Both the position numbers and the translations under genes were made by a program. A DNA stretch of 64,000 nt from Coffea arabica (lineage: Eukaryota; Streptophyta; Magnoliopsida; Gentianales; Rubiaceae), in contig NC_092323.1 in the NCBI RefSeq assembly GCF_036785885.1, forward strand, positions 8,502,501 to 8,566,500, read 5' to 3'. Under the pieces are notes generated by a model. That model was not told the origin of the DNA. It ran no database searches and saw only the letters and a program-made list of their open reading frames with translations. Positions within the stretch are counted from its first letter, which is position 1; every line of letters begins with the position of its first letter. Shown here in pieces: positions 1 through 64,000 of this stretch.

Positions 1-2497
1 AAAAATTTTGTTTACAATTTTAATACGTAATTTAATCAATCACAAATTCAAAAGAACAGAAAGAAAATGTAGATTCTCTTAGGAGCATTTTTTTTCTCTC
101 TCCCCCCCCCTCGGGCCGCGGCGGGGGTTAGTCTTTGCTTCATGAGTGTCTGATCCACTTAAATTGCATATAACAGCTCACAATGCACATTTTGGACACG
201 ATTGTCTCCTTACTTGGTCAAGAAAAAAAATTTAATAGCTCTAGTAGTCCCAAAATCAATCAAAACGACTTTGAAATGAAACTAATAAATTTAGCTGAAT
301 AAGGTTAGCATCCAGACAAGTGAACAAGGGCAAAATTGCATGGCCAAAAGGGCATAAAATAAAATAAAGAAAAGGAAAAAAATGCAAAATCATCTAATTT
401 TTGTGGTCACAACAACGATAATAATATTTTTATAATTTAATCTATCCTATTCTATAGGGAGGGAGAGTCTAAAAAAAACTGTATAAAGAATTAATAGATA
501 AACAAATCCGATTAGATCGAATGAGTGCTTTGACTCATTTCTTCAATTTTTTTTTTTTTTACTGTAAGTGAGATTCGAACTTGTAACATATAATTCAAAA
601 AGAAATTTAATTCGTTTTCGGTGACGGGCTGAGGCAATGGCTTTTCAAAGTCATATAATAACCACCTGACGCAACTCCAACAGGAACAAACACAAGTGGT
701 ATCCCTGACACCTCCATTTAGCCTACCCCGCGAGCGCGCGCGCGCGCAGATACACTGTGTACGAGCACATAAGCCAGTAGTAAAGGTACCACACGTCGAT
801 AGTGTCCCACGAAGGATGCAGACTGCAGTGAAGGACAAGAACAATTCTATTCATAGTCTCTGGATGGATGGCTGGATGGAAATTACCCAACAGTACCTGG
901 CTGATGATGGTTTAGTACCAACAGCAGCATCTACCATCACAAGAAGACTCGGATGTAAAGCCACATGTTGCACAAACATTGCACCACCGGGTGTTCCCAC
1001 AGCCTTTTTTTTGCACCAAAAAAGCGCTCCGCTGCCAGATACATTACACAGAGAGCCCTTCGAGTAATACGAGAGTGTGAGATTATTAAGCTTCCCACTG
1101 GCTAGCTAAAATTAAAGAAGGAAAGAAGGGAATCTGACACAATAACACTAATTAATTGGATCAAAATGCTATGCTCTGGGCCCATCCCTTTCTCACTTTT
1201 ATTCCACTCACCCTACACAACATAAAGATAAAAAAAAAAAAAAAAAATCTTCCTTCCATGAATTCATATTCTTTTGTCACAAAACGTGATGAAGAGAAAT
1301 TAATTAAGAAGATTGCTTAGTACTTTACGCATTTCCGCAACAAATACATTATTATTGTTATTATTAACCCTAATTGCACCATGTTGAGCCAGGTCTCACC
1401 TTCTTTCTTCCTCATGGTGAGATTTGCATAAACTACTCCCCTTATTAGCTCATCATACTACTAAATGCGGCAACCCTTTGCAGTTATGTTTGTTTTTAAA
1501 GGGATTTAGACCCCAAAAAAGCGCTCCAAGGAAGGATTTGTCTTGTCCCATCCCATCATTAACATGCACACACATCTCTTTCCCCTTTCTAATTCCAGGG
1601 ATTGCAGGATACATACAACACGGAGGGGGGCTAGCGCGCTGAGGCAATAATAATAATGAGACAATGGACCAGTGTGCAGGTGTTTAGTGAGTACGAGCAT
1701 GACTTTGTCGGTTGTTTTGTAGAGCGAGTCTCCCACTGTCATCGGTGTCCAGTACCACCGAGGTTACCTCACTCTCAACTTGGAGTGCATTTCAGCTGCT
1801 CCCTTTGATGGATGGATTTTATGGGGCTGGATGGCTGTTGGGAGACACAACTCACAAGCCCTTCCTTTCTTTTGTTACTTCTAAACCCTCTTATCACGTC
1901 CATCTCTCATTTTCACTCACTGATTATTCCTCCCAAAACTCCTCCTCAACTTCTATAACTTCTTCGCTCGGTACCGACTGCCAAGTTTTTTTTTTTTTTT
2001 TTTAAGTTTTTGCTTAGCTTCAAGGGGGGTCCCATGTCCAATCTAATCTTCTCATCTCCCAAGTGAATTTCAAGATTCCTCTAATTTTCTTACTCTGGAG
2101 TTTCCTGAAATTAATCCCTTCTAAGCATGGACCTTTTAGACCATTTCTGTATCAAATACTACCACTAAATCGGCTTACGTATTGAGAACGAGGTTGAAAA
2201 ATTAGTGAGATGGGACCACTTGGTTTAGCACCAAAAACGTCCATATCAAGCTGAAAAGAAAGCACATGTCTGAGATTACTTAGTTGATTATCATTTATCT
2301 CTTTGGTTTATGTATGCTCTGGGGATTAGACTAGTCGAGTTGATGCTCCGAGAAAATTAGTGATTAGCGCAGGTTCACAGTTAGAGAGAAGCTTATGTTT
2401 TGCTGATTATGATGAAGGTAATCTGAGAGAGAGAGAGAGAGATCAACAGCCGAGGTGGTTCAAAGATCAAGGCTCACTACTGTTACTATCAAAATCC
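1..2497. other. Upstream flank and 5' region of the ZHD gene, no supported gene
   Basis: No open frame here looks like a real protein. The stretch is AT-rich with homopolymer runs. It holds a SINE remnant (about 436-642), a short (CG)n run at about 733-747, an 18-T run at about 1986-2003 and a (GA)9 microsatellite at about 2425-2442. The GA tract lies about 55 bases before the chosen ZHD start codon, so it is probably in the 5' UTR; plant 5' UTRs and core promoters are often GA/CT-rich. Confidence 0.6.
436..642 (-). mobile_element. Diverged tRNA-derived SINE copy
   Basis: Read on the minus strand, this has a box-B-like sequence (CAAGTTCGAATCTCAC), then an A-rich stretch, then an end (TAGACTCTCCCTCCC followed by ATAGAATAGGATAG) that matches the 3' part of the better SINE copy at 5870-6115. 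It is degraded in the middle and its limits are approximate. The family match rests on the shared order box B, CTCCCTCCC, TAGGATAG. Confidence 0.5.
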
Positions 2498-3571
2498 ATG
2501 GAGCCAAGAGGGCAAGAAAAGGATATAGGCAGCCTCCCATACTCGATGGGTTATAGTCCACCTTCATTCACCAACGAATCCTCAACCAAGCCGCCTTCAG
2601 CTCCGACTTTGGATAGAAGAAGAATTGATGCCGGCCGCGGAAGTATCATCCCTATCACCCCCAGTCCTAACCAAACCCTAGATCAGCAGCAAAATCCACC
2701 ACAACAACAACTATATGCACATAAAGACTCGAACCCAGATCCAGATCCAGTTCAAGTTACCAATGCAACCCCCATAAGTGGTGCATCTAACTCGAAGACT
2801 GCGACAGTGGCAGCTCAACAGCCGCCACCAGCAGCAGCAGCTTCAGGAGCTAATACAACTACTCCTGGCTCATCGGTTCGATATCGCGAATGCCTCAAGA
2901 ATCATGCAGCAAGCATGGGAGGACATGTTGTCGATGGATGTGGAGAATTCATGCCTAGTGGAGAGGAAGGCACTCCTGAAGCCTTAAGGTGTGCAGCTTG
3001 CGATTGCCATCGCAATTTTCATCGGAAAGAGGGCGATGGCGAACCGCAAGCCGGTACAAGTGGCTATTACACACAAAACCATACGCCCAGACTGCACAAT
3101 AGTGCTCATCAGGCGACACTATTTCGTACTCAACCTCAAACTTCTCCCATTAGAATGCCGCCTCAGCATCATCATCATCATCAGCAGCAGCATAAATTTG
3201 CTCATAGTTATTCCCATGGTTTAAGCGCTAGTCCGACAGGTCCTATGGCGCCTATCATGATGACTTTTGGAGGAAATAGCGGAGGAGCTGCGGCGGAGTC
3301 CTCTAGTGAAGATCTTAACATGGTTCAGTATAATGCTGGAGGACAAGTAGTGCAGCAAGCGTTCTCGGTGTCGAGAAAGAGGTTTCGGACAAAATTTACA
3401 CAACAACAAAAGGATAGAATGAATGAATTTGCTGAGAAGCTGGGGTGGAAGATCCAAAAGCAAGATGAACAAGAAGTGCAGCAGTTTTGCAGTGAGGTAG
3501 GAGTAAAGAGACAGGTCTTCAAGGTTTGGATGCACAATAACAAACAAGCAATGAAGAAGAAACAAATGTAA
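2498..3571 (+). CDS. Zinc-finger homeodomain (ZHD) transcription factor
   Basis: Single-exon gene of 357 residues. The start at 2498 is the first in-frame ATG and has a good context (AAATCCATGG); the frame is open further upstream but without an ATG. Residues about 127-177 form the ZF-HD dimerisation zinc finger (RYRECLKNHAASMGGH through GCGEFMP to LRCAACDCHRNFHRKE), with the spaced Cys/His ligands present. Residues about 293-356 form the divergent homeodomain (KRFRTKFTQQQKDRM through VFKVWMHNNK). Between and before them lie low-complexity Gln/Pro/Ala and His-rich stretches typical of the family. ZHD proteins are plant-specific nuclear DNA-binding proteins that act as homo- or heterodimers in development and stress responses. 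The absence of introns also fits the family. The subgroup cannot be fixed without a tree. Confidence 0.95.
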   Translation: MEPRGQEKDIGSLPYSMGYSPPSFTNESSTKPPSAPTLDRRRIDAGRGSIIPITPSPNQTLDQQQNPPQQQLYAHKDSNPDPDPVQVTNATPISGASNSKTATVAAQQPPPAAAASGANTTTPGSSVRYRECLKNHAASMGGHVVDGCGEFMPSGEEGTPEALRCAACDCHRNFHRKEGDGEPQAGTSGYYTQNHTPRLHNSAHQATLFRTQPQTSPIRMPPQHHHHHQQQHKFAHSYSHGLSASPTGPMAPIMMTFGGNSGGAAAESSSEDLNMVQYNAGGQVVQQAFSVSRKRFRTKFTQQQKDRMNEFAEKLGWKIQKQDEQEVQQFCSEVGVKRQVFKVWMHNNKQAMKKKQM

Positions 3572-5853
3572 GACAAGGGCTAATCCCCTTTCCGAGATTC
3601 TTGAATTTTTAGCGCAGAAAATATGAGATTGTGCACAACCATATACATGAACTGATTTCGGTAGATCAACCAGTGATTGGGTCGCTGATCACTGCTTGTT
3701 TTCTTGATATTTAAGATTATCTAAGAGAATTAACCACATCATCTAATACGGTTTCATATGGTATCTAATTTGACATCCTATATTTCTATGTATCCCAATT
3801 TTAGTTTCTCCTAAGCTCAACACTCTTTATTTATATCTGCCCTACCTCCAGATTACTTGGTAAGTAGTCATCTGTTAACTCGTAATTGTCAGCATTAATA
3901 GCACTCTACGTCTTAAGCACAAACTAAAAGCCCTCAGACAAGAATCTTGTTTTGGGGAAACCCATGTGTGTGATTAATGCATCTTTGTCTTTCTTTTATA
4001 GTGGTTTAATTTGTTGTTTTATGTTTTAGCCTTCACCACTGACAATGAGTTGAAATATGATACTCCCTCATCAATTTTACAGCTGGATGGAAAGACTGTC
4101 TAGCTTTTAGTACTTGATCACATACTGGCCTGGTCAGTTGTTTGCTTCTTTGATCTGGTCAAAATTACTTGGAGCACGTACAATAATAAGTCTAGTTCAC
4201 TATATGTTAGTTGTGGTATTACAGTAAACAGATTAGGGCACATAAGGAGAATTTCTTAAAAATTGAATGATTACCCAATGATTGGATAACCCTAAACAAG
4301 TAGTTAGGTAATCCTGTGTATAATATACAGGCGGACAGTTTCCGGAAGAGATGAATTGTGTGCCTTAATCATCACAACATAGGAACTGAGAGTACAACCG
4401 TCAGATTTAGTCAGTGAAAACTAGATTTTGATGCAGTAAGTAGGACTGGAAAGTGAGCTTATGATTATGAGATAAAAGATATATTCCAGCGGACGATCCA
4501 AGAGGGGGAAAAAATTGCAAATCCTCTCCATTTTCCTCTTAAAATGTGTACTTTCAGCATGAGTCGCATAGAACAAACTAACTGAAATTGGACTCATAAC
4601 TATGTAGACATAAAAAATAATTTATGTTAAGAAACTTCAATTAGAGAGTCAACCGTGTTTTGAGTAGGGTATTCAGTAATCAGTAAGTGAGTGAAATTCT
4701 CTACTAGATCATAATAAAGTAGGACCAAGCCACAGGCGTTCGCCAAGGAAATCATAATTCTCGCCTGCCAGAGCCTTGAATGATTACATAAGATTTGTTG
4801 ATCTCTTAAAAAAGACATAGATCTAAGTTTGGAAAAGTTTCTGCTATTGCTGATCCCTATAGCAGTGAACCAGTGCGCAATACAGGACAAGAATATTAAG
4901 AGATCAATAGGCGGAAATCAGTTATCACCCCAAAAGCCAAAAGGACTGAAGTGCACGAGATGATATGGATATATTCTTTAATGGGATCAGCCCCAAGCAC
5001 CTGGAGGTCCTAGACTGAAGGAGGGCAAGTTTTGTTTTTCTGAAGGAAAAGGAGGGTAAGTTCGGATTACCATTCTGGAGTCGTACATTGAAGCTGCAGA
5101 AAGGGAACCACTATACTGGGAATTTGACGCTCCATCAGGTGGTCCAAACCGTCAAACTAAAATGCCCTTGTGTAAGTATTCTACCTTTTCTCGTTCAGTA
5201 AAAAGAATGTAACATAAATTCTTTAGCTTTGTAAATGCCTATATCTTATCGTATAGAAGAAACTGAATCAGCTGCATTAATGCTTTGTAGAGGAGAGAAT
5301 TCAAATATCTACCACTTCTTATAGCGAGTCAAACGCACAACTTCAAATTTATAGCGAGTCAAGTTCATTTACTAACCGTATAAAGGACTGGGGCATTATA
5401 AATAAGACAAAGTATAACCTACTGTTTATACTCATGACCAGTGTTTTAAAAGAAAAGCAGTTTTGTAGGATTGAATACGGCATCGTATATTAAATACACC
5501 AACACCTACGATGGATTAATTATTAAACTCGTAATCACATCGAGCCGCCTAACAGACAGTAAGATGACATCTTCATTGCGAGCATGAAAATCCTAGTAAT
5601 GGCAGAATTCTAAAGTTCATGTCCCAGAGCCCTTCTTACCTTTTTCACCCCCTTCTTGATTTACCATGAGTTATTTTCCTCCAGTCTACTTCAAGGAAAT
5701 GGCTGATCTTTGTGCAATCTTAATGGACGACTGATGAGTGCTAGCACTTACTAAGCATTACTAGACAGGCTACCAATCCCTACTTCTACCCTAGGTCCTT
5801 AAATACCATTCAGGAAAATGAATCTCTTTGCTTTAACAAATTGCCTATCAATG
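3572..5853. other. Intergenic, ZHD 3' flank
   Basis: No credible coding frame. The first few hundred bases are presumably the ZHD 3' UTR and terminator. Around 5320-5360 a short phrase (TTATAGCGAGTCAA) occurs twice about 30 bases apart. Nothing else is recognisable. Confidence 0.5.
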
Positions 5854-5869
5854 AACTAACAGTCATCAA

Positions 5870-6115
5870 CCACTAGGCCAATGGCTCAGTAGCCACTAGG
5901 GAGGGGCTTAAGTCCTTCCTTGAGCTGTAGGTGAGGGTTCAAATTTCACCTGCAGCGAAAAAAATCTAAGGATTGTGCCAGAATACTCCCGTGGTCTAGT
6001 TGGGTATGTATACCCACTAGCCACTTACCACAGCCTCCTTAGGCTCCCCCTCCCCCTAGATTAGGATAGAGTAGGTTATACAAATGTATCGTTGCTGGCA
6101 AAAAAAAAGAAAAAA
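5870..6115 (+). mobile_element. tRNA-derived SINE with a 16-bp target site duplication
   Basis: Box-A-like (ATGGCTCAGTAGCC) and box-B-like (AGGGTTCAAATTTC) polymerase III promoter sequences lie near the 5' end. A body follows that is shared with the copies at 436-642 and 48171-48345 (CAGAATACTCCCGTGG; TTAGGCTCCCCCTCCCCC). The 3' end is TTAGGATAG, then GTATCGTTGCTGGC, then an A-rich tail. The element is flanked by a perfect 16-bp direct repeat, AACTAACAGTCATCAA, at 5854-5869 and 6116-6131. SINEs are mobilised by LINE machinery through target-primed reverse transcription, which leaves duplications of this kind. Confidence 0.85.
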
Positions 6116-6275
6116 AACTAACAGTCATCAATAGCCAACAAATGGTGTTTAAACACAAATAACAAGGCATCTCTGAAAAGGAAGAAAAAAAAAAAGAACT
6201 AACAGTCATCAATAGCCAACAAATGGTGTTTAAACACAAATAACAAGCATCTCTGAAAAGGAAGAAAGAAACATG
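6116..6275. repeat. Two-unit tandem duplication next to the SINE
   Basis: About 80 bp is repeated twice, at about 6116-6196 and 6197-6275. Each unit begins with the SINE target sequence (AACTAACAGTCATCAA), runs through GGTGTTTAAACACAAATAAC and ends in an A-rich stretch. The units differ by a single G and the length of the A-run. Confidence 0.85.
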
Positions 6276-6614
6276 GAGGAGATAAAAAAAAGAGAACTTG
6301 CCACAAGGTCCAACTAGCTTAGATGCAGACAAACATAAACGATAACTCATGTTGTGCCTAAAGGGGAATAAAGAACTATAGCTTGCTGAAAGACGCAAGA
6401 TGGATGAAAAAAAAAATTGCATACCAGTGCTTAAAGCTGCTTTAGCACATAGCTATCTAAGGAATGAAAAGTTAGAAGATAAAAAGGGAGAGGAGATTTT
6501 CACCTAAACATGCTCGAATAAACCTGATTGGATATAAACAAACTAGTAAAGCATGTGTTACTTAGAAGAGTAGCCGTGCTAAACGTTCTTCAAGAAAATA
6601 TGTTGCAAACTGCT

Positions 6615-8504
6615 CTACAGCTCTGCAGTTTCACTCCTCATTAGTTCTCCTATATCACCTGTCGCTTGTGAGGCCTTCTCTTTGGCAGCTTCATAGCTTC
6701 CCTTTGCATCCTTAGTCATGGTATCCTTGGCATTTAGATAGGTGTCGTGAACCTTTGACTTGGCACCTTCATAACGACCCACGACTTCATCTTTCATGCT
6801 CCCCATTGCATTATGCATTGCCTCTTTGCCATCGTTCGCCTTGTCTGATGCTTTATCTTTCAGCTTCTCTTTGGTGCTCGTAGCCAAATCTGAAGCCTCA
6901 TCCATGGCCTGACCTATCTTATCAGAGTTGTAAGAATAAGCATTCTGTGCTTTATCTTTCCCAATTTCCTTGGCATTGCCTACCATGTCTGACATTTTAT
7001 TCATTGCATCACCAGCTTTATCGGAGGCATAAGCATAGGCATTGTAAGCTTTATCTGTAGCTGCCTCTTTGGCTTCACTACCCATTTCTGAAGCTTTATT
7101 CATGGCATTACCCACTTTCTCTGCAGAAAAATCATATGCATCGAGCATTTTTTCCTTTCCTCTCCCTTTTGCTTCATGGGCAATATCTGAAGCCACGTTC
7201 ATGGCTTCACCGGCCTTATCAGAGGCAATATTGTAGGCATCATAAGCTCTTTCTTTCCCTAAATCTTTGGCATCACCTGCCATTTCTTGGGCATTAGAAG
7301 CCTTATCAGATGCCATGTGCCTAGTTTGATCGGCCTTCTCTGAAGCAAAGTTTTTAGCATCTCTCATTTTCTCATAAGCGCTATCTGCCATGTCACCTGC
7401 CTTTTGAGAAGCATACTTTGATGTCTCTGCATACGGAAGGAAAAGTCATGTAATTTCGTGTTAAAGAGTTGTCATTTGATATCAGGGGACAAGAGAGTAT
7501 TTACCTTCGGCTGCAGAATTCAAGGCATCTGTGGACTTTGATGCAGCATCCTTGGCTTTATCTGCCATTCTTTGAACTGTATCTTTCGTGTTATCCTCAT
7601 CCAACCCAAACCCCCTAAAGGAAATGTTAAAACCATATGATAACATGAACAGCATTGAGAACCATGCTAACCCTTTAAAAAGATCAGCTTTGCAAGAGCA
7701 CATCAAACAATAAATGGGCTGATGTCCAATAAGCATTTGCTCAACTAGTTACAACAAGCAGACACAAAAATGTTGATCTTGTTTACGGGTGCTACCCTTC
7801 TTTGGGATTGCCTTTACCGTAATGTTTGTACTGTACGTTTATGCTACCCTTCTTTAAGGACTTAACCGACCCAAAAATATGTGTGGGAGCGTGCGTGCGT
7901 ATGTGGTCTATTTGACATCCTTCCATCACCAATATGTTCATCTTCTCATTAAAAAAAAAGCAAAAGAAAAAGGAGGGCCAAACTTCTCTTGAATTTCACT
8001 CTACAAAGGAACTTCAGAATACAAACAGAAAAGGAATTGTGGCAACTACATCCATGTAACCAGTGGCATGCCAATCACGGCATAATACGGACTCAGGCCC
8101 AAGTTACAGCTTCACTTGCAATAAACATTTCACCGATCAACAGATAAATCTAAGTTTAAAATAAGCCAAGGAAATTGGAAAAACTCACGCTTGGTTGCTT
8201 ACCCCAAAAGTGAAAAAAAAAAAAAAATCATGCTTGGCACATACGTACGAAGCTAAAATTGGAATACTCACTCAGAGAACTTGCCAAGAGCCCAATCAGC
8301 CCAAGAGTCAGTCTTGTCCTTGGCATCTTGCATGGCCTCCGAAGCACTTTTCTTGGCCTCTTCGGCCTTGATCTTAATATTTCCAGTAGCTAAATTGGTT
8401 CTTTCTTTAGCATTTTCCATCGCCTCCTCACCCCAGCCCCAGCCCCAACACAAGGGTATTACTGCAGCCAGCCACAGTGCCAAAAACACTTTTCTTTTTG
8501 CCAT
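6615..8504 (-). CDS. LEA-like protein with an N-terminal signal peptide
   Basis: Three exons on the minus strand: 8504-8272, 7614-7505 and 7426-6615. All junctions are GT-AG and in frame, giving 384 residues. Residues 1-25 (MAKRKVFLALWLAAVIPLC...) look like a signal peptide or membrane anchor, so the protein probably enters the secretory pathway. The rest is almost wholly made of degenerate 11-residue repeats rich in Ala, Lys, Glu, Asp and Met (for example EAMQDAKDKTDSWAD, ASDKAGDAMNKMSDM). This is the hallmark of group 3 / LEA_4 proteins, which are disordered in water and fold into amphipathic helices on drying. An in-frame ATG 12 codons upstream (8540) would put a charged peptide before the signal sequence, so 8504 is preferred. 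The upstream region has ABRE and RY motifs, fitting ABA-driven seed or stress expression. The family is secure; the destination is inferred. Confidence 0.9.
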
Positions 8505-8772
8505 CGTTGATCTTTTTACCTTCTCTCGATCTTCTTTCAATTTCCTTGTACAAGAATTTTCTGCAAAGTAGAGTTAGGATCCAAATTTTGGAAGCAATTG
8601 ATCTTAAAAGGAAGTTGGTGAAGTTATGATTCTTTTTGTTTTCATTAAACCAACAGCGAAGTGGGGAAGATATATAGATAGAAGAGAGGAGTTGTAGTGG
8701 CAGTAGTAGGATGAAACGTGGCGGTTAAGTAGGAATGCATGAGGACCAAGTTTCATTCCAGTTTTGCCACGT
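8505..8772 (-). promoter_or_regulatory. LEA promoter with two ABRE-like sites and an RY motif
   Basis: Upstream of the LEA start codon are an ABRE core ACGTGGC (8716-8722, plus strand), an RY element CATGCA (8736-8741, minus strand) and a second ABRE core ACGTGGC (8766-8772, minus strand). They lie about 210 to 270 bases before the ATG. A TATATA sequence at about 8671-8676 is a possible TATA box. ABREs bind bZIP factors of the ABI5/ABF type, and RY elements bind B3 factors such as ABI3 and FUS3. The cluster fits an ABA- and seed-regulated gene, but the use of these sites is inferred. Confidence 0.6.
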
Positions 8773-9175
8773 ATTTATAAGCCAAGGGGTAGACCATTCC
8801 TTACCGTATTTTATGCTATTTCTTACAGTTCCACGGGATTTGCTCCTCTCCACACACCCACCGCCACTGACGGTCACTGGTGGCCGGAGAGGAGCCATGG
8901 CAGTTCGGAGTGTCTGGCCGGTTAAATTCAGAAAACTCGTAGTACCTTTACTGTAGAGAGAGAGAAAAAGGAACGTGCCCATTTCTGATTTTAAAAAACA
9001 AAAAGTGGTCTCACAGATTTTCAACAATTTGTTTTTAATTTTTCTCCCCACGTATTGAGTGACAGGTTTTATTTACAGAAAAATCTTAAAATATTTATCT
9101 AAATACATTTATTCGGCAACCAACTTTTATTCAACCATTCCATCCCAAGAAATTAATAAAATAGTATGTACGCAC

Positions 9176-9649
9176 TAGGACTGCAAACGAATCGAGCCGC
9201 TCGCGAGCGGCTCGAGTCAAGCTCGAGTCGGCTTGAGTTAAACTTGAGCTCGAACTCGAGCTCAGAATATTAACTTTGTTAGCTTGCGAGCCGGCTCGCG
9301 AGTTTGAGTATATATATATATATATATATATTATTTTTTTTAATTTAATAATAAAATTACGTATATTATATTTATTTTTTTATTTTTTATTTTCATAGTA
9401 AAATTACGTATATATTCTTAATATTTTATTATTTATTAAGAAAAAAAATATTATTTTATTTATTTTTTAAAAAATAAAATAATTATTTTTTATTTTTTTC
9501 GAGCTCGAACTCGAACTCGGCCCAACTTGATTCGAGTCGAGCTCGAGTTTGAAATTGCCGGCTCGTCGAGCTCGACTTTGATAAAATTCAGTCGAGGCTC
9601 GACTCGATTAGCTCAAAGTTCGATTCGGCTCGATTCGTTTGCAACCCTA
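9176..9649. mobile_element. hAT-type MITE, 474 bp, with a perfect 8-bp TSD
   Basis: The ends are inverted repeats starting TAGGACTGCAAACGAATCGA on the left and, read inward from the right, TAGGGTTGCAAACGAATCGA (about 22 of 24 bases match). The 8-bp target duplication GTACGCAC is exact at 9168-9175 and 9650-9657. The ends are full of GAGCTCGA-type subrepeats, and the centre is almost pure A/T, including a (TA)n run. No coding capacity is present. An 8-bp TSD with TAGGG-like termini is the signature of the hAT superfamily. It lies between the LEA promoter and the 3' end of the ATAD3 gene. Confidence 0.9.
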
Positions 9650-9914
9650 GTACGCACGTAGAAACAAGACAAGCGTAAGAGCGCAATGGAAATGAAGCCA
9701 AGCCGCAGGCTCAACGAGGAGGATGAGGTCTACAGCAGCTTAACTCATTCTGAATGCAATGATCACTTGCTATTTCTCACTACTATTTAGTAGGAGTAGT
9801 AAATTAATCATTAGTGGATAAACCAAAATTTGTATGTTGAAAAATTGTTCTCTCGCACTGGGATCTTAGTAACATCCGCCGCAACTCTATTCTACAAGAA
9901 ATCAATTCTAGCTC

Positions 9915-12900
9915 TTATTCTGCAACTTTATCAGGTTCGCCGTCTCCGGCTGCAAGTTTAACCCGCTGGTGATGCTCAGCAACCTTGTAATTTACCATCT
10001 CCTTGAACAGCTGGGAATCCAAAACACAGTCTGGCCGCCCGTACACAGCAGCTTGAACGCTGGCCATGAGTTTTGCAATCTCACGGCCAGAGAAACCTTC
10101 AGTTTTTTTAGCAGCCTCTCGGATCACATCGTCCGATACATCTTTCACAGTTATTTTCTGCGCTCTCTTCTTAAACAAATGACCCCACTTAGACTCGTCT
10201 TCGCTTTGATCCTCACCACAAAGGTACTTGTTCAAATAAAGTTTCAGCAGTTTGCAGCGCTCCTCCTCCCGGGGGAGGGGGAATTCAATAACTTCGTCAA
10301 TGCGGTCGGTGATGGCACTGTCAAGATCTCCGGGCCTGTTTGTAGCCAGTACAAGAACGATATCCCTTGACTGGTCCCCTGTTCGAAAGAGCAAAGCATT
10401 CAAAGCACTCCTCTGAGCTTCACTCATGTGAATGCTATTGCGCCTGCAGCGTATTAAAGTTCCATAACATGAAAACCTGAGAAACTCGAACAAGGAATAA
10501 ACGTGTCTGCTTTCCTACTAAAAGGAATGTCAACATGTTAAAAATTCTACAAGCTTGAAATGTTTTGTCATGAATAAAATCACTGCACTTGAAAGATTTA
10601 CTTTAATAGATCCAAAAAAATGGCAGATTTATTGATTTAAGAAAGCGTTACGTTACTAATTTAACTTACTCGCAAAGGAAGGCATCAGCTTCATCGATGA
10701 AAAGCAATAAACCCTTATTTGATTTTTTGGCCCAATCAAAGATTTCATGGATTTTGGTAACAGCCTGTGGACCAAGCGGTGCAACATCTCCCCCTGTCAT
10801 CATAGCATAATCCAAACCCTGCAGAAAACAGCTGAATGAATGAGAGCACACCCATGCCTTTTTCTTCATAAGAATTTCCACAAACAAATCCAAAGAACAA
10901 TTTCACATTTCTCATCAATAAGATCGCTGACTCTGTGCCATCATGCATAGGAATCTTCCCAGGCTCTCTTTTGCGCAAGAGAATTAAGGGTTTTTGTCAG
11001 CTACTTTGGTGAAAACCAAGTGGCACACATCGCAAACTGGAAAATATACAAAACTACAAAAATAAAACCCAAAAATCGTATTTTTTCGCTATCAACATCG
11101 TAATAATTGGCATACACCATGGATCAATTTATTTTTGTCAAAGTGGTAGGCGGCGGCGGCGGCGGCGGCGGCCGGGGGGGGGGTGTGGTGGTTGTCTTAT
11201 TCAGGGAAAACTTAAAAAGCTCAAACATCTACGCAGTGGCCAACTGCAACACTGGTACGCCCATAATGACATGAATGAAAAATCAGGAAAAATTGGATGA
11301 ATCATTTACCGATTTTCTTGCTATCTCCCTGGCGACCATGGTTTTACCCGTCCCAGGAGGTCCATAGAACAGCATGTTGCGGAAAGGGGCCTCATGAGAT
11401 TTGGTGTTTGCTGTAGCCCGAGCAAGGTGCTCTACTCTTCTCTGCAATGAAGGATGCAGAACTATACCTCCCAAAGGTGATTTACTTTGTTCTCCAGCAA
11501 CTGTACCATATTTGAATACCTTATTTACACCACCTGAAACTATCCCTGACCACGGGAATTTTGTGATGGACGATTCTCGAATTAGTGATGGTTGCCCAAG
11601 AATGCGATTGACATACCCCCAAATAACTCTTGCACCTTCCCTGAAATCACGGAACAGATTCAAGTGCAAATAAATAAGTATCCACTTACCTTTGATATCA
11701 ATTCTGGCATTTCATGTAATCACTGCAAAATTGACATGAGGAAGAAATAAAACTGCACACATACAATTACCAAATTATGCCAAAAAATTCCATATCATGT
11801 ATGATCTCTGGAATTTCTTAATAAATGACGGAATGACCACAATCACATTCCATGTAACATCATTTCAATTTAAAGTTTGTACACGCAAACACAAAACTTA
11901 TCAACAAGTCAAAACTGCTCACAATCCCACATGTTGCATTTGGACAGGTAAATGACAAGAAATAATATCTTGCAAAATTCTATCAAGTGGTCAGAAAATG
12001 CTAACCTAGTGGTATAGACTCCAGCAGCTAATGCAGTAGCTCCTCCAATAGTCATTACCAATTTACTCCTATCAGTCAATAGAACACGAAAACCCCCTGC
12101 AGATTGACCCAAAAAAAATCATCAAATCTACAGGTTACAAGCTCAACAAGATGGATAAGTATATGGGCACGAGGATAAGAAAATGGCATTTGGTTAGATA
12201 GCACAAAAACTGCTTAAAGGCTATAGAGCTGATGCTTTAGATAGTATAATATTTAAAAAGTCAAAGAGACTACCTCAGCACAAATGTTAATTAAGGAGGG
12301 CAATTTGCCTTTATATTAAGGATCCCTAATAGTAAAGAACAACTGATATTCGAGCATTTGTTTAAGGGGATCAAATTTACAGGACAGTATCCAGCATGTG
12401 AGTTCATGAGTGAAATTTCTGGTGATCCTTTAGAGTGACAACTACAAGGAGCATTCATGACCATCCTTTCAATGCCAAGACCTTGAATTTGGATGATATT
12501 AGCACAACAAAGGAAGTCAGGGATTTCGGCGTCTTCATAAGAGAAACTGAAGTTATTTTCCAGTCACATGCAGAGACTGGGCGGGAGGGGTTGGGTTGGG
12601 GAAGGGCTACTACGCTTCAGTCACACTCTTAACCTCATAAATCTTCAAGTAACTAGCTACAGTTCAAGTCATCCATACCTTCGATATGACTGAAAGTCGT
12701 ATTGATTGCAGCAAGCCACTTCTCTCTTTCACCGTTTATCCTGTCTATAAGCATCCTTCTCTTTTGTTCCTCAGTCAGTTTTGCCTCATGAGCTCGAGCT
12801 TCTGCCTCAGCCATGGCTTTCACTCTTATCGTTTCTCTTTCAATTTCAGCTCTCTCTTTTTCAGTCTGTCTCTGCTGAGCTTGGATTTGATCTTCGGTTG

Positions 12901-14405
12901 CTCTTCTTGCCTGTTCTTTTCGTATAGATGATTCCTCTTGCATTTTGACCAATTCAGCATTATGACGTCTCTGAGCTTCATGATCTGTCTGAAAGTATTA
13001 GAATAAAAAAAAATGAAAAATCACCAAACACTTCCAAAGACCTGAAACACCAAAAACAGGTGATTAAGTCATTTTATCCTTAATTAGATGATTGACTGCA
13101 AAGTCCATGATCATACTAAGTTTAGAGAATATAAATTAAGACACATATTTTGCCACTTAATGACCCAGAGTTATCACAAAACCATGAAATCGACAAAAAT
13201 CAATCATTTGGATAGTCGTTTTCTTGCAAATTTTTATGGGAAAATTCTGTAAACAAGTTTTCCAACCACCTATTTATCTGACACAAGTCAAAATTCAAAT
13301 TGTGCTACACCATTATTTTTCTAGCAATGCTTCTGAAAAGCACAATCAAAATGGAAACTCCAGCCAAACTCCTTGAGAATAAGTTAAAAAAGAATATAAT
13401 GTCCACCTGCATCCGTTTCCTAGCCAAGTCATCTTCATATCTTAATACTTGCGCCTTTGTCTGAGCTTGCTGTTGATATAGATTCCTCTGATCTTCTGCC
13501 CATTTTCGTTGCTTGTCCTGCATGAACATATGTTTTAATGTTCAAGTTTAATGTTCAAGAAAGTGAACTTAGGAAAAATGTTGCTATAACAAATACAACT
13601 ACATTTGATCCTCAAATGACTGTACACTCAACCCAGACATCAAAATAAGAAAACGTCAAGCAATCCAATTGAACTATTTTCAACTTCCAATCAAAGGAAA
13701 AAAAATGGTCCCGCTTGCAACGCCATTTCACATGAACATGAAGCCATAGCATGACAAGATGAAATCCATCCGTTCAGCAACCATAATTACGGCGAATTAC
13801 AACTTTTCCACGGCGATCAATCAATAACCAAATCAATCAATTCTTAAGTTCTGCAAAGTCGAGTAATGCAACTAAAAAAAAAAGGAAAGAAAAGAAATCT
13901 TTTGGTAAAGTCAGAACTAACAATATCCGCGTGAGCCTGAATGGCCTCAAAATGAGCTTTTTCAGCCGCTAACTCTGCTTGCCTCGTCTGCTCTTGCTTC
14001 CTCATCACCTCAAACACCTTCATAAAAATTCTCAGCAAACAGAACAAATTAATTGAAAAGAAAACAATTTTCCCGCTAAAATAGGTTTACTAGCATACTA
14101 AAGAGCCGTACCTGTTTAGCATAAGGAGAGCTATTGATTTCCCTAAGAACTTTAGCACCTCTCTCCAATGACTCAGGGTCAAAACCACCTCTGGAGTCTT
14201 CTGCATCGGCGGTGGACTTGGAAGCGGGATCAGAAGAAGAACTCTCCGGTGTCTGAGGTGGAGATGGAGCAGAGCGGGAAGTGGAGAAGGGGGGAAAACG
14301 GAGGGGATTGTCGGCGTATGCAATATTGGAGACTGAAGAATAAGACGCCCCGGCGGCGGCGGCGACGGCCATCGCGGCCAGTGAAGATAGCCTAGAGCCG
14401 GCCAT
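9915..14405 (-). CDS. ATAD3: ATAD3-type mitochondrial AAA ATPase
   Basis: Eight exons on the minus strand: 14405-14112, 14017-13922, 13517-13407, 12988-12679, 12096-12006, 11640-11310, 10818-10670 and 10443-9915. All are GT-AG and in frame, giving 636 residues, the usual size for plant ATAD3. The Ala/Ser-rich N terminus is followed by a long charged coiled coil (about 99-270; [20 protein letters not shown]) and a hydrophobic segment (about 283-300, [15 protein letters not shown]). The AAA module follows: Walker A GPPGTGKT at 394-401, an aromatic pore-loop region near YAMMTGG, Walker B LLLFIDEA from 448, sensor motif LATNRPGDL and arginine-bearing DRIDE. ATAD3 proteins sit in the inner mitochondrial membrane and organise nucleoids, cristae and lipid contact sites. 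The gene ends about 270 bp from the MITE at 9176-9649. Confidence 0.95.
11149..11183. repeat. GGC microsatellite and G-run in an ATAD3 intron
   Basis: A run of GGC triplets passes into a run of ten G. It lies inside the intron between the sixth and seventh coding exons of ATAD3 (11309-10819). The G-rich strand is the template strand of the gene. Confidence 0.9.
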
Positions 14406-17042
14406 ATTGGTGCCAGAGCTGGGATCTCTCTATTGTTTAGTTTAGGGTGCTGTTTCTCTGTTAAATCAACTTGTTCTTTCTTTCTCATCAAGCTAATTTC
14501 CCACTATTTTTTTAATTTTCTTTTTCTTTTTTTCTCCACTCTTCTCTTGATTTTTTTCTTTTTTTTTTTTTTGCAATTAGCTGACCAAGTACCTCAAATA
14601 ATTCATTAGATTAGTTTAATTGAGCTATAGTGAACGATTCAAAAAAATTACTCGAGCCTAGATGCTAAAATCCTCGATTGAATTTTTATTAACAAACCAG
14701 TACTAGTTTTTGTCAATTGCCCAACAAATCTACATCAGCTTGTATTGTGCTTTAACCACCAACCAGTACATAGCTTAACGCATTTTCCATTAACTTGCAT
14801 GAAATTTTACCAAATAGTAATATAGTTGCTATGATTTTAAGATGCAAAATTTCATATGTGTATTGCTGTCTAGATTTCTTTTTCTTTTTGACAAATACAT
14901 ACAAAATCGTTTTTGCTTGAATTGCCATTTTTTCTTCAAAAAATGTTTATGTTTGTCATTTTCAATTATCTTTTTAAGATATCTCACATGTATCGAAATG
15001 TTATAATACAGTTTTTTTTTTTTTTTACAAAAACGTCAGAAAATAATAATCCAAACGGGTCTGTTAAATGAATTAGCTTACTCTAACTCATACTATTGAA
15101 ATTGAGACGCCTAAAGCTGGGCATTTTTTTTAGCACTATGGATGTAACACAGTCCTAAGAATCAATAAAGCTTCGGTTTGCTTCTCCAAAATAATAATAA
15201 TAATAAAGCTTTGGTTTGGACTAGTGGCAGTCTAATTTTTGACGGCGTTGACGGAAAATCAAAAGAGAGGGATGAAATGCGTTAGGCGGGGAGGGCAGCA
15301 TATACTACATAAACCCTGGAGTGGTGATTAATGCCTTAACGGTGGAAGACCTTAGGGTTTAAGCAGCAGCACCAGCTAGAGCTTCCCCATGGAGGCGACA
15401 TCCGGACTTATTTTAATTTGAGGTATTGGGCTTTCGTTTTGCGTAAAATAATAAATTAACCAGCCTTGCTTGCTAAATGGACCACTTGGAACGGGGGGAC
15501 GTGTAATGGAGCTGTCTTCTTAAACGAGTTGTTCCCAATGGGATGGGCTCTATAACTGGGAACGCCCATGGGCCCCTTTTTCCTTTTTTGGGTGCAGTTT
15601 ATCGTTCCCCTGTTCGACACTTCGAATCTAAATATCTAGTCTATGACGTAACTTCTTTATTGGTTTTACATTATCATTTTATGTCTCAAATCTCAATGTT
15701 TACTTTACAGTTTACACCGTTGCCTCGTAAGTAATATTCTGCAAAGAGGATAGCAAGAACTGCTATCTCCTCGTATATATAGGCACCTCAAGTTTCACTA
15801 AATCCAATAAAATTTGAACAGGATTGCGGCTGCTATAGTTACTGAATTTTACTTGATCATACAATGTTGTAGAACTCGAATCTACTTGACCAATATCAAT
15901 TTGCTGAGAAAGAAGAAGAAGATCCAGCACGCTTGTGTGCCGGATCAGGTAACAAAAAATGTACTCACCCAAATTTGAGAGTTCTAATAGCAATGCAAAC
16001 TGTGCATTAATACACACATTACAAGCTGAATCAAGAAGGCTTCATTTTGTCTACTGCTGCATCTATTATTATTATTTTTTTTTTTTTTACACATATTATC
16101 TTTTGGTATCGAAAGACTCATTTTCGCATTAGATAATTAATTCTTAAGCATTCCCTGACTGACCCTTCTAGTAGATGCATGCTGATCGTTTGACCTTCAG
16201 CCTGGATAACTTGTAACCCAGAGTTTACTGCCCTGTTGCATATGAAAATTGGAGAAAGAAAAGTCAGACGAAAAAACAAGCAAGATCCGGTGAATGTGGC
16301 ATTGCTGCTGCCTACAAGTTTGATTGCAGCTGCGTAAGACACTCCAGGACAAATGTGATATCTAACTAAAGGTTACTTAGATATGGACAAGACGGGAATG
16401 AATGTAGGGTAGGGTCAGATAAAAGCCAGAAAAATGTATAAAGGTTTCATAGATGAAAAGAACCAATAGATAATTGTGTAGGGTCTGGTAGAGTATCCGG
16501 ATTGGAGTTGAAAATGAGAGGCTTGCGGTTTGTACCCCACATGGAATGCTTTGAGTTTGAACTAGTTGGCATGGCATGTTCTCCAAAATAAGAGCTCAGA
16601 TTAGATCTCATGCGGGCAAATTTTTTAATCTTAAAAGTCCAGGATAAGAAACTGGATAGCCAGGCATTGCCTTTTTGGGATATGATAGGCAGTTTGGTGA
16701 CAGGAATTGTTTTTATTATCTAACCAGGGAAATGGTGATGCATGAAAATAATAAACTAAATTGAACCTTTCTGGTGTCAAATCCTCCAAGTCTAATGCAA
16801 ATCTTGTTTAGGCATGTAATGATGTCACAATAACGAGTGTCCACTTTTGCAATCATGTAAAAGTTTTCACACTTTTAAGGTTTAGACATTCTGTATGAAG
16901 GATGCTTCCTGCATTGCTTATAGATTTTGCATGAAAATCTGAGAAATCTGTCTGCACGTTTAAGGTTATGATTCTTCATTTTTGGAATGGGGTAAAAGAA
17001 CTAAATTTACGTACCTGAGTCTGCATCCTGTGGCTTGATGGC
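14406..17042. other. Intergenic: ATAD3 promoter side and RL 3' side
   Basis: The first part is the ATAD3 5' flank with T-rich runs. At about 15300-15420 there is a promoter-like patch: a telo-box-like TTAGGGTTTAA near 15352 and a well-placed ATG (CCCCATGGAGGCG) near 15389. That ATG opens only a ten-codon frame, so no gene is called. The part nearest 17042 probably holds the RL 3' UTR, with a candidate intron donor (CTCAG, then GTACGT) at about 17014 on the minus strand. Confidence 0.5.
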
Positions 17043-17285
17043 TCAGCGTTTGTTTCTGCCTGACCTGTAATTTGGAAATGGAACATTGCCAGACTCGATG
17101 TGCTTGAGGTCTTCCACAAGGATTTGATAGTGCCTTTTCACTTCCTCCTCAGTTTTCCCTACCGCCCTAGCAACATTTTGCCAACGGTCTGCGGTATCCT
17201 TGTCATATTTAGCAAGGGCCTTTTCAAACAATTTATTTTCTTTGGCTGTCCATGAAGAGGAAGAAGAGAGGGAATTGGATGCCAT
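17043..17285 (-). CDS. RADIALIS-like (RL/RSM) single-MYB protein
   Basis: A small protein of 80 residues starting [20 protein letters not shown]. The single MYB/SANT repeat spans about residues 11-62: the tryptophan of SWTAKENK, then [20 protein letters not shown], then [14 protein letters not shown]. It ends [12 protein letters not shown]. The length and the NVPFPNY tail are characteristic of RADIALIS-like / RSM proteins, which act in flower symmetry, early photomorphogenesis and ABA responses, partly by competing with other MYBs for partners. The ATG at 17285 is used because the frame extends upstream only through a non-ATG codon. A splice donor-like AG/GTCAGG lies just before the last codons, so an alternative short C terminus is possible; a 3' UTR intron is also likely. 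Confidence 0.93.
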
Positions 17286-18438
17286 TGCTTGCCCAAGCTT
17301 CAAGTATGGCTATTAAATGCAAAGCTGGAAAGTTGAAGCTAGAATGTATGTGTTGGGAGCTGGATGAATCTTGCAAAAAGAAACACGAGAGAAAGGAGGT
17401 TTTTTCTGGTCAAGAAATAGACTTGAAGTCAAGGGAAGTTATGGAGAACCGTTTCCAAGTGAGCTGTTTATAAGCTAGAGGAAAGGTGGTGGGGCTTTGC
17501 CAATTGGAGAATATATTTTGCAAAAGCCAGAATAAGGAGTGACCCGTCCGCTCTAGAAACCACAAAATATAGAGAGAGAGGAAGAAAGAATCAGTATCAA
17601 GGGACATACTGTGCCTTATGTAGTCATTACCATTGATTTGGATCCTTAAGGTCCAGACAAAAAGGCACAAAAATCTGAATTCTTATTACTTTCCTGATTT
17701 ACTGACAGCAGGATTAGGTATAAGCAAATTATGCACTGGTAGTCTAGTAGGCTGCAGTTAAACAACTATGATTCTTCATTGTATTAAACTGTAATTGATA
17801 ATCCTTTTGCTTCTGATTCAGCAGAAGTACTTTCTTTTTATACTAGTGTCTCAGTCTACATGTCTAAGCCGCTCATAACCGTATTGGGATTGACAGATGA
17901 TCAATGGTATTAAGCTGTAGATACTACTACATAAGCCCGATTTGTAACTTAAAAAATTGGTTGTTTATCTGCACTAAAATTCACTACTATACTGTGATTG
18001 ATCTTTTATCTGAACTTTTGTTCCACTTCACCCAAGGGAAATTGGTGAAAGTGAATGTTAAATTGAGGCTTAATAGCAGCAATTTTGAGCAATGCACTGT
18101 TTTCGGATTCTTGCCAGTTCGCAGCTTAAGAAACAATCTCGTTAGCTGCTGCAGACTCAGAGTCATGGCCTCAGAATACTCTGCTGACCATGCGTTAAGA
18201 CGCTTAGTTATGAGCTTTATGTGATTTGACGAAGAGTAGATGAAGGAATCAATGCTTGCCAAAGTCCTATGCACTTTTACATCGTGACCTCAAGTATGAT
18301 GACATCTAAAGGGCATTTCTTTTAAGTATTTGCTAAGTCCAGCGGGAATATAAAAGATTAAGGATGCGTTTGATAAAACTAAAATCTGAAGTCTAAATCC
18401 AGTAAGTTATTGAATTGTTAAGTATTAAATCTAATGAG

Positions 18439-18665
18439 TGCATTGTGGAGGCCAATTGTGAATTTGTCCACCTCGGCACCATCTTGGACAAGAGACTTTA
18501 ATGCCTTGCTTCCTGGGTACCAGGCATTCCAACTTAAAGACCTTTAAGGTCAAGGGTTCGAATCCTGGGGAGGCCCCCGAAAGCACTACCAGGCAGCAAG
18601 GCATTAAAGTCTCCTGCCCAAGACGGTGCCGAGATGGACAAATCCACAATTGGCCTCCACATGCA
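18439..18665. mobile_element. Foldback element with 70-bp inverted arms and a tRNA-like box B in the loop
   Basis: Left arm 18439-18510 and right arm 18595-18665 are near-perfect reverse complements over about 70 bp. For example, TTGTCCACCTCGGCACC on the left pairs with GGTGCCGAGATGGACAA on the right with one change. The loop of about 85 bp contains GGGTTCGAATCC (18555-18566), which matches the box B of tRNA genes. There is no coding capacity and no clear target duplication. It is either a non-autonomous TIR element or a SINE-like unit captured inside an inverted repeat. Confidence 0.75.
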
Positions 18666-19769
18666 TATTACATTCAATCATAAGTGAATAGTTTATCACT
18701 AAATTTTAGGAGCAAGTTTTGTCTAGAAAATTTAATGACACTTAATTAATTCAGATGTTCAATTTTTTATTATCAAATCGTCTGAATATGTTAAGATCTG
18801 AATCATTAAATTTAAGTGCGGAATTAAGTTATCAAACACGGCCTAAGTTGGTTACCCAAATTAGATGCTCTACCTATCATGAGATTATTATGATCTTTTA
18901 GTTCATTTGGAAGCAACATACTTAGGCTCCAACATGACAGATGTGAACTGAAAATCATCATATTTTGGCTCATCAAACAAAGAAAAGGACTAACAGCTGC
19001 TTTTGCTTGTCTGTCAGCGTTTCTTTTTTTTTTTTTTGGGTCACTTTTGTTGATAGCCATGATGAAATAACACTCCTGCAGTCACAAGTTGCAGCTATGT
19101 ATCTGGAATATATTAAAAAGTGATACATTCCTCAGTCGTGAGAATAGTTTTGACAAAATTAGGCTTCTCATAACTCATTCAGTTCGAACATGCGTGGCTT
19201 GATATCTTGATATCTATGTCTGAGTTTGCTAGCAGAACACTAGGCCAAATGCGCTGACATTCAAATCCAGCTACAATTTATCTTTAAGCAAAATGATCCG
19301 TTGGAGCCCTAGAGTATTGGACAATCAATAACACCTAAGCAATATTTTTAGATTCATACATGCACTAGGTTCCATATAAGAAAATTTTAGCCTATTTCAT
19401 GGAGGTGAGTGCGAGTCAGCGACTACTTGTCCTTCACTTAGTTTTTTTAGAATTAGTTCATATGCCAAACTTGTTTATCTTTGCACCTCGGCATGTGCCA
19501 ATTGCTGTGTGTTTTGATGTTGTAAGTAGTTCTTGATACAGAAAAGAGATCAAGTTTCCGATTGTAACACCGGTTGTACATGTCAGTGTCTAACTGTAGA
19601 ATTTTACAAGTCAGAAGTTTACATAAATAACTTGACGACAGTTCGCTCGCTCTGCATTCTGTTTTGAAGACTTTGGAGAAGAATGTTTGACCATTGGACT
19701 GGATCACTGGATTTCTTAGAATTAAGCTTCAGCCTTGTGCTATTTTCTAGAGTTTTGTAGAATAATATA

Positions 19770-19860
19770 CTGCAACGATTTGATGTATATGAGGTAAAAA
19801 TGTGTCAACGGAAAGCGTAAAAATTTTTTGGCCAAACTGGCTTTCCAAACAAGGCAGCAC
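19770..19860. repeat. Truncated copy of the MITE at 48352-48493
   Basis: CAACGATTTGATGTATATGA and, further on, CTTTCCAAACAAGGC match the second half of the 142-bp MITE at 48352-48493. The left terminal repeat is not recognisable. Confidence 0.6.
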
Positions 19861-20129
19861 AAGCACAAATACCGAGTCAGGTCCAGTTCAATCCACTGCC
19901 GCATGTCATGGTGACAACATCCAAATGAACATGAAGGATCGTTGAGTTGTTTGCTTAGGCTTGGCTCCTCTCTTAAAGGAAAAGTTAGTTGTTTATTCAG
20001 CACTCAATCGGAAGAAATGAAAATGCAAATATAAATCGTAAAGGGAAGATGCTTAATGCTGCAGAAACTTCGATTCCCTAGCCACGGAGTGGAAGGCAAG
20101 ATCAGGGTAAGAAACTATCAACGGACAAC

Positions 20130-20455
20130 CATGGTTCAAAGTCACGGTCGAGGCCTAGACCGTTTCACATCAGTTTCGGCATATCGGTCGCGATTTCGAC
20201 GAGACGCGAATTTTTGAAATATTTAATATTCTAAAAATTACAAAAAATATGATAAATAAAGATAATTAAAAAATTAGTAAAAATAATAAAAATTTAAGTT
20301 GACTCGGGATGATTCGGAGTGATTCAATGTGACTCGGCCATTTCAACCCTTCACGGTGACGTTTCGGCGAGTCAAGTATCTCGGAATTGTATCGTTTCGG
20401 TATCGTATCGGGAGGGTCCGAGACGGTGATGACTCGGCCGAGTCTTTGAACCATG
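20130..20455. mobile_element. hAT-like MITE (CATGGTTCAAAG family), copy 1
   Basis: The terminal inverted repeats are CATGGTTCAAAGTC on the left and, from the right end inward, CATGGTTCAAAGAC. The interior matches the copy at 26175-26505 along its whole length, including CGTATCGGGAGG and the AT-rich block near AATATTTAATATTCTAAAA. No clean target duplication is visible for this copy. Reading frames inside it are accidental. Confidence 0.75.
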
Positions 20456-20739
20456 ATCAACACTCCTTTCAGGTCTTCTTGCTTTCTTGTTTTCTCTTTC
20501 CAGTACCCAATGATTATAAGTCGGCTTAAGGCAGGGGAATTGCAAGAAGTTTTCTGCTTTTGTGATGTGTATATGAAGACTTTGTACGGAGTGTACTATT
20601 GGAATTCGGAGCAGTAAGATCTTGCAGCTGATGGTTAGTATAACATATCCATTCTGTTTTTTTTTTTTTTTTATCTGCCATGATTCTGATGATCGTGAGC
20701 GGACGAAAATTGATTGCTTATTCTCCTTCAAGTTGATGT

Positions 20740-21275
20740 AACGTGTTGGAATATATGGTGAACCTCATTTGCTTAGGAAGCAAGTTGGTTGCGAGCACCT
20801 AATCTTCCCCAAGTGGAAGCACTATGTAGTCTGTTCTTCATCACGGGAATCCTAACAGTTATCTGGATTATGTAGCAAAAAGTAACCACGAATTTGTATC
20901 TGCTTCCGACCAAACAAGTCATTAAAGGCCGAAACTTTAGTTAGTGGAAGCACAATTTTATTGTTCTTCACCACTAAAATCACCATTCACTGCCGAGTAC
21001 CTTATTAAGTAAAAGAATCTAACAGACTATCTGTTTCTGTTATTTACAGAATAAGTTCATGGCAGGGACCAAGGCTTTTGCTGGTGGAAGCACAATCCTC
21101 TTGTTGTCCATTTTCCGTGTGCCTAATAGGTGGATTTTTACGTCACAATGTATAGCTGAGAATTGATTTGGCTGCTTAATTGTTGCAGAAGTTGATTCCA
21201 GGCACCAAACTTTTTACTAGTGGACCACCACCTTGCACTAACTGGGGTTCCCAAACCAATATCTGGGCTGAGTAC
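20740..21275. repeat. Four diverged units with a period of about 135 bp
   Basis: Four related segments are centred near 20806, 20943, 21077 and 21212. The shared core is AGTGGAAGCAC with a preceding ACCAA(A/G)-CTTT-like stretch and a following TTGTTCTTCA/CCAC-like stretch. Unit 3 reads GGTGGAAGCACAATC; unit 4 has drifted to AGTGGACCACC. Units 3 and 4 follow acceptor-like TTACAGAA and TTGCAGAA and translate to related peptides (GTKAFAGGST, GTKLFTSGPP). They could be decayed duplicated exons or a non-coding tandem array. Confidence 0.5.
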
Positions 21276-22181
21276 TTCGAAAAAATAGTAGTAACATTCA
21301 GTATCAAATGTGTCGTGCTCTCTGCCTGGATGCAAATTCATTGTAACAGATGTCCGAGTTATGCATGGTTCTTAAGAAATCCGAATCAGTGATTTAATGA
21401 ACTACTATTACAAGAGAGTCATCTTTTCGTTTCAGACAAAACGTAACAGTGGATTAGATGGTGGATAAAGGAGAAGAAAGACTTTGCTGGAGTAAACAGA
21501 TTGTATGGTGTGTGGGGGTCCTTAGGATGTTGCATCATCATTCTGCGGGGTTGGAATCCTTATCACATCTTTGCCTGCTAAAGTAGCGCCCCAGGATTCC
21601 CTTTGTCCCTTTTCCCCTAGATAAAAGTTATGCTCTTTACTTGTTTATGCAGGCACTAAAAGATTTGCCATGAAATAAATCTGGATTTCTTATTTGGAAG
21701 AATCGTCTAAAATGATTTGCCGTTGAGTAATAATGACTTGCCCACTCTCACCGGTGTTTTAGTCGGTTACTAATCTTAGAAGAATGATCAATTTCAAGTT
21801 ATGTTTTTTTGATGTTAGTGCATATCAAACGAATTTTATATAAAGAAAAAAAAATGGAAAGAAAGAAAACAGTGGAATGTAATTGAAGGAATCATATATT
21901 TTTGCTTTGCTGCTTTTAAATTTTACCTGTTCTTCTGCAGCCTCAGATTCTCATTTATATCACAACAGGAATGTTTCGACATTTCTGGATCATTGCAGTT
22001 TGAAGCTTCATGGGAGGCCAGTTTTGGAATCTTTGTCGGATGCAACGCAGACCGCTTCAAACTTTCAATAGCTACCCTCTCCAGGCCGCTTGAAGCCTGA
22101 CCCCAATTACTCAAGAAATACGCATCTCCGGTCATTTTGGATAGCATGACTTGAAAACTACTACACATGAAAGAATCCGAG

Positions 22182-22323
22182 TCATTACCATGCAAAAAAT
22201 AAAACTACTAGTTCACCGCACAGGAATGATATTATTATTATTATTATTATTATCATTACCATGCAAAAAATAAAACTACTAGTTCACCGCACAGGAATGA
22301 TATTATTATTATTATTATTATTA
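22182..22323. repeat. Exact 71-bp tandem duplication ending in an ATT microsatellite
   Basis: Two consecutive 71-bp units (22182-22252 and 22253-22323) each begin TCATTACCATGC and end in a run of ATT triplets. They look identical, so the duplication is recent or the array is unstable. Confidence 0.92.
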
Positions 22324-25300
22324 TCATTTTGTAAAAATCAGACTCCTGGGAAAGATGCTCATCTCATAAATACGAAGCCTAGCATGCTACAAGCTTCCTT
22401 GCTTCACCGAGCTTCAGCCGAAAAAGCATATACATGCATTTGGAACTTATTTTGATGCTCATCTCTGATAAGAGTAATTGACTTGGATGGAACCATGCAC
22501 AAACAATCCCGTCATCTTCATGGCCCTGTTGATTGTAAGGCCAAATCTTTCCTAATTTGTAGTAATCAGATTCGTTAGATCTGCATTATTCCAGCAGGCA
22601 GAAGCAGATGCAGTGCCGAAGCCACTATAATAACTAAACATATTTAAAGCTATTGATTCCGAACTGGGGCTTAGCTTGAAGCTTTTGGCATCCGTAATAT
22701 GCTTTTGAAGCAGCAGTCCAGTTTCACGCACTTGACTTGATCGTATCTATTCTTAGCTTGTTTTTGCTATGTACTACAGAAGATGACATCAAATCAGGAT
22801 ATGCCTGTGCTATTAGTACTATACTGAAGGGTAACAAATTTGTGCATTACATTCTTCCGAATCCGCTTCGGCCGCTGCTGGTATTCAATTTCTTATTATT
22901 CTTCTTTAATAACGATATATATGATCGTTGTTTGTTGAGAAAGATGGAATGGTCAATGCTCTTGCCCGCCACCGCTACCGTCTCTAATGCTACTAGTCAA
23001 CAAGCCAAAGAAAGAACGAAAAAGGTTCTCTTCTACAGTCTACACAGTTAGATTTGGTCGTCGCGCCTGAGTTGACTGCATCGACCGAATCAAATTTGCC
23101 TTAGCTCGCCAATCACATTTGCAGGCTGTGGTTGATTAAATAAAATCCACAGGTTTCTTTTTCTTATCGTTTTGCTAGCAGTCGCAGTCGACCCACGGAA
23201 TTCTTATTTTAGGATACCGATTGAAAATGACAAACTTTTACTTTAGAGCACTTGGATTTGTGTTTTCTTGGCTTTCACAAACTTTTTCTTTGGTGGGGGC
23301 AAAATTTTGCTTTTGATTTCAGAAGAAGAAGAAGAAGAAGATATTGTGGATGATAATAATAGTAGTGGTTAATGAGGAAAGGTGACCAAGTCAAGACGAT
23401 AAAAAGGACCCCATTAATATTTACAAAAAAAAATTAACAAAAATAGCTCGATGTTAAAATGAATGTCAAAATTTTTTTTAGGTAAAACCAATAGAAACTG
23501 GAAAACTTATCACTGAATCATTTCGAGCTCTTAAGACATTTAAAACGATGCTTATGTAGGGCTCAAAAAAGTTGTTCTCAATATGCTTTTTTTTTTTTTT
23601 AATTATTGTTTGTCGATGGGATTTGCATATCTGAAACGTAACCAAATCAGAGATTCTTGATCGTGTTATGCAAATGTTAATAAGAGAGCAGCGTGAAGCC
23701 TCGAAGAAACCGGAATTACAACAAGAAATTGATATCTACAGAATAGTTGACCCAAAACCTTTGACATATACATATATATGTAAATTAAATTTAAAAGTCA
23801 AATAAATGAACATTTCGATCTGCTGATACGTACCATAATATTTGATTTATGTATAGTAAATCAAATTAATGTACATTTATTGAGTGGTATTAATATTTGA
23901 TTTGGTGTACGGTCAATTTAATCAATCTGTTTAGATTTCTGTTAAGCCGATGAAATCAACCAACTGAACATCAAAATTAACTCTTGATTTTAATTAGAGA
24001 AGCGGATATTTCGACGCTTCTTCTACCACTGGCATAGAATGTCAATGGCGCAAGTAGAATTTGTTTTGTAGCCTCTCCAAATCATTTTGTGGCTTCCCTC
24101 CCAACTTAGTAATTATGACTTGTTTTCATTAATTAATTCTCGAGTGCCCAAGTTGTTAGCTGTCTCCACATTAAATTAAACTAATAGAGTGTTTGCATGC
24201 ATAGTTGAATGTCACAGCAGTTAATCTATAAAATTCCTAGTTGCGAGTGTTTATCAAAAAAATAAAAAGTTGGTTAACAAGTGGGCGTAGTACTGCTCCC
24301 AAATCCTGTTGAGTGGGTTCAACAATATATAATTGAAGTTGCAGGCTTGAATACGAATTCAAAGCCTTTAAGAAAGGTGTGTGAAATGAATCTGTTTAAG
24401 AAAGCAATTAAATACGAAGGAGGGAGGAAATGAAGGGGGTGAAGTAGTGGTATAAACATTCAAGATTATGAAAGCAAATGGTGCATGCGACTGAAACTCC
24501 CAACAATCGCTTTCTCCGCAACCTCATGAATTTGACATTTCATAAGAAAAAAAAAAATCGCTAAAGGAATTAACTTCCTGAAGTTTCAATATTAGTTTAC
24601 CTTCGTTACTCAAATTCTTTGCTTAGTTATGTTACAAGACTTTGGCAGTCATGCGGTTAAGAGGAAGAAATGCTAATAATGTCTTGTCGTAGTCACTACT
24701 ATTGAAGTCCCGCCCCATTAAATAAACCAAACAAGTAATTCTACCAGTTCATATTTACACTTTCTATATCAAAAAATTAACTATAAAAACATCTCATAAA
24801 CATTCATGTTGTACATTGATGGGATGGGATTCTTTCTTTATAGTTATAGTTGAAAGAGTTATGATTACATTTGAAGTATCATCAAATTCATTATCCTGAA
24901 AAATAAGCTATGGAGGGACGGGACATCCGATCTCTCATCGCCACCATTCTTTCTTCCTCACACAAACAAGAATTACAATTACTCCGGCTCCGTTTTGATT
25001 AGCTGTTTTTGGGGTATTTTTAAAAAATTTAACTGCATTAATGTATATGAAAAATATTTACTAGATAAAATTTTTAAAATATTTAATATGTTGTATGAAT
25101 GGAATTTTTTTGAATTATTATATATTACTATAGCATTGTATTTGAAAAAAAAAATTTTAAAAAAAAGAACCATCTTTTTAGAATATATATTTCCTTATGA
25201 AACAATTGACCAAGACCTCTGACTGAATGTGAACACACAATAGGTAGCAAAATCCAACATTGACATTTTAGTAGTCCTCGGAGCGTTATCTGATTCGTCA

Positions 25301-25749
25301 TGCTTGCCTATTGTCTCAAGCCCCACAGGCATAGGGTGAAATTTCCACAGAGTCTTGTGTCGTATTATCTGAAGAGTGTTTGTCTTTGTTTCACGTTCGG
25401 TTGAATACTTTTGACATCGGTCAAAAGTTAAAAGTCTAAAGACGGCTGTTTTTTGGTCAATGATTCAACGGATCGAAAAAAGATTAGCCGCGGCAGCCTG
25501 CCTCCAGAAGAGAAAATACACGGAGATTCTGCATGAAAATTTCCATGCAGGCTCGGGAAGTTTGGTGCAGCTGGTTGGACGTTTCTTCCTTTCTTTCTGC
25601 CCTGGTCTAATTCTAACAAGATTTTAATTGTCTTTTGGAGGTCGTCGTAAACGACTCATTACTGTTACTCAACTAACTCTAAATTATTAATAACATAATC
25701 ATTGTAGTTGTAGTAACCATTTAAGCAAAACACCGACGCTGAATTGTCT
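22324..25749. other. Intergenic, no supported gene
   Basis: AT-rich with short microsatellites (GAAGAAGAAG near 23321, ATATACATATATATG near 23763). A MITE remnant lies at about 24985-25200. No coding frame resembles a known protein. Confidence 0.5.
24985..25200. repeat. Truncated copy of the CCGTTTGGATTAG MITE family
   Basis: CCGTTTTGATTAGCTGTTTT followed by ATGTATATGAAAAATATTT matches the left end of the elements at 43302-44368 and 49049-49738. No matching right end is found. Confidence 0.6.
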
Positions 25750-25757
25750 ATTCTAAT

Positions 25758-26166
25758 TAGGAGTGCAAACGAGCCGAGTCGAGACGAACTTTAAACTTAT
25801 CGAGTCGAGCTTCCAGTTAATTTCATGAAACTCAAATTCGAGCTCAAACTCGATGAGCTCAAAATGTCAAGGTCGAGATCGAGCCCAACTCAAATTCGAG
25901 TCGAACTCAAGCTTAAAAAATAAAAAATAATTATTTTATTTTTAAAAATGAATAAAATAATTATTTTTTTAACAAATAATAAAATATTGGGATATATATG
26001 TAATTTTACTATTAAAATAAAAAATAAAAAATATATATATATAATTGAGCTCGCGAGCCAACGAACTTAATGTTTTTGAGCTCGAACTCGACTTGAGTTC
26101 GATATTGACCGAGCTCGAGTCGAGCTCGTATCCGATCGTGAACGGCTCGATTCGTGAGCAGCCATA
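25758..26166. mobile_element. hAT-type MITE with 8-bp TSD ATTCTAAT
   Basis: The left end TAGGAGTGCAAACGAGCCGA and the right end, read inward as TATGGCTGCTCACGAATCGA, are imperfect inverted repeats related to the MITE at 9176-9649. The same GAGCTCGA-rich flanks and A/T-rich centre are present. Exact copies of ATTCTAAT lie on both sides (25750-25757 and 26167-26174). Confidence 0.87.
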
Positions 26167-26174
26167 ATTCTAAT

Positions 26175-26505
26175 CATGATTCAAAGTCGCATCGTAGTTA
26201 TGCTGGCGGCTCGGACCGTTCCATATCGGTCGCGGTTTCAGCGAGACACAAAAATTTGAAATATTTAATATTTTAAAAATTATAAAAAATATGATAATTA
26301 AAAATTAGTAAAAATAATAATAATTCAAGTTGACTCGTGATGGTTCGGAATGATTCGGTGTGATTCAACCGTTTCAACCATTCACGGTAACGTCTCACAA
26401 GCCAAATATCTCGGAATCGTATCATCCCGATGTCGTATCGGGAGGACCCGAGACGGTAACGACTTGGCCGAATCGTCTCAGACTCGACCGGGTCTTTGAA
26501 CCATG
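26175..26505. mobile_element. hAT-like MITE (CATGGTTCAAAG family), copy 2, sharing its neighbour's TSD
   Basis: The ends are CATGATTCAAAGTC and, inward from the right, CATGGTTCAAAGAC. It is flanked by ATTCTAAT at 26167-26174 and 26506-26513. The left flanking copy is the same 8 bp that forms the right target duplication of the MITE at 25758-26166. It is homologous end to end with the element at 20130-20455. Confidence 0.87.
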
Positions 26506-26513
26506 ATTCTAAT

Positions 26514-27270
26514 AGATCAATTAATAAATCAAACTTTGTGAAGTCCACCAGAAACCATGATCACCAGTGGAGAATGGAAGATCCCTCAACTCAACCGCGA
26601 AGCAGGGGATATCGCCAAAATTGATGATGTTCTTCCAACACACGCAAGTAGACAATAAGTGTGAAAAACGACATGAAGGAACAATACTGCTAATATACTT
26701 GTATCAGACGTATGTATAATTAATACTCCTGCTTACTTAGTGGTCCTTGCCGTTGAAATACTAAACGAATGTATCAATCTCACTTAATTCTGCCTCGGAC
26801 AAATACAAAAAACGACCCATTGTGCATGACATGAACTTTATTATAGTACGCAGTCATATATGTAACTATCATTACCACCAGGGCCAAATTAATTGAAACT
26901 TACTTTTGGGGATACGGACAAGCACTGCATGAATTTAGTGGCCTGCATTGAGGGGAAGAGAGCATCTTGGAGAATTCGTCAAACAAAGTTTTTCTTGAAG
27001 GGAAAACTGCATACTTGGGGATTTTTTCTTTGGAGTAAAATACCAACAATCCAAAAATCATCCCACCACCTACTAAGTTAACACCTGCACTGTCAAAGAG
27101 AGAATAAGGAAATGACCTAACGGTAGCGGCACTTAGTTAGTGAGTGAAATTTTTTTTTTTTTGTTTTTGGCTAATGCTGCCATTTTCCAAGCATTTAGGT
27201 TTGCTTCATCCTCCCCTTCCGGTAGAGCGTCCCTATATTGCGATTGCAATAATCAACTTCTTGGCCAAAG
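26514..27270. other. Spacer between MITE pair and Pack-type element
   Basis: No recognisable gene or repeat beyond an 11-12 T run near 27150. Confidence 0.4.
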
Positions 27271-28809
27271 AAATTATCCGGTTGGTCATTAAACTTTTGC
27301 CATCGTTCAGTTTTAGTCACTCAACTATTAAAAGTCTGGTTTTGACCATTGAAATATATAAAGTTAAGACGCGAGGCCATTCTGTTATATTTGGCCGTTA
27401 AGTTTACCAATATGTCTGTTTGCACGATTTTCAAGATAAAAGTTAGGGTCAATTTAGGAAGTTCAACATCTTCTCTCAAAAATTGTTCCTCTTCCTCCTC
27501 CCCCTCCTCAAATCTTCGTCAGACCCTTTTCATCCACCGCAGGCATCAAGACCAAACCCAGAACCTCCCCTCAAGCAACCCAATCTCCCTGCTGCCCGTC
27601 CCTAAATTCTCCATTCGCTAAACTTCCTTCCTCCAGTTCCTCCACCAGCGGCACCTCCGCTTCAAGCCGTACATCCCTCTCCAGCCTCCATCTCTCCCTC
27701 CTGGAACACGCCTATATTTATGATTTCTCCGAAATCTGTTCTGTCGCCAACAATTTTCTCGCCAAACGCTACTCCACTTCCTCCTCCTCCTCCCAGTCCT
27801 GGTGCTGCGAGCTCAACGGAAAGGATGTCATTATTTTCCAACGGAAAATCCATCAAACAATCCACGAATCTGACTCAAATCCAAATTATTGTTTATTTGT
27901 AAAAGCCACATAAATGCTTAATCAAGCTCCTCGGAGCTTCCATTTCAAATAATCACATTTACTTAGTTTACAAATTTATCAGCGGCTCCAATCTTTCTAC
28001 TTGTCTCTGAAATCCAAGAAACCCTGATTTCACCTTTCTTTCAACCTGGATGTCGCGAATGCAAATCGCCATGGATTTAGCTTACGGCTTGAATTATATC
28101 CACACCGCAGCCAGATATAGCATAAGTTTGGGCCACCAGTACGTGAAGAGCAGTGGAATTATTATCACTGAGCCTTCCTTGAATGCCCGAATTTGCCATT
28201 CGGAGCCGCCGAGCTATGCTCCGAGACGAAGAGATATGATGGAGGTGAGATAACGAAAGAGGAATTGCCGGAGCTGCGGAGGTCGGGGAATGGGGGTAGG
28301 TAATTTGAAGGAGTGAGAGGATACTGTTGCCGGAGTTTAAGTCCACCGGCTTGGCGACGCAGAAGTTTGACATATACGCTTTTGGAGTGTGATTTTGGAG
28401 CTTTTGTCCGGGAAGGAGCCGCTGAAGTATAAATATGAATGATAAAATGAGTGGAGATTATAGGAAGATTTCAATTATTGATTCAGCAACGAAGTCGGTG
28501 GAAACTGACGGAGAGAGTAATGAAACGGTGAAGGGAAGATTTGAGGATGAAAAGGGTCTGACGAAGATTTGATGAGGAGGAGGAGGAAGAGGGACAATTT
28601 TTGAGAGAAGATTTTGAACTTCCTAAATTGACCCTAATTTTTATCTTGAAAATCGTGCAAACAGACATATTGGTAAACTTAACGGCCAAATATAACAGAA
28701 TGGCCTCGCGTCTTAACTTTATATATTTCAATGGTCAAAACCAGACTTTTAATAGTTGAGTGACCAAAACTGAACGATGGTAAAAGTTTAATGGCCAACC
28801 AGATAATTT
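27271..28809. mobile_element. Pack-type TIR element carrying a kinase gene fragment
   Basis: Two arms of 265 bp (27271-27535 and 28545-28809) are reverse complements with roughly ten visible differences, about 96% identical. The outer ends carry AAATTATCCGGTTGG on the left and, inward from the right, AAATTATCTGGTTGG. Termini like this (often preceded by GGGC) are known from plant Mutator-like elements. No clean 9-bp target duplication was found, so the superfamily is inferred. The internal kilobase is not transposase but a decayed receptor-kinase fragment. Both arms also contain the CTCCTCCTC tract and CTTCGTCAGACCC, so part of the captured gene may have been drawn into the repeat. Confidence 0.8.
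27536..28544 (+). pseudogene. Broken LysM-type receptor-like kinase fragment captured in a TIR element
   Basis: Translating in pieces gives ordered matches to a LysM receptor kinase of the LYK3 type, recognised from memory: HAYIYDFSEICSVANNF, then KRYSTSSSSSQSW, LNGKDVIIFQRK, IKLLGASISNNHIYLVYKF, STWMSRMQIAMDLAYGL, VKSSGIIITEPSLNARICH, FKSTGLATQKFDIYAFGV and KMSGDYRKISIIDSA. These cover the juxtamembrane region and most of the kinase domain in order, without the LysM ectodomain. The copy is dead: stop codons lie after FVKAT, within STCL/NPRNP and after YAFGV, and there are frame changes near 27620 and 27910-27920. No introns remain obvious within the fragment. The source gene is presumably elsewhere in the genome. 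Confidence 0.75.
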
Positions 28810-31800
28810 GCTCAAATAAAAAGGGTTCTCTCATATCTGCCGTCCACCCCCAAAAAATAAATTAAAAATTAAACAGGAAAAAAGGAACTGAACTTGGTCA
28901 AATATTAACCTGGAACCACCGCCACCATCGTTGGCAAACACAGTTAATTAATCACTATTTACTGTTAATCTCAACCCCAAAAAAAAAAAAAACTACTTAT
29001 TGTTAATGTACTGACAGATCAATTTCACTGGTATGATTGAACTTTTATTTATTGCTAATTTATTACGATTAACCTTGCTATGAAATATGTTCAGTAAAAT
29101 AATTTTTTTTTAATCTTAAGTCAAATACGTGAGAAAGTGGACTCGGGTTCGATTAAAATTTGGACATGTTCATCTTGGCTGACGGAGAAGTTGGATAAAA
29201 ATCAGAGGTCCCGGATTAGATGTGGTGGGCATATAAGTCTATGAGATGATTTGTCATGATCTTGAGCTTTTTCTTTTCTTTTTGGCTCGGCTATTCGTAG
29301 TTCGTATAGCCCCCGCAGTCACATCGAAATTTCTTCTTCTTTTTTTTTTTGGTATTTAAGTAGATATTTATTCTTATTCCACTTTTGTTTTTCTTTTCTT
29401 TTCTTTTCTTGAAACTGAAATATTAGGCAGATGTGAGTTATGGCCCAATCAGAGTATTAATGCATGGAACTGCTACGAAACGAGTTCCACTTTTGTTTTT
29501 CTTTTCTTGAAACTGAAATATTAGGCAGATGTGAGTTATGGCCCAATCAGAGTATAATGCATGGAACTGCTACGAAAGGATATAGTAATTACTTGGAGCT
29601 AAATGCCTCTTAAGTGGTTACCCCAAAAAAGAATAAGTTTTAATCGTCAATTCCTTCGATGGAGTCACTCTATTCCATTCCTTACCCGTTAAAGGAGAAT
29701 TTGAGTAATTTAATTTATTATAAATACATAAGTTCTAACTCTTTTTTGCCAAAAAAAAAAAAAGAATTGTTCTAGTTATTTTTTGGCCTAATATTCAACT
29801 TGGTTCAATAAGCTGGGATTTATTTTTCTGCAAGGAAAAAATTACAATTGCTTTCTTGGCAATTTAATTAATTGATGAATCCTTCCCAAATGATTACTAA
29901 TGGAACTTGTTCCCCACTTGTTTCGTATCTTGGTTCATATTTGGATCCGGGGCTCGAACGGTTCCGAAAGGTGTAATACTATTTGCACACGGTGTAATAT
30001 CATCTGTACAAGGTGTAACAATAGAACAACAGCGAGTAACACTCGAACCAAATCAAATGCTAGTCTTTTATTAGATGTAATATTCTATTAATAGCATTTA
30101 TGATCAAAATATATATTCTATTTATAGCTTCACCCAATAAATTCTTCAAGGCATGGAAAAGAAGAAAATAAAAATGGTGAAAAGTGAAAACTATGCATTA
30201 ATTTTTTTATGTATTTTTTTATACTAATAACTATGAATTCGTGACATGCGTACAACAAAATAACCTGAAATGTGAATGAAAAATTTATTTGTCATGAATC
30301 CATGTATGCTACATAAAACAAACATTTGTACAAGTGATCGCCTAGGAAAATAAGTTTCGAGATTTTCTTTTACTGTTTTACTGCAAAGAATACAATAAGT
30401 TAACGAAAGAAAGAGACTTACAAGAAGAAAAGCATGCTTCTTATGTCTTTATCCAGATTCCCAATATCCCGTGGAACTAGCAACAAAATTTGAAAATTGA
30501 CTCATTCCACAAATCCTTCTTTGAAATTGTAACGTTGTGATAAATATTTCCATGGACCAATCATGAGCTCAATTTGTATCGGTTTTTGGTTAGAAAAGTG
30601 GAACCAAACAACCAATAATTTAGCAGATGATGAAGTAGTCTGCTTTGTCTCGTCATCTGTAGTTGGTAAGGCCATTTATAAACCTTTGGTTCAACAAATT
30701 TAGAAAGATGCAATTTTTAACAATATATTTCTAGTGAGGGATAAGAAGTGAGGACGTCCTCCAACTTTTATCATTCTCAAAAATTGGATTCAAGAAAAAT
30801 CAAGAGAGGCTGCTGGACTGAAACTCCTGTTCTTTTGCTCTAATGGGTGAACCAGATACTTCTTTGTCCTTTCTTTTGCTTTCTCAATTTCTCTTCATTT
30901 ACTCGAGAGAAAGGGGGTAGGAGCGTAGAAAGAGGAGAGAAGAGGACAGGACAGGAGACCTACATCTTTATGATCGTCACCATCCTTTTTCTCCCATGAC
31001 CCATGAATTCTGGACTATTGTAGTCTTCTTGAAGCATAAAAATAAAATCTTGTCACCTTTTTTTATCTTCCCATGTGGGATGGTTAGACTTGGCTCTTAC
31101 TAGTCTTTTGGAGTTGGGAGCTATCATTTATCTTCATTGGTTTTTAATCTTAGCGGCTTCTGGAAAAGGGGGAAGCTAAAGGGTGAGTTTGGTTAGGCCT
31201 CTGCTTTTTTTGTTAGGTATTTTGGTTTGTGGGGATTCGTTCTACGCTTGTGTCAGAAGGAAGAGGGATTTCTTCCGGTGTATGTTGTAATAGAAAAGAT
31301 TGTCCTTCAGAGAAATCAGAATTATGAACTGAGATTTTGTTCTAGTGAAGGAAGGAAGCAAGGAATTTGCTAAATCTCAGTGGGGAGTACCAAGAAGTTT
31401 TTCCTTAAAGCTTAAGTCTTTGTCTGAGCGTGGGGGTTTGATGGTGAATTTTGAGGTTTCGGTGAAGTGGGTCGTGCTTAGTTTGCACAATTAGTCTCTG
31501 GTGGTGTCGAATGTCCGTGTATTGGATCATTCTGTTGGACAAAGCCAGTTTCCTTCTTGTGTTGAACTTGCTGTTCCTGTTAACCAACAACCAGAGATAG
31601 AAACTTTTCTTGTTCAGCCATTTTCCTTGGTATGTGTTTTCTTTGCTTCCTTCAGACCCCTATTTTTAAAATGATTCCCCTGTCTGTACCCTTCCTTCCT
31701 AAAACAACAGATAATCCACTTATTCTGATGTTTACATTTTGACTGCCTGTATTGATGTCTTATCATTTGTTAATTCGCTAACACGCTTTTTGTTCTTAAT

Positions 31801-32317
31801 TGTGGGAGTTTATAATTAACGATAACAAATTTGTTGGGAAAAATTATGTTACTTAGAAGGGGAAATTGAATACTTACTTTCACATATTGCTTCAGTATGG
31901 ATTTCTTATGTCAGTTAATCCGCCTGCCACTACTCAGCAGAATTTGTAAAAATCACTTCGTATCTATTTGCTGCAAAGCAAATGAATTTGAAAGCCTTTA
32001 TGTATAATATAGATCTTATAGCTTGTTAGTTCTGTTTCTAGACATAAGATCAAAAACATCTCTCTTGTTTGATTGTATGGTTAAGTGATAAACTCTTGTT
32101 GGTCTGAGGTATGAAGCTGCCATCCGAAATGGATGTGCCTATTTTTGTCATCTGATCTTGTAAATATGAGGTTTTAAACTGCTTTTCTCAATAAATCCAC
32201 TTTCTCCATTGTTTGCCATCTTTACTGCATCTGAGTGCAATTGTCAGCATTTCCTCACATATTGATGTTCACATGCTTGGCAATTTACTACTTGCAGGTT
32301 TGAGTTTCTGTTGACTT
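28810..32317. other. Intergenic and probable PUB 5' UTR region
   Basis: No coding gene is supported. It holds a tandem duplication at 29379-29584 and a small array of about 21 bp at 29970-30020 (GGTGTAATA/GGTGTAACA repeated). The last part is probably the leader of the U-box gene: a candidate donor (CCTTG, then GTATGTG) at 31630 and an acceptor (TTGCAG) ending at 32296 would remove a 667-bp intron in the 5' UTR. Confidence 0.45.
29379..29584. repeat. Tandem duplication of about 100 bp
   Basis: Unit 1 (29379-29486) and unit 2 (29487 to about 29584) share CCACTTTTGTTTTTC, GAAACTGAAATATTAGGCAG and TGCATGGAACTGCTACGAAA. They differ mainly in the number of CTTTT repeats and one T. Confidence 0.9.
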
Positions 32318-35300
32318 ATGGGGAGTGATGTTTTCGAAGTTACAGAAGCTCTGCCATCTCTGAATGACATAAAGGTATGGATGCATGTACCTAAAATATC
32401 ATACTGTTCTGATAGGTTTCAAGGGCAATGATGCTAATACACTAGCAGATGAAAGCTAACACTTAACATGGATATCTTTTCCTTTTGGAAAGGATGCAGT
32501 GGATTTATTCTGCAATTTGATTGGTATTATTATGCTGCATTTCTTCTTTTTTCTGGTCATGAGGGACATCAATTGATTCTCCAAGCGTAATTATTGCTAG
32601 AGTTGCCAGTTCTCGATTTCCTTTCCATTCCTTCTACCTAATCTACGCTCAGTTGGAGTTAATATTTTATTGTCCTACTATCCAGGTGCATCGTCTCATG
32701 TGCGCAGAGTTAATAAAATTGATAAATAGCGTTTCGAAAATACTTCCAGAAACAGAAGAAGCCCGGCCTGGGTGCTCAACAGGAATAGGGGCACTTTGCT
32801 TATTGAACAGAGCAATTGGTAAAGCCAAGCTGTTGCTTCAGCATTGCAGTGAGTCCAGCAAGCTCTACCTGGTAAGTGACTTATAATTACTTCATGGTGG
32901 GAATCTTAATTTATCAGATTTGTTTCAACATATTGCAGCTGAATGAGATTTGCTCAATTTCTTGAAATAAAAGAAAAAAAAAACTGCATCAGTGCTTTGA
33001 GTACTTTTGTGAAGTTCACATGGTCAAGTTAAGATTCTTGCTGTAGACGAAGAATGTTAGGAAAAAGCTAATGGACAATGTGATTCAATTTCCTTATAAC
33101 ACGTTGTAGCTTAACCAAGTTCTGTGTTATTAGTTCCTGAGTTGCTTTAGCATACCATTTTCTTTCTTCTCATTCAATCGTCCACTTGTAGCTTGTCAAA
33201 TTTTCGTTCTCTAGCCACTTCTCCTCAATTCTTTTGTCTCTTATATTGTACTTATACCTCTAAAAAACTTCACTTTGTTTGGAAAGACCTGGCCTAATGC
33301 AGTTAAATGATCCCAATAAACGACTTCTCCCATGTGCATATTCTTCAGTGGTTTTGATATCTGTATCATTAGATTGTTCTTGATACTTAATAAAGAATGC
33401 AGGCAACATAAAGACAGAGAATGAACATTGAAGAACAAATGAAATGAAAAACTTGGTGTCTATAGCAGCAAACTCTTATGACTACAGGGTCAAAAACACT
33501 TTATGTCTCTCAGTGTAATTAGTTATGTTTTTTGGATACTTTTGTTGCCTTTAGTACTTGGTTTTAGGAAACGCATATGTACATGGATACAGCTCAAACA
33601 GACAAGTCTGAGAAATGGTAAGGAATTTACTTTACATTTTCATTTCAATACTGATTTCAGGCACTAACAGGAGATACTATATTGACAAGATGCCAAAAGT
33701 CAACGAATCTGCTTGAGCAAAGTTTAAGCCAGTTGCAAAATATGGTCCCTGTAATGCTTGCTGCAGAGGTTAGACAAGAACACTTTATAGTTTAAGATAT
33801 TTCATGTCTAGGTTTTCAATTGCATGGTAGCCTCTTGAATAATTACCATTTTGATTGATGAAGGATGGCTTTTTCTGGAAAAGCATGTTGATTAGTATGG
33901 ACTCTGTGAGCTGTTTGATTGGTTTATGCCTACTAAAGTATACAGCTTTCTTTTCTTTTGTTGAGGGCTAAGCCTGCATTTTTTTCGTACTGACTGTAAA
34001 ATCGCTTTGATTGAATCTTCTGGTCTCTCAATCTTGTCACTCTTTCTGTTTTCTTTTCTCACTTTGGTCCTTAACTAGGTAAAACTGGGATTTTTGACAT
34101 TCATGGGAATTGTTATCTGCAGATTTCGAAAATAATTTCTGATCTAAGAGTTGTGGCATTTAGCTTAGACCCTTCAGAGGAGGAGGCAGGAAAGGTTTTG
34201 TGGGAGTTGATTAATCAGTATAGATCTCCAACAGATTCAACAGAAGAAACTGCATTTAAGGCTATCCAAGGTGCTACAGTGAGGCTTCATATCAATTCCC
34301 AGAAAGACCTTTTGATAGAGACAAGATCCATCAGGAAGTTGCTTGACAAAATCGGGCAAAATGAGCTGCCAAAAAGGAAAATCTTATTATTCTTGCAACA
34401 TCTTCTGAAAAAGTACGGGAAGTTGATTGTGAAAGAGCAAAAGGAAACAAAATTGATGCAGCATGAAGAATCCATTCCATTGCCAAGCTCTTCTGGTCAG
34501 TCTGTTGAAGTAGAATCTCGGCTGCTAGATAGACCTGATGAGGCTCAAAGTAACACATGGAGTACTCCTGGAATTCCAGAACAATTCAAATGTCCTTTAT
34601 CGTTGAGATTAATGTATGACCCCGTTGTTATTGCTTCAGGGCTAACATTTGAAAGGATGTGGATTCAGAGGTGGTTTGATGAAGGTCATGATGTATGTCC
34701 AAAGACTCAAAAAAAGTTAAGCCACTTGTCATTGACTCCAAATACTGTCATGAAGGATCTAATTTCAAAGTGGTGCGCAAAAGCTGGAGTAACTATACCT
34801 GATCCCAGCATGCCTGCAGTGTATCAACCACTGGAAATTTCATCAACGTCCATTGCCAGCTTGAGCAGTTCTGTGAATGATCTTGCTCTTCCTATAGATT
34901 TCAGCAACTCATCTATTCGAGCTACATATGCTGGACAGGGTTCTGTTACTTCTCATGCTCAGATTGCGAATGGTGTGAGATTTCAGTGTATTGGAAGCGC
35001 ACATGAAATCGATCTGGAGATTCTGTATGAAATGGATTCACTTCCTTGGGAATACAGGTGCAAAGTGGTCAAAGATATTCAGAGCTTTTGGAAACATGAA
35101 GATCGATCTTGTAGCTCAATATCATGTGAGAATTTGATTCCACCACTTCTAAAATTTCTGAAGGATGCCGATGACGTTCACGATGTGGAAGCTCTGAGAA
35201 CTGGATGTCTTTTGCTGTCAGCTTTTGTTAAGAAATGCAGGTAATCAATCTGCGAATCCTTGAGAACAATGCTGTGCTAGCTGCTTTTGGTAGAATCAGT

Positions 35301-36364
35301 TTTGTACTTAGTTGAACAACATTAAATTCAAAATAAAATTTTCTTGCATTAAATTGCATGATTCTGACATGTTAGCTGCTTGTTGCTTTTCATGCTTGAG
35401 GGTTATATGTAACTTTCACAGGAAGACTTCTATATGTGCAATGTGATGCCGATTGTTGCGTAGTATTAGTAATTGATATATGCACATACAACAGGTGTAC
35501 ATCTAGTCACAAATTATATAAAAAAAAAAAAATACATAATTGCAATTTGCCTCAAGCATGATGATGAATGTGGTTTTAGATTTTCCTTTTCCCTCATGTT
35601 AAGTCCTTTTGAGCGCTTGTTTCAGAAGCAGTACTATACCATGCTTGGAAGAAGACACATATGCACTGTTGGCCTCCTTTCTAGACACTGAAGTTGCTGA
35701 AGAAACTATTGGTGTACTGGAGGTTTTATCTTGCCACCAACCCTGTGATTATGAAATTGCGGCATCTGGTGCACTTCATCATATACTAAGAATACTTGAC
35801 AAACAGATATCAGGACTACAGGAGCCAGCCCTCAAAATATTGTGCAATTTGTCAGCAAAGAGTAGAATTAGGTCCTTAATGGTTCCTGCTAACTTCATCC
35901 CCAAGTTGGTTCCATATTTCGATGATAGTGCTCTGGCAGGGTACAGTGTGGCTATTCTGAAGAACTTGTGTGACAGTGAAGATACCAGAGCTTTTCTAGC
36001 TGAGACTGATGGCTGCATTGCCTCCCTTACTAAACTACTTGAGAGTGACAGTCAGGAAGACCAGGAATATACAGTAGGTGTTCTTCTTTCTTTGTGCTCC
36101 CAACGAATTCAATATTGCGATCTGGTCATGGAGGAGGGTGTAATTCCTGGTCTTGTTGCTATATCCGTCAATGGGAATAACAAAGGGAAGGCAATGTCAG
36201 TGGAACTACTACGACTCTTACGTGATGGAGTAAGTGAAAGTGAAGATTGCTATGACGTTATTAGAGACACTAGCCCTCATTCCAAAGGAAGGAAATCTTC
36301 AAGTAAGGTACAAGAATTTTTTGGGAAAATGTCGAAGTTCTCAAAACATGGAAAGAAAAAGTAA
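32318..36364 (+). CDS. U-box/ARM-repeat E3 ubiquitin ligase, PUB5-like
   Basis: Five exons: 32318-32374, 32686-32871, 33661-33768, 34123-35240 and 35626-36364, all GT-AG and in frame, giving 735 residues. The start MGSDVFEVTEALPS lies in a short first exon. Residues about 19-250 form the plant UND-type helical N-terminal domain (VHRLMCAELIKLINSV). The U-box spans about 268-338 (IPEQFKCPLSLRLMYDPVVI, then GLTFERMWIQRWFDEGHDVC). The C-terminal part is a set of ARM-like helices (for example GALHHILRIL, NFIPKLVPYF, EEGVIPGLVAI), and it ends with a Lys/Ser-rich tail. U-box proteins pass ubiquitin from an E2 to substrates, and the ARM repeats choose the substrate. The order UND, U-box, ARM and the start resemble Arabidopsis PUB5/PUB6/PUB7/PUB45; PUB5 is the closest guess. 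Confidence 0.93.
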
Positions 36365-39300
36365 TATGCAGGTCCTTTTTCCTCAGGCAATCAAGACTCA
36401 ACTTTTAACAGATTCTTGGATATAACCAGGTAAGATGTTTCTTGCTTTAGGCTAGTTAGTTGGTAGGAGTGGTTGAGAACATTCATATATTAGAGAATGG
36501 ATATAGTTGATTCCCAGTGGTTGTGTAAGATTTTTTACCAATACTGGTTTGCTATCCAATTGTAGCTAAGGTCTACTGTTTGTAACATAGCTGCAGGGCT
36601 TTTGGTATATGTTGTGTATAAATGTACAGATCTATGAGATGGATGTAGACTTCTACTTTTGTCGATTTCTTATAATGCCGATGTCATGGTAATCATCTCT
36701 AATTACCTGTTTGTAAAGTTCCTTTCACATGCGTATTTGTGTAAAGCATTGTAATGGCATATGCGATTCATTTGTCATTTGTCAAATTGAGCATCCTTTT
36801 TCAAAAGAATAAAGCATTTGTCATATTGGTAATGGCATTATTTAGACTTAAAAAGACTATATTAGTAGGATATCCAACTGAAGTGATTGTCCTTTTTGAT
36901 TCATTAAACTAAGAAATCAAGTAGCAGCAGAAGTTTAGAAGAATATTGGTGGAGTATGGACCTTAAGGATATGTCCCCTTTTATTGATGCGTTGCAGCAT
37001 GTAATCCTTTTAGCATGACTGGCTCCTATGTGTTTCTAACTTTGGTTGATGACCTCAAGTACGTGCACAAAACTGCCTCGAAAAATTTCTTAGCTGTAAG
37101 GGTTAATCACTTTCTTTGTGCCCGGCAAAGCAAGAAATCTTTCAGGGACAACTTTCGAAGTTTTTCAAACCATTTAGACTAATAATGATGGGGGAAGAAT
37201 TATCTGAACCAATACAATGAACTCCAAAGTTTCAAGTGAACACCAAAATTCAGACCAGCGGACCATTTTTTTTCCACTTTTCCTCTTCAGTTTCTTCATA
37301 CCAATCTCTTTTCCTATTTTTGCATGCTGTGCATGGTGAAAAGCTAAATTCTTATAAATCAAAACATTGATTTTTTATTTCTTCTGTGAGAGGTGTAATA
37401 GAGTAAGTGCTGTTGGAGAAGAACTTTGGACGGTTAGCAGATGCCTCGACAGTAGAATCGCACTTAGCTCAAATAAACCCCTTCAAGCGAAGTTATACAT
37501 CAAGCAATCAACTATAATAATCCAATTTTATCAGTGGGATTGCGTCTGATTCATTTTTCAGGCATCAATTACTTAATTAACTCGGGATACAATCATAAAA
37601 GAACATACAAACTTATAAATAAACCAGGTAAATAAGTCAACGTGGCAATTGGCATAGAAAAGAAAGCAAGGCTAATTAATAAAAATCTTTCAGAGTACCG
37701 CAAAAGAGCTACTAAAACATATTATTATTGCTCAAGCAATCTGGTCTTCGACTAATAGTATAACTTGATGGTGCTCCTGTTGAAGGTCAATGATCTTGGC
37801 CTACAAAACCCTGCATATTGCTCAAATAGCTCTTCTAGGGGGGCTAAACCCCCTGCATGTAGGACCAACTTGCTATATTCATTCCCCCTGGCCCTGGTAT
37901 AAGGTTTTGATCAAATGGCTGGAGCATTGATTCATTTAACTGGTATATCGTCATTTGACTGCAATGTCTGGTGCCAATACTATTATAATGCTTTCAGGTG
38001 GCTTCTTTTCCCCTGAACTTTAGTTTGCGTCCACTCAGGGCAGTCAAAATTAACCGAGCAAATTTTTAATGCTTTTAGAGGGCCTTTGTCCTTGTTCCCA
38101 TGCTTAAGATCATGGGACCGTAATTCCCTATCCATGTCTTTTGCTTGCTTCCTTCTCGAGCCCAATATCATCGTCTCGTTGGAAACACATTGATTACAGA
38201 TCTTCCATGTCTAACAGACTACTACCTCTCATAACCCTTGATTTGCGATATCTTTGAAGAGAAAGTGATAGAATCATTTAGACCAGTTGACAACCAACTT
38301 CTGAAGAGGTTGGCAGGTTTTCCGGCTGAACTAGAAAAACAGTGTCTGACGCTTGAAAATTATTTCATGAACTGATACCAGGTTGCCACGGAAAGATTAT
38401 ACTTACTAATCAAAATATCCAGTTGTAAGTACCATCTAGCTCAGGTGGAGTTATGATTAATTTGAAGAAATCCTTAATGCAAATTGCACCACTTACAGGG
38501 TCATTCTCTTTTGGAATTTAATTAACTAGTATATCCCTGAGGAGGGGGACAGGGAGGTTATTTTTCTTAGTTTATCTTAACCCATTATTGAAAGAGAACT
38601 GAACGATCAAATCATCATTACTTTTAACCCATATGTTTATGTGAACATTTCCGGAATCATGGGATTAAGTTTTAGGTCATACACCTTCCTATGATGAAGA
38701 TTCTTGAACTCATTATGGATATTCCCTTCACATCCAATGCCTAGGTCCAGGCTAAACTTGGAAAAGCCAGACTTGATCGAAATATGTCAAATGTTTGTTG
38801 GCTGGGAAGACAAATGCATGGTGGGGTGGGAAATGGGAATCATTGCCTTGTGGGGTTTGAGTGGGCTGGATTGCAGAATGGTAGCCTATTAGTAAGTTAT
38901 GATATGAGCGTTAGGTATGTGGAAGAATTGAGACATGAAGCAATCAGAAGAACACATCCATCTCAAGACTGAAGTTGATGAGATCCTCCCAACACAGCCC
39001 ATTGCTTATCCTCAAAAAAAAAGAAAAAAATCATTCCTCAATTTATTAATTCAGAGTTCTAGTCAAAACTAACTGTTGCTGGGGCCCCTAAATCTACTTG
39101 CTGTATCAATCTTTTATCAAATTAATGTGATCTTGTCCCTCCCCTCCTCCTGGATGTTCTTTTCATAATCCTGTTATCTTTGATTTTTCTTTACTCTTTT
39201 CATCTTTTTACTAGTAACTTGTATTGTTTCATGCTGTCGATTTTTTATTAGTTTTTGTCTCTTGCTGCCTCTTATTTGGCATATTCTTGTTTCTTTTACT

Positions 39301-40979
39301 GCTTCTCAGGAGTTAAACAAACAGTAGAATGGGGCTACTGACCAACCAAGGCAGCAACATCCACTAGTATAGTAATGTAGTAGTGTTATTTATCCATGCA
39401 TGCATCCAAGAAAAGCCATCGAGAATATGGGACTTCTTTCTCCTTATCCATAACGCTGCGGTTCTGGATAAAAATGTTTCCATCTACGGATAGTTTTTCT
39501 TTTTCTTTTTGGAAAGACACAGATAGATAAATTTTATCTATGCGATTTTAGCTGCAGAGATCAGACACAGAAAGAATTGTTTATGCAAACAATACTAGTT
39601 GTCTCTTGATGTCCCCACAAAAACCTCCCTTGCATCTTTCTTCTCCACAATTAAACACAACATAGCATGTGAAGTATATGGAAAGAAGGATGGTGCATAT
39701 CCTGATGATGTTGACAGATACCCTGTTCCACAAGCGCTTGCAAGCTAGCTTCAATCCCCCCCCCCCCCCCTCTCCTCTTTCCTCTGCTTCTCCTTCCTTT
39801 ACCATTTTCTGACGGAGGGCAATAAGGAGAACCTTGTTCTGCATCCTGATGCTGATAGATGCACGTATGTATATTGTGTTGTATAGCAGTGCTTTCTCTT
39901 CAAAACGGAGTGCGTAAAGGGACCAAGAATTTTGTTTAGGAATTGCATGTGCTCCTTTTCTTATGCTGCTTTTGACGTTTAAACCGATTCAAAAGAGAAG
40001 AAACAAATCAAACAATCATTCATGAATTCATACTTGTTCATGTCTACGATACAGGATACAGATAACTAAAATTTTCAAAGAGAAGTTATTAAGTAGCAGT
40101 TTGGTTGCTTTGTATATCGAAATTTCTTTAATTTTGTTCCCGGACAATAGCATGAAGACTAAAAATCCGTCTTTTATTTATACTAGCAATGGATCACATG
40201 CTTTGCACGTGAACGTAGTGCTTTTAGATTTTTTGTTTCCCTTAAAATTTTTAGAATATCAATTGTTTTGAAGGAATAAATGTAATTGAGACAAAAAAGA
40301 TGTGATATTTAATATTTATATTATTTTTATACTTTTTTCTGAATTTAGTTTGCCCTAACCAATACAAATGCAAAAGTTATAAAACATTCTTTGCCCTAAG
40401 AAAAGTTTTGTATTGTAACAACATCAATGTTTTTGTCTTTCTGTTAAGTTTGGATGACCTAAATGTTCTCTTTTATGTCATTTGAGTTAAAATTTTTAAC
40501 TTTTTGAATTATCTGTTCTTTCTCTTTAAGTCATTCTATGAATTTTTTATTAGTTTTAGTGAGCTTTTCTAATTATTTTTTGGCTAATTAATGGTGGATT
40601 GTAAAATGATCTGTAGCGTTATTATAATTATTATAGCATTTAAATATATTGAAATTCTGTTGTTCGAATTTAAATACATTAACTTTGAGGAGAAATGTTT
40701 TGATTCGATGAAACCTATTTGTATTTGGCATTGATGACATACTTTATAATTATAGAGTTTATATAATTAAAAATTATAAGCCATTAAGATTATTTATTAT
40801 ATAATGAGTATTTCTTTTTATAGACTACCAGTGTTTATTTTTTTTTACTCTAGCCAATTTAGATCATTGCCACATAACATCTAAAACTATTAACTATTAA
40901 TGTAAAAAAGTCACTACATTATCAATGGATAAAAAGTTAATTCTTATATAACAGTCAAACTAAACATGGATATATTTTT
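36365..40979. other. Intergenic, no supported gene
   Basis: The PUB 3' UTR occupies the first part. Beyond it are only short accidental frames, a poly-C run near 39757-39770 and AT-rich sequence. A phrase near 40185-40210 (TACTAGCAATGGATCACATG, then CTTTGCACGTG) resembles boundaries of dispersed plant repeats, but no element can be delimited. Confidence 0.5.
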
Positions 40980-41900
40980 CACCTTTGAAGTACTCTTTGT
41001 AATTGGATTTTTATTAAAAAAATATATTTTTAGGTTTAATTCACCATAACTCAAAGGATGTTTCACTATTATTGTGATTGGCATTTGTGTATTTAATATT
41101 CGGTAATTGCAATTTAATGTTGTTAGTTGTTATAAGAATACCATTAATAAAGTTCATTAAATTTAATTTTTGTTGCAATTTAAATAAATAAATTCTCAAT
41201 ATGAAACTCTTTGCCTATCTTTGAACTCTATCTCCTATTTTGTGTTAAAGTTTCTTATTCAATACTAATATACTCATACTAAAATGAAAAAAAAAATAAA
41301 AAGGCTCATGATATTTTTTAAGAGACTCATAGTACCAATTTATTATTTTTGTTTCATGTTTGAAGTACTCTTTAAACTTAAATATTTTGTAAATAAAATT
41401 TATTGTTCTTTTTTTGATAAATAAAAAAGTAAGGAATCTTTCATTTTTTGTAACTGCTAGCATGTTTGATATTATTTATTTGTAATAAAATGCAATGCAA
41501 TTTGTCCATTTATTAGAGAGGAGTGTAATTTTGGCATCACGAAAAATAGTATCATTTTTTGCTTATACTATTAACCACTAAGATTCATTATATATATTTT
41601 TGTATAATTTATAAATAAAATTTGTTCTTTTTCCTGTTTAATTCAGCATAACTCAAGGGAATGTTTTTCATTCTTGCAATTGTTGGCATAATTGATATAT
41701 AATGAAATGGTGGTTTTTTTTAATATAATTTACTACAACTCAAGGTCTATCTCTTTGTAGCTATTAGCATAATTCTTATTAATTATTAAGGAAATACAAT
41801 GCAATTTGCCTAGTTATTAGTGTCTAAGGCAATTTTGGCATCACAAAAATTATGGTAAACTTCTGCTTACATTCTTACACACCAAAACTCGTCATACTTT
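40980..41900. repeat. AT-rich, internally repetitive region
   Basis: Several degraded phrases recur: AGTACTCTTTGTAA/AGTACTCTTTAAAC, CATAACTCAAAGGATGTTT/CATAACTCAAGGGAATGTTT, AATGCAATTTGTCC/AATGCAATTTGCCT and TAATTTTGGCATCACGAAAA/CAATTTTGGCATCACAAAAA. They are spaced about 300-600 bp apart, so the region probably grew by duplication and then diverged. No coding frame exists. Confidence 0.55.
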
Positions 41901-42012
41901 TTTTTTTAATAGGGTAATAGAATAAATAGATAGATAGATTTTTTTTTTTTTGGTACGAAAGAAACATAATGCATAACAAGTTACGAGTCAATTACAAATT
42001 GAGGTAGGCAAA

Positions 42013-42450
42013 TGTTGGGATGTAGACTCGAAATAAATAACTATTGAGATATCAAATATGTAACAATTTAATAACAAATAAATCATATGCATGAAAATAT
42101 AAATGGCATACAAGATTTAACTTGGTTCGACTCCATCATTGAATTTAGTCCACGAAGAGAAAACATGTTCTTCATTATGAGAGAGCAAATTTGATACAAG
42201 AATACAACTTGAAACTAAAACCCTTGTATACCATCTCTCATTTTGCAAGATCTCTCTCCCACCCCATGTATAAGGCTATATGTCATTCTTGTGTCACTTT
42301 GTAGTATGTCAACCCATACCTATTTATAAGCCACATTACTTGGCTAATACCCAAGTATAACAAGAAATAATTGTTAATTTCTAATCTTATACAAAATATG
42401 AAATAATTTCTAATTTCTAAATTTATACAAATATGAATTTCTTGGCCACT
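42013..42450. mobile_element. Possible solo LTR of a Copia-like element (fossil)
   Basis: The stretch starts TGTTGGGATG and ends about CACTACA. It contains the phrase ACTTGGTTCGACTCC followed by GTCCACGAAG, recalling a phrase common in plant Copia LTRs, and has a TATTTATAAG sequence downstream. No internal retroelement region and no clear target duplication are seen. It is an old remnant at most. Confidence 0.35.
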
Positions 42451-43301
42451 ACAAATGAATTACGGATAGCATGGAGCATAGAATTGGATACAAAACAAAA
42501 TGATCTTGAAGATCAACTCTCATCTTTGCAAGGCTATTCGCACACTGATTACTCTCATGTAGATGCATTTAGTAGAAGCCTCTTGGCATGAGACCAGCAA
42601 GGTCCCGCAATCATCCCATAAAAAGTAGGCTCTTTTACATCTCCATTTGGTGTTAAGGTTTTCCTTCAATTCCTCAGCCCCTCACCTTTTTCTTGATTTT
42701 TTTTTGGGTTTATTGTCCCACTAATTAAACCTGCTGATTCCCGGCGTTCTTAAGAAAATTGGCTTTACGAAATTGAGAGCGAGTTAGTAACAAACATTAT
42801 TGTCATAAAATTAGGAGGAGTCCAAAAGGGCAGAAGGCTTTTCCTCACTAATTGGTTTTTAACAAAGCCGAAGGGTGTTCAAAAAATTCATCAAACAAAT
42901 TGTGGATTCAAGGTGGCATGTACAAAATTGGAAACCGCGGGTTCTTCTTTCTGGTGAGTCCACTTTCCCAATATGGACTGTGGGTCCTTAGCCAATCTAG
43001 GCAACAAACCTAATGGGGCTCCACTTAGCGTAATGAAGATGTTAACAATTAACATAAAATTGTGGATGATCCTGTTCCCCGAGCGATTGATCACCATCGA
43101 TCATTTTTTTTATATTTTTTTCTTGATGAGAAGGAGAAGTATATCAAAGCGAAGTTTATCATACAAAGAAGGAGAAGCATATCAGAGCAAAGTTCATTAT
43201 ACAAACAATAAGGAGAAGTATTAAAATATAAGAGACTAAACTAATTGAGTCAAACAAATCTAAAACAGCGATTGCCAAAAAAAAAAAGTCTAAAACTGTG
43301 C

Positions 43302-44368
43302 CTCCGTTTGGATTAGTTGTTTTTAGTGATGCTTTTGAAATATTTTACTGTAATAGTGTATATGAAAAACTTTTATTGTATATTTATTTTTTGTAATATT
43401 TTTGGAGGGATTTTAAGAATATATTTTGGTGTATCTTTTTAAAAAAAAATATTTTTAGAGTATTTTTTAAAAATTAATACTACCACCCCAGCCCCTCACT
43501 CCTTTCGCCTCCACTCCTTCTTTCCTCCTTTTCCTCCCTCTTCCCCTTTCTTCTTCCCTTTCCCTCCCACCCTTCTCGATCTGGTCGTGGCCAAATCACG
43601 ACCAAAAAGTTGTGACCTTTTGGTCACGATCTGCCCTTCTTGACCAGATCGCAGTCAAGGCCTTGTTTGGTCGCAGCTAGATCTAGAGTTAGAGCTGTTA
43701 AGTCAATCGAGTAATTCAAAAACTCGTTAGAGCTCGACTCATTAAGCCTCGAGCTCGGCTCGTTAATTTTGATTAACGAGTGGAGCTCGAGCTCGAAACA
43801 TGCTCGTTTAGTTAAACGAGTCGAGTAAGCTCGGCTCGTTTGATACTCGAGTAGCTCGTTAGAGCTCGTTAATGAAGGGTATATTTGTCATTTTAGAAAT
43901 CAAAATTATAAAAATTAAAAATTATAGGTTTTTATTAAGGTTAATTTGCACGAGCTCGAGCTCGTGGAGCTCGACTCGTTTGTGAACCACATGTACATTT
44001 AACAAGCCGAGTTCAAATACATTTTAAAGCTCGTTTTCCTAACGAGCTCGAGTCGAATTCGGCAACCAAATACTCGACTCGATTAACAGCTCTATCTAGA
44101 GGGAAGGGGAGGGTTGGGGGAGGGAACGAGGGGAAGAGAAGGAGAGGAAAGAGGAAGAGAGAGGAGGGGGATGAAGAGGGAGGAGGTGGTGGGTGATGGT
44201 GATAAGTGAAAAATATTGCAAAAGTTTTTAAAATTTTTTTATATATATTTGTGAATTGGTTTTAATATATTGTATGAATGAAATTTTTTTAAATTATTTT
44301 TATTTATGTATTATTATAATAATATATTTAAAAAGCTAGTTTTTGAAAAATAGGCAATCCAAACGATC
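43302..44368. mobile_element. Polypyrimidine/polypurine foldback MITE interrupted by another MITE
   Basis: The left end CCGTTTGGATTAGTTGTTTT and the right end, read inward as CGTTTGGATTGCC, are inverted. The left arm runs through a long CT-rich tract (about 43480-43580), and the right arm carries the matching GA-rich tract (about 44100-44200). The two halves can fold on each other. The centre is interrupted by the hAT-type MITE at 43690-44094. Related left ends occur at 24985 and 49049. Confidence 0.7.
43690..44094. mobile_element. hAT-type MITE nested in a foldback element
   Basis: The inverted ends TAGAGCTGTTAA are identical at both termini for 12 bp. The target duplication is TCTAGAGT on the left (43682-43689) and TCTAGAGG on the right (44095-44102), 7 of 8 matching. 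GAGCTCGA-rich flanks surround a short AT-rich centre, as in the MITEs at 9176 and 25758, but the terminal sequence differs, so it is a sister family. Confidence 0.85.
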
Positions 44369-44825
44369 TTGGACTGCAATTATGTTATTAACCAGTAACT
44401 AGTATTTGGTTTACTTTTCTTGGATCTATTCAAAGTTTAAACAAGCTTAGCTCGGTTCAACCCCTTCCTCGAGCGTTAGTGGCCTAGCGTTGGCGTTCTT
44501 TGGTCACTCTTTATGGCCCATCCCTCCGCCGTGGCTGGAAACTAGTGTTCTAGCACTGGCGTTCTTCGGTCTTTCTGGCCCTTCCTCAGCCCTGGCTGGA
44601 AACTGCCGTGAGCTTTGGAAGGTGCAGAACGCCGTCGATACCAGTCCGTTTACCGTTAGCAGCCACCGGACATTCTCACATGGTAGTTGCACCTCAGAAC
44701 CACTGGCCATCGGTCCCACCCCTCGCAATCCTTAACCCCACCATTTTGTCCAAACCATCCAAATATATATTCCTTAATATCAACCCCTCCGTCCCCACCT
44801 CCCATCTCACCCCTTATCTTCTCCT

Positions 44826-44833
44826 TTATAAAT
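44826..44833 (+). promoter_or_regulatory. Candidate TATA box of the bHLH gene
   Basis: TTATAAAT lies about 145 bases before the start codon in a C/T-rich promoter, which would leave a leader of roughly 110-120 bases. Confidence 0.5.
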
Positions 44834-44977
44834 CACTCCTCCCGCAATTCATTTTTTTTAACGCCGTCTAACAAATTCCTCCCCCCGGCCACATTCACCA
44901 TTTCATCTGTGGCGCTCATCAATTATTTCCCACCTTTCCAGCTTTCCTCACTAACTTGCGCGCCACCTTGATTTATT

Positions 44978-46523
44978 ATGTTACACTGCCTGCAGACGCC
45001 GTCACCGGAGAACTTCACCGCTGCCGGCATGAACGCCGATATGAGCGTACTGGAAAGGCAGAGATCAGTGTTGCAACGCCTTTACCAGCAGCAGCAGCAT
45101 CAACAGGACATGCATTCTTCGCAACCCACAACATCATCAATGCCTCTGTTTCAGTACCAGAATTTAGTGAATCCCTTGAAAGTTCATCAAGAAAATTCCC
45201 CCAATTTCGGGTTCACCTGTTCCGAAATCACGACTACTAATACTAATTTGGAAATGGATCACCATCAACTATCCTGCTCTAACGTTACTGCTACTTCATC
45301 TAAAACTCATCATGTTGCTTCCAGCAAGAAAAGGAAAGCAGAGGTTGGTAAATTAAATACTCTACAAACCTTGCAAAATTCGGATATTCCAATGCTATTG
45401 GAGTAATTTTTAGTGCGCTTGATTGATTGATTTATTTATTTTTTGGCAGTTTGATGTAGAAGAGGAGTGCAAGGACAAAAGGGTCGAAGGAGAAGCAGGG
45501 GAAGTACAGTCAGGGATTACCGTAAAAAGTGAAAAGGAAAATTCAGGGAGAAATTCAAGGGAAAATTCCAATTCCAAGGCTTCAGAGGTGGTTCAGAAGA
45601 CTGATTACATTCATGTCAGAGCGCGTCGTGGTCAGGCCACTGATAGCCACAGCTTAGCTGAAAGAGTGAGTCGCTCAGTGTTCTACCAGTTTGCCAGAGA
45701 CTTCAATGTTCTGGGAATTACCATATATTGAGGCTAAAATACTTTGCTAAATTCGTTTAAACAAAATGTCTATTTCAGGCTAGGAGGGAGAAAATTAGTA
45801 AGAAGATGAAATGTCTACAAGATTTAGTCCCTGGCTGTAACAAAGTTACTGGGAAGGCTGGCATGCTCGATGAAATTATTAATTACGTTCAATCTCTCCA
45901 GAAACAAGTTGAGGTAAAATCTGGAATTCGACTATGGAGATTCTTGATTTTGTTAATCGGCCAGACTTGTTCATGACTTCAGTTGATTGTACCTTGCAGT
46001 TCCTTTCAATGAAATTGGCTACTCTGAATCCGCGGCTAGACTTTAACGTTGACAACATCTTTGCAAAAGAGGTTAATATCAGCCTAATCTTTCCACTTTT
46101 TGAGTATTATACTTCTTCGCTGTAAAGAGATTTTAACATGTAAAACTGACATTTATTTATGGGGATTGTAGTTTCCTGCTTACATCGCCAGTTTTCCGAC
46201 CGCGGCTACACCGATAGAAGTGGTTCATTCAGCCTTACTACAGTACAATCAAGGGCAACAAGAACCCACAAGTTCAGGGCTTGATATGGCAATCAATCCT
46301 GCTCAGATGGTGCCACAGAGAACCGGAACATCCTCATTAACATTTCCGGAAGCATATTTTGATTCAATTTCTAGTCTGTCCGTGAGTAACTTTATTCAAA
46401 TCTTGCTGCTTAATTTGTCCAAGAACTTACTCTGATGACTACTTCATTGTTAAATTGCAGCAGATGCCAACTTGGGACAGCGATTGGCAAAGCTTTTACA
46501 ACAATGTCGTCAGCTATCATTAA
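44978..46523 (+). CDS. bHLH transcription factor, plant group XII (BEE/CIB/bHLH137-like)
   Basis: Six exons: 44978-45343, 45450-45665, 45779-45913, 46000-46071, 46172-46381 and 46461-46523, all GT-AG and phase 0, giving 353 residues. An in-frame TGA nine bases before the ATG fixes the start. The N-terminal third is Gln-rich ([12 protein letters not shown]). The bHLH lies at about 176-240: [20 protein letters not shown], then [20 protein letters not shown], then [20 protein letters not shown]. His189, Glu193 and Arg197 are the E-box/G-box contact residues. The leading [14 protein letters not shown] is diagnostic of group XII, which includes brassinosteroid-enhanced BEE and cryptochrome-interacting CIB proteins. 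Helix 1 reads ISKKMKC, whereas the family usually has ISERMK. The short last exon ([14 protein letters not shown]) is conserved in position with relatives such as bHLH137, recalled from memory. Confidence 0.93.
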
Positions 46524-47717
46524 GAGTAAACAGTCAATTTCGGTCTCACTTTACGTATAGGGTGAGTATTTAGTTAGGTTTTGTGAAATTGTCAGATTTG
46601 TTGGATACGGCAATTGGCAAGTCGCTTTATGCAATCAATTACTAATATTCATTTATAATCACGAGGAGCTGCGTAAATTTGTGAAGTCGTAAATACGATT
46701 GCTGTGCAAGTTATAGACATCGCTGTCATTGATCAATCCTCTTCCTCAGAGGTTTATTCATATTCTTAACGCTAAAATTATATCTTATGTGATATACCTG
46801 CAGCCTAGATAGCAATTACTACTACAATGGAGCAGGCAGGGTACCTTACCTTCTTCGCCAGGGCTTCTTATCGTACATTTCAGCGAAGCAGATATCAGCA
46901 ACATGGCTTAAAGCCTCAAGATTTCAAGTTCTGTGATTTTAAGATGGAGTGCCTATAATTTTTTTTTTTTTGGACAGCAGATTAACTAGAATGTTGGAGA
47001 AATTTTTTTTTTTTTTTTTTGCTTCTAATTTAGCTATATAAATTGGTCCCCTCATTCAATGCGATTTTGCTTGCAGAGGAGATTATTTGCTTGTATAGTA
47101 AATCTTGCTACCACTGGTGAGATTTGATTTATATAATTGTAATAATAGTTCTGATTCTTGATCGTGTTCCACTGGATGACAAGTATACATACATGTTTCT
47201 ATCGCGCATATCTTTATACTACTGTAAGATACGATGGAGAGACCAAATTGCAATTTCACCACCACAAGAACCATCACCGCTTGGCCCTCCGCCAGAGTCC
47301 CCCCGGAGAAGAAATTCATAGAAAAGAAAGAGAGAATAATGCTGGATGGCGAAAGGGGTAAGGTAATTACAGTTGGGAACTTTTAAGCAGAGGGGGGATG
47401 GGGTTGGGGATAAGCAAAAGTGGTGGGGGACGAGGTGAATGAAAAGGAAAGATGGTTTAGTGGTCCAATTTGCAGTTGTACTTGAAAGGGTTGCTTGTGA
47501 GTGGCTTTCCTTGCTATAGTGACCTCACCACAGAGGAGGAGCCACTGCCACTTGAGAGGGCCAACATTTCGGACAAGGTGTTCCTTCCTTCTCCATTGCG
47601 AAACAGGTTTTTAGAATGGCATCATCATTGCACTTGCACATGATGAAAATTGACAAAATTTATTGAGGCCACTTTCCTCCTAATACTGGCGTTGTTGCCT
47701 GTATAACACCAATACCA
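46524..47717. other. bHLH 3' flank, no supported gene
   Basis: The beginning is probably the bHLH 3' UTR. T-runs occur near 46960 and 47006-47020. The frame around 47124-47321 has a Pro/Glu-rich end but no recognisable domain or splice context. Confidence 0.45.
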
Positions 47718-48170
47718 ACTTTTACATGGGTGGGGATGGGAGACTGGAGACGTATCTATTAATGTACTAATTCATTAAAGACTCGTACTTACCTATTATG
47801 GAGGAGCTGATGAGCTATGAGATTTTTCATCTCAAGTTCTTGATATAAATGGTAGATAAACTGATGAAACACTACATAAGAACGTCCTATTTTTTTCACC
47901 TAATATTATTAGTTTCTAAGATAATCTGAACATTTCTATAACCTAATTTAGTGTATAAAGGCTAAAAGAGCCAACTTACATTGGTGGGGATGGGGAGAGT
48001 GGACACGTATCTATTAATGTATTAATTCATTAAAAACTTGTACTTACCTATTATGGAGGAGCCGATGAGCTCTGAGATTTTCCACCTCAAGTTCTTGATA
48101 TGAATAGTAGATACACTGATGAAGCACTATGTAAGAACGTCCTATTTTTTTCACCTAATATTATCTAGAG
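47718..48170. repeat. Tandem duplication with a period of about 250 bp
   Basis: Unit 1 (about 47718-47910) and unit 2 (about 47973-48170) share GTGGGGATGGG, CGTATCTATTAATGTA, TACTTACCTATTATGGAGGA, AGTTCTTGATAT and AAGAACGTCCTATTTTTTTC with about 90% identity. Unit 2 ends at CACCTAATATTAT, where a SINE begins; unit 1 continues past the same point into different sequence. Confidence 0.85.
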
Positions 48171-48345
48171 GGAGGGAAGCCTAAAAAGACTGTGTATAAG
48201 GGGCTAGTAGGTATAAAAATCTACCAGATTAAAAGGGTATTCTGACACTACTTTTAAATTTTTTCACTGTAGGTAGAGTTCGAATTACTGACTTACCGTC
48301 CAAACGGTGGACTAAAGCTCAGTGGTAAAAATGACTTGTGCTAGT
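48171..48345 (-). mobile_element. tRNA-derived SINE copy
   Basis: On the minus strand this reads from a box-B-like GTAATTCGAACTCTACC through GTCAGAATACCC and TTTTTAGGCTTCCCTCCC, in the same order as the SINE at 5870-6115. The 3' end lies at the junction with the tandem duplication, suggesting that it inserted into the second unit. Confidence 0.7.
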
Positions 48346-48351
48346 TGCTAT

Positions 48352-48493
48352 CCCGTTTGGATTGCATTTTCCGTGATTTTTCATGGAAAAATTACTGTAA
48401 CGATTTGATGTATGTGAGGAAAAAAGGTAATAAGGAAATGTGATCACGGAAAACGACGTAATTTTTCGACGGAAACCGGCAATCCAAACAAGG
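48352..48493. mobile_element. Short MITE, about 142 bp, CCCGTTTGGATTGC ends
   Basis: The left end CCCGTTTGGATTGC pairs with the right end (CAATCCAAACAAGG). Subterminal sequences GAAAAATTAC and GTAATTTTTC are also inverted, so the whole element can fold. GCTA flanks both ends and may be a short target duplication. A truncated relative lies at 19770-19860. Confidence 0.7.
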
Positions 48494-49048
48494 CTACCAA
48501 ACGAATTTCGGGACATGTTCCTTAACACAGCTTCTACGCGTCATGGCTGACAGGCTGAGTTCGCCTTCCTTGTGTCTGCTAACCAACGTACAACGACAAA
48601 TATGTCAAACAAATGAACAATCCCCTTCCTCGGGCCTATTATGGCTTTGTTCTCGTTTGGTTTAGATTTTGTATAAGCTGATTATAAAAAGGGATTATAG
48701 AGAATAATCGGAATCAATAAAAATTACTTTTTGATAAATCGTGAATTTTAACTTTTTTAAATTGTTAAAAAAAATTTATAATCTAAATACAAAATCAAAC
48801 AAGAATATCGAGGAAAAAATGATTATTCAAAACCAGAATCGATAATCAATTAAAATAATTAACCAAAACCAAGCCTTCAGTATTAATGGGTGAGAGATTT
48901 TATAAACAAATCACTATCAAAATATTGTGCAATAGTTTGTCTTTGTGTTCAAAATATTCAGTGCTAGAGCTCCGTGTTACTGGTAAAGAAGATTTGCCAT
49001 CATAGCAAATGCACAATTCATTTCTTGTGAAATCAACAACAATTGCTC

Positions 49049-49738
49049 TGTTTGGATTCAGCATTTTTTGAAAAATAATTTTTTCATCTACAATGCTACA
49101 GTAATATACAAACAAAAACAGCTTCAAAAACACCGTATCCAAACAATATATCAAAAATAATTCCAAATATACAAAAAAATTCGGAATTTTCGATTTCGAA
49201 TTATACGAATTTGGTAATGGAATTTTTGAAATCGGAAATAGAAATCAGATTTTTTGATTTCAATTTCGTTTTATACTATATATATTAATATTTTTTTATT
49301 TATATATACAATATTTTTTTATTTCAATTTTGTTTTATAATATGTATATTAATATATATTAATGTGTATATTTCAATTATGTATATTATATATTATATAT
49401 AAAATGATATTAATATTAATATGTATATTTCAATTATGTATATTATATATATTATATCAATTGAAATAAATAAATATATATTTATATATAAATATAAATA
49501 TTTTGTTTAAAATATATTTATATATATTTATAAATATATTTATATAAATATATAACTATATATATTTCAATTTTGTTTTATAATATGTATATTAATATAT
49601 GTATTTATATATATAATATAAATATAATATGTATATTAATATATAATATATAACATATAATTTATAATTTATAAATATAATACACACAGCTACAGTAAAG
49701 TTTTTAAAAAACACCACCAAAAACAGCTAATCCAAACA
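49049..49738. mobile_element. MITE-like element with an expanded AT-rich core
   Basis: The left end CTGTTTGGATTCAGC and the right end, read inward as GTTTGGATTAGCTGTTTTTG, are inverted and match the family at 43302. Subterminal CTACAGTAA/TTTACTGTAG also pair. Between about 49200 and 49680 the sequence is almost only A and T, with interrupted ATATATTTATA-type repeats. Confidence 0.6.
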
Positions 49739-50824
49739 TACTTGTTACGGTTTTTCAGATCTAAAGTTCATCTCTTTTTTATTTTCCAGAATTATTTTCA
49801 TTTTCTACTAGTTTAAATCAAACATAAAATTGTACCCAAAAGGATGAAACCACACATTAAACAAGAACTTGCTCATTCCCATTATTTCAAAATCATGAAT
49901 CCTTGAAAATGATGCAGCTGCTAGGAATTGAACTTTGAAAGAAAATTCTAATATACAAAAATTATAAATGAGTTACTAAATAATAAATATTGCTGAATAA
50001 CAAGTGCAAAATATCATGCTTTTGCCAGTAGCCATGACTATCCTATTCTCTAGTGGAGCTACACAGGAATATTAATCCTTTTTTTTTCCCCGAAATGATA
50101 GACACATAAAAATGGTACTGTACAAGTTAGTATTTCGTAATCCTCCATAATAATGCCTACATGATAAGAACAAGCACAAAAATCCAAAACTCATTTTTTA
50201 ACAATTTATTTCCCAAGAGACAAAAAAAAAAAAAATTCTAATGGTGTATTTGAATAGGTTCTTATTTACAAAAAATTATTTGATTGTATTGTAAACATAT
50301 TTTTTCAAATCACGTCCGTATTCTTTTTGAAAATAAATTCCTGTGTTTTCAAATGTATAGGGAAAAAGAGCAAACGCGCGACTAGCGCCAAGTTGAGGGC
50401 AAATGTGCTTTTGCAACTAGTTTTAAAAAAAATAAAGGTGGCCCGTGGCCCAGTATCGGATACAAATGCCAGCCATGGTGGAATAATCTATCCATAGCTT
50501 TCTGCCTTCATTCAACCTTGCCCAGTTGCCCTCATTGGTATCTATCGTCTCTCTCTACACACACATCCTTTGTGACACAACTAGCACAGGGAGCTGACTG
50601 AAAAGCTATTACCTTTGTAATCTTCCAACCGTGATACCTGTTTGACAAAATGCCCAAACGAAATCCTGATCAAATCTAACATTAACAAATCTTGAAAATA
50701 AATTGAAATACTTTCCGTTTCTTTTGGGTTTGTGATGTTTGCAAGTTTTTTTCTTTTTTCATCTAGCAGATAAATAAGAATAATCTTTGCAAAGGGTTCG
50801 TGAATAACTTGAAAATAAATTGAA
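49739..50824. other. APC10 upstream flank
   Basis: No gene. The phrase CTTGAAAATAAATTGAAAT occurs twice (about 50692 and 50809), the second copy running into the APC10 start codon. This is a small local duplication in the leader. Confidence 0.45.
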
Positions 50825-52248
50825 ATGGCTGAATCATCTGAGGGAGAGGAAGAAGGGAAGCTCGTTGGAGGGGACCAGCAGCTAGTTGTGGATGATGACC
50901 TTTGTGAGATGGCAAAGAAGGCTGCTTGGAGTGTCAGCTCTTGCAAGCCCGGCAATGGCGTTCTTTCCCTTCGCGACGACAACCTTGATACCTACTGGCA
51001 GTAATTTCTCTTTATTTACTAATTCACCCTTTAACTTTTTATATTCTTTCCATTTCTTTTGCATACAGCTTTCTGCGTGCAATAAGTATGAGTTTAATTT
51101 GTACTTTCTTTGTTTACTTGTGTCGCATTGGAGCTAGATCAGACGGAGCACAGCCACATCTTGTTAATATTCAATTTCAAAAGAAAGTAAAGCTTCAAGT
51201 ATGCTCTTTTAATTAGTTGGTATTTTTTTTATTGTGCCTCCTGTTTTATGCCATAACTAGGATTCTTATTTGTTTTTTTTTATTGTTTCCTAGTTAGTGG
51301 TTTTATATGTGGATTTCAAGCTTGATGAGAGTTATACGCCTAGTAAGATCTCGATCCGAGCTGGTGATGGTTTCCACAACTTGAAAGTGAGTCGGCTTTT
51401 GATCCTCCAGACTTTTGTTCAAATGCGCTCTAACCTATAGAAACTATGAAATATTGCATATCAGAACATCATATAATTGATTGTACCGAATTGTTGATGC
51501 ATGGAACTATTGAATGTGTTTATGTTCTTTTGATTTTATCTAGGAGATAAAAGCAATCGAGCTTGTCAAGCCAGCAGGTTGGGTGTATATCTCACTGTCT
51601 GGGAATGATCCTCGGTGAGCCCTGCAAGCTTTTGTTTTTCTGTTGAGTTAGATATATAGCCCTAAATAATCAGTTATACTTCTTTTTCTCATTTAATTAG
51701 TTCTAATTAAAAAATTTATTTCCATGGGTAGTGTATAGTTTTGGTTCTTTCCTTAGTTCACGTTGACGATTACATTTAATTAGTTCTACTTAAAAAATCT
51801 TGATGTCAGTTTGTTAATGTTTTAAATTTTCACGATATTGTCTCTCTTCTATCCTCTTAGTACGCTTTGCACATTTGTTCTTAATTGCTGATTGAGATGA
51901 CTTGGCTTCAACTAAGTTCCTTTTGGTGTATGTTAATTCAATTCATCAATAACAATTATTCATGAATGTGGTAGGGAAACTTTTGTGAATACTTTCATGT
52001 TGCAAATAGCGATCTTGTCAAACCATCTTAACGGGAGGGATACTCATGTCAGGCAGATTAAAGTCTATGGGCCTAGGCCGTGCGTACCTCTTCCTTTCCT
52101 TTGCTTCAATTTTTGCATCACTAGAGCTACTTGTTTTTGGGGAGCTATTCTCTAGTGAAAGATTGTTGTCTGTTACAGGAATCCAATTCCTCATCAAGCC
52201 TTTCAGTTCACTTCTAGGGAGTTCATCACATATTCTACTGTGAGATGA
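50825..52248 (+). CDS. APC10: Anaphase-promoting complex subunit 10 (APC10/DOC1)
   Basis: Six exons: 50825-51000, 51138-51198, 51294-51386, 51544-51614, 51975-52079 and 52179-52248, all GT-AG and in frame, giving 191 residues, the normal size. Almost the whole protein is the DOC domain, a beta-jellyroll: [20 protein letters not shown], then [58 protein letters not shown] and the C terminus [15 protein letters not shown]10 helps the APC/C and its Cdc20/Cdh1 co-activators bind D-box substrates for ubiquitination in mitosis and G1. The short acidic N terminus ([10 protein letters not shown]) is typical of plant forms. The gene converges with the tubby-like gene at 53451. Confidence 0.97.
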
Positions 52249-53450
52249 AGCTCAGGATCTTGTGCTCTCAAGTTGGACAGCAAACCTGTTCACGGATGTC
52301 ACGGCCGCAACTTAATGACTATTTTACTGACAATTTAAGTCATTTGAATTGTATCCTGTTAGCCGAGGATGACTATTCTTGGTTCCTTGATGGCTAACTC
52401 TCAAGGGTATCCTGTTCCTACAGCTCTTAAAACGTTGATGATGACTTTGGACATAGATTGATAAGCACAATTTGGTTTGAGGTGTTAGCAGCAAAACCTA
52501 AATGAAAAGAATATTATCATTTCTAGTTAGCAGTCCCAAGTTAAATGGTTTCATTCTGCCGGGTTCTATCTGATGAAAATCTGAACGCTGAACATGGTTT
52601 AAGTTTTGAAGGAGTTCTCAAGCATTTCAGGTAACAGCTACGGAATTACCACTTTGCCTTGTTGTCAATTTGATTGATAGCTTAAAAATCGATGAGCCTG
52701 GCATCGTTTTATTGACACCCCTTTAAGCCTGCATGTTTTGACCGGAGGCCAGGGCCAATGAAATAGCAAAATTTCAGTGGAAGAGTTGGTGTCTTGGCGA
52801 GACACGATTTATTAGTACTATAAAACATAGGAAAATGATCTAATCCACTTAAAGGGTTAATCTTTTTGGATATGATATCTATGATTCTAATTCACTTATG
52901 TCTTTTCATGGGATGTCATGATTGGTGAATGCAAATTTTATATTTGAGATTACTTAGTTCTTACCATGGCCACATAAGAGGGTAATCGTTTGATAATCCT
53001 CGTTAATCCAAAGATATAAATTATAAAAGAATTGACCGCGTATGTCCGAAGATATAAAAGAATGAACATCACCACAGCACATGCACGAGAGAGCGAGAGA
53101 GAGAGGGGTCAGTTGACTGGTATTTTCCACATTGATCTTCCATGGCTGTCGTTTATGACGTGCTACAAGCAACAGCATTTACCAACAATTTGTGCACCAG
53201 TTTTCTCAGCATGAGATCATAGTGTTATTGATATTCATATTGGCTGTGTTATGTTAAAAATATCCTAGTTACCAGAGTCTGATTACCATAAGATGCGAGG
53301 AAAACTTGTAACACATATTAAATACATGGCACTAACAAAAACACTGGTCTGAGGAGCCCGCGGACTTGTAACTTACGGCCATTCAGGAAGACCTCTTATC
53401 AGAGCAATTGAATAAGAAATGGTCATCATATCTGCTATAACCACTGAAAA
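52249..53450. other. Convergent 3' region between APC10 and the tubby-like gene
   Basis: It should hold both 3' UTRs. A GAGAGAGCGAGAGAGAGAGA tract lies near 53088-53107. No further gene is supported. Confidence 0.5.
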
Positions 53451-56048
53451 TCATTCACATGCTGGCTTGGTGTCAAAGCTGCTCAAGCAGATTGCAAAAG
53501 CTTGGAAGGCAGAGAGTGGGTAGCGATAATCCATCGTGAAGATGTCCTTTCCAATTTTACCAAACTGCAAAATCACTTTTTCTTGCTCTGCAGCTGGTAC
53601 ATTGTGTGATGGGTCAACAGCTGCCACAAGCTGGAAATTCTTAACAGAGGCTACTGTAACACGACCTTTGAAATTTAGGCACCAACACTGTAACTGCTCA
53701 TGCCATCGAGGGGCCTTATTTTTAAGCATAAGTGCTTCTCTAGAGTGCTGTGATGCGGCTGGTGAACTTGAAGGACTAGGGGAAGATAAACTTTTGAGTG
53801 CCTCCTTTCCTTTAGAGCCCGATGAGGGAAAAGATTTATCATCAAATGACTGAGGAAACGATTTTGGTGTTGGAGCATTGCCACCCTCCTGCACCGAAGA
53901 CACTGGAATTGAGTGCATGACACAATGCATTCGCCTAGGCCCTCTAGTACGAAGGACATTCAGTTCATAGGAAATAGCTGCCACGCCGTAGTTACAAGCA
54001 GGTACTCTTGGAGATACTTGCTTTGCATGGAATCTTCTGCTCGAGCGACCGTTTTGGTGAACCGGAGCAACAATTGGAGGTTGGCTATCATAAATGGTAA
54101 ACTTCGTGCCCAGAAAATTAGACCTGAGTAAATTTTTCATAAAAGTTGAGAACAGAGAAGGGAAGACAAATTCATGCCAAAAACAATTGCTCAATCTATT
54201 GCTGCTACTTACCTCAATTTTCCAACATATGTATTGCTGGCTCGGGAAAAGTCATCTGCAACCAAGGAAATGATGAAGTCTGTACTAGTTGCTCTTCTGA
54301 TCTTCTTAGCTGCCAGCAATAGTTTATCGTTCTCATCCTCAGCTGTCATGTAGTGAATTTGTTAGTGTCATGACTTTAGGTGTAGTCCATTGCCATCTGA
54401 TCCAGCATTGCGTTGGATTATTAAAATAAGCATGTTCTTCAACATTATACTTTAAATGACCATTATAATTCCTCTTATATCACATTTGCAACTTTGTTGG
54501 GGAAAAAGGGAAGAACAACTATATAGTTTGTAGCCATAAAGCTTCAATTGATTATCTGCCTTCCAACTGCTATGATTAATAACAGAAGACTGTATTCAAC
54601 AAGCTACATCAAGAATGCAAAATGGCATAAGCTAGAGAAAGTAAACTGAGGGCTGCATCCCCCCATGATCAAAATGCTTAGATACCGTTTACTGAATAAC
54701 CAAGTCATGTGTCAAATGACGACGACAAAGCATGATAAGGTAATAAATGATCAGATTAAGCAATCAGTACTGCTCAAAGTACGTAGACCTAGAAAGAGCA
54801 TTTATTATAAAATTATTGACTCCAGAAATAGCGTGCATCCAGATGAATAGTTTAATCATCCTTGCACTGTGCGAAAAGATACTACTAAAAAGAAAATCAT
54901 GTAAACAAGGATTCTTAAATTGGCTGTACTAGGAAATCTTAGATCCAACACAACCTAGTCCTTGTAAGCAGGTATAACCATGTTCTGTGTCACAACGTAT
55001 CAACCCTATCAAGGCAACAAACTGATAGCAAATATAAGACACACTTCTCCAACAAAGCTACTGCAAAGCACCAACCTAGAAAAATACCCATTAACTGGTT
55101 GGTTCTCTAGCCTGTCTATAAGTTCATATGTGAATGGAACATGTGTCAAGGAAATGCGCATCACCATATTAGTTAAACTAGTTTTTTTAATGGGAATCTT
55201 AAAAGTGATTTGTAGGCTTCTACCATAAAAGCAGTGCTCACTCTCGTCTTCTTTGATAGAATTAACTTTATACTGCGTACATAACTATCAACAAGAGCAA
55301 AATACTTTTTTGTCAAAAAGAGCAAAATACTTGCAGGCATACAACCAAGCAGATTCCTATGTCTGAGTCGCACAATGGAACATACAGCGAAATTGAAATG
55401 AACATATGAAAACGCTGAGAAGCTAGTAGATAGGGAACATAAATAGGAAATCTACTTCGAAATTGAAATGTGACTCCGAAAATATAAATGCGAAGCTTGT
55501 AGATAGAGAACATCACTTACATGGGGTGAGACCAAAATGCAACCGATAAACTGATGCTGCTCTATCCCTTTTAATGAAGCACTGAATTGGCGATTCACGA
55601 GGCCCCGGCTAGTTGAGAAAAAAGAAGATAATGCAGAACTAAGACCAGATTCTACTCAACGTCAAACCATACAAGATACAGGATGAACTTAAATGGATAC
55701 CTGCTTCAATGAAATGGGAAAGGTGAGCCTCCCACATTCCTCTGGAGTTTTGACAATCTCCTTAGTTATATCCCTCCATGACTTGCAGACTGCTGCACAA
55801 AAAACAACAACAGCCCTATCAGGCCATGATGTCTCACTCTCTTCAACCCTCCGTATTATGTCCAAAAGAAGCTCTGGGGGCAAGTTTGCCCACTGCCCTT
55901 GTTGGATCAGCTCAGACACAACCACATCTGGTGCTATATGAGACCTGGTACGGTGGCGCCAATGCTTCCCTTCCAGTCCTCTCCTAGATATATTCCCAAT
56001 CCCTTCTTTCATCTCTCTCAGCTCACGCACAATGCTCTTGAATGACAT
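53451..56048 (-). CDS. Tubby-like F-box protein (TLP)
   Basis: Four coding exons on the minus strand: 56048-55701, 55608-55521, 54342-54213 and 54123-53451, all GT-AG and in frame, giving 412 residues. After [18 protein letters not shown] comes an F-box at about residues 50-105 ([20 protein letters not shown], then [15 protein letters not shown]). The tubby barrel follows, from [20 protein letters not shown] through [40 protein letters not shown] and [12 protein letters not shown], to the conserved end [15 protein letters not shown]. Plant TLPs bind membrane phosphoinositides through the tubby domain and SKP1-like proteins through the F-box, with roles in ABA and stress signalling. A Ser/Pro-rich insert ([14 protein letters not shown]) in the barrel is usual for plant members. 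The 5' UTR seems to be split by an intron. Confidence 0.96.
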
Positions 56049-56072
56049 TTCGGAAGATCATACCAAGCGCAC

Positions 56073-56595
56073 CTACAGTTCAATGCCATCCACATAAAGA
56101 CTCATCAAACCTCTGCTTTCAGAAACCCGAGTTAGTGACCTAAACTTTTAATACTGACTTTCTCCCTACAACCAGATCTATGAGCTAATTCTTGGCTATA
56201 GGAGATGGACCCTTTTAGATGGACGAAAACCGAATGAGATCAAACAAGGACCTCGGTTGTCTAAAAAGCGAGAAGATAGCAAAAGGAGGTAAAGTTGAGG
56301 TTTTGATTACAAAGAATTGCATGTAAAGGTATATAAAGGAACAATAATTTCAAAATTTCTAAAATGTCATTGCCCAGCTAAAGAAGATTGAACCTTTCCA
56401 ATATCTATGATCCACATTTTATAATTTTCAGACGAAAAACCTTCCCAAAAAAAAAAGTCCCGAACCAAATTAAATGGGAATTATCACAAAATAAGCAAAA
56501 TGGAGCAAAAAAGGAACGTTGTATGTAAACAAGGACTTAAAAATTGGAACTTTGAGACATGTAAGACAAAATGGAGGAAATTGATGGCAGCCCAC
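56073..56595 (-). other. Probable 5' UTR intron of the tubby-like gene
   Basis: On the minus strand a donor (TTTGCTCAG, then GTGGGC) at 56595 and an acceptor (GAACTGTAG) ending at 56073 lie just before the start codon at 56048. Leader introns are, as I recall, common in TLP genes. This is inferred from signals only. Confidence 0.45.
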
Positions 56596-56599
56596 CTGA

Positions 56600-59500
56600 G
56601 CAAATTGTGTGATTGAAAAACCAAAAAGTTATAGAGATCGGCGCAAGAAGCAATCAGATCGGAGAATTCCGGCGAATGCAGTCCATCTTCTTTTCCGGGC
56701 AGGGTGTAGGAGAAAACCCAGATCAGTTTCGCATTACTCTCCTTGACACAGCGCCGGAAACACCAAGCAACCACCGTCGTCTCCGTCTCCGACGCCGTTC
56801 GGAGGGAAACGCGCCACCGGCAACAGGACTCCTCCTCTCTTTTTCCTCCTCTCCTCCCACTAGTACAATGTCTGGAGGCCTTTACCCTTCAGATTGGAGA
56901 CTCGAGTCAATAGCAAAAAACGCACCAGAAACACGCACGTCCACACTAAAAATAACACACAATTGATATTCCATGTAGACCACTAGCATTGTATTGTAGA
57001 CTATATAATAGCAGTGGCAACATTATTAAGGATTTTATTTAGTGTAATGAAAAATGGTAGAGGGATCCTTCCAAAAAAAAAAAAAAAAGGTGGAGGAATT
57101 CTAATAGTTGGTAAATGAAGGGCTAAGATTTATTAACAGTGATAAAAAGGGCGAACTTTTTACACGTGGCAGATGGGGATCCCAAGGAGTCCTTATTAAG
57201 TGGGTCCCTATGGAGGAAGGCATGGTCTGATGCAATCAATTTATCTGATGGAATGTAGATATCAACTTGATAATCACAATTACCTAAATTAATCACCCAT
57301 CAGGCCATCGCCCGCCTGCGCACACTTTTTTGTAAAGGTGTTTTTGCCGGAACTTCAATACGTAGATGGATAGAGACTGGAAAGCAAGGAATCCGAGGAG
57401 AGGGAAATTGGAGGGAAGAGCAGAGCTGAATGGGAATACTGCATTTAATAAATTATTAATACCCTTATGGTACTAGGATGGCTTAATTAATTGCCAACTT
57501 AGAATAATTAAGAACCGGATTGCCATAACCTGTTGAAGTCATCAAAATCTAGTGGCTCAAAACTCAAAGGGAAATAACGAGATAATAGAGTATTTTTATC
57601 TTAGAATGTGTACGTATTACCAAAAAGAAGGAAAGAATTTAAAGAAAGTGTGTAGTAGAACTGGACTGTCATACAGCCAAGACATGCACACAGAAATTGA
57701 CCGAAAATTCCAACAAGTTTTCCAAAATCGAGAAATTATGGGTGATTGTGATTGGTTCAATTTGCGAGTTAAATTTGCCAGACAGAAGTTCAAACAAATC
57801 AAAGGTACTGCGTAGATGCTGGTGGAGAATCTAAACTGAGATTAAGCGGCCTCCTCCTCTTCTTGTTTTTAGCCAAGTTGCCTTGTTATTGATGTGGACT
57901 CCATGTCCTGACCTGCGCAGAAGTTTTCTATTACTAGTACTACTATAATGGAATGGAGTACTCCTTATTAGCTGTAACATTTTTACGAGTAGGCCCTGTT
58001 AGTTTTATGCATGTGGTTTATGAATATGTGGGACGGTGGTGACCATAAACATTCATTCATATGGGCATCCTCCCCGATCATCGTGATTGTGTAAAAATTG
58101 CTGTCATCTTCGACGGGGGATAAGGTCGGGTAGCCAGCCACCCACGATCCCCTAATCCCATTCCCATGTTTCGCCATTTGATGCTTGAGCATGTATATCA
58201 GTCTTACTCTTGCCAGCCTAGTTCATTCTTTGTCCTTTTTTTTTTTTTTCTTCTCGTTTGGTATTAATTGTCATTGAATTCCAATCATAATTATTATGAG
58301 TCAACAAAGAATCTTTTGAAATCATGGATTGCTTACAGAAATTGTTGCATAGTATCCACTAATGCAATCTTTCTTTCACTGTCGAAACTTGTGAGTAGTC
58401 ATTTTCTACAAGAATTTCTTTTGTTTTCTTGCAGCTTCTTCAGCGTATCCATGGATCTACTTTCATTTGTTTATGGTTCCGTCTTGGTGGGTTCATATCT
58501 CACGTGTATCTTGATTGGTAACCAAAAGATAAATTCTACCAGATGCCAATCATTCACGGACAAGGTTGACCAACATAATCCAATTACTTTAGCATTTTCA
58601 GAGTAAAGCTTAGAGATAATTTACGATGGAGGAGAACTTTAGATCCATCCTGCATAATTTATTCGGCATTCATGTCGTTTAATTGATGGTCAAGGTATTA
58701 TTGTGATTTCGAGAGACTTTATTGAATTCGACATGCAACATTCCAATTTCATTTTATTGATGGTAACAATCCAGTTTCATTTTATTCTTTTTGTTAATTT
58801 GTATTGTTTTGGACTGTCAAGATATTGCATGCATATTGATAAAGAAGATATAGACTCAACTTAATTACATTGGCTTTTAAACCACTTTCGGTTGCATAAC
58901 TTCATAAATTTTGTAAAGAAAGTTATGTTATGATGCATGGAAAGGAGCCAAATCCTAAGAAAAAGAATAATTGAGGTCAGAAAAGGAGATTTTGGCAGAA
59001 TTTCATGCTTCGACCTTTCTCTTACCTTAAAAGTAACATTAACTTTTGAAAAAGTCTCTCCCAAATGATAAAAAATGGTGAAGTCTTCGCTTAGCAAACT
59101 TTTCTTTTCTTTTCTCCCGTCAAGTCCTTTCTGAAAAAAGCAATTTTTGGTGGGTACGCATGTTAAGCAACCGCAATTAACTATGAAAACATCCCTGTTT
59201 GAAGCCCAATCGGCCCTTTTTTTTTTTTTTTTCTTTCTTCTTCTCTTCTTAATCAGCCCTTTTTGGCGTCAAAGTTTCTGAACCATAAACAACCTCACAC
59301 AGATTCTGTAACTTATAACAGTAAGTATTTTTCTAAAGTAAGAGAAACCCTTATCACTGGACGCCCTTGTGGATTAATTTGTGAAAGCTGCCCAAGTTAT
59401 TCTTTAGACGTGCTAGCTTTTGACCTTGAGATGGATGATGAGTAAAAATATCCAGGGGCTTGCAGACAAAGAAAGATATTAGTCCATACCATCATGGATC

Positions 59501-60198
59501 CGCAATCTAATGGTTTTTCAAGACAATGTGTGTGTCATTATTTCCTCATACTTCAAAGGTGCAAAGTGGCTTTAGCTCCTAGTCTTCATGTCTTTGAAGT
59601 TTTCTATCCTACGTACAAATGGGCTAAGTTGAAGTAATATTGATCATCTAATAATAGTTGATGGCAAGGATGGAAAAGCAAATCAATTAGTATATCAAAA
59701 TGTTAGTAAAAACCCAAATTCCATTGCAAGAAACAGTTCCGAGTAGTTTCCATATTGTAAGTCAACAAAAAAACAGCAATTATTACAGAATCTCAGGTGA
59801 CTAGTTGAAAGAAACAACTCTAGTGGAAGAATCTACCGTCTGTGATTAATGCTAATGCGACCTTAAATTGGATAATGAAAATAACATCACTTAAAAAAAA
59901 AAGCTTGTTCCTTTACCTTAACGGTAAAGCTCAAGGAGCACTTCTACTGGGGGTTCGGTTGGTCTCACGTAACTCTCATCAGGTCCTAATTTGTCAACAG
60001 TTTCCTGAGCAAAAATGTTTCTGCAATCTTCTTGGCTTATACTTGGTGGCTTTCTAAGCCTCTACGTCAGCCAATTCCCTCAAAACCCCTGTCAGAATTT
60101 ATGTTCACAAGCTTTAGCGTGCAGCATTTTCACATCCCCCTCCACCTAATCGGTTACTATCTGGCCTTCTCCCTTAACGAATTGGAAATGCGTGGCCG
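56600..60198. other. Tubby-like promoter side and laccase upstream region, no supported gene
   Basis: The first few hundred bases are the tubby-like leader and promoter. An 87-codon frame at 57552-57815 and a 60-codon frame at 59263-59445 (acidic end VLAFDLEMDDE) have no recognisable domain, start context or splice partners. The rest is AT-rich with poly-T runs near 58240 and 59216. Confidence 0.5.
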
Positions 60199-60206
60199 TA
60201 TAAATA
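60199..60206 (+). promoter_or_regulatory. TATA box of the laccase gene
   Basis: A consensus TATAAATA lies 92 bases before the laccase start codon, which would give a leader of about 60 bases. Confidence 0.75.
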
Positions 60207-60290
60207 CGATTATGCTGCATTGCCTTCTCAATCTCATCTATTCATAGTTGAAGAGAAAAGGCAGTACTTCGTGCTTTTCTCCCTAGCAAA

Positions 60291-63020
60291 ATGCCACACA
60301 GGAATAGCTTATTTTCCGCGTTAAGCATTTTTCCCTTGGGGTTTCTTTGGTTCATTTGTCTGCCTGCTGAGGCTGCACTTAAGACGTACCAGTTTGATGT
60401 GAGTTAATTGCACGCACACTTTTCTCATTTTCCTATGCTTGTCGTAATCTCTCTATCAGGTCGTTCCGGCTACGGATCATGGAGTATGATCTTAACCATG
60501 TTGCTTTTTCTCCCTTAACCATGTTGCAGATTCAAGTGAAGAATGTGAGTAGGTTATGCCATGCAAAACCTATTGTTACAGTAAATGGGAGGTTTCCGGG
60601 GCCTACTGTGTATGTTAGAGAAGGAGATAGAGTTCAAATCAATGTTACCAATCATGCACAATATAACGTGTCTATTCACTGGTAGGAACAAAAACAGCTA
60701 ACCAAAGTTGCCACAAGTTTTTTGATGTTATTTCAAATTAGCCAAAAGGTATCATCTGATGAATCTTGTTGGCAGGCACGGATTAAAACAATATCGTAAT
60801 GGTTGGGCTGACGGACCTGCTTACATTACTCAATGTCCAATCCAGACTGGAAGTAGCTATGTTTACGACTTCAATGTGACGGGACAAAGAGGTACCTTGT
60901 GGTGGCATGCCCATATTCTTTGGCTAAGAGCCACTGTTTATGGTGCAATTGTGATCCTGCCGCAACAAGGAACACCCTTCCCCTTCCCAAAGCCAGAGAG
61001 GGAAGAAGTTATTTTGCTAGGTGAGACTCATTGATGTACCTGTAGTCTAATTCAAATACTGTGTGCAGTCTAATGTAGCATACCAAAAGTTCTGTAGATA
61101 AAAAAAAAAAAAAAAAAAGCTTCTGCAGATGAATGGGTAAAAAGAGAAGAAATTAACCAAGGAAATCAGACAAGAGGAAACAAGGATAATTACTGATTTT
61201 GTTGTAGATCTCTACAACTACAAGGCTACAATTGAAGTATAATAGACAATTTTTGCTGTTAAATAATTTGATCATATGATATGCTAGCTAATTTAAACTT
61301 GCCCCATGTCAAAGTATACAAGGTACGATCCATGTGATTCTTAAAGGAATGAATTATAAACTTATAACGAAGTAGATGCATAAATTAAGCCACCTTGGGT
61401 TGTAGTAGGGTTTAAGGGAAAGTTAGCTAACTTAATGAGACCAAGCCTTATACACAAGACAGTTTTTGGATTATCTTGCTGGAAAATAAACATTTTTTTT
61501 TCTTGAGGTACAATACAACTGTAAACTTTTCTTTGTCTATCTTTTAATCTTCAAAATAAAGGATGGGACGATTTGTATTTGGTGCAGGGGAATGGTGGCA
61601 TGCAGACGTTGAAAAGCTGGTAAACAAAGCAAACCAGTTAGGCTCACCTCCAAACAAGTCAGACGCGCACACAATCAATGGAAAGCCTGGACCACTGTTT
61701 CCATGCTCTGAGAAACGTAAGGAATTGACAGATAAGAGGGCTTTTCAGATATATGGATATCACTTTTATCATTGTACAACGTTGTGGGCCTCAGAAAATC
61801 CTAAGCAATACATTGGTATCACTATCACCTATGGAAGTTAACTAACACCTGCATTCGATTTACCTCTTTCAGATACTTTTGTCATGGAAGTTGAACAAGG
61901 CAAAACGTACCTGTTGAGGATCATCAATTCGGCCTTAAATGACGAGCTTTTCTTTGGTATTGCTGGTCACAGCATGACTGTAGTGGAAGTTGATGCGGTA
62001 TATACCAAGTCATTTGCCACTCAGGCCTTGCTGATCGCTCCAGGCCAGACAACCAATGTTTTGGTCCACGCAAATCAAATTCCAGGAAGATATTTCATGG
62101 CTGCCAGACCTTTCATGGATGTTCAACTTCCCGTAGACAACAACACCGCAACAGGCATCCTTCAATACAAAGGCATCCCTAATACAGTTCTTCCAACGCT
62201 TCCTCATTTACCCAAGTCTAACGATTCAGCATTTGCCTTCAGATATAACAAGAGGCTCAGAAGCCTGAATTCACCACAATTTCCCACAAATGTTCCTCTA
62301 CAAGTTGACAGGAACCTGTTTTACACAATTGGTCTAGCAAGGAATTCTTGTCCCGCCTGTTTAAATGGAACCCGATTAATGGCTTCTTTGAACAACATCT
62401 CTTTCACTATGCCCGAAACTGCGCTTCTTCAGGCGCATTATTTCAATGTTAAGGGGGTTTTTAAAACTGATTTCCCCGATCAGCCTCCTAAGCCATTTAA
62501 TTATACCGGTGCACCCCTCACAGCCAATCTTAAGACCACTATAGGCACAAGGCTCAGTAAAATTGCATTTAACTCAACTGTTGAATTGGTATTACAGGAT
62601 ACTAATCTTCTCTCCGTTGAATCACACCCTTTTCATCTTCATGGTTACAATTTCTTTGTTGTTGGAACTGGGATTGGAAATTTTGATCCTGGCAAAGATG
62701 CACCAAAATATAACTTGATCGATCCGCCAGAGAGAAACACAGTTGGTGTTCCTACTGGCGGTTGGACTGCCATTCGATTTAGAGCTGATAATCCAGGTGC
62801 ATTCTTGGGGTAGTAAACAATCTTTAAACGTTAATTTGATGATTTTACGCTCACATATATTGATTTTTTGGTCTAAATTGTACGTATAGGAGTGTGGTTC
62901 TTGCACTGTCATTTGGAGATTCATACTGGATGGGGACTGAAAACAGCATTTGTTGTGGAAGATGGTCCAGGGGCAGATCAGGGTATTCTACCTCCACCGA
63001 AGGATCTCCCAAAATGCTAG
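60291..63020 (+). CDS. Laccase (secreted multicopper oxidase), LAC14/15-like
   Basis: Six exons: 60291-60398, 60530-60681, 60776-61020, 61588-61716, 61873-62796 and 62890-63020, all GT-AG and in frame, giving 562 residues. Residues 1-28 ([20 protein letters not shown]...) are a signal peptide. Copper-binding motifs are all present: HWHG (86-89), WWHAH (129-133), HPFHLHG (463-469) and HCHLEIH (525-531) with an axial leucine at 536. Several N-glycosylation sites occur (NVSR, NVTN, NVTG). The protein ends KDLPKC, as plant laccases do. Laccases oxidise monolignols or flavonoids in the cell wall with oxygen as acceptor. The [20 protein letters not shown] region resembles LAC14/15-type sequences, but that subgroup is a guess. 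Confidence 0.95.
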
Positions 63021-64000
63021 TTGCTGGATTATTTGATTCAGCCAATCTCAGTGTTTGTACAGGAAAACATTTCTTGTGAAATTGCAATTAATTTGTTTAT
63101 GCCTCTCAAAAAAAAAAAGATAAGATGGTCGGAGGCTATTTGAGTGTCATACTTCAGACGCAATCCTAAAGGTGCCAACAAAGTGTAAAAAGTCAGAATT
63201 TTCCTTGGGATATTTGTTGGAACTGCAAAGTGTAATAAAGTCCAGATGCATTAATGTCAATGGACTTCCATTTTTTATTTTTTTTTAGTTTTTTCATGGC
63301 TGGGTATGCTTCCAAGATTTATCAACTAAAAGAGTTGGCCGATCATGTGAAAATACTACTCCTACTACTACTAGTAGATGATTATTGAAGGGACAAAAGG
63401 GTGGTCTTACATCATTATGAAATAATTGAAATTCTCTTACAATTAAAAAAAGAAAAGAAAAGAAGATATATTGTTAAATCAGAAACATTAGAGTGGGAAA
63501 CAACTAATCAATGACAAATAATCCTGAAGGACATGAATTATAATAATGGACCCAAAGAACAAACTCAAGGCCCTGAAGATTGGTTTTTTCGACTGTTAAG
63601 GGGTAAAGCCCAAAGACTTTCTGAGCCCAAACCAGAAACAGTCCTTCTAACTAAAAAGTCATAAATTAGACTCCGAAAAGGATTAAACTCCGAAAAGGAA
63701 AAAAGAAAAGAAGAGCAAAGTTAGAAGAATTTCGATGAATATATATATATATGTAAAAAAATACTATACTACACAATGCAGGGAATATCCGAATTTCGCA
63801 CGGGGAACATTTTTTAACGTTCACCAGCCATCTTTGAGCATTCCTCAGCTTGAAGAAACTGTGTAACGCACGCAGATATACGTCCTTAAAAGAAGCTGAT
63901 TAAGTATACGACTTAGTATATAAGTAAAATATTTTCCAGAAAAAGATGGTGACTGCATCGTCCCTGTTGAACACGTGGTCGGTCGTCAATCCATCCTTAA
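63021..64000. other. Laccase 3' flank
   Basis: It begins with the laccase 3' UTR. A TA-rich run (ATATATATATATATG) lies near 63740. Nothing else is recognisable. Confidence 0.5.

Follow-up and report, generated by a model that had tools for sequence, protein, structure and literature searches.

How does a transposable element without a transposase come to hold a fragment of a host kinase gene between long inverted arms, and how does host-gene DNA come to lie within the arms themselves? Pack-MULEs have reportedly been described in rice and other plants by Jiang et al. in 2004 and in later work. Gene acquisition by MULEs is termed "perplexing" in the abstract of one paper (PMC8277862) and was, in a 2012 passage of another, "yet to be understood" (PMC3310237). 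Here, we address the question at a locus in coffee. The window, i.e., the whole 64-kb stretch that was analyzed, spans C14:8502501-8566500, and the genome searched comprises 1,197,963,845 bases in 131 contigs.

RESULTS

The window element and its inverted arms

The element is delimited by two inverted arms of 265 bp each (27271-27535 and 28545-28809), which are 96.6% identical as reverse complements and are separated by 1009 bp, in agreement with a sequence-only reading that had described 265-bp arms of about 96% identity around roughly 1 kb. This is the longest inverted pair of the window (the runner-up is 137 bp at 88%), and inverted pairs in ten first-order Markov controls were no longer than 45 bp. 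The left terminal inverted repeat proper occupies the first 199 bp (27271-27469, plus strand); approximately positions 1 to 199 are common to elements with other cargo. Comparison of the arms and of family ends places the right terminal repeat (199 bp) together with a terminal GCTC at 28611-28813 on the minus strand, and the right end of the element is thus 28813, 4 bases beyond the arm as first noted.

Foldback elements have arms built of tandem subrepeats. No tandem array was found in the arms among the direct-repeat families listed for 26300-29800; the one family with both copies in the arm region (D6) consists of two copies 28 bases apart at the right junction. A foldback element was rejected on this basis. 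The interior is filled by a kinase fragment and a 6-nt junction filler, with a longest stop-free frame of 151 codons, leaving no room for a transposase. As far as can be judged from its sequence, the window element therefore has no transposase of its own, and here too the sequence-only reading holds.

Other features of the window were also noted. A tandem duplication of ~98 bp, with copies 96 to 97% identical, lies just to the right of the element (29394-29580). The runner-up inverted match (9362-9498 versus 25915-26043) has its right-hand copy in a stretch with many genome-wide matches. A scan for open reading frames, which split genes would escape, gave three of at least 110 aa between 20 and 36 kb; of those with a Pfam match, a U-box protein frame is closest to the element, ~5.3 kb to its right.

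A repeat family with variable cargo

A genome search with the whole element returned at least 129 matches (40 of 456 candidates scored). Comparison of the copies showed that family ends begin GAGCAAATTATC; this terminus, with at most 2 mismatches, has 298 matches in the genome (151 + 147), compared to 0 for a reversed-pattern control. The family arm of ~199 bp is shared by elements with other cargo, and the arm search that had been proposed as a check did find arms across the genome around other contents. A run of termini at C6:12765574-19966280 has no nearby partner terminus among the exact matches listed (100 of 298) and is possibly a larger repeat holding one element end.

We read both ends of 35 elements, leaving out the truncated L011 and three elements whose second arm was incomplete or outside the stretch read (L038, L040, and L045); the 35 contain nonindependent copies, namely, four of one insertion on C8 as well as L017 and L019. 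An exact 9-bp target duplication flanks 25 of the 35, and 2 more match at 8 of 9 positions in the same fixed register, which was chosen from the very copies that were counted. The right end of L026 was shifted by 3 bases for this count after inspection of its end. Since four of the 25 (L033 twice, L034, and L035) represent one insertion in duplicated DNA, the fairer 9-bp count is 22 of 32. Exact 10-bp duplications flank L031, L037, and L047, and L010 matches at 9 of 10 positions. Thus, 28 of 35 copies have an exact 9- or 10-bp duplication and 7, including the window copy, lack one; shifted-register controls gave 0 at 8 of 9 or better. For MULEs, target duplications of 9 to 11 bp are stated in a passage of PMC3310237.

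On C8 (C8:38390828-38462482; L033 2833-8385, L034 2189-3563, and L035 2609-3983), a single other-cargo element is present four times with an identical target duplication; three of the copies lie at exact intervals of 4178 bp, as a tandem array in which the transposon is part of the repeated unit. L017 and L019 (C10:39164018 and C9:43154526) have identical flanks on contigs that are probably homeologs and no target duplication; they may go back to a single insertion that predates the subgenome split.

Ten frames from other-cargo elements were compared to Pfam: five scored above the curated cutoff (TCP, O-methyltransferase dimerization, DUF4005, PHD_Oberon, and PB1), two scored below it (PAM2 and a second PHD piece), and three had no family. 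On C3 and C4, the TCP-like DNA has matches (97 to 98%) that do not extend to the remainder of the element; parts of the PHD element L043 match C5/C6/C7 and another part matches C11/C12. Because its relatives carry other gene fragments, the window element can be classed as a Pack-MULE. The terminus of the coffee family resembles that of MuDR, and terminus and duplication length together fit the Mutator superfamily. L047 (C5:41773213-41781256; 8 kb) has the same ends, a 10-bp duplication, and two 1.3-kb direct repeats that are 98% alike, and is probably a family element with a nested LTR retrotransposon.

MULE transposase domains have at least 150 scored matches in the genome (of 2147 candidates). 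Among the matches listed, 0 of 100 termini (of 298) fell within 20 kb of one of 150 such domains, the lists being compared by eye, and no autonomous partner with GAGCAAATTATC-type termini was found among the family copies and transposase-domain matches listed. Mobility of the element would require a Mutator transposase acting in trans.

The insertion site

The window copy lacks the left GAGC and the left target duplication: host AAAG (27267-27270, plus strand) abuts the element directly, while on the right position 28813 is followed by the target duplication AAATAAAAA (28814-28822, plus strand). The homeologous stretch on C13 is element free and holds the nine bases once, reading GGCC AAAG AAACA AAATAAAAA GGG, compared to GGCC AAAG, element, AAATAAAAA GGG in the window. 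Judged against this empty site, 18 bp are missing at the left end, comprising AAACA, one target duplication, and GAGC. Most likely, the window copy inserted with a normal 9-bp duplication and later lost these 18 bp, a deletion read from the homeolog in a copy whose left duplication is gone. Flanking pieces of the element are 91 to 98% identical to C13. The absence of the insertion there suggests that it is younger than the subgenome split or was lost on C13.

The missing left duplication would speak for a simple local inverted duplication in which no transposon took part. This explanation is ruled out for practical purposes by the 298 termini, the exact 9- or 10-bp duplications of 28 of 35 copies, and the empty homeologous site, and we give it a negligible probability.

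The kinase cargo and its likely parent

Positions 276 to 1268 of the element align to codons 27 to 380 of the likely parent, an open single-exon frame that is present on C2 and, as its homeolog, on C1; the captured part of this LYK-like frame amounts to ~1.06 kb. In the window, the captured fragment lies at 27546-28538 (plus strand) and, in alignment to the C2 and C1 copies, has a 72-bp internal deletion, six frameshifting indels, and two in-frame stops. The C2 and C1 parent frames are 0.8% divergent over the captured stretch (L014 3963-5303 and L015 3774-5144), and no arm sequence was found in the 9-kb stretches around either frame. The genome search with the internal kilobase, also proposed in the sequence-only reading, thus recovered a close, armless kinase relative on C2/C1.

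The parent frame matches kinase families in Pfam and, in the PDB, scores best against LYK-type kinases and CERK1. No LysM domain was found in the frame by Pfam, and all 17 matches from a genome-wide LysM search lie outside C1 and C2; a LysM receptor kinase as parent was accordingly rejected. The cargo had been taken for a fragment of such a receptor, which is correct as to a decayed LYK-like kinase but not as to the LysM parent. The catalytic residues expected of an active kinase, K, D, and D, are replaced in the parent by F, Y, and H, respectively (both PDB templates themselves have N at the third position), and the parent is therefore probably a pseudokinase. With no introns apparent, no LysM, and replaced catalytic residues, this open LYK-like frame is likely a conserved pseudokinase.

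Differences between the window cargo and the C2 frame number 28, 15, and 21 at codon positions 1, 2, and 3, respectively, and stops and frameshifts are present in six of six cargo copies examined. Coding constraint on the cargo was rejected, given that differences are not concentrated at third positions and every copy examined is disrupted. The kinase cargo is best viewed as a decaying passenger.

A probable single capture and two lineages

Besides the window copy, six elements contain kinase DNA: four with both ends, one truncated (L011), and L016, which has the first 130 bp only. Identity is 98.5% for L009, 96% for L010, and 88% for L012 and L013. The copies fall into lineage A (the window copy, L009, L010, L011, and L016) and lineage B (L012 and L013), which retains the 72 bp deleted from the window copy. 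In L016 (2449-3848; C19:43454348-43455747), the first 403 bases are of the kinase-carrying type and are followed by 0.8 kb that is 96% identical to C4:11420879 and C31:52261; L016 is apparently a chimera in which a second capture replaced most of the first.

At the left junction, TCA is common to the arm and the parent. At the right junction, parental GGGAAG is followed by an ATTTGA filler (28539-28544, plus strand) and then by the arm, with GAAG as a short homology. Together with flanking bases, the filler repeats GAAGATTTGA, which recurs 28 bases further on within the arm (28563-28572; direct repeat D6). The same junction, allowing for substitutions, is present in the six copies that reach it. 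Short homologies of 3 to 4 bp, as at these junctions, may be due to chance. Because lineages A and B share both junctions, the kinase was most likely captured once.

At eight cargo sites that differ between the C2 and C1 frames, the copies that have the base agree mutually, with C2 at five sites and with C1 at three. This pattern favors a capture that preceded the separation of the subgenomes and disfavors one after the split. The divergence between lineages A and B is 7.7 to 9.7%; homeologous flanking pieces differ by 2 to 9%.

A second host gene in the arms

Beyond the 199-bp arm lies a further segment (gene 1), which is present at both ends in 5 of the 35 elements, at one end in 24, and at neither in 6 (L039, L041, L042, L043, L046, and L047). 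The five are the window copy, L009, L010, L012, and L013, i.e., the kinase-carrying elements with both ends. A genome search with the gene-1 segment of L025 gave 39 matches. The C17 and C18 matches (C17:44146344 and C18:41144634) lie in a gene-like locus; their alignments start at the inner arm edge (element positions 197 to 201) and run for 165 to 222 bp in L025, L030, and L036. In the window, the left segment (27470-27545, plus strand) is 84.8% identical to C18 over 79 bp (element positions 200 to 278), and its 66-bp inverted copy in the inner right arm (28545-28610, minus strand) is 82.9% identical over 70 bp. No family arm was found in the 951 bp examined at the C17 and C18 donor loci. A gene-like locus without an arm, aligned from the inner arm edge, indicates capture from gene 1; most likely, therefore, the inner arm segment derives from this second host gene. 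Neither of two gene-1 frames had a Pfam match. C13:9783468 is a further match to the segment.

The kinase gene was considered as the source of the inner arm and rejected: the kinase stretches match the element only from position 276 and have no 21-mer in common with either arm. The idea in the sequence-only reading that the element may have copied captured-gene DNA into both arms thus proved half right, in that the inner 66 bp of both arms are gene DNA but come from gene 1 on C17/C18, not from the kinase.

The same comparison bears on a proposed function, namely, that transcripts of the 265-bp arms fold into a hairpin whose small RNAs silence the parent kinase. The arms are long and 97% alike, and the window cargo, which would form the loop, has 207 21-mers in common with the C2 kinase stretch and 177 with that on C1, such that an antisense cargo transcript could in principle act in trans. 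However, a search of both strands in five copies found no 21-mer common to an arm and the C2 or C1 kinase stretch in any of them. Small RNAs from the stem would instead correspond to the transposon family. In three of the five copies (the window copy, L009, and L010), they would additionally match gene 1 on C18 through a single 25-nt stretch of the right arm; these arms share five 21-mers with C18, compared to 0 with C17 (both strands). Silencing of the parent kinase by small RNAs from the stem, as the sequence-only reading had suggested, is not supported, and we regard a hairpin locus of this kind as highly improbable.

Mirrored changes in the two arms

The window copy, L009, and L010 lack, in each arm, an 11-bp stretch of gene 1 that both lineage B arms retain. 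In addition, a comparison of 26 arms from 13 elements identified 12 sites at which a base is common to all eight A arms and absent from all four B arms; at four of these, it is also absent from all 18 other arms compared. In a tree of arms from 22 of 34 elements, the eight arms of four A-lineage elements form one clade (100/100), and those of L025, L027, L030, and L033 do likewise (100/99). Arms of L017, L020, L023, and L024 separate by side, and the two arms of L013 do not group together. At one arm site, the left A arms are fixed for one base and the right A arms for another.

Taken with a single capture, these mirrored changes indicate that one A arm took over the changes of the other or that a single source replaced both. 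The mirroring could also stem from exchange between elements rather than within one, with which the separation of the L013 arms in the tree is consistent; the site at which left and right A arms differ likewise speaks against copying purely within an element.

DISCUSSION

Taken as a whole, the locus is probably best explained as a nonautonomous Mutator-like Pack-MULE whose lineage captured the kinase once before the subgenome split, with a later insertion in the window, a subsequent deletion at its left end, and gap repair as the source of both capture and arm growth; we hold this reading with good confidence. The sequences show a family with arms of ~199 bp, one branch of which has a gene-1 fragment beside one arm; in the kinase-carrying elements, the kinase stretch adjoins this fragment, which recurs inverted in the other arm. 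A gap would have opened in an element, and its repair synthesis may have given rise to both the capture and the growth of the arms: the broken right end would have copied the left arm 66 bp beyond its usual inner edge and then, by short homology, switched template to the kinase gene; the small templated filler would be a trace of that switch. Copying from arm to arm would have continued after the capture. Repair synthesis with template switching fits the overshoot in arm copying, the short homology, and the templated filler.

Alternatively, the element may be a Pack-MULE whose cargo was captured by fusion, with family elements inserted on either side of a donor gene and their outer ends then mobilized together. 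Such a model has been published for Pack-CACTA and is proposed, in the portion of that paper drawn on here, for all Pack-TYPE elements (PMC8903248); the serial, mosaic cargo of the coffee family is compatible with repeated fusion. We consider it unlikely here, because the 9-kb stretches around either kinase frame contain no arm, and fusion alone would not explain why both arms contain an inverted gene-1 piece and lack the same 11 bp, or where the templated filler came from.

Extending the gap-repair reading to MULEs in general, it is quite possible, if somewhat short of probable, that the broken end of a MULE is copied from the opposite arm (by way of a stem-loop or gap-repair step), that copying overshoots into captured gene DNA such that the inverted repeat grows, and that it then switches to a new gene, with copying between arms continuing thereafter as a matter of routine upkeep. 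Under this reading, the length of the arms and the identity between them would, in Pack-MULEs, report the last repair or capture and not the age of the insertion. End-to-end identity of elements is said to fall with age in a passage of PMC4858842; our data suggest that arm-to-arm copying may reset the identity between element ends.

Pack-MULEs, mosaics, and captured DNA within extended terminal inverted repeats are already known, and the coffee family belongs to this known type. Among titles and abstract beginnings of the open-license literature, we found no paper on this element family or on Coffea Pack-MULEs; one on transposable elements of Coffea was among those listed (PMC3823963). What the family offers is a set of intermediates with identified donors, for which the second subgenome of a probable allotetraploid supplies empty sites, making models of capture testable by sequence comparison. 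The relatives of the window element keep a fairly clear stepwise record of how its pieces were acquired.

Compared to Pack-MULEs as described in parts of four sources (PMC3310237, PMC8277862, PMC4858842, and PMC13317346), the coffee family likewise has long inverted ends, target duplications of 9 to 11 bp, no transposase, fragments of unlinked host genes, several donors per element, and multicopy amplification. It does not differ in kind and shows captured DNA at no, one, and both ends within one genome. Pack-CACTA and other Pack-TYPE elements, in the portion of PMC8903248 compared, are similarly nonautonomous and carry gene fragments from several loci; Pack-CACTA belongs to a different superfamily, and its capture is proposed to proceed by fusion of neighboring insertions. 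The Pack-TIRs of animals, for which gap-filling and fork-switching models are discussed, share short homology at capture breakpoints with the coffee family, whereas arm mirroring is a feature of the coffee family absent from the description compared (a part of PMC8277862). The closest precedent is the integration of captured DNA into extended terminal inverted repeats of MULEs, reported in a passage of PMC3310237 that cites Hanada 2009 and Lisch 2002. There, as in the coffee family, acquired sequence became part of the inverted repeat; to that one-sentence description, the coffee family adds the donor locus, relatives in earlier states, a second captured gene, and indicated copying from arm to arm.
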